The notes under the pieces: generated by a model
Told to the model about the DNA's origin: nothing
The model's input: the letters and a program-made list of their open reading frames with translations, nothing else
Database searches by the model: none
Made by a program: the position numbers and the translations under genes
Part shown: one piece after another, positions 1-42,477 of the stretch
How positions within the stretch are numbered: the stretch's first letter is position 1
Layout: every line of letters starts with the position of its first letter
Assembly (NCBI GenBank): GCA_009692105.1
Contig: SHZS01000009.1
Coordinates: 1 to 42,477 of the forward strand
Reading direction: 5' to 3'
DNA length: 42,477 nt
Source: Gemmatimonadota bacterium
GTDB taxonomy: Bacteria > Gemmatimonadota > Gemmatimonadetes > Longimicrobiales > Gaopeijiaceae

Positions 1-6
1 CCCCGT

Positions 7-89
7 ACCTCGTAAGTCATTGTAGCACTTGCAATACCTGGAGCGCCGCTCGAAGTCGCAAGGGATTGCTCACAGAGGTTTCGGAGACC
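7..89 (-). repeat. Degenerate copy of the tRNA-Leu 3' part and flank (att-like left repeat)
   Basis: This stretch aligns without gaps to 2646-2728, at a constant offset of 2639 bp and in the same orientation. I count 69 of 83 identical positions by hand. It contains the anticodon-stem, variable-arm, T-arm and 3' acceptor portions of the tRNA plus 28 bp beyond the tRNA 3' end. The 5' half of the tRNA is absent, so it cannot fold into a tRNA. The longest perfect block is the 16-bp TCGCAAGGGATTGCTC. Such a partial copy is expected at the far end of an element that integrated at the tRNA 3' end. It could instead be the relic of a second tRNA-Leu gene. Confidence 0.7.
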
Positions 90-381
90 GGAACAGGGCT
101 TCCCTGCCCCTTAGTCTCTCCGGTACCAATCCAGACACAGCGGGACTTCTAGGACCTTCCCAGCACAAGCCGAGTCCCGGTTTTCCCCGGTCGTTTCGGA
201 TCTTAACGGCACAGTCGCGGCACATCGTCAAGACGTCCGAGAAGGGGAGGGTTGTGTAACCGCCGCGGGTTTGGACCGCCATTCCGGCGCGCCAGGCTGC
301 GATGGCAAGCCCCGGCGCTCGCTCTGCGGGACAGCCGAAGCCGTTGCCAATCGCCTGGCGGTCGGGCGACTTTGTCGTCCG
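90..381. other. Stretch without a recognisable gene at the left end
   Basis: Between the tRNA-like repeat and the metallopeptidase start I see no recognisable protein or RNA. Short open frames exist on both strands but match no family I know. No integrase fragment is recognisable. A TTG at 271 is in frame with the metallopeptidase, but the 37 extra residues look unlike the family. Confidence 0.5.
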
Positions 382-1404
382 ATGCCGCCCAAACTACCCG
401 CGAACTGGAGCGAGCTCCCGGACGAGGAGCTTCAGGGGCTCCGCCTGTCGGACCTTCCCCTGCGCATCGAAGGCTCGGTGCTGGAGTCCCGCATCCAGGA
501 GCTGAAGTCGGAGCTGGAAGCGCGCGAGCTCCGCTTCCCCATCAACTTCTACATCTCCAACGAGTGGTTCACGGCGAACGATTCAGCCTCCCTGGCCGTG
601 CCGTTCTACCTGACGCACCCTCGGCTGGAGCGCCTGGAAAGGGCTCAGATGTTCGAGGTCGAGGGCGGCGACCACGACTGGTGCATGCGCATCCTGCGCC
701 ACGAGGCCGGCCACGTCATCGACAACGTGTACCGGCTCGTGCTCAAGCGCCGCCGCCGCTCTCTCTTCGGCCCCTCTTCCGTACCCTACCCCGAGTACTA
801 CGACCCCAAGCCCTACAGCAAGAGCTTCGTCATCCATCTCGACCCGTGGTACGCACAGAGCCATCCTGACGAAGACTTCGCGGAGACGTTCGCGGTCTGG
901 CTGACGCCCGAGTCGGACTGGCGCAAGCGTTATTCGGGCTGGCCGGCGTTGGACAAGCTCCTGTACATGGAGTCGCTCATGGGCGAGCTGCGTGGGAAGG
1001 AGCCGTTGGTCACCAGCGTGCGGGCGGTGGATCCCCTGCCCCAGCTGCGCCACACGCTGAGGCATCACTACCGACACAGGCGCCGGCATCAGGGAATCGA
1101 CCCGGAATTCTACGACCGAGACTTGCGCCGCCTCTTTTCGGACGCCCCCGAGTTCGTCGGCAACATCACCGCCGCACAGTTTCTCTCGAAGAACAGGCGC
1201 CCCGTTCGCCAGATGGTGGCGAGCTGGACGGGCATCTACCAATACACGATCGACCGTGTCTTGGAAGGGATGATCGCGCGCGCTCGCGAGCTCAAGCTCC
1301 GCCTGGCCGTCCCCGAGGAACAGGCACGCAACGAGTTCACCGTCCTGCTCACCGTCCAGACCATGAACTACCTGCACAGCGGCCGGCACCGGGTGGCGAT
1401 GTGA
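382..1404 (+). CDS. Putative zinc-binding metallopeptidase (Peptidase_Mx-like)
   Basis: This is a predicted gluzincin-type zinc metallopeptidase of 340 residues. The zinc motif HEAGH lies at residues 107-111, with E108 as the likely catalytic base. A downstream DFAETFAVWL segment supplies a plausible third ligand, E168. The core (FYISNEWFT, FYLTHPRLERLER, WCMRILRHEAGHVID, YAQSHPDEDFAETF) matches what I know of the uncharacterised putative zinc-peptidase family PF15887/COG4307. The N-terminal zinc ribbon seen in some members is absent. There is no signal peptide, so it is probably cytoplasmic. I chose the ATG at 382 because the family-like sequence starts there; a TTG at 271 is possible. Its stop overlaps the GTG of the ATP-grasp gene by 4 nt, so the two are almost certainly co-translated. 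The substrate is unknown. Confidence 0.85.
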   Translation: MPPKLPANWSELPDEELQGLRLSDLPLRIEGSVLESRIQELKSELEARELRFPINFYISNEWFTANDSASLAVPFYLTHPRLERLERAQMFEVEGGDHDWCMRILRHEAGHVIDNVYRLVLKRRRRSLFGPSSVPYPEYYDPKPYSKSFVIHLDPWYAQSHPDEDFAETFAVWLTPESDWRKRYSGWPALDKLLYMESLMGELRGKEPLVTSVRAVDPLPQLRHTLRHHYRHRRRHQGIDPEFYDRDLRRLFSDAPEFVGNITAAQFLSKNRRPVRQMVASWTGIYQYTIDRVLEGMIARARELKLRLAVPEEQARNEFTVLLTVQTMNYLHSGRHRVAM

Positions 1405-2423
1405 AAAAGCACCGCGTGCTCGTGCTCGTGCACAAAGACCTGATTCCCAAGGAGGGGGCCCCTAAGCCTGACGAGGGCTCCGTCTCGCGGATGGAATGGG
1501 ACGTGGTGACCACCCTGCGCAATCGCGGGCACGCTCTGCTGGTGGTCGGCGTGCACGACGACCTGACGCCCATCAAATCCTCGATCGCGGAATTCAAGCC
1601 GACCATCGTCTGGAACCTGCTCGAGGCCTTCGACGACGTCGGCGTCTTCGACCAGAACGTGGTCAGCTACCTGGAGCTGCTCAAAGTCCCCTACACCGGC
1701 TGCAACCCGCGCGGCCTGACGCTGGCGCGCGATAAGGCGCTGGCCCGCAAGCTGCTCTCGTATCACCGCATCCCGGCGCCGGACTTCACGGTCGTTCCAC
1801 TCGAAAGGAGGTCGGTGCTGCCCAAGCGCATGAGCTATCCGCTCATCGTGAAGTCGCTCACCTACGAGTCCTCCACCGGTATCTCGCAGGCTTCGGTGGT
1901 CGCCAACGAGGAGCAGCTGGAGAAGCGCGTCAAGTTCATCCACGACACGCTCTTCACCGCAGCCATCGTCGAGCAGTTCGTCAACGGGCGCGAGCTCTAC
2001 GTCGGAGTCCTCGGGAACCACCGGCTGCGCGTGTTTCCGGTGTGGGAGATGTCGTTCGCCAAGATGCCAGACGACAACTGGCGCATCGCCACCGAGCGCG
2101 TGAAGTGGAGCGTGGCCTATCAGAAGAAACACGGGATCGACACAGCCGAGGCGAAGCTGGAGGATGGCTTGGCTGCCAAGGTCCAGCACCTGGCCAAGCG
2201 CGCCTACCGCGCGCTCGAGCTCTCGGGCTACGCCCGCATCGACTTCCGCATGGACGAGAGCGGCAAGGCCTACGTGATCGAGGCCAATCCGAACCCGCAA
2301 CTGGCCGAGCAGGAAGACTTCGCGCAGTCGGCGGGCCACGTCAGGCTGTCGTATGCCCACTTGCTCGAGCGCATCATGGCGCTCGGCCTGGAGTGGCAGC
2401 CCAACCGCATGGGGATCGACTAG
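1401..2423 (+). CDS. ATP-grasp ligase, D-alanine-D-alanine ligase-like
   Basis: The 340-residue product looks like an ATP-grasp carboxylate-amine/thiol ligase related to D-Ala-D-Ala ligase. The N-terminal part (about 1-95) carries the preATP-grasp fold, including a TIVWNLLEAF segment. The central part has the lysine/serine-rich nucleotide loop (IVKSLTYESSTGIS), and the C-terminal part ends in the metal-binding E294-x-N296 of IEANPNPQL. It starts with GTG inside the stop of the upstream metallopeptidase (GTGA overlap). It is unlikely to be the cell-wall Ddl, because it is paired with a peptidase rather than with mur genes and has divergent substrate-side sequence. Forming an amide bond on a peptide or amino acid that the peptidase also handles is an inference. 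Confidence 0.85.
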   Translation: MKKHRVLVLVHKDLIPKEGAPKPDEGSVSRMEWDVVTTLRNRGHALLVVGVHDDLTPIKSSIAEFKPTIVWNLLEAFDDVGVFDQNVVSYLELLKVPYTGCNPRGLTLARDKALARKLLSYHRIPAPDFTVVPLERRSVLPKRMSYPLIVKSLTYESSTGISQASVVANEEQLEKRVKFIHDTLFTAAIVEQFVNGRELYVGVLGNHRLRVFPVWEMSFAKMPDDNWRIATERVKWSVAYQKKHGIDTAEAKLEDGLAAKVQHLAKRAYRALELSGYARIDFRMDESGKAYVIEANPNPQLAEQEDFAQSAGHVRLSYAHLLERIMALGLEWQPNRMGID

Positions 2424-2610
2424 GCGGAATCTTCTGCCCCGCTCGCTTCCCTGAGCTCCGACGTCACCGTCCGGGCTTCGGTTACTCCGCGTCTTCGTCG
2501 ATGAATAGGCTGTTCATCGGAAGCCTGAGGAGACCACCCCCCGTGTTGCCCGGAGCGGGAGGGGTTCACGCCCGCCGGAGCAGTACCCGGACACACCCGG
2601 CACACCAACC

Positions 2611-2642
2611 AAGAAGAAAGGCCGCCCCGATAGGAGCGGCCC
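2611..2642 (-). terminator. Rho-independent terminator downstream of tRNA-Leu
   Basis: On the minus strand a GGCCGC/GCGGCC stem (2620-2625 with 2636-2641) with a 10-nt loop is followed by a T-rich run (TTTCTTCTT). It sits about 32 nt after the tRNA 3' end, which is the expected place for the tRNA terminator. The ATP-grasp gene on the other strand ends about 190 bp away. Confidence 0.6.
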
Positions 2643-2645
2643 AAC

Positions 2646-2728
2646 ACCTCATAACTCGTTGTGGCACTTATAATACCGGGAGCGAGACTCGAACTCGCAA
2701 GGGATTGCTCCCAGAGGTTTTTGAGACC
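2646..2728 (-). repeat. Right copy of the tRNA-Leu-spanning direct repeat (att-like)
   Basis: This is the partner of the repeat at 7-89, with about 83 percent ungapped identity. It covers the 3' 55 nt of the intact tRNA-Leu gene and 28 bp downstream of it. The tRNA reads toward lower coordinates, so an element inserted at its 3' end would occupy 90-2645. That is exactly where the metallopeptidase and ATP-grasp pair lies. Confidence 0.65.
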
Positions 2729-2756
2729 TCCGCGTATACCATTCCGCCATCCCGGC
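2674..2756 (-). tRNA. tRNA-Leu (CAA)
   Basis: An 83-nt cloverleaf reads on the minus strand. The acceptor stem is GCCGGGA/TCCCGGT with discriminator A73. The D stem is GCG/CGC. The anticodon stem is GAGGT/ACCTC around the loop CTCAAAA, giving anticodon CAA (UUG codons). A long variable arm (GGGA/TCCC) marks a class II tRNA, and the T arm is GCGAG/CTCGC. CCA is not encoded. The gene lies 43 bp downstream of the YciI-like gene on the same strand and could be read from its promoter. Confidence 0.95.
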
Positions 2757-2799
2757 TCGGCCGGCCCTGAGGGCACGCCGAACTTCGTAACCTAGGCCT

Positions 2800-3159
2800 T
2801 CAACCAGCAGTTGTGGAGGGGCTCCGGCCCTGGGAACGCGCCGCTGCCGCTCGCCCCCCCTCCGGCCTGATCGGTGAGCTTGCCCCATCCCCCACCACAG
2901 TCGTCCACGGGCGGACGCTCCACTTCTTCACCAGCCCGTTCAAGACGTACGGATCCGACAGGGCGAATGCCCTGGCGGCCTCGGGTCCGCTCCCCTGGAA
3001 AAAGAAGACCGAGGAATCCACGGGCTCCGCGAGGGCGCCGGCGAGGACGAGGTCCCCTCGCTCGTGAGCCTGCCAAGCGAGACCGAGGTGGGCATTTCGC
3101 AGAGGAACACGTCGCTCCAGGTAATCCTCCCCGAACTCGTACATCAACAAGAAGTGCAC
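2800..3159 (-). CDS. YciI-like family protein
   Basis: This 119-residue protein resembles the YciI-like (YCII-related, ferredoxin-like fold) family: FLLMYEFGEDYLERR at the N-terminus, then LVLAGALAEP, and a DPYV...VKKWSVRPWTTVVGD end of domain near residue 90. The last 25-30 residues are low-complexity. Family members are small cytoplasmic proteins of mostly unknown function; a few are lyases or dehalogenases. The GTG start is supported by GGGAGG about 5 nt upstream. It is divergent from aconitase, sharing a short AT-rich region with it, and lies just upstream of the tRNA-Leu gene. Confidence 0.8.
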   Translation of the reverse strand: MHFLLMYEFGEDYLERRVPLRNAHLGLAWQAHERGDLVLAGALAEPVDSSVFFFQGSGPEAARAFALSDPYVLNGLVKKWSVRPWTTVVGDGASSPIRPEGGRAAAARSQGRSPSTTAG

Positions 3160-3267
3160 GTTGACCTCCCAGGTTACCTGTTTCCATTATTAATAGAATT
3201 AGCACCTATCGTCGCATTCTGGCGACTTCTGGAAAGATCTCGCTGTTTCTCCGTCGAGAGAGCCATC
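3160..3267. promoter_or_regulatory. AT-rich divergent region between the YciI-like gene and acnA
   Basis: This 108-bp gap is clearly richer in A and T than its surroundings. It holds a TTGACC at 3161-3166, a CAGGTTACCTG inverted repeat at 3170-3180 and a TATTAAT run at 3188-3194. The spacing from TTGACC to any good -10 is not ideal, so I do not assign a precise promoter. The region must hold the start signals of both flanking genes. Confidence 0.35.
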
Positions 3268-6078
3268 ATGGGACTCGGGAAAAAGGACCCGTTCGGGGCC
3301 CTGGCAACGCTGGATCTGGCTGAGGGAAAGACCTCGTTCTACCGCATTAGTCGGCTCGAGGACGAGCGTGTCACCTCCATCGAGCGCCTCCCTTTCTCGA
3401 TCCGCATCCTGCTCGAGAATGCCCTGCGGCACACCGGAAAGGGCTATGTGAGCCAGGACGACGTGCGGAGCATCGGCGCGTGGAGCCCGAAGAATGCGGG
3501 GGCGAGCATTCCCTTCATGCCCACGCGAGTGGTTCTCCAGGACTTTACGGGCGTGCCTGCGGTCGTAGACCTGGCCGCCATGCGTGCAGGACTGGCCGCC
3601 CTGGGCGGCGACCCCGAGCGAATCAACCCGCAGGTCCCGGCTGACCTTGTGATCGACCACTCGGTTCAGGTGGACTACTCCGGGACGACCGACTCGTACC
3701 GCAGGAACGTGGCTAAGGAGTACGAGCGGAACGGGGAGCGCTACGCCCTCCTCCGCTGGGCGCAGGCGGCATTCCGGGACTTCCAGGTAGTCCCGCCGGG
3801 AACGGGAATCGTTCACCAGGTGAACCTCGAGTACCTGGCCTCCGTGGTGCATCGCCGGGTGGTGGACGGGACCGCTCTTGCTTTCCCCGACACCTTGGTA
3901 GGAACGGACTCGCACACCACGATGATCAACGGGCTCGGGGTGGTCGGGTGGGGCGTGGGCGGGATCGAGGCGGAAGCGGTGCTCCTGGGCCAGCCGTACT
4001 ACATGCTCCTACCCGAGGTGGTGGGCGTGAAGATCACGGGGCGGCTCCCCGAGGGCGCGACCGCGACCGATCTCGTGCTCCGGGTGACCGAGCTCCTCCG
4101 CAAGCAGGGGGTGGTCGACAAGTTCGTGGAGTTCTACGGGGCGGGGCTTTCTTCGCTCACTCTCCCAGACCGAGCCACGATCGCGAACATGTCACCCGAG
4201 TACGGTGCCACGATCGGATTCTTTCCCGTGGACCAGGAGGCACTCAAGTACCTGAAGGGCACAGGCCGAAGCACAGAACTCGTCGAGCGGGTGGAACGGA
4301 TCTCGAAGGAGCTCGACCTCTTCCGCACGGACGACACTCCCGATCCGGAGTACACCGTCGCGCTCAACCTCGACCTCGGCTCTATCGAGCCCTCCGTCGC
4401 GGGGCCCCGGCGGCCGCAGGACCGGCTCGCGCTCGGCAACCTGAAGAGCTCGTTCGAGAGGGATCTGGTCGGACTCCTCCCCCAGGGCTTCTCCCTCCCC
4501 GAGGGCCCCCGTTCGCAGGCCCTCGCAAGCTGGAACGGCGAAGGGGGAAGAGTCAGCAAGAATGGAGGGCAGTCCGCCCCGACTTCCGTTCTCGATCCCC
4601 ATCCGAGGGTCGCCACGATCGAGGTGGACGGACAGGAGGTTAGCATCACGGACGGGAGCATCGTGATCGCGGCCATCACCTCGTGCACGAACACCTCGAA
4701 CCCCTCGGTCATGGTCGGGGCCGGGCTCCTCGCGAAAAAGGCGAGCGAGAGGGGACTCAGCGTGCCACCGTGGGTGAAGACCTCCATGGCACCGGGGTCC
4801 AAAGTCGTGACGGACTACCTCGAGGCGTCAGAGCTGCTCGAGCACCTGAATACGCTCGGCTTCAACGTCGTGGGCTACGGCTGCACCACCTGCATCGGGA
4901 ACTCGGGGCCCCTCCCCGAGTCGATCGCGGAAGCGATCCAGAAGCAGGGGCTCGTAGTCTCCTCCATTTTGTCGGGAAACCGGAACTTCGAGGCGAGGAT
5001 CCATCCCCTGGTGCGGGCGAACTACCTCGCCTCCCCCGTGCTCGTCGTGGCCTACGCGCTCGCGGGAAGGATCGATCTGGACCTCCTGACCGAGCCCATC
5101 GGGATCGGATCGGACGATCAGCCCGTTTACCTGAAGGAGCTCTGGCCCTCGCAGAAGGAGATCCGCGACACGGTCCGCCGGGCGCTCAAGCCCGAGATGT
5201 ACCGCGCCCGGTACGGCGAAGTATTCGAGGGAGACGACCTCTGGAAGGGGCTCCCCCTTCCGAAGGAGAACGTCTCGCTCTACGAGTGGGACGCCGATTC
5301 CACCTACATCCAGAACCCGCCCTTCTTCGATGGGATGTCGCTCGACGTCTCGCCAGTCCGCGACATCGAGGGAGCGAGGGTGCTCGCGGTCCTGGGCGAC
5401 AGCGTGACGACCGACCACATCTCCCCGGCCGGGGCGATCTCGAAGGATGGGCCCGCGGGCAAGTTCCTGATGGGCCATGGGGTGGAGTTCTGGGACTTCA
5501 ACACCTTTGGCGCTCGTCGCGGGAACCATGAGGTCATGATGCGGGGAACGTTCGCGAACGTGCGCATCAAGAACCTCCTCCTTGAAGGGAAGGAAGGCGG
5601 CTTCACGAAACACTTCCCGGACGGGGAGCTGCTTTCGATCTACGACGCGTCCATGAAGTACCAGGCGGAAGGGATCCCCCTCGTGATCCTCGCGGGCCTT
5701 GAATACGGGTCCGGATCATCCCGAGACTGGGCGGCCAAGGGGACCAGCCTCCTTGGCGTGCGCGCCGTGATCGCGCAGAGCTACGAGCGGATCCACCGCT
5801 CGAACCTGGTCGGGATGGGAGTCCTTCCCCTCCAGTTCCCGAAGGGAAAGTCGGCCCAGTCGCTGGGGCTCACGGGAAAGGAGACCTTCGACATCGTGGG
5901 GATCGAGAGCCGTTTGGCTCCGAACGCCAGGGTCACGGTGACGGCGCGAGCAGAGACCGGCTCGGTCGTCGAGTTCGAGGCGGATGTCCGGCTCGACTCC
6001 GAGGTGGACGTGGACTACTACCGGAACGGAGGAATCCTTCAGACGGTCCTGAGGAAGATGGGCCGAGGGGAGATGTAG
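3268..6078 (+). CDS. acnA: Aconitate hydratase A
   Basis: This is the TCA-cycle enzyme that isomerises citrate to isocitrate; 936 residues is slightly long for AcnA. The 4Fe-4S ligands are C473 (SCTNTSNP), C539 and C542 (GCTTCIGN). Their spacing (66, then 3) equals that of the IRP1/AcnA type. Other hallmarks are DFTGVPAVVDLA near the N-terminus, GTDSHTTMINGLGV, GDSVTTDHISPAG, the swivel-domain GARRGNHEVMMRGTF and YGSGSSRDWAAKG. The ATG at 3268 is where homology begins and has GAGAG upstream. Upstream in-frame codons as far as 3064 would run across the divergent YciI-like gene and are rejected. It stands alone, facing a convergent gene. Confidence 0.97.
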   Translation: MGLGKKDPFGALATLDLAEGKTSFYRISRLEDERVTSIERLPFSIRILLENALRHTGKGYVSQDDVRSIGAWSPKNAGASIPFMPTRVVLQDFTGVPAVVDLAAMRAGLAALGGDPERINPQVPADLVIDHSVQVDYSGTTDSYRRNVAKEYERNGERYALLRWAQAAFRDFQVVPPGTGIVHQVNLEYLASVVHRRVVDGTALAFPDTLVGTDSHTTMINGLGVVGWGVGGIEAEAVLLGQPYYMLLPEVVGVKITGRLPEGATATDLVLRVTELLRKQGVVDKFVEFYGAGLSSLTLPDRATIANMSPEYGATIGFFPVDQEALKYLKGTGRSTELVERVERISKELDLFRTDDTPDPEYTVALNLDLGSIEPSVAGPRRPQDRLALGNLKSSFERDLVGLLPQGFSLPEGPRSQALASWNGEGGRVSKNGGQSAPTSVLDPHPRVATIEVDGQEVSITDGSIVIAAITSCTNTSNPSVMVGAGLLAKKASERGLSVPPWVKTSMAPGSKVVTDYLEASELLEHLNTLGFNVVGYGCTTCIGNSGPLPESIAEAIQKQGLVVSSILSGNRNFEARIHPLVRANYLASPVLVVAYALAGRIDLDLLTEPIGIGSDDQPVYLKELWPSQKEIRDTVRRALKPEMYRARYGEVFEGDDLWKGLPLPKENVSLYEWDADSTYIQNPPFFDGMSLDVSPVRDIEGARVLAVLGDSVTTDHISPAGAISKDGPAGKFLMGHGVEFWDFNTFGARRGNHEVMMRGTFANVRIKNLLLEGKEGGFTKHFPDGELLSIYDASMKYQAEGIPLVILAGLEYGSGSSRDWAAKGTSLLGVRAVIAQSYERIHRSNLVGMGVLPLQFPKGKSAQSLGLTGKETFDIVGIESRLAPNARVTVTARAETGSVVEFEADVRLDSEVDVDYYRNGGILQTVLRKMGRGEM

Positions 6079-6085
6079 GCACATT

Positions 6086-6102
6086 CCCGCGCGCTGCGCG
6101 GG
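6086..6102. terminator. GC hairpin between convergent acnA and the 6118 gene
   Basis: A perfect 7-bp stem CCCGCGC/GCGCGGG with a 3-nt loop lies 7 bp after the acnA stop. There is no T-run on either strand, so it is at best an atypical, possibly bidirectional, terminator. Confidence 0.35.
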
Positions 6103-6117
6103 GCCGCCTCCAACGGG

Positions 6118-6915
6118 CTATGGATCCTCCCGGAGCCCTCCCCCACCACGAAGCGCCACTGGCGGCCCCAGGATCTCCGTCAGGACGATTGCCCTCCGTA
6201 GCTCGTCGGAGCCACCCCTCGAAAAGGCATCGGCATACCGCACCCTTCCCAAGGGTCGCGAGGGTCGCCCCGAGGACGGCAAAAGCCGCCGCGCTTTCTG
6301 CCCGCCCGGCGCCAGCGCAGCAATCGAAAGCCGCTCCCTGTCACTCACGGAAGGGGCTACGGGGACCAGCGCGGGCTCCGGCTTCCAGGGGACCGTGGTA
6401 GGACTGCGGGTCCCCTCTTGCTCCGGCCCCTCGGGGAGGATCTCGAGGGAATCTCCCTCGATCCCTGCAACGTCGGCCGGCTCCAGATCCGCGGAATCGC
6501 TCCCGATTCCCGTATCGTCCCACGGCTCCGCCTCGATGTCCATGGAGTCGTGATCCATGGAGTCCGAATCCACGTAGCCCCTGTCCTTGGCGCCCTTGTC
6601 CGTGGAGCCGGGGGCCTCGCTGGAGCTCGGAGGAGCCTCCCCGGTGAGAACGGCCCAGAGATCCGGGGGGATCATCGAGGCGGCCGTCTTCCCTTCCCCC
6701 GTCTGCTCCGACGCGTCCGGCCGCCCCTCCGCCCGCCTAGTCTCGATTCTCTCCTCCCGCTCCCCGTCCGTGGGCCGGCGCGGGACCCTTCGCCCTGGCT
6801 CTACCTTGGCGTCGGCGTCCGGAGGAGGCCCCGTGCGCTGGCGCCGGGCCTTCGCCACCGCATCGAAAACAGACGCGGCAATGATCGCAAGGATGAAAAG
6901 GAGCTGAAAGCTCAC
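6118..6915 (-). CDS. Membrane-anchored hypothetical protein with C-terminal EILGPPVALR motif
   Basis: This 265-residue protein of unknown function starts with one hydrophobic segment (about residues 2-16, FQLLFILAIIAASVF), likely an uncleaved anchor. A basic stretch follows, then a long acidic, disordered middle. That middle includes a near-repeat (SMDHDSMD) and a short hydrophobic motif, MIPPDLWAVLTGE. The C-terminus is well ordered and includes RRAIVLTEILGPPVALR. The combination of anchor, disordered linker and short C-terminal motif suggests a tether for a partner protein. It sits 18 bp upstream of floA on the same strand and may belong to a membrane-organisation operon with floA. I recognise similar tails only loosely and assign no function. 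Confidence 0.7.
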   Translation of the reverse strand: MSFQLLFILAIIAASVFDAVAKARRQRTGPPPDADAKVEPGRRVPRRPTDGEREERIETRRAEGRPDASEQTGEGKTAASMIPPDLWAVLTGEAPPSSSEAPGSTDKGAKDRGYVDSDSMDHDSMDIEAEPWDDTGIGSDSADLEPADVAGIEGDSLEILPEGPEQEGTRSPTTVPWKPEPALVPVAPSVSDRERLSIAALAPGGQKARRLLPSSGRPSRPLGRVRYADAFSRGGSDELRRAIVLTEILGPPVALRGGGGLREDP

Positions 6916-6933
6916 GGGACTAGTTCACCTCGC

Positions 6934-7944
6934 CTACGGGGAGGACCCCGGCATGGGATCGGTTCGGTCATCCGCCGAACTCTTCGCGATCGCGCTTCTC
7001 ATCGAGGTGTCGGACTCCACGTTTCGATACCGCATGTAGTCCATGATCCCAAGGTGCCCGTCGCGGAACGCCGCAGCCATGGCCTTCGGGACCTCCGCCT
7101 CCGCCTCCACCACTCGCGCCCTCATCTCCTCGACCTTGGCCCGCATCTCCTGCTCCAGTGCGACGGCCATGGCCCTCCGCTCCTCTGCCCGGGCCTGGGC
7201 TACCCGCTTGTCGGCTTCCGCCTGGTCCGTCTGCAGCTGCGCGCCAATGTTCTTCCCTACGTCCACGTCGGCGATATCGATCGAGAGGATCTCAAAGGCG
7301 GTTCCAGAGTCGAGCCCCCGCGAGAGCACGGTCTGGGAAATGGAGTTGGGGTTCTCGAGCACAGCCTTGTGGGAGTCCGAGGAGCCGATGGACGAGACGA
7401 TCCCCTCGCCCACGCGGGCCAGGATGGTCTCCTCTCCGGCCCCACCCACCAGGCGGTTGATGTTGGCGCGCACCGTGACCCGCGCCATGGCAATGAGCTG
7501 AATGCCGTCCTTGGCCATACCGGAGACCCTAGGGGTTGTGATCACCTTGGGGTTTACGGAGACTTGGACGGCTTCGAAGACGTCCCGACCGGCGAGGTCG
7601 ATGGCGCAGGCCTGCTGCAGGGTGAGCGTGATGTTCGCCTTGTCAGCCGAGATCAGCGCCCGAACCACTCGGTCCACTCTTCCACCCGCCAGATAGTGGG
7701 CCTCCAAATCACCCACCGTCACATCCAGCCCGGCCTTCGTGGCCCAGATGAGCGGCCGGACCACCGCGGGAGGATTGACCTTTCTGAGCCGCATCCCGAT
7801 CAGGTAGCCGATCCCCACCGTGGCCCCGGCTGAGATCGCCTCCACCCAGAGGCGAAGCGGGATCGTCCACAGAATCACGGCGATGGCGACGACCATCAAA
7901 ATCAGAGCGAGGGTCGTGGTCCCGAAGAGCAGATTTTCCGGCAT
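6934..7944 (-). CDS. floA: Flotillin-like protein FloA
   Basis: This 336-residue flotillin-like (YqfA/FloA) scaffold protein acts in membrane microdomains. Two hydrophobic segments near the N-terminus (about residues 7-28 and 35-50) form the hairpin anchor. A SPFH-like domain follows ([33 protein letters not shown]). The coiled-coil region is rich in AEA/EER repeats ([21 protein letters not shown] split over about residues 225-285). The C-terminus carries [16 protein letters not shown], typical of FloA. The ATG at 7944 has GGAGG 9 nt upstream; in-frame codons back to 8115 overlap the upstream gene and are rejected. It follows the NfeD gene by 56 bp, the classic nfeD-floA pairing. Confidence 0.93.
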
Positions 7945-8000
7945 TCCGACTTGCCTCCAGTAGAGAGAACCGGTTGACGCCGGCGGCCAGCGGCCGCTGA

Positions 8001-9395
8001 CTACCCGACCGACTTCGGGTCCTCGACCTTGTCTTCCGGCGAGGGCACTAGCCGCACCACCTGTCGGTACCCTTCGGACGCCACGATACGGATTGGGCTT
8101 CCGCGCGCGATCCATTCCGACTCGGTAACGACGTCCACCCGTTCTTCGCCGAACTGCCCTGTCCCGGCGGGCCGGAGATCCGTGGCTGCGACACCTTCGG
8201 CCCCGAGCAGGTCAACGCGCGGTACCGAGGAGGTGAACCCCGTGTTCCGCCTACTTGCCTGACCCAATAGGATCCCCAGGTTCATGAGCCTACGGCTGGC
8301 GGGCAGGCGCCTGATGATGAGCCACGAGCTGACTAGGATCAGCGCCAGCGAGGTGGAGAGCACGGTCCCAGCTCGCGTGAAGTCCACGATCGTTGGGATC
8401 CCGCCGAGCATGGACATGTAGACTCCCGCGAGCATCGCGAGCGCTCCAAGGATCCCGACCACCCCCACCCCCGGGATCAGGAACACCTCCACCAAGAGGA
8501 GCACCGCTCCCACAGCGAACAGAATCAACTCCTCGAAGCCCGCCAGGCCAACGATCACATGGGATCCGAAGAAGAGTACCAGCGCGAGCCCGCCGACCGC
8601 TCCCGCTACGCCGAGGCCTGGAATATGAAGCTCCACGAGAAGCCCCAGGAAGCCGAGGGTAAGTAGGAAGGGTGCCACAATCGGGTTGGAGAAGAATCGG
8701 ACGACCCTCTCCGCCCAGTTCACCGTCTGATCCACGATCTGGTTCCCGGAGGTGCCGAGAGTGGTCATCAGAACGTCCCAGTCCTCGACCTGGACCGCGT
8801 AACCCAGCCGCACCGCTTCCTGGGTGGTCAGCGTGAGAAGACGCCCCACCTCGACGACGCCGGGCAGCCCGATGTTCTCGTCGACCATCGCTTCCGCAAC
8901 TCTGGGATCCAACCCGCGAGCCTCAGCCAACGCTCGCATCGTGCTGCGCATCGCGGACACGATCTTCTCCGGAGCTCTCTCCCCCTCGCCCGTGATAGGC
9001 GTGGCGGCTCCGATGACGGACCCCGGACGCATGTAGATCTTCTGCGTGGCGAGGGAGATCATCGCGCCAGCCGAGAACGCCCTCCGGTTCACGAACGCGA
9101 ACACGGGGACCTCGGAGTCGTTCAGGGCGTCCGCGATCCTCTCGGCGGCGTCTACCCTGCCGCCGGGGGTGTCGATGTCCAGGATGACAACGGAAGCGCC
9201 GGCCTCCGCCGCCTCCATCAAGCTCCGTTCGATGAAGGGAGCAAGGCCCAGCTCGATCTCGCCCTGAACCGGAATGCGGTAGACGGGCCCCGACCGGCTC
9301 GGGACTTGGGAGGAGACTTCGGAAGGCACGAGGCCCGCGATGAGCAGTAGGCTCAGGGCAACCGATCCCGATCGCGTCATCACACCCGGGAGCAT
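8001..9395 (-). CDS. NfeD-family membrane-bound serine protease (long form)
   Basis: This 464-residue protein starts with a signal peptide (about 1-29), followed by a ClpP-class protease domain. S108 in [11 protein letters not shown] is the probable nucleophile, and K144 in [10 protein letters not shown] the probable general base, by analogy with the 1510-N Ser/Lys dyad. Four to six membrane segments follow (from about residue 235 to 365), and the protein ends in an OB-fold NfeD soluble domain ([30 protein letters not shown]). The family cleaves membrane-associated proteins such as stomatin or flotillin partners. Coupling to floA immediately downstream fits that role. The start could be the first ATG (9395) or the one 5 codons later. 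Confidence 0.93.
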
Positions 9396-9515
9396 GGCTG
9401 CGCTCGCGCTAGGGTCAAACGATCGCCGTGGACATGAAAGCTATGCCGCTCGGGTCGTCTGGCAATTCCCGGACTTCTTGCCCGGCGCACCCTCGCTCCC
9501 GATGTTTGGACCGCC

Positions 9516-9800
9516 ATGAGCCCTGAAAAGGACGCCCCTGACAAGAACGCGAAGGGAAAGTCATTCGATCGCCTCTTCGCCGGGGGTCCCTCGGACGAAG
9601 AGCCCAGTCCCTCGCCCTTCGGCGACGGGCCTTCCGCGGGCGCCCCGAGCGCCCGGCTCCGCGCTGCCGTGACCCGGCTTCGGCGGCTCCGTTCGCAGGT
9701 CAGCGCCGAGGGCCTCTCACCCGCTGGGACCCGCTCCCTCCTGGACGATCTCATCAAGTCCCTGGAGGCGTTGGAGGAGATGAGAGGCCACAAGCCATGA
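9516..9800 (+). CDS. Small hypothetical protein overlapping chorismate mutase
   Basis: This 94-residue protein has a charged, proline/serine-rich first half. The second half is predicted helical (about residues 45-90, ARLRAAVTRLRRLRSQV and LLDDLIKSLEALEEMRG). I do not recognise the family. Its ATGA stop overlaps the next start by 4 nt, so it is translationally coupled to the chorismate mutase. A helical partner or regulator of the mutase is possible but unproven. It is divergent from the NfeD gene. Confidence 0.65.
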   Translation: MSPEKDAPDKNAKGKSFDRLFAGGPSDEEPSPSPFGDGPSAGAPSARLRAAVTRLRRLRSQVSAEGLSPAGTRSLLDDLIKSLEALEEMRGHKP

Positions 9801-10201
9801 GGGGCGCGGATGCGGGCCAACCTTCCGATCCCCTCGCTCGTGAGAACGCCGAGCGGGAGTTGGAGACCGCGCGCTCGCGGATCACGGAGCTGGACGACCG
9901 CCTGATCCGCACGATCGGAGAACGGCGGGAGCTGGTCCTCGCGATCGGCCGCCTGAAGGCGATGCTCGGACTCCCGGTGATGGATCCGCGCCGCGAGGCC
10001 CAGGTGGTCCGGAACGCGGCCGCTCGCGCGAGGGATCTGGGCGTGGACGAGGAGATGACGAGGGATGTGATCTGGCGGATCATCGCTTCGGCCAGGGCGA
10101 TCCAAGAAGGCCGCGAGAGCCGCCCGACCAGGTGGCCCGATGCGCCCACCACCGATACGCCCAGCACCGACGGCCTCACCGAGGAAGAGGGCCGAAAGTA
10201 G
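9797..10201 (+). CDS. Chorismate mutase, AroQ type
   Basis: This 134-residue enzyme converts chorismate to prephenate, the branch point toward Phe and Tyr. The AroQ helical-bundle core spans about residues 20-105. Aligning by eye with the E. coli domain gives R26, K54, D63 and E67 as active-site equivalents, in ELETARSRITELDDRL and GRLKAMLGLPVMDPRREAQV. The C-terminal 25 residues are Thr/Asp/Glu-rich and likely disordered. It is a free-standing mutase rather than a fusion to prephenate dehydratase or DAHP synthase. It begins inside the stop of the 94-residue gene (ATGA). Confidence 0.92.
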   Translation: MRGADAGQPSDPLARENAERELETARSRITELDDRLIRTIGERRELVLAIGRLKAMLGLPVMDPRREAQVVRNAAARARDLGVDEEMTRDVIWRIIASARAIQEGRESRPTRWPDAPTTDTPSTDGLTEEEGRK

Positions 10202-10238
10202 GCCGGGCACGGGCCCCGACCACCCAGTCTGTCCGCCT

Positions 10239-11273
10239 TCAGTCTGCCTGCCGATCCAGCACGGCTACGAACCGGTTGGAGTCGCCCACCGGCACCCGCA
10301 CCGGGTATGACCCCCCGGGCGGCGTGACCTCGCGGATGAGGTGCGGGTTCAGCTCCCGGATCAGGGAGGGTTCGACGCCGAGCGCCTGTGCAACCCGCAT
10401 CAGGGGCGTCCCTCCCGGGACAAAGACCCGCTCGTAGAGGTACGGGAGCGACTTCTCTACCTCCAGACCAAAGTGCTCTGCCTGCTGTGCCAAGAGGCTC
10501 GCTGCGAGCATCTTCGGGACGTACTCCCGGGTCTCGGGCGGCAGGCGCTCGCTGATTTTCCAATAGACCTCTTCGTCGATGCGGCCACCCGCGCCGCCAC
10601 CCGTTTGGTCCTGCTCGAGAGCGAGCGCAACCCTTGAGGGCCCGGCGTTGTACGCCGCAGCGGCCAGATACCAAGATCCGAACATGCCGTGGAGCTCTTC
10701 GAGATAGTCCAGAGCGGCGTCTGTGGCGCGGATCGGGTCCCTGCGTTCGTCGACCCAATCATTCACGATGAGCCCGTACTCCTGGGCCGTCGCGTCCTTG
10801 AACTGCCAGACTCCTGACGCCTGGTGCTTCGACGTCGCCGTGGCAGAGAAGCCGGACTCGATCATCGCGAGGTACAGGAGATCCTCGGGCATCCGGCGCG
10901 CACGGAGCTGGTCCCGGATCATTCCGCCGTAGAGCCCTTCGCGCACGAGATATCCCTCGAACCGTACCCGCCCTGGACCGAGGAACTCGTGGATCCAGTA
11001 ATCCACTCGGTCGTTGACCGTGACCGGAAGCCGACCGTCGATGAGGGCGGCAATTCCGGGGACTGGAGGTGCGAGTTCTGGCGCTGGGGCCTGGGCCGGC
11101 TTGGCGGACCAGGCGAGGACGACGATGGAGACACAGAGGAGCCCGATGGCGGAGAGTGCAACGCGCACCGGGGTCGGGAGCGTGGCCAGGTAGCCTCTAC
11201 GAGGCGGCCCTTGCGACGGGGGTGACAAGCTGCTGAGCGGCCTTCCCTTCCGGCGTTCGTCGTTGTCGTTCAC
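10239..11273 (-). CDS. Membrane-anchored lytic murein transglycosylase (MltD-like)
   Basis: A 344-residue periplasmic muramidase-type enzyme cleaves peptidoglycan with formation of 1,6-anhydro-MurNAc. A basic N-terminus precedes one membrane segment (about residues 36-55). The SLT domain has the catalytic Glu in LAMIESGF (E139), then ATSKHQASGVWQFKDATA and YLAAAAYNAGPSRV. The C-terminal part resembles a LysM-like segment (YERVFVPGGTPLMRVAQALG). The GTG at 11273 is chosen because the sequence upstream looks non-coding, but no good ribosome site is visible, so the start is uncertain. It is separated from rpmA by 228 bp. Confidence 0.87.
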   Translation of the reverse strand: MNDNDERRKGRPLSSLSPPSQGPPRRGYLATLPTPVRVALSAIGLLCVSIVVLAWSAKPAQAPAPELAPPVPGIAALIDGRLPVTVNDRVDYWIHEFLGPGRVRFEGYLVREGLYGGMIRDQLRARRMPEDLLYLAMIESGFSATATSKHQASGVWQFKDATAQEYGLIVNDWVDERRDPIRATDAALDYLEELHGMFGSWYLAAAAYNAGPSRVALALEQDQTGGGAGGRIDEEVYWKISERLPPETREYVPKMLAASLLAQQAEHFGLEVEKSLPYLYERVFVPGGTPLMRVAQALGVEPSLIRELNPHLIREVTPPGGSYPVRVPVGDSNRFVAVLDRQAD

Positions 11274-11455
11274 GAGCGGGCCTACTTTTTTGAGGCTGCC
11301 AGACGCCCTTGGTACATCAGGGACCGTGAAAAAGGTCCCGGTTGGGGCGTTCGGCCTTGTGAGGCAACAAGATTCGAGATTCCGCCGATGGAACTCTGGT
11401 CGTGCGAGGCACCGAGACTCGACCGAGGGCACGACCCCGGCCAGGGCAATGATAT

Positions 11456-11472
11456 CCGTCCGCGAAGGACGG
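11456..11472. terminator. Hairpin after rpmA
   Basis: A 6-bp perfect stem, CCGTCC/GGACGG, with a 5-nt loop sits about 30 nt past the rpmA stop on the minus strand. It is not followed by a T-run (the next bases are ATATCATTGCC), so intrinsic termination is only possible, not clear. Confidence 0.25.
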
Positions 11473-11501
11473 GCCGGACGATCTTGTTCGGCTCGAAGAT
11501 G

Positions 11502-11756
11502 TTATTCCGCTGGATAGACGGAGACTGAGCGACGATGGCGGAGAGTCTCGAACCGCACGACTCCGTCTTTGATCGCAAACAGGGTGTCGTCACCGCCCCG
11601 GCGGACATTCCGGCCGGGGTGGAATTGCGTACCGCGCTGACGGACGAGGATGCCCCCCGCCCTCACGGCCTGCCCCCCGAACCTCTTCACGCCGAGATAC
11701 TGCGGATTGCTGTCCCGGCCGTTTCGACTGGACCCGACACCCTTCTTATGTGCCAT
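11502..11756 (-). CDS. rpmA: 50S ribosomal protein L27
   Basis: This is large-subunit protein L27, 84 residues, placed near the peptidyl-transferase centre. It starts [19 protein letters not shown] and contains [19 protein letters not shown] and the [10 protein letters not shown] motif, as expected for the family. There is no N-terminal cleavable extension of the Firmicutes kind. It lies 18 bp downstream of rplU. Confidence 0.98.
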
Positions 11757-11774
11757 GGGAACCCATCCCCCGTA

Positions 11775-12086
11775 TCAGCCCGCGATCTTGTCGACCCGGA
11801 TCTCGGTGTATCCCTGCCGGTGTCCCTGCTTCCGGCGATAGTTCTTCCGCCGCTTCCGCTTGAAGACGATGATCTTCTTGTCCCGCCCATGAAGCACGAC
11901 GGACGCACTGACCAACACGCCCTCGAGCACCGGACGCCCAACCTTTACCTCGTCCCCGTCCGCAAGCAGGAGCACGTCGTCGAATGTGACGGTTTCCCCA
12001 GGCTCCGCCGCCAACGACGGAACTCGGAGGGATTCCCCCGGCCCAGCGCGGAACTGTTTGCCACCCGTTCGGAAGACCGCGTACAT
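11775..12086 (-). CDS. rplU: 50S ribosomal protein L21
   Basis: This is large-subunit protein L21, 103 residues. Recognisable parts are [18 protein letters not shown] at the start and [20 protein letters not shown] near the C-terminus. The ATG at 12086 begins exactly at the conserved start; in-frame codons back to 12134 add 16 residues not seen in the family. CGAGG lies about 8 nt upstream. It is in an rng-rplU-rpmA gene order on the minus strand. Confidence 0.98.
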
Positions 12087-12168
12087 CGTCGAGCCTCGTG
12101 TGCCCAGCTTGAGGTCCTGATACGTCCCGATCACTAGCCTGGGAATTTCGGCTGGGCAGGGCCAGCGG

Positions 12169-13740
12169 TCAACCCGCAGAGTGCGTGAGGTACTTCTCCG
12201 TGACGTCCGTCTCCGCCGGTCCGGAGAGGATCCTGAACTCGTCCTCCCGAAGCAGCGGATCGTCCCGGAGATCGAGTTGGATCCGCATCCGGTTCCGCAG
12301 CCGGTTCAGAAAATTCGGCTCCTCTTCCATCACGTGGAGGGCGACCTCGGGGTGCACGAGCACCAGAAGAGAGCGCTCCTTCCCCGCCGCGACCGCCCGC
12401 TTGAGGCTCCGCTCGAGGCGCCTCACCACGGTCGGCGCCGTGAAGACCCGTCCAGCTCCGCCGCAGTGCTCGCACTGGTGCGAGAGGGTGTGGGAAAGGG
12501 AGGGGCGGACCCGCTGGCGCGTCATCTCGATCAGTCCCAGCTCCGAGACGGCAAAGGCCTTTGTGCGGGCCCGGTCCCGCCCGAGCTGGGTCCGGAACTC
12601 CTGGAGGACCCGGTCGCGGTTCTCCTGGGAATCCATGTCGATGAAGTCCACGACGATGATTCCGCCGATGTCCCGCAGCCGGAGCTGGCGGGTGATCTCG
12701 CGCGCGGCGTCCAGGTTCGTCCGGAGGATCGTCTCCTCCGGATCCTTCTTGCCCTTCCCGGTGAACTTCCCCGTGTTCACGTCGATGGACACGAGGGCCT
12801 CGGTGGACTCCACGACGATGTGCCCTCCCGATGGAAGCATCACCTTTTTCTGGAAGGCCTCGCCGATCGCGTCCTCGATCTCGTAGCAGTCGAAGAGGGG
12901 GACCGAGCCCTGGTAGAGCTCGACGCGACCCATGAGATCGGGGTCCACGTTCTTCACGTACTGCACGATCTCGTTATAGATCTGCTTATCGTCAACGACC
13001 AGGCGGTCGAGTTTATCGGAGAACAGGTCTCGTATCACGCCCGAGATGAGCTTGGCTTCCTCGTGCACGAGAGCCGGCGGTTTCGACGAATCCGCCCGCC
13101 GCTGGATCTTGGACCAGAGCGCATGAAGACGCTTGAACTCGTCCTCCAGCTTCTCCTTGCTGGACTCCTCGGAGACGGTCCGAATGATGAGTCCCCCCGT
13201 ACCCTCGGGGCGGATCTCCTTCCCTAGCTTCCGGAGGCGGGCTCGCTCGTCCCGCTGATCGATCTTGCGGCTAATTCCTACGTGGGACGAGAAGGGCATG
13301 TAGACCAGGAAGCGCCCGGGGAGGGAGACCTGAGCGCTGAGCCTCGGCCCCTTCGTGCCGATCGACTCCTTGGTGACCTGGACGAGGATCCGCTGTCCGC
13401 GGGTGATCTGGTCCTGGATCGGAGGGACCTTGGCGGAACGCCCGCGCCGCTCGTTCCCGGAGCGCCCGCGAGGCGAGCCACCGTTCTGATCCTCTTCCTC
13501 GTCGTCCTCTTCGTCCGAGACGACGTCGGACGCATGGAGGAAGCCCGCCTTCTCGGTCCCGATGTCCACGAAGGCGGCCTGGATCCCTGGAAGGACGGAT
13601 TCCACTGTCCCCAGGAAGATGTCACCGACGATGCGGCCCTGATCCGGCCGGTCGAGCATGAGCTCCACCAGCCGGTCGTCCTCCATCAACGCGACCCACG
13701 ACTCCTGCGGAGTCGCGCTGATCAAAATCTCTCTTTTCAA
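12169..13740 (-). CDS. rng: Ribonuclease G/E family endoribonuclease
   Basis: The 523-residue protein processes rRNA and mRNA 5' ends in the cytoplasm. Features in order are an S1 domain near the start (GDIFLGTVESVLPGIQAAFVD then GTEKAGFLHASDV) with an acidic, poorly conserved insertion at about residues 80-115. The central RNase domain follows (ALVSIDVNTGKFTGKGKK, then IGGIIVVDFIDM, the catalytic DVN and DxxD-type metal site). The zinc-link is HQCEHCGGAG. The TTG at 13740 is preferred because LKREILISATPQESWVAL is the conserved beginning; upstream in-frame residues to 13875 do not look like protein. GAGGAG lies about 13 nt upstream. Confidence 0.92.
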   Translation of the reverse strand: MKREILISATPQESWVALMEDDRLVELMLDRPDQGRIVGDIFLGTVESVLPGIQAAFVDIGTEKAGFLHASDVVSDEEDDEEEDQNGGSPRGRSGNERRGRSAKVPPIQDQITRGQRILVQVTKESIGTKGPRLSAQVSLPGRFLVYMPFSSHVGISRKIDQRDERARLRKLGKEIRPEGTGGLIIRTVSEESSKEKLEDEFKRLHALWSKIQRRADSSKPPALVHEEAKLISGVIRDLFSDKLDRLVVDDKQIYNEIVQYVKNVDPDLMGRVELYQGSVPLFDCYEIEDAIGEAFQKKVMLPSGGHIVVESTEALVSIDVNTGKFTGKGKKDPEETILRTNLDAAREITRQLRLRDIGGIIVVDFIDMDSQENRDRVLQEFRTQLGRDRARTKAFAVSELGLIEMTRQRVRPSLSHTLSHQCEHCGGAGRVFTAPTVVRRLERSLKRAVAAGKERSLLVLVHPEVALHVMEEEPNFLNRLRNRMRIQLDLRDDPLLREDEFRILSGPAETDVTEKYLTHSAG

Positions 13741-14029
13741 GTGGTTTCTGGGCTCCTCGGTCCCTCGTGGGCCGGAGATCGGGTCCCACCCGCGCCACCC
13801 GCTGCACCGCTCCCAAGGTCCGATCAGCCATCGGACACACCGGAGTCGGCCGCCTCGAGGGCCCGAGGGAAGCAACCGCCCAGCTCACCAGGTCCCGCTT
13901 TCCTTCCGCGCTGGAGCGTGGAAGGAGCATCACGCACGTTCGAGCGCCACGCATTCACAATAGCGCTCGAGCAAAGGCTCACTAGTTCGGCTATGGAAGC
14001 CTCCGTGGCATCCGTTGCACCTTGAAACA

Positions 14030-14637
14030 CTACCGAATCGCGAGCTTTCGGACCACCCCGGACCACCCGAGGCATCGGTCGCACCCCCCGCATCGGGGGG
14101 GGCGCGCCGAGCTCGCCGAACCACTCCAAGATCAGGCGGCGACGGCACGCTCGGGACGTTGCATGCCGCTGGACAGCGCTAAGCTTGGCCCTTCCTGCCC
14201 TCCGGAGCTCTAGGTGGCGCTGGAGACCCCCGTTGAGGGCTAGCGCCCACGCCTTGGGGAGGTTTCGGAGGGGGGGTGCTATCGAGGAAGGAGCGGTGCA
14301 CCCGGGCATCGCTGGGGGAATGGAGGGCCACGGCCTCGAGCCCCGCGCTGCGCGCTCGCCGAAGCTGATCCTCCATGAGCGAGACCAGGGGGCTGATGAC
14401 TAGGGTCGCGCCAGGCAGGAGAAGGGCCGGGACCTGGTAGCAGACCGTCTTCCCACCCCCGGTTGGTAGAATTCCCATGGCGTCCCTTCCGTTCAGCGCC
14501 TCCTCCACGAGCTCCCATTGGCCCGGGCGGAAGGCAGGGTACCAAAATCGCTCCCTTAGGACAGACTCAACCTGGGGATGACCGGGCGGAAACAGCTGAG
14601 GGCTCATGGCCCGAGGATGGCCCCAGGCCTCGGGCAT
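14030..14637 (-). pseudogene. recQ: recQ remnant: ends kept, middle deleted, frame broken
   Basis: The first 100-odd residues are a RecQ helicase start, with FRPGQWELVEEALNGRDA and motif I (ILPTGGGKTVCYQVPALL), then SPLVSLMEDQ. After about the SLMEDQ region the DEAH helicase core is missing. A second frame picks up RecQ zinc-domain sequence (AKLSAVQRHATSRACRRRL and LEWFGE). A further frame shift at the C8 run near 14105 continues into RCGGCDRCLG, the zinc ligands, up to a stop at 14030. Helicase motifs II-VI are absent, so the gene is dead. The start could be 14637 or 14604. Confidence 0.75.
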
Positions 14638-15334
14638 CTACATGGGAAGCGGGGTCGTCGAGGCCCATCTTACACTGTCGTTCCGCCTCGACCGGGACTA
14701 GCTTCCCGGACGAGTTCAAACTTGCGGCCCGGGATGGAGGCATGCGCTCCCTTGCGGACGCAGGCATCGACCGGGTGGCAGACGGGGAAACGACCCTGGA
14801 AGAGCTTGAGCGGATCCTGGGCGAGGTGGACGACCATCCGGACAGGGAAAGCTCGTCGACCATCGACCTCGATGTTTTCGAGCCTCTCCCGCCACCCCCC
14901 GCGGCTCGGACGGCCTCCCCTCCGGCGCGGCCGGCAGCCGCCCCAATGGTTCCGGCTGCGACATCGGCCACGAGACCAGCGGTGACGGCAGCACGCACTG
15001 TGGACGGATCGTCTCTCGTGCTCGTCGTAGACGATGAGCCGACCGCACGCACGTTGGCGAAAGCCTTCCTAGAAATGGAGGGTTGTTCCGTCATCGAAGC
15101 GAAGGATGGAATCCAGGCGCTCGAGATCATGGGGGCCGGGGGCTCCTCCAGGTGCCCCGATGGGACGAAGCGGAGGAGGAAGCCGGAGGCGAGCACAGCA
15201 ATAGACGCGAGCATCAGCCACGTGCTTGCGAGCATCATGCCCGCGAGGGCGAGCCCGGCTCCAGCCGCGAAGCTCCGTACCCGCCACCGGAGGCGCTCTG
15301 GTCGTTCTTCCTTCGCCTGCCGGTCCAGGAACAT
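14567..15334 (-). CDS. Chimeric ORF: small membrane protein fused to antisense sequence
   Basis: A 255-codon frame starts at an ATG with an excellent AGGAGG 9-10 nt upstream. The first 65 or so residues look genuine: a charged start (MFLDRQAKEERPERLRWRV) and two hydrophobic segments (AAGAGLALAGMMLAS and MLASIAVLASGFLL). From about residue 68 (around 15133) it reads antisense to the GspE-REC remnant, giving Ser/Ala/Gly-rich sequence that does not look like protein. I take it as a gene whose 3' end was replaced at a deletion junction. The genuine part is probably about 15133-15334. Confidence 0.4.
   Translation of the reverse strand: MFLDRQAKEERPERLRWRVRSFAAGAGLALAGMMLASTWLMLASIAVLASGFLLRFVPSGHLEEPPAPMISSAWIPSFASMTEQPSISRKAFANVRAVGSSSTTSTRDDPSTVRAAVTAGLVADVAAGTIGAAAGRAGGEAVRAAGGGGRGSKTSRSMVDELSLSGWSSTSPRIRSSSSRVVSPSATRSMPASARERMPPSRAASLNSSGKLVPVEAERQCKMGLDDPASHVDARGLGPSSGHEPSAVSARSSPG
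14700..15135 (+). pseudogene. Truncated GspE/PilB-type ATPase tail with partial response-regulator domain
   Basis: The frame carries the C-terminus of a type II secretion/type IV pilus ATPase (AARDGGMRSLADAGIDRV and TTLEELERILGE, about 14709-14830). A Pro/Ala-rich linker follows, then the first part of a REC domain (SLVLVVDDEPTARTLAKA through GIQALEIM, about 15013-15133). The ATPase domain is missing upstream. The REC domain stops before the phospho-acceptor Asp, at the junction with the opposite-strand membrane-protein sequence. Both ends are therefore truncated. An ATPase-REC fusion parent is inferred from the continuous frame. Confidence 0.65.
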
Positions 15335-15463
15335 GACGAACTCGCCTCCTGTGATCTCCGCAGACCGGACCCCTCGCACACGGGGTCCATTCCACCCCGA
15401 CCGAAGTTGTCAGCTTCGCGAGCTCCGCGCCAAGATCGGGGAATTTCCACGAGTCGAGACCGG

Positions 15464-16714
15464 ATGAGCCAGGCTGAGAAGGACGGAGGAATGGATCCCC
15501 GAGGACCGGGCCGTCTCCGCCTGTTCCAGAAGGGGCTCGAAGCCCGGGCTCGCGAGGACCAGCTCCGGTCGCTCAAGCACTACCGCCCGGAGATTCAGGC
15601 GCCGTACGTGCTCCGGGATGGGGTACGCCTCCTCAACTTCTCGTCGAACGATTACCTCGGCCTCGCCACGGACCCGGAGGTACGGGAGGGCGCCGCCTCG
15701 TTCGCTCGCATGTACGGGGCAGGGGCCACGGCATCCCGTCTCGTGTCTGGCGGTCTGGAGATCCACGAAGCCCTCGAGGCCGAGCTGGCTACCTTCACGA
15801 GGCGCGGGGCCGCGCTTCTCTTCAACTCCGGGTATCAGGCGAACACATCTGTCCTCCCGGCTCTGGTAGACCGCTCAGGGCTCATCCTCTGCGACCGGCG
15901 CTCGCACCACAGCATCCTCCAGGGAGCCGTGCTCAGCCGGGCCAAGCTCCTGCGCTTCGAGCACAACGATCCCGATCACCTCGAGGCTCTCCTCACGGGT
16001 CACGGACAGGGTCACCGCGGAGTCCGGCTGATCGTGACGGAGTCGATCTTCAGCATGGACGGGGACCGAGCCCCCCTTGCCGAGATCTCCGAGGTCGCCG
16101 AGCGGCACGGGGCGCTCCTCTTGGTGGATGACGCACACGCGATCGGGGTCTGGGGCCCCCGCGGGGAGGGACTCGCCGCCGGTCACGAGCGCGTGGACAT
16201 CGTCCTCGGAACATTTGGGAAAGCGTTCGGAGCCTCGGGCGCCTTCGTCGCCTCCGCCCCGACCGTTCAGTCGCACCTCGTGAACTTCTGCGGAGGCTTC
16301 ATCTACTCGACGGCTCCTCCTCCGGGAATGGTCGGGGCCGTGCGCGTGGCGCTCGGAAAGGTGAGGAGCGGCGAGCTGCGCCAGGACCTGTTCATCGAGC
16401 GCGTGGCGGAAGCCCACGAGCGGCTCCGGCGGGGGGGGGTCGACACCTCTCCATCGGACACCCAGATCGTTCCGATCGCGCTCGGAGCGGAGCAGAGCGC
16501 GCTCGACTGTGCAGCGTTCCTCGAGGACCGAGGGATCCTGGCCGTGGCGATCCGCCCCCCGACCGTGCCGCCCGGAACCTCGCGCCTGCGCGTGAGCTTG
16601 TGCCGCCACCACACGGACGAGCACCTCGCCGCTCTCGTCGACACGCTCTCGGAGTTTCGGAGTCGTGCTCCGCGGCGGGGTGAGGTCTCCGCTGGAGCCG
16701 AGAAGACTCCATGA
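15464..16714 (+). CDS. bioF: 8-amino-7-oxononanoate synthase
   Basis: This is the first committed biotin step: PLP-dependent condensation of pimeloyl-thioester with alanine to KAPA. The 416-residue alpha-oxoamine synthase has FSSNDYLGLA near the start, GYQANTSVLPALVDR, LLLVDDAHAIGVWGPRGEG and the PLP lysine K253 in GTFGKAFGASG. The C-terminal IRPPTVPPGTSRLRVSLC is typical. The start is placed at the ATG at 15464; one 9 codons downstream is also possible. It overlaps bioD by 4 nt (ATGA). Confidence 0.95.
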   Translation: MSQAEKDGGMDPRGPGRLRLFQKGLEARAREDQLRSLKHYRPEIQAPYVLRDGVRLLNFSSNDYLGLATDPEVREGAASFARMYGAGATASRLVSGGLEIHEALEAELATFTRRGAALLFNSGYQANTSVLPALVDRSGLILCDRRSHHSILQGAVLSRAKLLRFEHNDPDHLEALLTGHGQGHRGVRLIVTESIFSMDGDRAPLAEISEVAERHGALLLVDDAHAIGVWGPRGEGLAAGHERVDIVLGTFGKAFGASGAFVASAPTVQSHLVNFCGGFIYSTAPPPGMVGAVRVALGKVRSGELRQDLFIERVAEAHERLRRGGVDTSPSDTQIVPIALGAEQSALDCAAFLEDRGILAVAIRPPTVPPGTSRLRVSLCRHHTDEHLAALVDTLSEFRSRAPRRGEVSAGAEKTP

Positions 16715-17415
16715 CGGAACGAGAAAATCCGCGGCGCTCTCCTCCCTCCAGGGACGTCGGTGCGCCGCGGTCCTCCCCCTCCCGCATCTTCGTGACCGGC
16801 ACCGACACGGGGGTGGGCAAGACCGTGGTGAGCGCAGCTCTGATGCTTGGGCTCGAAGCGTTGTATTGGAAGCCGGTCCAGGCCGGGACGAAGGAGCCAA
16901 CGGACACGGAGCAGGTGCGGAGCTGGACCGGCCTGCCGAGCCACCGCTTCCTTCCGGAGGTCTATCGGCTGCGCGAGCCAACGTCGCCGCACGCCGCGGC
17001 GGAGCTCGAGGGGGTGGAGATTGACCCAGCGCGAATCCTCCGAAGCGCGCCCCCCGCCGGGGGCGCCCCCATCGTGATCGAGGGCGCCGGAGGGCTGATG
17101 GTTCCGCTGAACGCCCAGAGCCTTCTGATCGACGTCGTGGTGGGGATGGCCGTCCCCACGGTCTTGGTGGCGCGCACCACGCTCGGCACGCTGAACCACA
17201 CCCTCCTCTCCCTCTCGGAGATGCGACGCCGCGAGATCCCGATCCTGGGAGTGATCCTGAACGGCGATGCCCACGAGAGCAACCGGCGGGCGATCGAGCA
17301 CTACGGGAACACCCAGGTTCTGGGCCGGATCCCCCGTCTCGACCCCATCGACCGACAGGGGCTCCTCCGGGCATTCGGAGCCCTCGATTGGGAGGAGATC
17401 GAGGGCTCCCCATGA
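16711..17415 (+). CDS. bioD: Dethiobiotin synthetase
   Basis: This is the ATP-dependent carboxylase that closes the ureido ring of dethiobiotin. The 234-residue protein has a disordered N-terminal extension of about 24 residues, then the P-loop GTDTGVGKTV (residues 30-39). It continues with ALYWKPVQAG, the IEGAGGLMVPL segment and LGVILNGD. The start overlaps the bioF stop and its own stop overlaps the bioA start (ATGA), so the three genes are co-translated. Confidence 0.95.
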   Translation: MTERENPRRSPPSRDVGAPRSSPSRIFVTGTDTGVGKTVVSAALMLGLEALYWKPVQAGTKEPTDTEQVRSWTGLPSHRFLPEVYRLREPTSPHAAAELEGVEIDPARILRSAPPAGGAPIVIEGAGGLMVPLNAQSLLIDVVVGMAVPTVLVARTTLGTLNHTLLSLSEMRRREIPILGVILNGDAHESNRRAIEHYGNTQVLGRIPRLDPIDRQGLLRAFGALDWEEIEGSP

Positions 17416-18713
17416 GATCCGATCAGCCCCACCCGAACCTCTGGTACCCATACTCGCCCATCGGGGGGATGCCCGTCCCGCTCCGCGTGGTGCGCGGCCG
17501 GGGCGCTCACCTCGAGCTCGAGGACGGCCGGACCCTTCTGGACTGCATCTCGAGCTGGTGGGTGAATCTCCACGGCCACGCGAACCCCCGGATCGCGGCG
17601 GCCATCCGCGACCAGGCCGAGCGCCTCGAGCATGTGATCTTCGCCGGCTTCACCCACGAGCCGGCGGAGCGGCTCGCCGAGGTGCTCACCACCGCCCTCC
17701 CCGCCCCTCTCTCCCGCGTGTTCTACTCGGACGATGGCTCGACGGCGGTCGAGGTGGCACTCAAGATGGCGTGCCAGTATTGGAGGAACCGCGGGGAGGC
17801 TCGCCGCTCGTTCTTGGCGTTCGAGGGGGCCTATCACGGGGACACGTTCGGCGCGATGGCGGCCGGGGCCCGCTCGGTCTTCACCGAGACTTACACGGAA
17901 CTCCTCTTCGAGGTCGTCCACCTCCCCTTCCCCGCCACGTGGATCGGCGACGAGGGGGTAGCGGCCCGGGAGGCTGCGGCGCTCGGACGCCTGGAGGCGG
18001 CCCTGGAGGCGGAACCGGCTCGCTACGCCGCCCTCGTCGTGGAACCGCTCGTCCAGGGGGCCGGAGGGATGCGCATGTGCCGGCCGGAGTTCCTGCGCGG
18101 GGTCGAGCGGCTGGCCCGAGCCCACGGAGTCCTCCTCGTGTTCGACGAAGTGATGACGGGATTCGGGCGCTCGGGGGACTGGTTCGCCTGCGCACGCGCT
18201 GACGTGCGCCCCGACCTGATCTGTCTCGCGAAGGGGCTTACGGGCGGCTTTCTGCCCATGGCCGCCACGGTTGCATCCGCGGAGATCTACGAGGCCTTCG
18301 TGAGCCCCGATCCTGGGAAGGCGCTCTGGCACGGGCACAGTTATACGGCGAATCCGCTCGGGTGCGCAGCCGCGCTGGCCTCCTTCGAGCTTCTCGTCGA
18401 GGCGGAGGCGGTCTTCCGCGGAATGGAGACCCACCACCTGCGGTTCCTAGAGAGCTTGGATGGGACCATCGCGACCAAGCCGCGAGTGACAGGCACGATC
18501 GCTGCGTTCGATCTCGAGACGGGCGAGCCCGGATACCTGAATCGAGTCCGCGACGCAGTGAGGGAGCGGGCGCTGGATCGGGGTCTCCTCCTCCGTCCAC
18601 TCGGAAACACCGTATATCTCATGCCACCATACTGCATCACGGATGAGGAGAGGCAGGGGATGTACTCCGGCGTTCGCGCCGTGGTCGAGGAGATCACCCA
18701 CCTCGCTCCCTGA
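17412..18713 (+). CDS. bioA: Adenosylmethionine-8-amino-7-oxononanoate aminotransferase
   Basis: This is the PLP-dependent transaminase converting KAPA to DAPA with S-adenosylmethionine as donor. In the 433-residue protein, SSWWVNLHGHANP is the substrate-side tryptophan motif, FDEVMTGFGRSG the cofactor aspartate motif, and K274 in CLAKGLTGGFLPM the Schiff-base lysine. K274 has the same number as in E. coli BioA. HGHSYTANPLGCA is conserved. The ATG at 17412 overlaps the bioD stop; an upstream in-frame start at 17388 is less likely. Confidence 0.96.
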   Translation: MRSDQPHPNLWYPYSPIGGMPVPLRVVRGRGAHLELEDGRTLLDCISSWWVNLHGHANPRIAAAIRDQAERLEHVIFAGFTHEPAERLAEVLTTALPAPLSRVFYSDDGSTAVEVALKMACQYWRNRGEARRSFLAFEGAYHGDTFGAMAAGARSVFTETYTELLFEVVHLPFPATWIGDEGVAAREAAALGRLEAALEAEPARYAALVVEPLVQGAGGMRMCRPEFLRGVERLARAHGVLLVFDEVMTGFGRSGDWFACARADVRPDLICLAKGLTGGFLPMAATVASAEIYEAFVSPDPGKALWHGHSYTANPLGCAAALASFELLVEAEAVFRGMETHHLRFLESLDGTIATKPRVTGTIAAFDLETGEPGYLNRVRDAVRERALDRGLLLRPLGNTVYLMPPYCITDEERQGMYSGVRAVVEEITHLAP

Positions 18714-18741
18714 ACGGCCCCGACCGTTGGGGGGCGGCCGT
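18714..18741. terminator. Hairpin between convergent bioA and bioB
   Basis: ACGGCC (18714-18719) pairs with GGCCGT (18736-18741) over a G/C-rich loop immediately after the bioA stop. The only T run nearby is short, so a weak bidirectional terminator between the converging genes is the best reading. Confidence 0.35.
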
Positions 18742-18762
18742 GGGGCGCGCCTGAGGGGACCG

Positions 18763-19749
18763 CTAGGCCGGGACATGCTCGGGTCGGGCGTCCTTGAACG
18801 CATCCCTGGGACGCAGCCCCAGGATCTCGAACATCGCCCGGTCCTCGTCCCAGTCGTTGTTCTCCGTCGTAAGGAGCTTCTCACCCGCAAAGATCGAGTT
18901 CGCCCCCGCGAGGAAGCAGATCGCCTGCTCGGCCATGGAGAGATCCACACGACCCGCCGAGAGGCGGACCATCGCGCGGGGCATCAGGATGCGGGCCGTT
19001 GCAATCGCCCGGGCCATCTCCCAGAAGGGGACCTTCGAGCGATCCGCGAGCGGGGTCCCCTCGACGGCGATCAGAGCGTTGATGGGCACCGACTCCGGGT
19101 GTTCCGGCTGCGTCGCGAGCGTATGAAGGAGATCGATCCGGTCCTCCTCCGTCTCGCCCATTCCGAGGATCCCACCACAGCACACCGAGATGTCGTGCTG
19201 CCGGACCCGCGCCAGGGTGTCCAGCCGGTCCTGATAGCTCCGGGTCGAGATGATCTCGCCGTAGAAGCGCTCGCTGGTATCCAGGTTGTGGTTGTACGCA
19301 TAGAGGCCCGCTTCCTTGAGCCTCCTCGCCTGGTCGTCGGTGAGCATCCCCAGAGTGCAACACACCTCGAGACCCATGTCCGCAACCTCGCGGACCATCT
19401 CGAGCACATGGTCGAATTCCTGCCCGTCTCGAACGGAGCGCCACGCTGCACCCATGCAGAAACGGGTGCTTCCGGCGTCCTGAGCAGCCCGGGCCGCGTC
19501 CACGATCCGCGCCCGCTCGAGAACGCCAGTCACCTCGACGCCCGTGTCGTAATGCGCGGACTGGGGGCAGTACGCGCAGTCCTCCGGGCAGCGCCCCGTC
19601 TTGATCGACAGGAGCGTGCAGACCTGGACCTCGCCCGTCGCGTGGAACTCCCTATGGACGGCCGCGGCCCGAAACACGAGCTCCATCAGGGGGAGGCGGT
19701 AGAGCTGCTCAACCTCGCCTCGGGTCCAGTCGGTACGAGCTTGGGCCAT
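18763..19749 (-). CDS. bioB: Biotin synthase
   Basis: This radical-SAM enzyme inserts sulfur into dethiobiotin. The 328-residue protein has the cluster motif C54xxxC58xxC61 in GRCPEDCAYCPQSAH. The SAM/2Fe-2S barrel continues with STRFCMGAAWR, VCCTLGMLTD, YNHNLDTS and VCCGGILGMGE. The late AMVRLSAGRVDLS supplies the family arginine. It faces bioA and completes the KAPA-to-biotin pathway. birA, bioC and bioH are not in the window. Confidence 0.97.
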   Translation of the reverse strand: MAQARTDWTRGEVEQLYRLPLMELVFRAAAVHREFHATGEVQVCTLLSIKTGRCPEDCAYCPQSAHYDTGVEVTGVLERARIVDAARAAQDAGSTRFCMGAAWRSVRDGQEFDHVLEMVREVADMGLEVCCTLGMLTDDQARRLKEAGLYAYNHNLDTSERFYGEIISTRSYQDRLDTLARVRQHDISVCCGGILGMGETEEDRIDLLHTLATQPEHPESVPINALIAVEGTPLADRSKVPFWEMARAIATARILMPRAMVRLSAGRVDLSMAEQAICFLAGANSIFAGEKLLTTENNDWDEDRAMFEILGLRPRDAFKDARPEHVPA

Positions 19750-19872
19750 CGCGGAGTGGGTCTCCGTCTTGCGGGTGGGAGCGCCTTCAAGAAGACGCAG
19801 GTAATAGTGCCACTTCGCTCCTCGGCAGCCAAGAGACGAAGCCGGGTTAGGGACCCGTATGCCCTGCGCCGC

Positions 19873-21522
19873 TCAGCGGGGTCGGATTCCCCTCGCGTGC
19901 CTGAGCGGATTCTCGAGCAGGTGGGTCGGAATGAGCAGGGTCAGGACGAACATCACGAGGGCCACCCCCAGCCCGAGCCCGAGGAGCCACACGTTTCGGA
20001 GCGCCAGGAAGATGATCGAGCTGATGACGGCCGTGGCGGTCGCGAAGATCGAGAGAAGAAGTCGCCGCGCCTGGAGGTGGACGATGCGCTCCTGCGCCTG
20101 CGCGTCCCGTGGATGCACTCGGACCCTGAGCTCGTCCCGTTCCGTGCGCTGCAGGAGCTCCCGCACCGAGCGGAGCATCTGGGTCACCTCTCCGAACAGG
20201 TCCCGCACTGCCGTCAGGGGCGCCTGGGTAACGTCCTTCACGAACTCGGCCCGTGTGACGCGGATCACCTTCCGGACGAGGTGGATCCCATTGAAGTCAG
20301 GCCGATACCGGAAGCCGATCCCTTCGAGCAGGACCGCGGCGCGGAAGAAGTACACGAGCTCCTGCGGGAGGAGGATCGGCCACGTGTAGAAGGTGTCCAG
20401 GAGCTCTTGGACGATTTCCTGGATCCGCTCCAGGGATGAGCCACGAGCCCGGTCCATGATCCTCATGATCTCGGTCGCGGCCTCCCGGATCTCGCTCCTC
20501 GAGACCTCGAGGGAGATCATCCCGAGCCGGTACATCCCGCTGATCATCCCGTCCAAGTCCTCCTGCTCGATCGCGAGCGCCACGGAGAGGATCGCGTCCC
20601 TCGTCCAGCGGGGCACGTTTAGCACCATCCCCCAGTCCAGGACGACCAGGGAGCCATCCTCGGCGACCATCAGGTTTCCAGGGTGCGGATCCGCGTGCAT
20701 GAAGCCGTCGGTCATCATCATGCGGAGGTAGACCCCGGTGAGTCGCTCCATGACGTCGTCGAACCGGAGCTCCCCCGACTGAAATCGCGCGTGGAGGGCA
20801 TCCACCTTCGTGCCCTCGAGGTACTCCATCACGAGCACCCTGCGGGTCGTGAGCCCCTCCACGACCTCCGGCGCACGGACGCCCTCGAGGGAAGCGAACA
20901 GCTTCCCCGCGTGCCGCATGTTCTCGGCCTCGATGAGGAAGTTCATCTCCTCCCGGACCCGCACGGAAAACTCCCGCACGACGTTCGTGATCCCTCGCAC
21001 GTGGTGGTTCGGGAAGAGGATGTTCAACCAGAAGAGGATGCGGAACGAGAGGTCCAGGTCCAGGGCTACCGTCTCCTCGACCAGCGGTCGGAGGATCTTG
21101 ACCGCGACCTCCCTTCCCTGGTGCCGCGCACGATGTACCTGCCCCAGGGAGGCCGCAGCCATGGGGGTAGGGTCGAACACCTCGAAGAACTCGCCCACCG
21201 GGCCTCCGAGCTCCCCTTCGATGACGCGACGGGCATCGTCCCACGGTACGGGGGGGACCTGGTCCTGGAGTGTCCCGATGGAAGAGATGTAGGGCTCGGG
21301 GACGAGGTCGGTCCGTGCGCTGAATATCTGGGCCAGCTTGATGAAGGTCGGCCCGAGCGAGGCGATGGTCTCGGTGAGCTGCCGCGCACGGCGCTCGTGG
21401 TGCCCCTCGCCCCGTCGCGCGGGACGCCCAAGAAGGATGAAGCGCTGGCGGTCTCTCAGAGACGCGAAAATGAACGGGAGGAGCGCGAAGAATATCCTGC
21501 TCCCTCTCGCGACCCGCTTCAC
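19873..21522 (-). CDS. ABC1/AarF/UbiB family atypical kinase
   Basis: This 549-residue UbiB-like protein kinase fold acts at the membrane in quinone or isoprenoid metabolism. The KxGQ-type motif is K62-L-A-Q65 in TFIKLAQIFSARTDLVP. The A-rich nucleotide loop is MAAASLGQVHRA. Catalytic elements HADPHPGNLMV and VVLDWGM follow. The last 50-60 residues form two hydrophobic helices separated by a short turn. The start overlaps the ybeY stop (ATGA). UbiB is known in ubiquinone makers, but members occur widely. The role here is inferred only at family level. Confidence 0.9.
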   Translation of the reverse strand: MKRVARGSRIFFALLPFIFASLRDRQRFILLGRPARRGEGHHERRARQLTETIASLGPTFIKLAQIFSARTDLVPEPYISSIGTLQDQVPPVPWDDARRVIEGELGGPVGEFFEVFDPTPMAAASLGQVHRARHQGREVAVKILRPLVEETVALDLDLSFRILFWLNILFPNHHVRGITNVVREFSVRVREEMNFLIEAENMRHAGKLFASLEGVRAPEVVEGLTTRRVLVMEYLEGTKVDALHARFQSGELRFDDVMERLTGVYLRMMMTDGFMHADPHPGNLMVAEDGSLVVLDWGMVLNVPRWTRDAILSVALAIEQEDLDGMISGMYRLGMISLEVSRSEIREAATEIMRIMDRARGSSLERIQEIVQELLDTFYTWPILLPQELVYFFRAAVLLEGIGFRYRPDFNGIHLVRKVIRVTRAEFVKDVTQAPLTAVRDLFGEVTQMLRSVRELLQRTERDELRVRVHPRDAQAQERIVHLQARRLLLSIFATATAVISSIIFLALRNVWLLGLGLGVALVMFVLTLLIPTHLLENPLRHARGIRPR

Positions 21523-22085
21523 GCCTTTCTCCTCTTTGTGGGACTCTCCCGGCCCCGGCCTCTCAGGCGAGGCGCGTCCGCTCCCCCCTCCGCGAGCGCA
21601 AGCCCGAGCAGCATCTCTTGCCGGGCGTACATCGCTTCGTCGTTCGTCCTATCCGTGGCAGCTGACGCTCCGTGCGGGGCGTGGTCGTGCCCCAGGACGT
21701 GGAGCGCCCCGTGGATCGCGAGTCGACAGAGCTCCTCCTCCAACGGAATTCCGTCTTCTGCTGCCTGACGCGCAGCCTGCTCGAAACCCACGTAGATGTC
21801 GCCGACCGATGGTTCACTGGGATCGTGGAGCCGGAAGGAGAGAACGTCCGGCACCCAGTCGTGCCCCAGCCAGCGGAGGTTCAGATCCCGGATGGGGCCG
21901 TCCGAGAGAAAGGTGACGGAGATCTCCGCCGCGGAGACTCCCTCCTGCTGGAGGGTGGTTCTGACCGCGCGCTCGATCAAAGTGCGGGGAAGCCTGTGCC
22001 CCGACGGAGCGTTCAGGCGGATCACGGCGGGCACGTGTGAAGCGGCCAGCGGAGGAGGCGGGTCGGGCCGGCCGAGCCGCCTCAA
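21519..22085 (-). CDS. ybeY: Endoribonuclease YbeY (16S rRNA maturation)
   Basis: YbeY is a metal-dependent RNase used in 16S rRNA 3' processing and ribosome quality control. The conserved zinc site is IHGALHVLGHDHAPH (H-x3-H-x5-H type). Upstream is the SVTFLSDGPIRDLNLRW family strand, and DVLSFRLHDP leads to the active site. The start is a TTG at 22085, overlapping the pgpH stop (TTGA). Alternative in-frame starts downstream would cut family sequence. The last 25 residues are basic and low-complexity. The whole gene is 188 codons. Confidence 0.93.
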   Translation of the reverse strand: MRRLGRPDPPPPLAASHVPAVIRLNAPSGHRLPRTLIERAVRTTLQQEGVSAAEISVTFLSDGPIRDLNLRWLGHDWVPDVLSFRLHDPSEPSVGDIYVGFEQAARQAAEDGIPLEEELCRLAIHGALHVLGHDHAPHGASAATDRTNDEAMYARQEMLLGLALAEGGADAPRLRGRGRESPTKRRKA

Positions 22086-24577
22086 TCCCGGGTGTCCCCT
22101 GGATCCACGCCCCCGATCGCCTTTCCGTCCACCGGGCCGCCGACCGTGCCTTCTAAGGGGCCCTCCACCGGGAAGAGGGCCGGCTCCCCCTCCCCGAGCG
22201 CGGGCGCTAGAGAACCACGCCGGGGAAAGCGACGGCTACCCGCCCCCTCACTACGATGGCGGCCTGGCCCTTCCGTCGTCCCTTCTCCGAAGGCCGGGGC
22301 TCCGAAGGCCGGGGGCGGAGTCCGAGCCGGGTCTGAGTAATGAGACTCCGTGAGGTGTCGGGTCTGGGGGTAGTCGATCCGGGTGTGGTAGACGCCCGCG
22401 AGGACCTTCAGGAACTGCTCTCGGATGATCCCCAGCTCGCGGAGCGTCATGGGTGCCTCATCCAACTGGCCCTGCTGGATCTTGTCCTCGACAATCGAGT
22501 CCATGAGGTCCCGGAGGCGCTCCCGCGTCGGGTCATGGAGGGCGCGGGCGGCGGACTCCACCGAGTCCGCGAGCATGACGATTGCGGTCTCCCGACTTTG
22601 CGGTCGGGGCCCGGGGTACCGATACTGCTCAGGATCCAGCTCCTCCCCCTTTTCCAACTCCGCCCTCGCGCGCTCGTAGAAGAAGGAAATCTCCTGGGTT
22701 CCGTGGTGCTCCGGGATGAAGTCCACGAGGACCTCAGGGAGGTGTGCCTCTTTGGCAAGCCGAATCCCCTCGCTCACGTGCTCCTTCACGATCGCAGCAG
22801 AGGTCGCCGGCTTCAGCTTGTCGTGGGGATTCCGGCCGGACGGCTGGTTTTCGATGAAGTAGTGGGGCTTCGCCACCTTCCCCACATCGTGGTAGTAGAC
22901 GCCCACGCGGCAGAGGAGCCCGTTTGCCCCGATCGCATTGGCCGCTGCCTCGGAGAGGTTTGCGAGGTTGATCGTGTGCGCGTAGGTCCCCGGAGCCTCC
23001 ATCGAGAGCCGCTTGAGGAGCGGCCTGTTCGGGTCCGCCCACTCGAGAAGGGTCTGGTCTGTGGTGATACGGGTGAACCACTCGAACACCGGCAGGAACC
23101 CCATCGCTAGGATCGCGCTCACGACCGCGTTTCCGCCGGCCCAGGCGAACGATTCCATGATCTGGGCGAGGTTGCGCTGGAGCACGACCCCAATGCTCGC
23201 GAGGACAGCGAGGTAAGCGCCCACGATGATCGCGATGAAGATCCAGGTCTGCGCTCGGCTGCGAACGGCCCGCACCGAAAGGGCGGCCGCGGATCCGGCC
23301 ACGAACACCGGAAGCCAGACGTTCATCCCGTAGAAGGGGGGCTGGGTCCCGACCAGGGCCGCCAGCGTGGCTGCCAGGATGAGGGCCAGCCGTCCGTCCC
23401 AGAGGACCGCGGTGGCCAGCGAGACGAAGGCGATGGGGAGGAGTTCGGGCGCGAGTTCGTTCCTCGCGATGACCCCCCCGGCACCCGTGAATGCGAGAAT
23501 CAGGATCGCGAGGAGGAGAAGCCAGCGGAAGTTCCCGTACACGTCCGGTCGATAGAGAACGAGCAGGCCGCCGAACACGCCAAGGACGAGGATGTTCAGC
23601 GCCATGGCCGCCACAAGGCTCCCTATGTCCAGCCCTCCCTCCTCCAGGCGACCCTGCGCCCGAAGCGCTTCCTCGTACACGCGGATCCGCTCGGCCTCGG
23701 CTTCTCCTACTTGCTGGTTGGCACGCACGATGGCCTCGCCCTGGAGGACCGTCGCCTTGTTGACGGGGACCGCGCGGCGTGAAGCGTCCCGGTCCTGACC
23801 CGTCGCCTCCGCGTCGAATCGGAGCGACGGCTCTATGTAGCGAATGAGCGCCAGCCGGTAGACCTCGTTCAGCTCCGACCCAGCGTCCCGCGGAAGCTCC
23901 TGCGCTGCCCCCTCGTAGAACTCCCGCGTAGTCCGTGCATCGTCCAGTGCGACGAATCGCTCCGATCCGTCCTCCGCCACAATGAGGATCCGCCCCGTGG
24001 GTCCTGGCTCGATGGGAGCCGCCTCGTCGAGGACGCCTTCAGGGAGGAGATCCGCTACCGCCCGCCGCGAGGCGTTAGCCAGGACAGCTCGCGCCCCCGC
24101 GTCCCGCAGGATCCCCCGTTGGGCCGACGTGAGCACGAGCCCCCGCTCGGAGAGGAGCCGCTCCATGGCCTGGTCGGGCTGGCTCTCTCTCTCCGCCGTC
24201 GCGGCCGTCTCGAAGAGTCCGTCCAGTGCCTGGGACATCCGCTCCGCCGCCCCTGCATCGAAGCGGAAGGTCGGCGGCACGGCCGCAGCTGCGGCGGCCC
24301 GCTCCCGATCCAGCTCCTCCATGTCCTTCGGAACCCCGAAGGTGACCTCGGCGATCAGATCCTCCGAGGCCACGACCCCGAGCTGGTAGGGGCTGAACCG
24401 AAGTCCGCGGGCGCCTGGGAAGAAGGAGGTGACAGCCACCGCCACGAGGATCCAGAGGAGGACACGGCTCCCATGGTGGAGAACTCCATCTGGCCATCGG
24501 TTCGCGGGGGGCCGTGACAAGCGGGCCAGAGGCGTCTCTCGAGCGTCGCCCCGAGCGGAGCTCGACGCCGGGGTCAC
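22082..24577 (-). CDS. 7TM-HD domain phosphohydrolase (PgpH-like c-di-AMP phosphodiesterase)
   Basis: This 831-residue membrane phosphohydrolase resembles Listeria PgpH, which degrades cyclic-di-AMP. A first membrane segment (about 38-52) precedes an extracytoplasmic 7TMR-HDED domain of about 270 residues. A bundle of six or so membrane segments follows (about 325-510), then a cytosolic HD domain with H563-D564 in YYHDVGKVAKPHYF, preceded by GTYAHTINLANL and followed by PEHHGTQEI. The final 85 residues are Pro/Gly-rich and low-complexity. It overlaps phoH and ybeY by 4 nt each. c-di-AMP as substrate is by homology only. Confidence 0.92.
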   Translation of the reverse strand: MTPASSSARGDARETPLARLSRPPANRWPDGVLHHGSRVLLWILVAVAVTSFFPGARGLRFSPYQLGVVASEDLIAEVTFGVPKDMEELDRERAAAAAAVPPTFRFDAGAAERMSQALDGLFETAATAERESQPDQAMERLLSERGLVLTSAQRGILRDAGARAVLANASRRAVADLLPEGVLDEAAPIEPGPTGRILIVAEDGSERFVALDDARTTREFYEGAAQELPRDAGSELNEVYRLALIRYIEPSLRFDAEATGQDRDASRRAVPVNKATVLQGEAIVRANQQVGEAEAERIRVYEEALRAQGRLEEGGLDIGSLVAAMALNILVLGVFGGLLVLYRPDVYGNFRWLLLLAILILAFTGAGGVIARNELAPELLPIAFVSLATAVLWDGRLALILAATLAALVGTQPPFYGMNVWLPVFVAGSAAALSVRAVRSRAQTWIFIAIIVGAYLAVLASIGVVLQRNLAQIMESFAWAGGNAVVSAILAMGFLPVFEWFTRITTDQTLLEWADPNRPLLKRLSMEAPGTYAHTINLANLSEAAANAIGANGLLCRVGVYYHDVGKVAKPHYFIENQPSGRNPHDKLKPATSAAIVKEHVSEGIRLAKEAHLPEVLVDFIPEHHGTQEISFFYERARAELEKGEELDPEQYRYPGPRPQSRETAIVMLADSVESAARALHDPTRERLRDLMDSIVEDKIQQGQLDEAPMTLRELGIIREQFLKVLAGVYHTRIDYPQTRHLTESHYSDPARTPPPAFGAPAFGEGTTEGPGRHRSEGAGSRRFPRRGSLAPALGEGEPALFPVEGPLEGTVGGPVDGKAIGGVDPGDTRD

Positions 24578-25590
24578 GCGATCTCCTCCGGCTCATCGAT
24601 CCGGGCGTATGCGCGGATGATGTCCTTCACGAGACGGTGTCGGATCACGTCCGCCCCATCGAGGTAGACGAACGCGATCCCCTCGATCCCTGTCAGGATG
24701 CGCTCCACTTCGAGGAGCCCCGAATCCTCCCTCCTCGGGAGGTCAATTTGGGTCTTGTCCCCGGTGATCACCACCCTCGAGTTCACGCCCAGGCGCGTGA
24801 GAAACATCTTCATCTGGGCGGTCGTCGCATTCTGCGCCTCGTCCAGAATCACGAACGCGTCCGAAAGGGTGCGGCCGCGCATATAGGCGAGCGGCGCGAT
24901 CTCGATGGTCCCTTCCTCGAGCACCCGTTGGACCCGTTCGCTCGGCATCATGTCCTCGAGCGCATCGTAGAGCGGCCGAAGGTACGGATCCACCTTGTCC
25001 TGCATGTCGCCCGGGAGAAAGCCTAGATTCTCCCCCGCTTCGACCGCGGGGCGCGCCAGGATGATTCGCTTGACCCGCTTGCGGTAGAGCATGTCCACGG
25101 CCGCGGCCACCGCGAGATAGGTCTTTCCGGTCCCGGCAGGCCCGATGCCGATCACGATGTCGTGCTCGTAGATCGTCTCCAGGTACCGGGTCTGCCCCGC
25201 GGACTTCGGCGTGATGAGCTTCCGGCTTCCCGGGAGCGCGATCCGGAGATCGGACTGAGGAGACGGGACCCCGACCTCATCTCCTCTCCGTTCGAACTCC
25301 TCGGCAAGGCGCGACACGTCACGAGCATCGAAGGGCTCACGGAGCCGCGCGAGCTCGATCAGGCGCCGGATGACGGGAACCGCGCGCTCTACCCGGCTTG
25401 CCTCTCCGGAAAGGATCAGATCATCCCCCCGGAGCACCACGCGAATCCCAAAGACCCGGGCCAACTCTTGCACGTTCGCGTCGTTCACCCCCGCGAGTAG
25501 CAGGTAGTCGGCTCCGCCCGCGTCCAGATGGCGCTCTGCGATCGTGCGCTCCGTGCGCTCCGTGCTATCGATCTGGCTCCGGGTCGTCAC
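24574..25590 (-). CDS. phoH: PhoH family ATPase
   Basis: This 338-residue PhoH-like P-loop ATPase, predicted RNA-associated, has a KH-like N-terminal part (IRVVLRGDDLILSG). The Walker A is GPAGTGKT (residues 150-157), and the Walker B is AFVILDEAQNATTAQM. Other family elements are RPAVEAGENLGFLPGDM and VVITGDKTQIDLPR. PhoH and YbeY are near-universal neighbours and are linked to rRNA processing. It overlaps aspS and pgpH by 4 nt. Confidence 0.95.
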   Translation of the reverse strand: MTTRSQIDSTERTERTIAERHLDAGGADYLLLAGVNDANVQELARVFGIRVVLRGDDLILSGEASRVERAVPVIRRLIELARLREPFDARDVSRLAEEFERRGDEVGVPSPQSDLRIALPGSRKLITPKSAGQTRYLETIYEHDIVIGIGPAGTGKTYLAVAAAVDMLYRKRVKRIILARPAVEAGENLGFLPGDMQDKVDPYLRPLYDALEDMMPSERVQRVLEEGTIEIAPLAYMRGRTLSDAFVILDEAQNATTAQMKMFLTRLGVNSRVVITGDKTQIDLPRREDSGLLEVERILTGIEGIAFVYLDGADVIRHRLVKDIIRAYARIDEPEEIA

Positions 25591-27332
25591 TCCGACCGCC
25601 CGACTCGGACATCGAGCCGCAGCTCCGCGAGATCCGACGGGCTCGCAGGCGTAGGTGCGCCCTCGAACAGCGCGCGGGCCGCGGTGGTCTTCGGGAAGGC
25701 GATCACATCCCTGAGGCTGGGCGCGCCAACGAAGTCCTTCACGATCCGATCCATTCCGAGCGCGATCCCTCCGTGGGGCGGAGCCCCGGATGCGAGCGCC
25801 TCGAGGAGGAAGCCGAACTTCCGATCAATGTCCTCGTCGGCCATCCCCAACCTGCGGAGCACCCGGCGCTGGAGTCCAGCATCATGAATCCGGATGCTTC
25901 CGGAACCGAATTCGGCCCCATTGTACACCAGGTCGTATGCCAGACTCCGAACAGAGGTCGGTTCCCCTTCGATCCGGCCGACGTCTTCGGGGTGAGGGAG
26001 GACGAAGGGGTGGTGGCCCGGGAATAGCCGTCCCCCTTCCTCGAGGAAGAGCGGAAACTCCAGGACCCAGAGCCACGCATGGGCCCGGACCTTGGGCAGC
26101 TTGAGCGCCCGGATCACAGCGGCGCGAACAGCTGCCAGCGCAGGGGACGTGACCCGATCGGGACCCGCGGCGACAACCAGGAGATCGCCCTCCGCGGCAC
26201 CCGTGGCGCTCCAGTGTTCGGGCTCCATCCATCGGGCGAGAGGGCCGCTTCCGCCCTCCGCCGTGCGCTTCGCCCAGAGAAGCCCGGGAGCCCCGGCCGC
26301 CTTCGCGACGACCTCGAGCCCCTCCACCTCTTTCCGGCTGAGGGTGCCGCCTCCCGGGAGCCGTAGCCCACGGAGCCGACCTCCCGTCGCCACTGCTCCG
26401 CGCAAGAGCTCCGAGTCCGCCGTCCCGAGCGCCCCCGTCCAGTCGGAGATCTCGAGCTCCCACCTCAGGTCCGGGCGATCGGAGCCATACCGGTCCATCG
26501 CCTCCGTATACCGCATCCGGGGGAAGGGCGTCGGGGCATCCACTTCGCCCACGACCGCCAAGGTCGACATCAGTCCCTCCACCCACCCGAAGAGGTCGTC
26601 GGGTTGGATGAAGGAGGCTTCAACGTCGATCTGCGTGAATTCGGGCTGCCGGTCGGCCCGGAGATCCTCGTCCCGGAAGCAGCGGGCGATCTGGAAGTAC
26701 CGGTCGTAGCCGGCCGTCATCAGAACCTGCTTGTAGAGCTGCGGGCTCTGGGGAAGCGCGTAGAACTCTCCGGGATGCACTCGGCTCGGCACGAGGTAGT
26801 CTCGGGCACCTTCGGGGGTGGGCTTCGTCAGGATTGGCGTCTCGATCTCGAGGAATCCGAGCCCATCCATGTAGTTCCTCACCGCGAGGATCAGCCGGTG
26901 CCGCAGGCGGAGATTCCCTTGGAGCTCAGAGCGCCGAAGGTCCAGGTGACGGTGCCTCAGACGGAGCTCCTCGGACGGAAGCTCCTCGGACGGCCCCCGG
27001 AAGACCGGGATTGCAGGCGTGACCGCTGGGTTCAGGAGCTCCAAGTGGCGGGCCTTGAGCTCCACGTCCCCTGTCGCGAGCTCCGGATTCCGGGCCGCCT
27101 CGGGGCGAAGCACAACCTCTCCTTCCACGCTGATCACGTCCTCGCTCCCGAGGTGGCGAGCCCGCTCCAGGCTCTCGCCGTCCGACCACTCGGGCCCGAA
27201 CGATACCTGGACCACGCCGCTCCGATCGCGCAGATCCACGAAGAGGAGCCCTCCGAGATCCCGACGCCGATGGACCCAGCCGACGAGGCGCTCGGTTCCG
27301 GGCACGTCCTCGCGCCGAAGAGTCCCGACCAT
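25587..27332 (-). CDS. aspS: Aspartyl-tRNA synthetase
   Basis: This is a class IIb synthetase of the bacterial AspRS type, 581 residues. It has an OB-fold anticodon domain (LVGWVHRRRDLGGLLFVDLRD split around residues 15-35), then motif 2 (YFQIARCFRDEDLRADRQ). A GAD-type insertion lies in the middle, and motif 3 is GGIALGMDRIV near the C-terminus. The ATG at 27332 has AGGAG 5 nt upstream and begins at the conserved start; an ORF start at 27437 adds 35 unconserved residues. It overlaps phoH by 4 nt and heads the operon. Whether it is discriminating or not is not decided here. Confidence 0.95.
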   Translation of the reverse strand: MVGTLRREDVPGTERLVGWVHRRRDLGGLLFVDLRDRSGVVQVSFGPEWSDGESLERARHLGSEDVISVEGEVVLRPEAARNPELATGDVELKARHLELLNPAVTPAIPVFRGPSEELPSEELRLRHRHLDLRRSELQGNLRLRHRLILAVRNYMDGLGFLEIETPILTKPTPEGARDYLVPSRVHPGEFYALPQSPQLYKQVLMTAGYDRYFQIARCFRDEDLRADRQPEFTQIDVEASFIQPDDLFGWVEGLMSTLAVVGEVDAPTPFPRMRYTEAMDRYGSDRPDLRWELEISDWTGALGTADSELLRGAVATGGRLRGLRLPGGGTLSRKEVEGLEVVAKAAGAPGLLWAKRTAEGGSGPLARWMEPEHWSATGAAEGDLLVVAAGPDRVTSPALAAVRAAVIRALKLPKVRAHAWLWVLEFPLFLEEGGRLFPGHHPFVLPHPEDVGRIEGEPTSVRSLAYDLVYNGAEFGSGSIRIHDAGLQRRVLRRLGMADEDIDRKFGFLLEALASGAPPHGGIALGMDRIVKDFVGAPSLRDVIAFPKTTAARALFEGAPTPASPSDLAELRLDVRVGRSE

Positions 27333-27692
27333 CCGGCTCCTCAGCCTCGTGGCTCGGTTCTGGTCCGACTCACCTCTTCCTTTCATTCCAGGCTCATCCC
27401 GTTCAGGGTTCTCGGGCTCAGCCCCTCGGGAGCTCAAGGGTGGTTCAGCCCTCGTGGCCCCCTCCGTAGCGGGGACGGAGAAGCCCGAAGGAGGGCCGAA
27501 GACCGGTGGGGCGGTCCGCGCGCCGGATCGGAGGGTATTCTAGCGCGGGAGGAGGTCGAGCGCTCACGCTGGGACGTCAGCGGACGCAGTCAATCCCCGC
27601 CGGCCCGGCATACCGTCTGGATTGAGGGGACCGCTAAGTTAGCCGCGGGTGAGGGCCTGCTCAAGGAACGAAGGGGACGGGACGGAGGGCCC
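27333..27692. promoter_or_regulatory. 360-bp divergent region between aspS and rlmN
   Basis: No gene is recognisable here. A TAGAAT on the minus strand at 27537-27542 is a good -10 for the aspS operon, but the -35 is weak. It would give a leader of about 200 nt. That leader contains two mutually exclusive stems: CTCCGT/ACGGAG (27462-27467 with 27475-27480), and an outer pairing of 27456-27465 with GGAGGGCC at 27490-27497. GGAGGG just before the rlmN ATG is its ribosome site. Confidence 0.3.
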
Positions 27693-28868
27693 ATGAGCGA
27701 GAAGCTCGAGCGGAGTCGGAGCGCCGAAATGGAAGGGTCGGAGCCCCAGGACCTCTTGGGCTTTGTCCCCGCCGAACTCGTCGCCCGCCTCGAGGCGCAT
27801 TTCCGATCCACCGGGGCCCCCGCCTACCGCGCCGAACAGGTGCGCCGATGGGTCTACGAGACCGGCGTCCCTTCGATCGATGGGATGACCAATCTTCCGG
27901 CCTCCGAGCGCGAGCTCCTTCAGCGGAGCTTCACGCTCACGGATCCGGCGGAGGTGACCGTCTCGAGATCCGTAGACGGGACGGCCAAGCACCTCTGGCG
28001 CCTGGCAGACGGCGAGCTCGTGGAGTCCGTTCTCATCCCTGCGGGGGATCGACTGACTCTGTGCATCTCGTCTCAGGCGGGGTGTGCCATGGGGTGCACC
28101 TTCTGCGCCACCGGCTGGGCGGGTTTCTCGCGCCAGCTCTCGCCGGGGGAGATTGCGGCTCAGTTCCGGGCCTCCCGCCGATGGGCCGAGGCAAACGGGT
28201 ACGGACCCATCTCGAACGTCGTGTACATGGGAATGGGAGAGCCCCTGGCGAATCGGGAGGCCGTCCACACATCCCTCAGCGTCCTGAACCGCGGATTCGG
28301 GATCGGCGCCCGGCGCATCACGGTCTCGACCGTGGGCGTGGTCCCGGGCATCCTCGAGCTCGCGGCCCGTCCCGAGCAGTTCGGGCTCGCCATTTCGCTC
28401 CACGCCCCAGTCCCAGAGCTCCGCGCTTCCCTCGTCCCTCTGGAAAAACGCTACCCGCTTCCGGCCCTCATGGAGGCCGTGCGTACCTTCCGCGAAGGGC
28501 AGGGACGGCGAGTCACCTTCGAGTACACAATGATCCGGGGGGTGAACGACGCCGAGGAGCTGGCTCCGAAGCTCGCCGAGCTGGCTCGCTCGGTGCGCGC
28601 GTTCGTGAACCTCATCCCCTACAACCCCATCCCCTACAAGGATTGGATCCCTTCCACGCGTGAACGGTTGGAGCGCTTCCGGGCAGTGTTGGACGCGGCA
28701 GGCGTGTCGGCCGCGGTACGAGAGCCTCGAGGCAGGGACATCGACGCGGCGTGCGGTCAGCTCCGCGCGAGCGCCTTGGTGCAGATGGAAGGGAGTCGCC
28801 CGCGCCGAGCCCGGATGTCAGTGAACGCCGTGTCCGATGCGGTTCCAGCGAATCTCCCGGAGGAATGA
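27693..28868 (+). CDS. rlmN: Dual-specificity rRNA/tRNA adenine-C2 methyltransferase RlmN
   Basis: This radical-SAM enzyme methylates A2503 of 23S rRNA and A37 of some tRNAs. The 391-residue protein has an N-terminal helical domain (PAYRAEQVRRWVYETGV), then C131xxxC135xxC138 in AGCAMGCTFCATG. It continues with NVVYMGMGEPLANR, ITVSTVGVVPGI and LAISLHAP. The resolving cysteine is C354 in DIDAACGQL. The ATG at 27693 has GGAGGG upstream. Its last 51 nt overlap the 3' end of the convergent lepB. Confidence 0.96.
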   Translation: MSEKLERSRSAEMEGSEPQDLLGFVPAELVARLEAHFRSTGAPAYRAEQVRRWVYETGVPSIDGMTNLPASERELLQRSFTLTDPAEVTVSRSVDGTAKHLWRLADGELVESVLIPAGDRLTLCISSQAGCAMGCTFCATGWAGFSRQLSPGEIAAQFRASRRWAEANGYGPISNVVYMGMGEPLANREAVHTSLSVLNRGFGIGARRITVSTVGVVPGILELAARPEQFGLAISLHAPVPELRASLVPLEKRYPLPALMEAVRTFREGQGRRVTFEYTMIRGVNDAEELAPKLAELARSVRAFVNLIPYNPIPYKDWIPSTRERLERFRAVLDAAGVSAAVREPRGRDIDAACGQLRASALVQMEGSRPRRARMSVNAVSDAVPANLPEE

Positions 28869-29588
28869 GAACGGCGTCGGAGAGTCACGGTCGTAGGAGA
28901 AGTAGAAGAACATCGCCCTCCCTTCCAGACGCCACCGCTCGATGACCCCCCAGTAGCGAGAGTCGTACGAGAAGTCGCGGTTGTCCCCGAGCATGAAGTA
29001 GTACCCCTCGGGCACCACGAGCGGGCCCCAGCTGTCGCGGGTCGGGTGGTAGGTCGCTTTGTCCGCACCCGCGACGAGGTAATCCAGCTGCCACCGCATG
29101 ATCGGATCGTCATCGTTGAAGCTCCCCTCGGCCCACTTCACATACGGCTCGTCCTGCAATTTCCGGTTCACCCAGAGCCGCTTGTCCCGCATCTCGAGGG
29201 TGTCCCCTGGCATCCCAATCAGCCGCTTCACCAGCTTGATGCCCTCCTCGTGGCGGGGATCGAAGACGAGGACATCTCCCCGCACGGGCTCTGAGTATCC
29301 CGGCGTCGTGACCAGCGTACCGGGAAGGCGCGTGCCGAGCGCCAGGCGATTCACCATGAGGAAATCGCCCACGAGGAGCGTACCCTCCATGGAGCCCGAA
29401 GTGATCACGAACGTTTGGACCAGGAAGCTTCGGATCAGGACCAGGAAGAAGAGGGTGAGAAGGATGGTCTTCCCCCACTCCCACGCCTCCTGGGCGACCG
29501 GGGATCTCCCCGGCTCCATCGCGAGGCCGGCGCGGGCCTCCCGCTCCCGCCGCCGCGCTCGGCGATCGTCTCTCGGCACTGGCGTCAC
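28818..29588 (-). CDS. lepB: Signal peptidase I
   Basis: Signal peptidase I removes signal peptides at the outer face of the inner membrane. The 256-residue protein has a basic N-terminus and one membrane anchor (about 41-58). The nucleophile is S66 in ITSGSMEGTLL, the general base K121 in VKRLIGMPGD, and the box E motif is LGDNRDFSYDSRYWG. The GTG at 29588 overlaps the upstream stop (GTGA), which decides the start; in-frame codons to 29705 would cover the preceding gene. Its 3' end is antisense to the rlmN tail. Confidence 0.95.
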   Translation of the reverse strand: MTPVPRDDRRARRREREARAGLAMEPGRSPVAQEAWEWGKTILLTLFFLVLIRSFLVQTFVITSGSMEGTLLVGDFLMVNRLALGTRLPGTLVTTPGYSEPVRGDVLVFDPRHEEGIKLVKRLIGMPGDTLEMRDKRLWVNRKLQDEPYVKWAEGSFNDDDPIMRWQLDYLVAGADKATYHPTRDSWGPLVVPEGYYFMLGDNRDFSYDSRYWGVIERWRLEGRAMFFYFSYDRDSPTPFSFLREIRWNRIGHGVH

Positions 29589-30151
29589 CTTGCTCCGTCG
29601 AAGAAACGCCCCACGTCCCACCAGGAGGCTCCCTCCCCAACGGGCTCTGCGTCTTCGAAGGTAGCGGAATCCCCGAGCGCGCCGGATCCGACCTGGAGGG
29701 GCCAATCATCGCCTACCAGCACGGTCACATCCACGAGCCGCGTCGAATCCGGCTCGGATCGGACCTCGGCTGCTCCTAGGGAGCTCGCGACCGCATCGGC
29801 CACCCCTCCCTTCCCAGTTCGATCCAGCACTACAGTGCCTCCCCCGTCGAAGGCAAGCGCGTTTCCGAAGTAGACCACGTCGAACCCCTCCCCCCGCAGG
29901 ACGTCTGTCGCCTCTGCCGCGGCCCCTCGGACGCCCCCCCCGTTCAGGACCTCCACGCGAATCCGATCCCCAGGGGTCGGAATCCCCGCGTCATCCGTCG
30001 ATGATGGGTTCAGCAGCTCGCCAGCGTCTCCGCTTCCAGGCTCGCCGAAGAAGAGCGCCCCGATCCCAAGCCCGCCTCCCACGACGGCCAGGACGAGGAT
30101 GATCGGCCAGACGGGCTCCTGGCGGGAGCGCCGCGAGCGACGGCGGCTCAT
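29585..30151 (-). CDS. Membrane protein with LytR_C-type C-terminal domain
   Basis: This 188-residue protein has a basic start (MSRRRSRRSRQEPVWPI), one membrane segment (about residues 17-36) and a periplasmic domain. The core RIRVEVLNGGGVRGAAAEAT and FDVVYFGNALAF, through TVLVGDDW, resembles the LytR_C domain found next to LytR-CpsA-Psr enzymes and alone. The exact function is unknown; a role at the cell envelope is likely. It overlaps yqeK upstream and lepB downstream by 4 nt. Confidence 0.85.
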   Translation of the reverse strand: MSRRRSRRSRQEPVWPIILVLAVVGGGLGIGALFFGEPGSGDAGELLNPSSTDDAGIPTPGDRIRVEVLNGGGVRGAAAEATDVLRGEGFDVVYFGNALAFDGGGTVVLDRTGKGGVADAVASSLGAAEVRSEPDSTRLVDVTVLVGDDWPLQVGSGALGDSATFEDAEPVGEGASWWDVGRFFDGAR

Positions 30152-30753
30152 TCCGTCCCCCTGTGGGACGGAAGGGCGCGTGTTGCGGTGAGCCGGTTCC
30201 AGAAACGGACACTCTCCGAGCGGAGCGGTCGTCGCCTTTTCACGATTTGCGATACTCGGGTTAGGGCCACCTCGAGGACGACGCCCTCGGGGTCCTTCAC
30301 CATCCGGTCCCGAAGCTCGGCCTCGACCTCCGACAGGTGGTCGCGTCCGGGCTCGAGGAAGTCGGCCGCGTAGAGGGCACATCCGAGTTCGTCGAGATCG
30401 GGGTGGCCTAGCGTGTGGAAGGCGATGGACAGGAGAAGCGGGCCGTCGCCAACCCCCTCCCCCTCGAGCAACCGGGCCGCCGCCGGACCGTGGAGAAGCG
30501 GGCCCGGAAGGTCCGCGAGCTCCGGCCCGACGATCGAGCGAAGCTCCTCCGGCGCCGCATCCCGAAGCACGTCATGGAGGAGGCCCGCCGCCCTCCAACG
30601 CGATCGGTCCTCAGAAGAAAGGCCCCGGGACTCGGCCCACTGCCCCATCAGACGGGCCACGCTGGCCATATGTAAGCGCCGGGCCTCTCCCGCCCGACTC
30701 CAAGCAGGGAACTCCCCCTCGGCGGCCCGACGGATCAGCGGGTGGAGCGTCAC
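30148..30753 (-). CDS. YqeK-like HD domain phosphohydrolase
   Basis: This 201-residue HD-domain protein resembles YqeK, a symmetrical Ap4A hydrolase of Gram-positive bacteria. HMASVARLMGQWAES holds the first His, AGLLHDVLRDAAPEELR the HD pair, and LLHGPAAARLLE with LSIAFHTLGHPDLDEL the next motifs. LYAADFLEPGR holds the late Asp. YqeK usually sits with nadD and rsfS; here it sits between panC and a LytR_C gene, and no nadD is visible. The substrate is therefore by analogy. Confidence 0.8.
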   Translation of the reverse strand: MTLHPLIRRAAEGEFPAWSRAGEARRLHMASVARLMGQWAESRGLSSEDRSRWRAAGLLHDVLRDAAPEELRSIVGPELADLPGPLLHGPAAARLLEGEGVGDGPLLLSIAFHTLGHPDLDELGCALYAADFLEPGRDHLSEVEAELRDRMVKDPEGVVLEVALTRVSQIVKRRRPLRSESVRFWNRLTATRALPSHRGTE

Positions 30754-31673
30754 CTAGCCCGCTCCACAGACGTAGGTCTCCCCACCCCGGGGTCGGGCGC
30801 ATCCGCACCGAGCAAGACGTTGTCGATGAGGCGGGTCGCTCCCGAGAACCCTGCGACCGCGAGAGCCGAACCCCTTCCGGCTGTTTCCAGCGGAACGAGC
30901 GTCTCCGGATCCACGAGCTCCACGTACTGAAGCTCAAGCCCCGCGTGGTCACGGATCTCGCTTTCGACGAGCGAAGTCAGGGCTCGGCGCCCCGTCTCAC
31001 CCCCCTGGAACGCCTCGTCCGCCCGCACCAGGCCCCGATGGAAGGCCCGCGCATGTCTCCTCTCGTCGGGCGAGAGGTAGGCGTTCCGAGAGCTCAGGGC
31101 GAGACCGTCCTCCTCCCGGACAGTGGGAGCCACGTCGACCCTGACACCAAGATCGAGATCCCGCTCCATCCGACGGACGAGCGCGGCTTGCTGGAGATCC
31201 TTCCGGCCAAAGACGGCAACCTGGGGACGGACAAGCCCGAAGAGCTTGGCAACCACGGTAAGGACCCCCTCGAAGTGACCCGGCCGAAAGCGTCCACAGA
31301 GCCCCTCTCCCATGGGTCCCGGCTTCACTCGCACGATCGGCGCTCCCTCCGGGTACATGTCGCCATCGCCGGGTGCGAAGACAAGCCTCACACCTCTGCT
31401 CGCGGCGAGCTCCACGTCCCGCGAGAGCTCCCGCGGATACCGGGAAAGGTCTTCGCCCAGACCGAACTGGAGCGGGTTCACGAAGATCGACACTACGACT
31501 GCATCGGCCAGCGTGTGCGCCCGATCCACGAGCGAGAGATGCCCCTCGTGCAGGGCCCCCATCGTGGGGACGAGGGCCACAGAAGCACCGGCCCGAGCCA
31601 GTCCGTCGAGCTCCGCCGACAGCTCCTCCCGAGTCCTGGCGATCGCCACCTCCGCGGGGCGAGTCGCCGTCAC
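30750..31673 (-). CDS. panC: Pantothenate synthetase
   Basis: This enzyme condenses pantoate and beta-alanine with ATP. The 307-residue protein is a class I-like nucleotidyl transferase fold. The HIGH-type motif is LVPTMGALHEGHLSLVD, then VSIFVNPLQFGLGEDLSRYP and FGRKDLQQ. The KMSKS-like segment is LALSSRNAYLS. It overlaps panB upstream and yqeK downstream by 4 nt. Confidence 0.96.
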   Translation of the reverse strand: MTATRPAEVAIARTREELSAELDGLARAGASVALVPTMGALHEGHLSLVDRAHTLADAVVVSIFVNPLQFGLGEDLSRYPRELSRDVELAASRGVRLVFAPGDGDMYPEGAPIVRVKPGPMGEGLCGRFRPGHFEGVLTVVAKLFGLVRPQVAVFGRKDLQQAALVRRMERDLDLGVRVDVAPTVREEDGLALSSRNAYLSPDERRHARAFHRGLVRADEAFQGGETGRRALTSLVESEIRDHAGLELQYVELVDPETLVPLETAGRGSALAVAGFSGATRLIDNVLLGADAPDPGVGRPTSVERAR

Positions 31674-32473
31674 GCCTCCTCCGCGAAGGTGTGCTCCGGT
31701 CCCGGGTACCTGCGGGCCTTGACGTCCGACACGTACCCGGCGATTCCGAGGCTCGCGTCCCGGGCCAGTTCGGCGTACCGGCGGAGGAAGCGAGGGGAGA
31801 AGGCCGGGTTCAGGCCGAGCGCGTCCGGAAGGACCAGGACCTGACCGTCACATTCGACCCCCGCCCCGATTCCGATCGTGGGAATCGCGAGCTCGCGAGT
31901 GACCTCGGCTGCGAGGGTCCCGGAAACGAGCTCGAGCACGACGGAAAAGCAACCCGCCGCCTGGAGCGCCTTCGCCTCGGCGCGGATCCGAGCAGCCGCG
32001 TCCCCGCCGCGCCCCTGCACGCGGTTCCCGCTGAGGGCGTGGATGGACTGCGGGACGAAGCCCACATGGCCCATGACCGGAATGCCCGCCTGCACGAGCG
32101 CCCTCACGCGGGAGCAAGCCTTCTCGTCCCCCCCCTCGAGCTTCACGGCCTGGACCCCCGTCTCTTTCAGGGCCCGACCCGCACTCCGGAGCGCGTCCTC
32201 GTCCGAGACCTGATAGCTCAGGAATGGGAGGTCCATCACCGTGAAGGTATGGGGAGCGCCGCGCCGGACCGCCTTGGTGTGGTGGATCATCTCGTCCAGC
32301 GTCACCGGCAGCGTCGAATCGTACCCGAGCACCACCTGGCCAAGGGAGTCCCCGACCAGGATGATGTCCACGCCCGCCTCCTCGAGGAGCCGGGCAAAGA
32401 GCACGTCGTAACAGGTCAGAACCGCGATCGGATCTCCCCGTCGCTTCATCTCAAGGAGGTCACGTACGGTCAT
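31670..32473 (-). CDS. panB: 3-methyl-2-oxobutanoate hydroxymethyltransferase
   Basis: This enzyme makes ketopantoate from alpha-ketoisovalerate using methylene-THF. The 267-residue TIM-barrel protein starts MTVRDLLEMKRRGDPIAVLT. The metal-binding Asp lies in VDIILVGDSLGQVVLGY, and HVGFVPQSIHALSG and IPTIGIGAGVECDGQVLVL follow. The ATG at 32473 begins at the conserved sequence, although its ribosome site is weak; codons further upstream to 32743 would read across the divergent NFACT gene. Confidence 0.95.
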   Translation of the reverse strand: MTVRDLLEMKRRGDPIAVLTCYDVLFARLLEEAGVDIILVGDSLGQVVLGYDSTLPVTLDEMIHHTKAVRRGAPHTFTVMDLPFLSYQVSDEDALRSAGRALKETGVQAVKLEGGDEKACSRVRALVQAGIPVMGHVGFVPQSIHALSGNRVQGRGGDAAARIRAEAKALQAAGCFSVVLELVSGTLAAEVTRELAIPTIGIGAGVECDGQVLVLPDALGLNPAFSPRFLRRYAELARDASLGIAGYVSDVKARRYPGPEHTFAEEA

Positions 32474-32616
32474 CGCGGGAAGAGGAGGATGGAAGGCGGC
32501 AGAGTCGGAAGCTCGGGGGCAGTAGGCTCGATCCCTAGATCGTCGCCGGAGGATAGAGCCGCCTACAGGGAGTGTCAAACCCCGCGCACATCGGCGGCTC
32601 GCAGTTACTTTCGGGC

Positions 32617-34302
32617 ATGTCGGTCCGCTGGGATCCACTCCTTGCCGCTGCCCTGTCCCGGGAGCTGTCTCGATCCCTCTTGGGGTCCAGTGCCCGGAGT
32701 GTGCTCTTCGACTCAGAGCCCCGGAGGCTCCTCCTCTACACACCCGACCATACCCTCGCCATCGAACTCCACCCCTTGGCCGGGTGGGTCTCCCTGCTCC
32801 CCCCGTCGGATCCCCTTCCGGGGGCGCATCCCCTGAAGGCGCGGATCACCGGGGTCCGCACCCTCCAGGACGAGAGCGCCCTCGTCTTGGACCTCAGCCC
32901 TTCCAGGGGGAAGGGCGCGGGCGCGGAGATCGTGATCGAGCTCGTGGGAAACCGATGGAACGCGCTCCTCGTCGAGGGAGGGAGCAGAGCGATCCGGCAC
33001 GTGCTCCATCCCCGGGGGCGCGGACGCCGTCCTCTCCAGGTGGGGGCGCGGTACGAGCCCCCCCCCTCGACGGGGCGACGGACTCCCACGGACGAGAGAG
33101 ACTGGGCGGAGCTGACGGGCCCGCCTGACGGAGACGCCGCCGGGCCGGAGAGAAGCCTACTCGACGGAATCGCTTGGGCGTCGTCTCTGAACGCCCCATA
33201 CCTTTCGGGACCGGATGGCTTCGAGCGGTGGCGCGAAATTACCACGCCCACGAGCTGGGGCGCCTTCCTCCTCCCCACGGCGCACGGGCTCCAGCCATAT
33301 CCCGTCGGGCTCAACCGGGCCGAGGCCCAGCCCTTCCCTTCCCTGATCGAGGCGTTTTCCGCCGCCCGTGAACGGTCCACGGACGCACCCCCTCTGCATT
33401 CGCTCTCGATCTCGTCCAATCTCGTCCGGCGCGCCGAGCTTCGAATCCGTCGCCTCCGCGCGAGAACCGAGGGGCTTCGGCGCGAGCTCGAGGCAACCGT
33501 CGAGCCGGGGGCGCTGCGCGAGACGGCGGACCTGATCCTTGCCCGGTTCCGAGAAATCTCGCCGAGAGCCGAGCGGGTCGTCCTGGAGGGGTTCGACGGA
33601 GGGAGACGGGAGGTCACCTTGGACCCTGCGCTCCCGCCCGCCGAGAACGCGAGCCGCTACTATGCCGAGGCAGCGCGGGTGGAGAGAGCAAGGCATGCCC
33701 TTCCGGAGCGGATTCGGGAAGCCGAGGAGAGAGCAGAGCGTTGGACCAAGCTCGTAGACGATCTTGGAGCGGGGCGGGTCGAAGCGGCCGAAGTCGTCCG
33801 GGCCCTCGGCCGGGACCCAGCAGCGGCCCGAGGGACGGCCCGAGGGAGGAAGGGCACACCCTCCGACTCGTTGCCCTACCGCCGCTTCCGGAGCTCCGGA
33901 GGCCTCGAGATCCGGGTCGGCAAGAACGCTCAGCGGAACGACGACCTCACCTTCCATCACTCCTCTGCCGACGACGTGTGGCTCCACGCACAGCAGGCAG
34001 CCGGAGCCCACGTGATCCTTCGTTGGAACCGGAAGGACAATCCACCGGGAAGGGACCTGATGGAGGCGGCGGCGCTCGCGGCCCTGCACTCCGAGGCACG
34101 CCATTCGGGGAGCGTGGCGGTCACCTGGACCCGGAGGAAGCACGTCCGGAAGCCAAGAAAGTCGGGGCCCGGGTCGGTCGTGGCGGAGCGGGTCGAAACC
34201 CTCTTCGTCGAGCCCGACCCGACGCTCCTCGAGCGTCTCCTATGGGGAGAGGAAGAGGACGGGGGGGAGCACCCGATCCCCCGCCAGGAAGGCCCCGGCT
34301 AG
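32617..34302 (+). CDS. NFACT family protein (RqcH-like)
   Basis: This 561-residue NFACT protein is related to bacterial RqcH/Rqc2, which binds stalled 50S-peptidyl-tRNA complexes and directs alanine tailing. It has an NFACT-N fold (IVIELVGNRWNALLVEGG), central coiled-coil helices (about residues 270-430, RRAELRIRRLRARTEGLRRE) and a C-terminal NFACT-R/DUF814 domain (IRVGKNAQRNDDLTFHHSSA, DVWLHAQQAAGAHVIL, KHVRKPRKSGPGSV). The Asp-Arg motif of RqcH-type proteins seems to be Asp-Glu here (LQDESALVLDLS), an eyeballed alignment. The ATG at 32617 is chosen over 32572. Its stop shares the CTAG with the trpA stop. Confidence 0.88.
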   Translation: MSVRWDPLLAAALSRELSRSLLGSSARSVLFDSEPRRLLLYTPDHTLAIELHPLAGWVSLLPPSDPLPGAHPLKARITGVRTLQDESALVLDLSPSRGKGAGAEIVIELVGNRWNALLVEGGSRAIRHVLHPRGRGRRPLQVGARYEPPPSTGRRTPTDERDWAELTGPPDGDAAGPERSLLDGIAWASSLNAPYLSGPDGFERWREITTPTSWGAFLLPTAHGLQPYPVGLNRAEAQPFPSLIEAFSAARERSTDAPPLHSLSISSNLVRRAELRIRRLRARTEGLRRELEATVEPGALRETADLILARFREISPRAERVVLEGFDGGRREVTLDPALPPAENASRYYAEAARVERARHALPERIREAEERAERWTKLVDDLGAGRVEAAEVVRALGRDPAAARGTARGRKGTPSDSLPYRRFRSSGGLEIRVGKNAQRNDDLTFHHSSADDVWLHAQQAAGAHVILRWNRKDNPPGRDLMEAAALAALHSEARHSGSVAVTWTRRKHVRKPRKSGPGSVVAERVETLFVEPDPTLLERLLWGEEEDGGEHPIPRQEGPG

Positions 34303-35096
34303 GAACGCTGCCGGACTACTCCGTCCATTGCCGCCCGAAGCGACGACAGGAACGCAGCGCCCTTCGAGACCCCCCCTGCCCCGACCGCATCGAGCAGCGC
34401 ACTTCCCACGATGACCCCATCCGCGACTTCCGCGAGGAGCGCGGCGTGCTCGGGGGTCGAGACCCCGAACCCAACCGCGACAGGAAGATCCACGGCGGCC
34501 CGGATCGCCTCGATCTCTCGCGCGAGCTCGACCCGAAGCTCGGTCCGCGCGCCCGTGACTCCAGTGCGAGATAGGTAGTAGAGGTACCCCGAGGCCCCGC
34601 TGGCCACGACGGGAATCCGGTCAGTGGACGTCGTAGGAGCCAGAAGTCGGATCAGATCCAACCCGCTTCCCTGGACCGTCTCCTCCAGCTCGGGATCCGC
34701 GTTCGCGGGAAGATCCGTGATCAGGAGGCCGTCCGCGCCGGCCTCCCTCGCCGCGGACACGAAGGCCTCCAGCCCGAAGTGGTAGATCGGGTTCAGGTAG
34801 GTCATGAGGACGACGGGCGTGTCGGCCGATCGTCGGAACTCACGGAGGACGTCCAAGACCCCTCGGACGGTCATCCCCTTCCGCAAGGCCTCGAAGGTGG
34901 CCTTTTGGATGGTCGGTCCATCCGCCAGCGGGTCGGAGAAGGGGATCCCCAGCTCGATGAGGTCCGCGCCGGCCCCCGCAGCCGCATGGAGGAGCTCAAG
35001 ACTCTCCTGCCTGGAGGGGAATCCGGCGCAGCTGTACGGGATGAGTGCCGCCTCTCCCTTCGCCCGGCGCTCGGCGAACGCGGCCGCGATCCTCAA
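34299..35096 (-). CDS. trpA: Tryptophan synthase alpha chain
   Basis: This subunit cleaves indole-3-glycerol phosphate to indole, which passes to TrpB. The 265-residue TIM barrel has E48 and D59 in LIELGIPFSDPLADGP as the catalytic pair. VVLMTYLNPIYHFG and ITDLPANADPE follow, and LPVAVGFGVSTPEHAALL is the phosphate site. It is preceded by, and overlaps (ATGA), the HD-GYP remnant. It ends on the same CTAG as the convergent NFACT gene. Confidence 0.96.
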   Translation of the reverse strand: MRIAAAFAERRAKGEAALIPYSCAGFPSRQESLELLHAAAGAGADLIELGIPFSDPLADGPTIQKATFEALRKGMTVRGVLDVLREFRRSADTPVVLMTYLNPIYHFGLEAFVSAAREAGADGLLITDLPANADPELEETVQGSGLDLIRLLAPTTSTDRIPVVASGASGYLYYLSRTGVTGARTELRVELAREIEAIRAAVDLPVAVGFGVSTPEHAALLAEVADGVIVGSALLDAVGAGGVSKGAAFLSSLRAAMDGVVRQRS

Positions 35097-35374
35097 GTCA
35101 CGTAGTCCGCGACCCTGATATCGTACTTCTCCGGATCGGTCGTCTTGATGATCGCGCGCTTGGGCTCTCCGGTCACAGGATTCAGCTCGTCCAGGCGGGC
35201 GACGACGGGCTCCGCCAGCGGGACTCCCATCGAATCGGCCAGGAGCTTCACTTCGGGCTGGTGAAGGCGCTTCGGGTCGGTGTTCGTTCGGGTCACGACC
35301 GCGAGCTCAAAGGTGTCCAGGATCACGAGGGTTCCCACCGGATAGACGCCGGTCGCCGTCATGAGCGCTTTCAC
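35093..35374 (-). pseudogene. C-terminal remnant of an HD-GYP-type phosphohydrolase within the trp cluster
   Basis: The 93-codon frame encodes only the conserved tail of an HD-GYP-like phosphohydrolase (ATGVYPVGTLVILDTFELA, then HQPEVKLLADSMGVP and EKYDIRVADYVT). The HD catalytic part is absent. Family-like sequence continues in frame upstream of the only start codon, a GTG: the codons at 35375-35386 read DPVL before VKALM. The gene was therefore longer. It still overlaps trpA by ATGA, so it may be translated and keep trpA coupled. It might also have been kept as a free domain. Confidence 0.6.
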
Positions 35375-35447
35375 TAGGACCGGATCGGATCCGCCCAGTC
35401 GAGCGTGTCGAGCCCCCCAGAGCCGGGGGACTCTCCGGGAATCTCCG

Positions 35448-36719
35448 TCACACGCGTCCCGCAGTTCGGTGTGTCACGAGGGCATGCGAATCCTGCGGCA
35501 GCCCGCGCCCCTCGACCCTAGCCACGTGAGCCACATCTTTGTCTCCCCGGCCGCTCAGGCAAAGAATAACCGGCCCACCCCCGATCTCGTCCCTCCCTGC
35601 CCCCAGGAGGTAGGCGACGGCGTGAGCCGTTTCGAGGGCCGGAATGATCCCTTCCAACTCCGACAGCCGATGGAAAGCCTCGAGCGCCGCGCCGTCTGTG
35701 ACCGAGACATAGCGCGCCCGACCAGCCTCCTTGAGAAAGGAATGTTCGGGTCCCACCCCGGGATAGTCCAGCCCCGCGGAGATCGAGTGAGCGGGAGCCA
35801 CCTGCCCGTCCGCGTCCTGGAGTAGGTACGAGAGCGATCCGTGCAGGATCCCGGGCGTGCCGGCCGCGAGGGAAGCCGAGTGACGCCCGGAGGCGATTCC
35901 CTCCCCCGCGGCCTCGACCCCGATGAGCGCGACCTCGGGGTCGTCCACGAAGGCATGGAAGGCCCCCATCGCGTTCGAGCCGCCCCCCACGCACGCGACG
36001 ATCGCCGAGGGAAGGCGTCCCTCCGTCGCGAGGATCTGCTCCCTTGCCTCCCTACCGATGACCGATTGGAAGTCCCGGACGATCCGTGGGAACGGGGCGG
36101 GCCCGACGACCGAACCGATGATGTAGTGGGTCGTCCGGACGTTCGTGACCCAGTCGCGGATCGCCTCGTTCGTCGCGTCCTTGAGGGTCCGCGTACCTGA
36201 CTCGACGGGGCGCACATCGGCTCCGAGCAACTCCATCCGGAAGACGTTCAGCGCCTGACGCTCGACGTCCTCGGTTCCCATGTAGACCACGCACTCCATG
36301 TCGAAGAGCGCGCACGCAGTCGCGGTCGCGACCCCGTGCTGCCCGGCGCCCGTCTCCGCGATGATCCGGCGCTTTCCCATGCGCCGCGCGAGGAGGGCCT
36401 GCCCGATCGTGTTGTTGATCTTGTGCGCCCCGGTGTGGTTCAGGTCCTCGCGCTTGAGATAGATGGCGCCCCATCCCACGGCGCCCTCCAGACGGCGCGC
36501 TCGCGTCAGGGGCGAGGGTCGACCTACGAAGTCCCGGAGGAGGGCATCGAACTCACTCTGGAACTCCGGGTCTGCGAGGGCCGCGACGTACGCGACCTCG
36601 AGCTCGTCCAGAGCCGCGATGAGGGTCTCGGGCACATAACGGCCCCCGAAGCGACCAAACCGCCGCTCCGGAATGGATCCGCCCAAGCTCTCACCCTTAC
36701 GCTGGAGACCTTTCTTCAT
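35448..36719 (-). CDS. trpB: Tryptophan synthase beta chain
   Basis: This PLP subunit joins indole and serine to make tryptophan. The 423-residue protein has [13 protein letters not shown], the PLP lysine K100 in HTGAHKINN, the catalytic Glu E122 in [13 protein letters not shown], and [14 protein letters not shown]. The ATG at 36719 has GGAGG about 12 nt upstream; a GTG at 36737 lies over that site and is the alternative. It is on the minus strand after trpF. Confidence 0.96.
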
Positions 36720-36756
36720 GCCCGGGTCATCCTCCACCGATCTTCTGAATCAGGGT

Positions 36757-37449
36757 TCACGCGGGGCGCCCACGGTCCGGGTTTCCGGCTCCGCTTCCGT
36801 GCGAGGCCTCGGCATTCGCCTCGAGCGCCCTCCGAACGAAGGCCCGGATCCGATCCGGGTCCTTGACCCCCGCCTGGCGCTCGACCCCAGAACTCACGTC
36901 CACCAGGTCCGGCCGGAGCCGAGTGACGGCCTCCGCGACGTTCTCGGGCGAGAGTCCCCCACACACCCCGAGACGAAGCTGGTCGCCGAGATCGTCCCGC
37001 AGGGACGCGAGCGCTTCCCACGGGAACCGCGTTCCCGTACCCCCGAGCTCTGTCGGGTGCCAGGCGTCCAGGAGAACGAGGTCCGCTACCTCCGCGAATC
37101 GCTCGATCGCGCGTGTGATGTCGGCACTCGACCGCACCCGTATCGCCTTCCACAGCTCCCAGCTTCCGAGTCGCCGGAGCTCCGTCAGCTCTGCGGGACT
37201 CTCATCGCCGTGGAGCTGGATGACGCGTGCCCTGGACACGATCGCGGATCTCGCGACCTCCGCAGGCATCAGGTCCGCGGTGACGATCACCAGGGGAACG
37301 GAGAGCGACCCAGAAATGGACGCCGCCTGCTGGGCAGATACGACCCGCGGAGACCCGGGCACCAGCATCGCGCCCACATAGGATGCTCCCGCTGCTTCCG
37401 CCACCTGAGCATCCTCCAGGCGGGTCACCCCACAGATCTTGACCTTCAG
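36757..37449 (-). CDS. trpF: Phosphoribosylanthranilate isomerase with a CTG start
   Basis: This TIM-barrel isomerase converts PRA to CdRP. The 230-residue product from the CTG at 37449 begins with KVKICGVTRLEDA, where the cysteine of KICG is the family's catalytic base. A start at the next usable codon, GTG 37428, removes that motif. The CTG is preceded by AAAGGAGGAGGG about 6 nt upstream and overlaps the trpC stop by CTGA. Later parts (LGVCGGLSPENVAEAV, DLVDVSSGVERQAGVKD) are typical. The CTG start is strongly supported but unusual. Confidence 0.9.
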   Translation of the reverse strand: MKVKICGVTRLEDAQVAEAAGASYVGAMLVPGSPRVVSAQQAASISGSLSVPLVIVTADLMPAEVARSAIVSRARVIQLHGDESPAELTELRRLGSWELWKAIRVRSSADITRAIERFAEVADLVLLDAWHPTELGGTGTRFPWEALASLRDDLGDQLRLGVCGGLSPENVAEAVTRLRPDLVDVSSGVERQAGVKDPDRIRAFVRRALEANAEASHGSGAGNPDRGRPA

Positions 37450-38336
37450 GGCACCCTCCTCCTTTGGCCCAGCGACCTCCGGCGAAGCTCTTTCGGAACT
37501 CCCGAGAGCTCGCGGGCCTTGTCGCCCGGGGTGCCGGCGCGAAGCAGCGCCTCGCCCACGAGAATGGCGTCCACCCCGGCCCCACCCAACCGCTCGACAT
37601 CATGCCGACTCTGGATGCCGCTCTCCGACACGATGATCAGGTCGTCCGGAACGCGGGAAACGAGATCCAGCGTGATCTCGATACGGGTCCGGAAGGTCCC
37701 GAGGTCACGATTGTTGATGCCGAGCACCCGGGCACCGGCCCCGAGCCCCCGGTCCAGCTCCTCGGCGTCGTGGACCTCGACGAGCGCAGCCATGCCAAGC
37801 TCCTCCGCGAGGGACCGCAGCGCCGCGATCTCCGCATCGTCCAAGATTCGAACGATCAGAAGGATCGCGTCCGCTCCCGCCCCTCTCGACTCCCAAACCT
37901 GCTCTTCGCTCAGCACGAAGTCCTTACGTAGCACCGGGACCGCGATCGTGTTCCGCACGCGCTCCAAGTCCTCGAGGGCCCCCCCGAAGTACTCGCGGTC
38001 CGTGAGGACAGAGATCGCCGAGGCCCCAGAGTCCGCGTATTCGCGGGAGAGGGCCGCGGTATCGAGGCCCGGAAGGATCGCGCCTGCTCCCGGGGAGCGC
38101 CGCTTGATCTCAGCCACGAGCGCGACTGAGCCTCCGCGCCGCAGGGCGCGAGCAAAGTCACGAGGGGGAGAAGCCCTTTCGGCCCGAGACCGGAGCTCCC
38201 GCCTCTGGGGGCGGAGCCCCTCGATCTCGCGGCGCTTCGTGGCAACGATGCAGGCGAGGATGTCCTCTCTGGGCTCTCCCGACGACCCCGAAGCGGGACC
38301 AGACGGGTGCGTCCCGGGTGCTTGTGTTTCGGGCAA
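37446..38336 (-). CDS. trpC: Indole-3-glycerol phosphate synthase
   Basis: This enzyme closes the indole ring, forming indole-3-glycerol phosphate. The TIM barrel has IVATKRREIEGLR near the start, the catalytic lysine in LVAEIKRRSPGAG, VPVLRKDFVLSEEQVWES, GINNRDLGTF and IIVSESGIQSRHDV. No ATG or GTG lies near the family start. I use the TTG at 38336 (296 residues, about 30 more than usual). The only other in-frame start, TTG 38408, lies inside lexA. The start is uncertain. The coding start overlaps the lexA promoter region. Confidence 0.9.
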   Translation of the reverse strand: MPETQAPGTHPSGPASGSSGEPREDILACIVATKRREIEGLRPQRRELRSRAERASPPRDFARALRRGGSVALVAEIKRRSPGAGAILPGLDTAALSREYADSGASAISVLTDREYFGGALEDLERVRNTIAVPVLRKDFVLSEEQVWESRGAGADAILLIVRILDDAEIAALRSLAEELGMAALVEVHDAEELDRGLGAGARVLGINNRDLGTFRTRIEITLDLVSRVPDDLIIVSESGIQSRHDVERLGGAGVDAILVGEALLRAGTPGDKARELSGVPKELRRRSLGQRRRVP

Positions 38337-38378
38337 CCTTCGGGTATCCTTTATTTCGGTTCCTGTTCGGGGTATCCG
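38322..38378 (+). promoter_or_regulatory. lexA promoter with candidate direct-repeat operator
   Basis: TTGTGT (38322-38327), a 17-bp spacer and TATCCT (38345-38350) form a reasonable promoter for lexA. TTCGGGTATCC (38339-38349) overlaps the -10, and TTCGGGGTATCC (38366-38377) repeats it 27 bp later. I propose these as self-regulation sites; they do not match the GAAC-N4-GTTC or GTTC-N7-GTTC boxes. TTG 38336 of the divergent trpC lies within this region. Confidence 0.4.
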
Positions 38379-38394
38379 TTCATGGGAGGCACCG

Positions 38395-39003
38395 ATGGCG
38401 CTGACCAAAAGACAGAAGGAAATCCTCGACTATTTGAGTCGGTACATCGAGGATCACGGGTATGCGCCCAGCTTCGAGGAGATCGCGGGAGCGTTCGAGT
38501 ACGGCTCCCTGGCCACCGTCCACGAACATGTAAGCAATCTCGCTCGCAAGGGCTACATCCGGAAGGCATACAACGAGAGCCGCTCGATCGAGCTCGTCGA
38601 GGCAGGATCGGCGCCCTCAGGAGTGGAACTCCTCCTCCTCGGCGAGGTCGCCGCGGGACAGCCGATCGAGGCCATCCAGAATCGGGAATCCATCCTGGTT
38701 CCCCCCGACCTGCTGCGGAAAGGCGGAGAGAACTTCGTCCTGAGGGTCGTAGGAAATTCGATGATCGATGAGCAGATCCGGGACGGCGACTACATCATCG
38801 TGAACAGCCGGGCGACGGCCGAGGACGGGGAGATGGTGGTGGCCCTGATCGACGGGGAGTCCGCAACGGTCAAGAAGCTCTATCGCGAATCAGGAGGGCG
38901 TGTCCGGCTCCAGCCGGCGAACGAGGCGCTCGAGCCGATATTCTTCCCCGCGGAACGGGTCCGTATCCAGGGTGTGGTCGTGGGTGTGATCCGCCGATAC
39001 TAG
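38395..39003 (+). CDS. lexA: SOS repressor LexA
   Basis: LexA is the autocleaving repressor of the DNA-damage response. In the 202-residue protein the winged-helix domain comes first (KRQKEILDYLSRYIEDHGYA, then FEEIAGAFEYGS and VHEHVSNLARKGYIRK). The A87-G88 cleavage site in GEVAAGQP follows, then S122 in RVVGNSMIDEQIRDGDY and K160 in ATVKKLY as the Ser/Lys dyad. Their spacing matches E. coli (A84-G85, S119, K156). The ATG has GGGAGG 6 nt upstream. It is transcribed opposite to the trp genes between trpD and trpC. Confidence 0.96.
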   Translation: MALTKRQKEILDYLSRYIEDHGYAPSFEEIAGAFEYGSLATVHEHVSNLARKGYIRKAYNESRSIELVEAGSAPSGVELLLLGEVAAGQPIEAIQNRESILVPPDLLRKGGENFVLRVVGNSMIDEQIRDGDYIIVNSRATAEDGEMVVALIDGESATVKKLYRESGGRVRLQPANEALEPIFFPAERVRIQGVVVGVIRRY

Positions 39004-39019
39004 CACCGAGGAGGAAACC

Positions 39020-39214
39020 ATGCGCACGCCGTTCGCGGCCGGCTCCCTCTGCGGGAGCCTCTCGAAGCTGATCGTGACCCGGGGCACGGCCCTGCGGCCC
39101 CCACCCGGCCCATGGTCGCTAGCGGCCGTGATCAGGATCTCGGAGCGGCCTCTTGTCCCTAAGAGCTTCTCTAAGAGCTTCTCTCTGCCGACGACGCCTC
39201 CTTCAGCGCGTTGA
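39020..39214 (+). CDS. Small ORF after lexA with a strong ribosome site
   Basis: A 64-codon frame follows lexA by 16 bp and has a near-perfect GAGGAGGAAACC just before the ATG. The sequence (MRTPFAAGSLCGSLSKLIV and onwards) matches nothing I know. The second half runs into low-complexity sequence and the end of trpD on the other strand. It may be the start of a former lexA-operon gene whose remainder was lost. Confidence 0.3.
   Translation: MRTPFAAGSLCGSLSKLIVTRGTALRPPPGPWSLAAVIRISERPLVPKSFSKSFSLPTTPPSAR
39159..39182. repeat. Two tandem copies of a 12-bp unit at the trpD stop
   Basis: CTAAGAGCTTCT occurs twice in a row, and the second copy contains the trpD stop codon. The first copy lies just downstream of trpD. 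A local slippage duplication is the simplest reading. Confidence 0.6.
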
Positions 39215-40202
39215 GGGCACGAAGGGCCGCTCCGGAGGAGATGACTTCGCGAGCGCGCGCCACGCCCTCTCCGAGGGATCGGGAGGCGCCCGCCACGTAC
39301 AGACCGGCGGCAGCGTTCAGGAGCGTCACCGTAAGTGCCCCGCCCACGTCCCTTCCCTCGAGCACGCTAAGGATCCGGCCCGCATTCTCCTCGGGCGTCC
39401 CTCCGGCGATCTCTTCCGCGCTGGCGGTGGGGAGCCCCAGCTCCCCAAGGCCAACCTCGAACTCGTGGACCTCGCCATCGCGCAGCTCCGCCACCCGGGT
39501 CACCCCGAGGGGGCTCAACTCATCCATCCCTGGGGAGCCGTGGACGACCATCGCTCTCTCGTGCCCGAGTTCCTGGAGTGCCCTCGCGATGATGGGGACG
39601 GCATCCGGATCGGCGACGCCCACCACCTGCCGGCGGACTCCCGCCGGGTTCGTGAGCGGGCCAAGCAGGTTCATGATCGTGGGGATGCCCAACTCCTTCC
39701 GGACCGGGCCAACGTGCCGCATCGCCGGATGGAGGAGGGGAGCGAACATGAAGACGATCCCAGTCTTGGCAAGCACACGCCCCATCGCCTCGGGAGTGAG
39801 CTGGATGTTCACGCCCAGCGCCTCGAGCACATCCGCGCTCCCACTCCGGGACGTGAACGAGCGGTTTCCGTGCTTCGCGACCCCCACCCCCGCACCCGCC
39901 ACGACGAAGGCGGCCGCCGTCGAGATGTTGAACGTGCCCACGCTCCCGCCGCCCGTCCCGCACGTGTCCACCAGAACGCGGTCGGTCGGCGCCTGCACGC
40001 GGATCATCGCGCCCCTTAGCGCCTGAACCCCTCCGGCGACCTCGGCGGGCGCGTGTCCCTTGGTGCGAAGCCCGGCCAGGAGGGCCGCGATCTGCACCGG
40101 AGACGCCTGACCCGACATGACCTGGCCGAAGGCGGCCGCAGCTTCGGCGACCGTCAGATCGTGTCCATCGGTGACCTTCGCGATGAGCCGGGTTAGCTCC
40201 AT
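39171..40202 (-). CDS. trpD: Anthranilate phosphoribosyltransferase
   Basis: This is the second step of the tryptophan branch: it adds phosphoribosyl to anthranilate. The 343-residue protein has VDTCGTGGGSVGTFNIST (phosphoribosyl site), GVAKHGNRSFTSRSGSADVL, HPAMRHVGPVRKELG and IMNLLGPLTNPAG. It is separated from trpC by lexA on the other strand. trpE and trpG are not visible, so the first step must be encoded elsewhere. Confidence 0.97.
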   Translation of the reverse strand: MELTRLIAKVTDGHDLTVAEAAAAFGQVMSGQASPVQIAALLAGLRTKGHAPAEVAGGVQALRGAMIRVQAPTDRVLVDTCGTGGGSVGTFNISTAAAFVVAGAGVGVAKHGNRSFTSRSGSADVLEALGVNIQLTPEAMGRVLAKTGIVFMFAPLLHPAMRHVGPVRKELGIPTIMNLLGPLTNPAGVRRQVVGVADPDAVPIIARALQELGHERAMVVHGSPGMDELSPLGVTRVAELRDGEVHEFEVGLGELGLPTASAEEIAGGTPEENAGRILSVLEGRDVGGALTVTLLNAAAGLYVAGASRSLGEGVARAREVISSGAALRALNALKEASSAERSS

Positions 40203-40244
40203 ATCGCCCTTGTATGGTAAGGATTTTCAGCAGGCTACCGCACG

Positions 40245-40266
40245 CCCCGTGAACAAGTACACGGGG
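40245..40266. promoter_or_regulatory. Perfect inverted repeat between trpD and truA
   Basis: CCCCGTG (40245-40251) and CACGGGG (40260-40266) form a perfect 7-bp inverted repeat with an 8-nt spacer. It lies 43 bp upstream of the trpD start and 106 bp upstream of truA. It could be an operator for a dimeric regulator or a hairpin in the leader of trpD. Confidence 0.4.
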
Positions 40267-40337
40267 CCCGGGACACGGTCAACTCGCCCCCCTACCGTCG
40301 GGTGGTTGAGCGCCTCGCTCACGGGCTCGCAGCTCGC

Positions 40338-40365
40338 TTGACATCCCCTACCCCGGGTCTACCTT
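40338..40365 (+). promoter_or_regulatory. truA promoter
   Basis: A perfect -35 TTGACA (40338-40343), a 16-bp spacer and TACCTT (40360-40365) precede the truA GTG by 6 bp. Transcription would then start about at the GTG itself, and no ribosome site is visible, suggesting a leaderless mRNA. Confidence 0.45.
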
Positions 40366-40371
40366 TGCGGC

Positions 40372-41238
40372 GTGACATCCCCGGAGCTCCTTCGCTTCTG
40401 TCTGACGGTTCAGTACGACGGCTCGCCCTTCCACGGATGGCAGCGCCAGAAGGCCGACCGGACCGTGCAGGGCGAGCTGGAAGCGGTCCTCCTCGAGCTG
40501 ACGCGAGCACGCCGCCCGGTCGTGGGATCCGGACGCACGGACACGGGGGTCCACGCCCTCGGTCAGGTGGCTTCGGTCGAGGTTCCTGAGCGGTGGTCCG
40601 CGGCCCAGCTCAGGAGTGCAATGAATGCCCGACTGCCCGCCGAGATCTGGGTGTCCGAGGTGCGCCGGGCGGCACCCGGATTCCATCCGCGCTACGACGC
40701 AATCACTCGGAGCTACGAGTATCGGCTCGGAACGGACCGCGAGGCCGCATCGCCCTTCTGCCAGCGGTGGTGCTGGAACACTTCGGAAGACTCGCCAGAC
40801 CCGAGGCTCCTGGCCGAGGCGGCACAGATGATCAAGGGGGAACGGTCGTTCCGCAGCTTCGCGAAGGCCGGACAGCCCACCCGCGGCGAGCGCTGTCGCG
40901 TCATGGAGTCTGCGTGGTCCCCGTGGTCTACGGGAGCAGGCCCTGGGCTTCGCTTCCTCATTACAGCCGATCGATACCTTCACCACATGGTGCGCTATCT
41001 GGTGGGAACCATGGTGGAGGTGGCACGGGGGAGGCGGCCACTCCAGGACATGCGGGATCTCCTGGAGCACCCGGGCGGATCCCTGGTGACTTCGCCGCCC
41101 GCACCTCCGGAGGGGCTCTTTCTCCGGCGCGTGGAGTATCCCCCCGAGCGCATCGGGGATCACCCGGACCGTGCCCCCCAGCAGGACGGCGATCAGTGGG
41201 GCTCGGCTCGAACCCAAACGGTAGAGTGGAGCAGATGA
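40372..41238 (+). CDS. truA: tRNA pseudouridine synthase A
   Basis: TruA makes pseudouridine at tRNA positions 38-40. The 288-residue protein has YDGSPFHGWQRQ near the start, the catalytic Asp D57 in GSGRTDTGVHALGQVA, FHPRYDAITRSYEYRL, and YLHHMVRYLVGTMVEVARG. The GTG at 40372 begins at the conserved part. Its stop overlaps the next start (ATGA). It is likely transcribed from the promoter just upstream. Confidence 0.95.
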   Translation: MTSPELLRFCLTVQYDGSPFHGWQRQKADRTVQGELEAVLLELTRARRPVVGSGRTDTGVHALGQVASVEVPERWSAAQLRSAMNARLPAEIWVSEVRRAAPGFHPRYDAITRSYEYRLGTDREAASPFCQRWCWNTSEDSPDPRLLAEAAQMIKGERSFRSFAKAGQPTRGERCRVMESAWSPWSTGAGPGLRFLITADRYLHHMVRYLVGTMVEVARGRRPLQDMRDLLEHPGGSLVTSPPAPPEGLFLRRVEYPPERIGDHPDRAPQQDGDQWGSARTQTVEWSR

Positions 41239-41891
41239 AGATCTTTCTGGACACCGCGGATCTGGCCGAGATTCGGCGCGCCTCGGAGGCGGGGCTCATC
41301 GACGGGATCACGACAAACCCGTCCCTCATGGCCCAGGTGGCCGGGAAAGAAGATCCGAGAGGGATCTTCCTCGCGATCTGCGAAGCCGTGAACGGGCCGG
41401 TGTCTGCCGAGGTCGTTGCACTGGACGCCAAGGGGATGGTGAAGGAGGGGAAGAAGCTCGCGGCCATCCACGAGAACATCGTTGTGAAGGTCCCGCTCAC
41501 GGAGGAGGGCCTCCGGGCCTGCCGGAGCCTCCGCGGCGATGGGATCCGGGTCAACGTGACTCTCTGCTTCTCCGCCGTGCAGGCCATGCTCGCGGCCAAG
41601 GCGGGAGCCACGTACATCTCTCCCTTCGTGGGCCGCTTGGACGACGTCGGACAGAGCGGGATGGAGCTTGTCGAAGAGATCCGCTCGGTGTACGACGAGT
41701 ATGGCGTGGAGACGGAGATCCTCGCGGCCTCGCTCAGGCACCCCCGCCACGTCCTCGAGGCCATGCTCATCGGGGCCGACTGCGCGACCCTTCCTCCGAA
41801 GGTGCTGTACCAGCTCCTTAAGCACCCGCTCACGGACAAGGGGCTCGAGCAATTCATGGCGGACTGGAAGTCGCTCGGGAAGGAGCTATGA
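41235..41891 (+). CDS. Transaldolase-like fructose-6-phosphate aldolase (FSA/TalC type)
   Basis: This 218-residue protein is a small transaldolase-family aldolase: MKIFLDTADLAEIRRASEAG and GITTNPSLMAQVAGK at the start, and the Schiff-base lysine K85 in NIVVKVPLTEEG. RVNVTLCFSAVQAMLAAKAG, ISPFVGRLDDVG and ILAASLRHPRHVLEA follow. K85 has the same number as in E. coli FSA. Whether it acts as transaldolase or FSA is not separable by eye. It overlaps truA by 4 nt. Confidence 0.92.
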   Translation: MKIFLDTADLAEIRRASEAGLIDGITTNPSLMAQVAGKEDPRGIFLAICEAVNGPVSAEVVALDAKGMVKEGKKLAAIHENIVVKVPLTEEGLRACRSLRGDGIRVNVTLCFSAVQAMLAAKAGATYISPFVGRLDDVGQSGMELVEEIRSVYDEYGVETEILAASLRHPRHVLEAMLIGADCATLPPKVLYQLLKHPLTDKGLEQFMADWKSLGKEL

Positions 41892-41920
41892 GCCCCAAGG
41901 ATGAGGTGGGCCGCGGATGA
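41888..41920 (+). CDS. Ten-residue linking ORF between the aldolase gene and purB
   Basis: The short frame MSPKDEVGRG starts within the stop of the upstream gene (ATGA at 41888-41891) and ends in a TGA that overlaps the purB ATG (41917-41920). It could relay ribosomes between the two genes. It may also be fortuitous. Confidence 0.25.
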   Translation: MSPKDEVGRG

Positions 41921-42477
41921 CCCCCTCATCCGGGTCCGGCTCCTACGTGCATCCTCTCGCGGAGCGCTATGCATCGCAGGAGATGCAGGCGGTCTTCTCC
42001 CCCCGCCATCGCTTTGGTAGCTGGCGGCGCCTCTGGGTCGCCCTCGCGGAAGCGCAGAGTGAGCTGGGGCTCTCGATCTCGGAGGAAGCGCTCCGCCAGA
42101 TGCGGGAGGTCGTGGACGACATCGATCTCGCGAAGGCGGCCGACTACGAACGGCGCTTCCGACACGACGTGATGGCCCACGTGCACCTCTTTGGGGATGC
42201 GGCACCGGCCGCGCGGGGAATCATCCATCTGGGCGCCACCTCCGCCTTCCTCGGTGACAACACAGACCTGCTCCTGCACCGCGAGGCTCTGACCATCGTG
42301 CGGGCCCGCGTCGTGCGCTGCGTCCGGGCCCTCACAACCTTCGCGCGTGAGCATCGGGCTCTGCCCACCGTCGCCTATACCCACTTCCAGCCCGCTCAGC
42401 CGACCACGGTCGGAAAGCGTGCCACCCTATGGATCCAGGACCTCCTCCTGGATCTGGAGGAGATCGTCTTCCGCCTC
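41917..42477 (+). CDS. purB: Adenylosuccinate lyase (3' end beyond window)
   Basis: The enzyme acts twice in purine synthesis, on SAICAR and on adenylosuccinate. The 187 codons present show RYASQEMQAVFSPRHRFGSWR at the start (split about residues 18-38). HDVMAHVHLFGDAAP and IHLGATSAFLGDNTDL form the active-site region, and YTHFQPAQPTTVGKRATLW follows. The window ends in the middle of the gene. The ATG at 41917 has AGGTGG about 8 nt upstream. Confidence 0.93.
   Translation, partial: MTPSSGSGSYVHPLAERYASQEMQAVFSPRHRFGSWRRLWVALAEAQSELGLSISEEALRQMREVVDDIDLAKAADYERRFRHDVMAHVHLFGDAAPAARGIIHLGATSAFLGDNTDLLLHREALTIVRARVVRCVRALTTFAREHRALPTVAYTHFQPAQPTTVGKRATLWIQDLLLDLEEIVFRL

Follow-up and report, generated by a model that had tools for sequence, protein, structure and literature searches.

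trpF of a Gemmatimonadota bacterium almost certainly starts at a CTG codon that overlaps the trpC stop codon

Introduction

Initiation at CUG codons and NTGA overlaps between the stop codon of one gene and the start codon of the next are both already known in bacteria. CUG represents 0.024% of bacterial starts (about one in 4,000 annotated genes) and yields 0.86% of the output of AUG, and an initiator tRNA of the relaxed kind loses discrimination against CUG (PMC11497404). Switches of start codons to CUG are very rare (2e-4 for GUG and 3.2e-5 for AUG, in 36 genome groups), and the compensation of weak starts by the Shine-Dalgarno (SD) sequence is known for GUG and UUG (PMC5622118). Published CUG counts may be low because they rest partly on annotation tools that ignore CTG; Prodigal, for instance, considers only ATG, GTG and TTG (PMC2848648). 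ATGA and GTGA overlaps couple translation by termination-reinitiation (PMC6728339, PMC10666635); neither CTGA nor CTG is mentioned in the main text of these two papers. We found no description of CTGA as a recurrent overlap in the papers searched, and our literature search for a CTG-started trpF or for start codons of Gemmatimonadota returned nothing.

The trpC-trpF junction analysed here has the geometry of the described ATGA and GTGA overlaps, with an upstream TGA and an SD sequence located within the upstream gene, but the shared start codon is CTG, whereas the trpC-trpF junctions of sister species are ATGA or GTGA. As in the rare described cases of bacterial CUG initiation, the codon is CUG and its reading by fMet-tRNA is expected; in contrast to these cases, one gene has kept it in two genera, and CTG starts are apparent in five genes within about 42% of one genome, mostly at overlaps. 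In both this genome and the Escherichia coli TrpCF fusion, trpC is directly followed by trpF, but here the two genes occupy two frames, with a stop between them and no frameshift signal. What seems to be new, as judged from the comparison of genomes, is the retention of a CTG start in two genera, surrounded by ATG and GTG alleles, together with the recurrence of CTGA in one genome.

Results

The trp genes of the window

The window (the whole stretch of 42,477 nucleotides analysed) is one contig (C32) of a 1.6 Mb assembly in 61 contigs that is 92% complete. The trp genes are all carried by the minus strand: trpD (39171..40202; PF00591 and PF02885) is located upstream of trpC, which encodes indole-3-glycerol phosphate synthase (37446..38336; PF00218, 257.8 bits), and trpB (35448..36737; PF00291, 140.2 bits) lies downstream of trpF; trpA occupies 34299..35096 (PF00290, 287.9 bits). 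The likely start of trpC is TTG 38336 (LPETQ; the same peptide with TTG occurs in trpC of genome G055), and trpA appears to start at a TTG that overlaps the end of the small ORF before it as TTGA.

This small ORF of 93 codons (35093-35374, minus strand), located between trpB and trpA, has no Pfam match and shares 73% identity with the C-terminal portion of a 491 aa ORF of genome G023. It resembles the relic of a longer gene, or a C-terminal domain retained from one, possibly of the HD-GYP type as judged by eye. At the other end, a short interval separates the TTG of trpC from lexA, which is divergently oriented (from 38374, plus strand). Two sequences close to GGATACCC(C)GAA occur in this interval and could be operator sites.

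The reading frame of trpF and its start

trpF (36757..37449, minus strand; stop codon 36757-36759) encodes a putative phosphoribosylanthranilate isomerase (PRAI) of 230 aa. The product matches PF00697 with 137.8 bits from residue 3 onwards, covering positions 1 to 192 of the 193 of the profile, and the NCBIfam PRAI models align with it from residue 2. Profile and motif thus assign it to the TrpF/PRAI family as a predicted isomerase, and a search of the genome identified a single copy of TrpF.

On the minus strand, the junction reads ...AGG AGG GTG CCC TGA in the trpC frame and, one base back, CTG AAG GTC AAG ATC TGT GGG GTG ACC in the trpF frame. The CTG (37447..37449) and the TGA of trpC (37446..37448) thus share the tetranucleotide CTGA (37446..37449), as the initial annotation had proposed; ATGA overlaps, also pointed out there, are indeed present elsewhere in the window, as are GTGA overlaps. 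The frame from CTG 37449 corresponds to LKVKICGVTRLED and is open as far as 36757. It is also open for about 50 codons upstream of the CTG, without a single ATG, GTG or TTG. A GTG (37426..37428) is the first standard start of this frame and, in agreement with the earlier reading, is located past the N-terminal Cys and after the heptapeptide LKVKICG.

This Cys is presumably the catalytic residue, as established for the family. It is residue 6 counted from the CTG and aligns with residue 7 of the Thermotoga maritima PRAI (1lbm/1nsj), while the CTG itself aligns with residue 1 of the 1v5x chain. The N-terminal K[IV]CG motif carrying the Cys, present here as LKVKICG, belongs to TrpF only if translation begins at or before the CTG. 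Prodigal, limited to ATG, GTG and TTG (PMC2848648), would consequently truncate the protein, as had been anticipated for gene callers in general.

Conservation of the CTG in relatives

The family to which the genome is assigned comprises 121 genomes in our collection. We read the starts of trpF in about 99 genomes, drawn from the same family, order and class, leaving out loci at contig edges or misassigned. In 96 of these genomes, the 25-30 codons upstream of K[IV]CG include an ATG, GTG or TTG, and the Cys is conserved in every relative read. The three genomes without a standard start (this genome, G023 and G050) all exhibit CTG at the same codon, at position −3 from the K of KICG, and each time within CTGA; in the last 15 codons, it is the sole near-cognate codon that the three have in common. 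The TrpF sequences nearest to that of this genome are those of G023 and G050 (61% identity), which represent two species of another genus. The alignment of trpF in relatives that the initial annotation had suggested as a check thus finds CTG kept in G050 and G023, with other alleles of the same codon in the clade, ATG in G030 and G136 and GTG in G135, the NTGA overlap being retained in each case. A wider search, mostly in other phyla, detected no TrpF without a standard start among 74 loci. Since the three non-standard genomes all present CTG and their neighbours ATGA or GTGA, this comparison settles the start, and CTG 37449 is almost certainly the start codon of trpF.

In a tree of TrpC and TrpF, the three CTG genomes are grouped with a support of 0.22, inside a clade that also includes G030, G055 and G032 with a support of 0.98. 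The monophyly of the trio being weakly supported, the tree is compatible with one or with two origins of the CTG in trpF.

The Shine-Dalgarno sequence of trpF

The CTG is preceded by an AAGGAGG sequence (37458..37464, minus strand) inside the trpC coding sequence, whose core ends 8 nt before the CTG. It is part of AAAGGAGGAGGG (37465-37454), the first GGAGG core of which is the one ending at 8 nt; the whole motif ends 4 nt before the CTG, with the spacer TGCC, and not 6 nt before it as first described. An AAGGAGG is found in the 16 nt preceding only 27 of the 19,452 CTG triplets of the sampled part of the genome; this rarity and the recurrence of the CTG in two other species speak against a chance arrangement. 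The duplex with the anti-SD has an energy of −11.9 kcal/mol, which ranks fourth among 63 trpF starts of the family, and the three CTG starts rank 1, 4 and 5 (−15.0, −11.9 and −11.8 kcal/mol), in a ranking that each of the other genomes entered with the best of all its possible standard starts and where the three CTG genomes, being related, do not represent three independent points. Strong SD sequences at the CTG starts of trpF fit a compensation of the weak start codon.

Other putative CTG starts in the genome

Screening about 676 kb of this genome (around 42%) and 1.02 Mb of G023, we searched for genes that align with the other genome upstream of their first standard start, after removal of stretches covered by another gene. 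In this genome, four of 177 testable genes have a CTG and lack a standard start for a conserved N-terminus: trpF, mnmE, a NAD-dependent epimerase gene and a gene for a TRAM-domain uracil methyltransferase. A fifth gene, encoding a M20 peptidase, was obtained from a scan of stop-start overlaps. The mirror screen in G023 produced a single CTG gene out of 205, namely trpF, a difference that is not significant.

In mnmE (L229:5805-7181, contig C29, minus strand), the CTG follows an AAGGAGG without any overlap and is replaced by ATG or GTG in sister genomes; the TrmE_N domain begins at residue 3, and a standard start first occurs 18 codons in. The epimerase (L214:15220-16296, minus strand), the methyltransferase (L238:9456-10730, plus strand) and the peptidase (L225:264-1691, minus strand) have apparent CTG starts in CTGA. 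The Epimerase domain begins at residue 13 (first standard start 21 codons in), TRAM begins at residue 9 (18 codons in), and relatives of the peptidase in five genomes match from residue 1 (13 codons in). The start codons of these three genes were read in this genome and those of the epimerase and methyltransferase also in G023, where both are located in GTGA overlaps. Of the five CTG genes, four (mnmE being the exception) correspond to CTGA overlaps with a long upstream frame ending there, and at least three further genes of this genome, besides trpF, appear from their sequences to use CTGA as a stop/start overlap.

Among the in-frame NTGA overlaps of adjacent genes in this genome, the first base is G in 61 cases, A in 43, C in 16 and T in 11, most of the 16 CTGA overlaps having a usable ATG or GTG adjacent and not being counted as CTG starts. 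The CTGA before ThiE and AroK, where an in-frame GTG (−12) and ATG (−4) are present upstream, were not counted, nor were CTGATG cases, in which an ATG follows. Many N-terminal extensions were also discarded, as they reflected upstream genes read in a different frame, or the frameshift of prfB; this gene (L236, minus strand, ORF at offset 6039) itself contains what appears to be the usual +1 frameshift signal, GGGGGTTCCTTTGAC. A strong SD was considered as a general condition for CTG starts and rejected: it holds for trpF in three species and for mnmE and fails for the epimerase and the methyltransferase, the CTG of the latter being without a clear SD.

Discussion

We propose, with a probability of about 0.8, that trpF is read from CTG 37449 by ordinary fMet-tRNA, through ribosomes that terminate on trpC and reinitiate in place with the help of the SD sequence. 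The start and the conservation of CTGA follow from the comparison of genomes; reinitiation, fMet at the CTG and the helper role of the SD would be the mechanism that best accounts for them. A 4 nt NTGA overlap with an SD in the upstream gene, an arrangement that is typical, if not universal, of reinitiation at stop-start overlaps, suggests termination-reinitiation coupling between trpC and trpF. Ribosomes ending trpC at TGA 37448-37446 would already sit over the overlapping CTG, and the AAGGAGG 8 nt upstream would hold them there, allowing reinitiation despite the mismatch of the first base with the anticodon. In an NTGA overlap, the start codon shares its first base with the wobble position of the last trpC codon, and drift of this base from A or G to C would be almost silent in trpC. 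Such a drift has probably occurred, and then been kept, in the lineage that comprises this genome and its sister genus.

Two observations bear on this proposal from the other side. The CTG of mnmE is apparently used without an overlap, so coupling would not be the sole condition for CTG, and the output of CUG, roughly 100-fold lower than that of AUG in published measurements, is hard to reconcile with the role of a biosynthetic enzyme unless coupling makes up for it. A relaxed initiator tRNA (M1 type, C30-G40) was considered as a cause and rejected: the anticodon stem of tRNA-fMet reads TCGGGCTCATAACCCGA both here and in G023, agrees with that of relatives and corresponds to the canonical GGG/CCC, so that a relaxed tRNA is not needed. 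Elsewhere in the collection, genome G019 (L323) encodes an initiator-like tRNA with a CCAGG/CCTGG anticodon stem, in which A-U replaces the first of the three G-C pairs, together with a canonical initiator tRNA at another place.

Translation from GTG 37428, giving a TrpF that is functional without LKVKICG or not functional at all, is what a gene caller would annotate, this GTG being the first standard start. Such a protein would lose the first beta strand together with the Cys conserved in the relatives read, scores 18 bits less on the best NCBIfam PRAI model and would be the sole TrpF next to trp genes that otherwise form a complete set; moreover, the GTG has an SD match of just 4 nt nearby. 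An error of sequencing or assembly hiding a true ATG or GTG might be suspected in a metagenome-type assembly of 61 contigs, but it would have to arise independently in three genomes, the same CTG being found in two genomes whose TrpF is 39% different, and a like error at the same codon would be needed in four more genes, a rate that would wreck open frames. The same CTG in relatives, with ATGA and GTGA nearby, makes both of these explanations very unlikely.

The existence of TrpCF fusions such as that of E. coli (1pii, 7etx) and the position of the trpF frame, −1 relative to trpC and open upstream, could point instead to −1 frameshifting by ribosomes that reach the end of trpC. We give this little credence: trpC ends without a slippery heptamer (GTG CCC TGA here, GAA CGC TGA in G023 and CGG CCC TGA in G050), re-pairing one base back gives mismatches, relatives have separate ATGA or GTGA starts at the same place, and RNA structure at the trpF start is not beyond chance, the local sequence folding no better than shuffled ones (z 0.10). 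Finally, the CTG might have been selected to hold the output of TrpF below that of TrpC rather than being tolerated drift. Its retention in two genera is in line with this, as are the apparent weak TTG starts of trpC and trpA, but the strong SD sequences of the CTG alleles point to compensation and not to attenuation, and CTGA recurs in unrelated genes, so selection for low output seems rather unlikely.

Reinitiation at a tolerated CTG, our preferred reading, suggests a simple rule, namely that overlap together with reinitiation relaxes the start codon. In coupled pairs, the terminating ribosome might nearly free the first base of the start codon, in which case CTGA would be a fourth NTGA form that in some lineages accounts for several percent of these overlaps and escapes notice because gene callers are blind to CTG; we offer this extension tentatively and consider it possible rather than probable. 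trpF would represent a conserved, gene-level case of CUG initiation in a core metabolic enzyme, with natural ATGA, GTGA and CTGA alleles. Gene callers restricted to ATG, GTG and TTG would clip 7-21 N-terminal residues from the proteins concerned, including active-site or nucleotide-binding ones.
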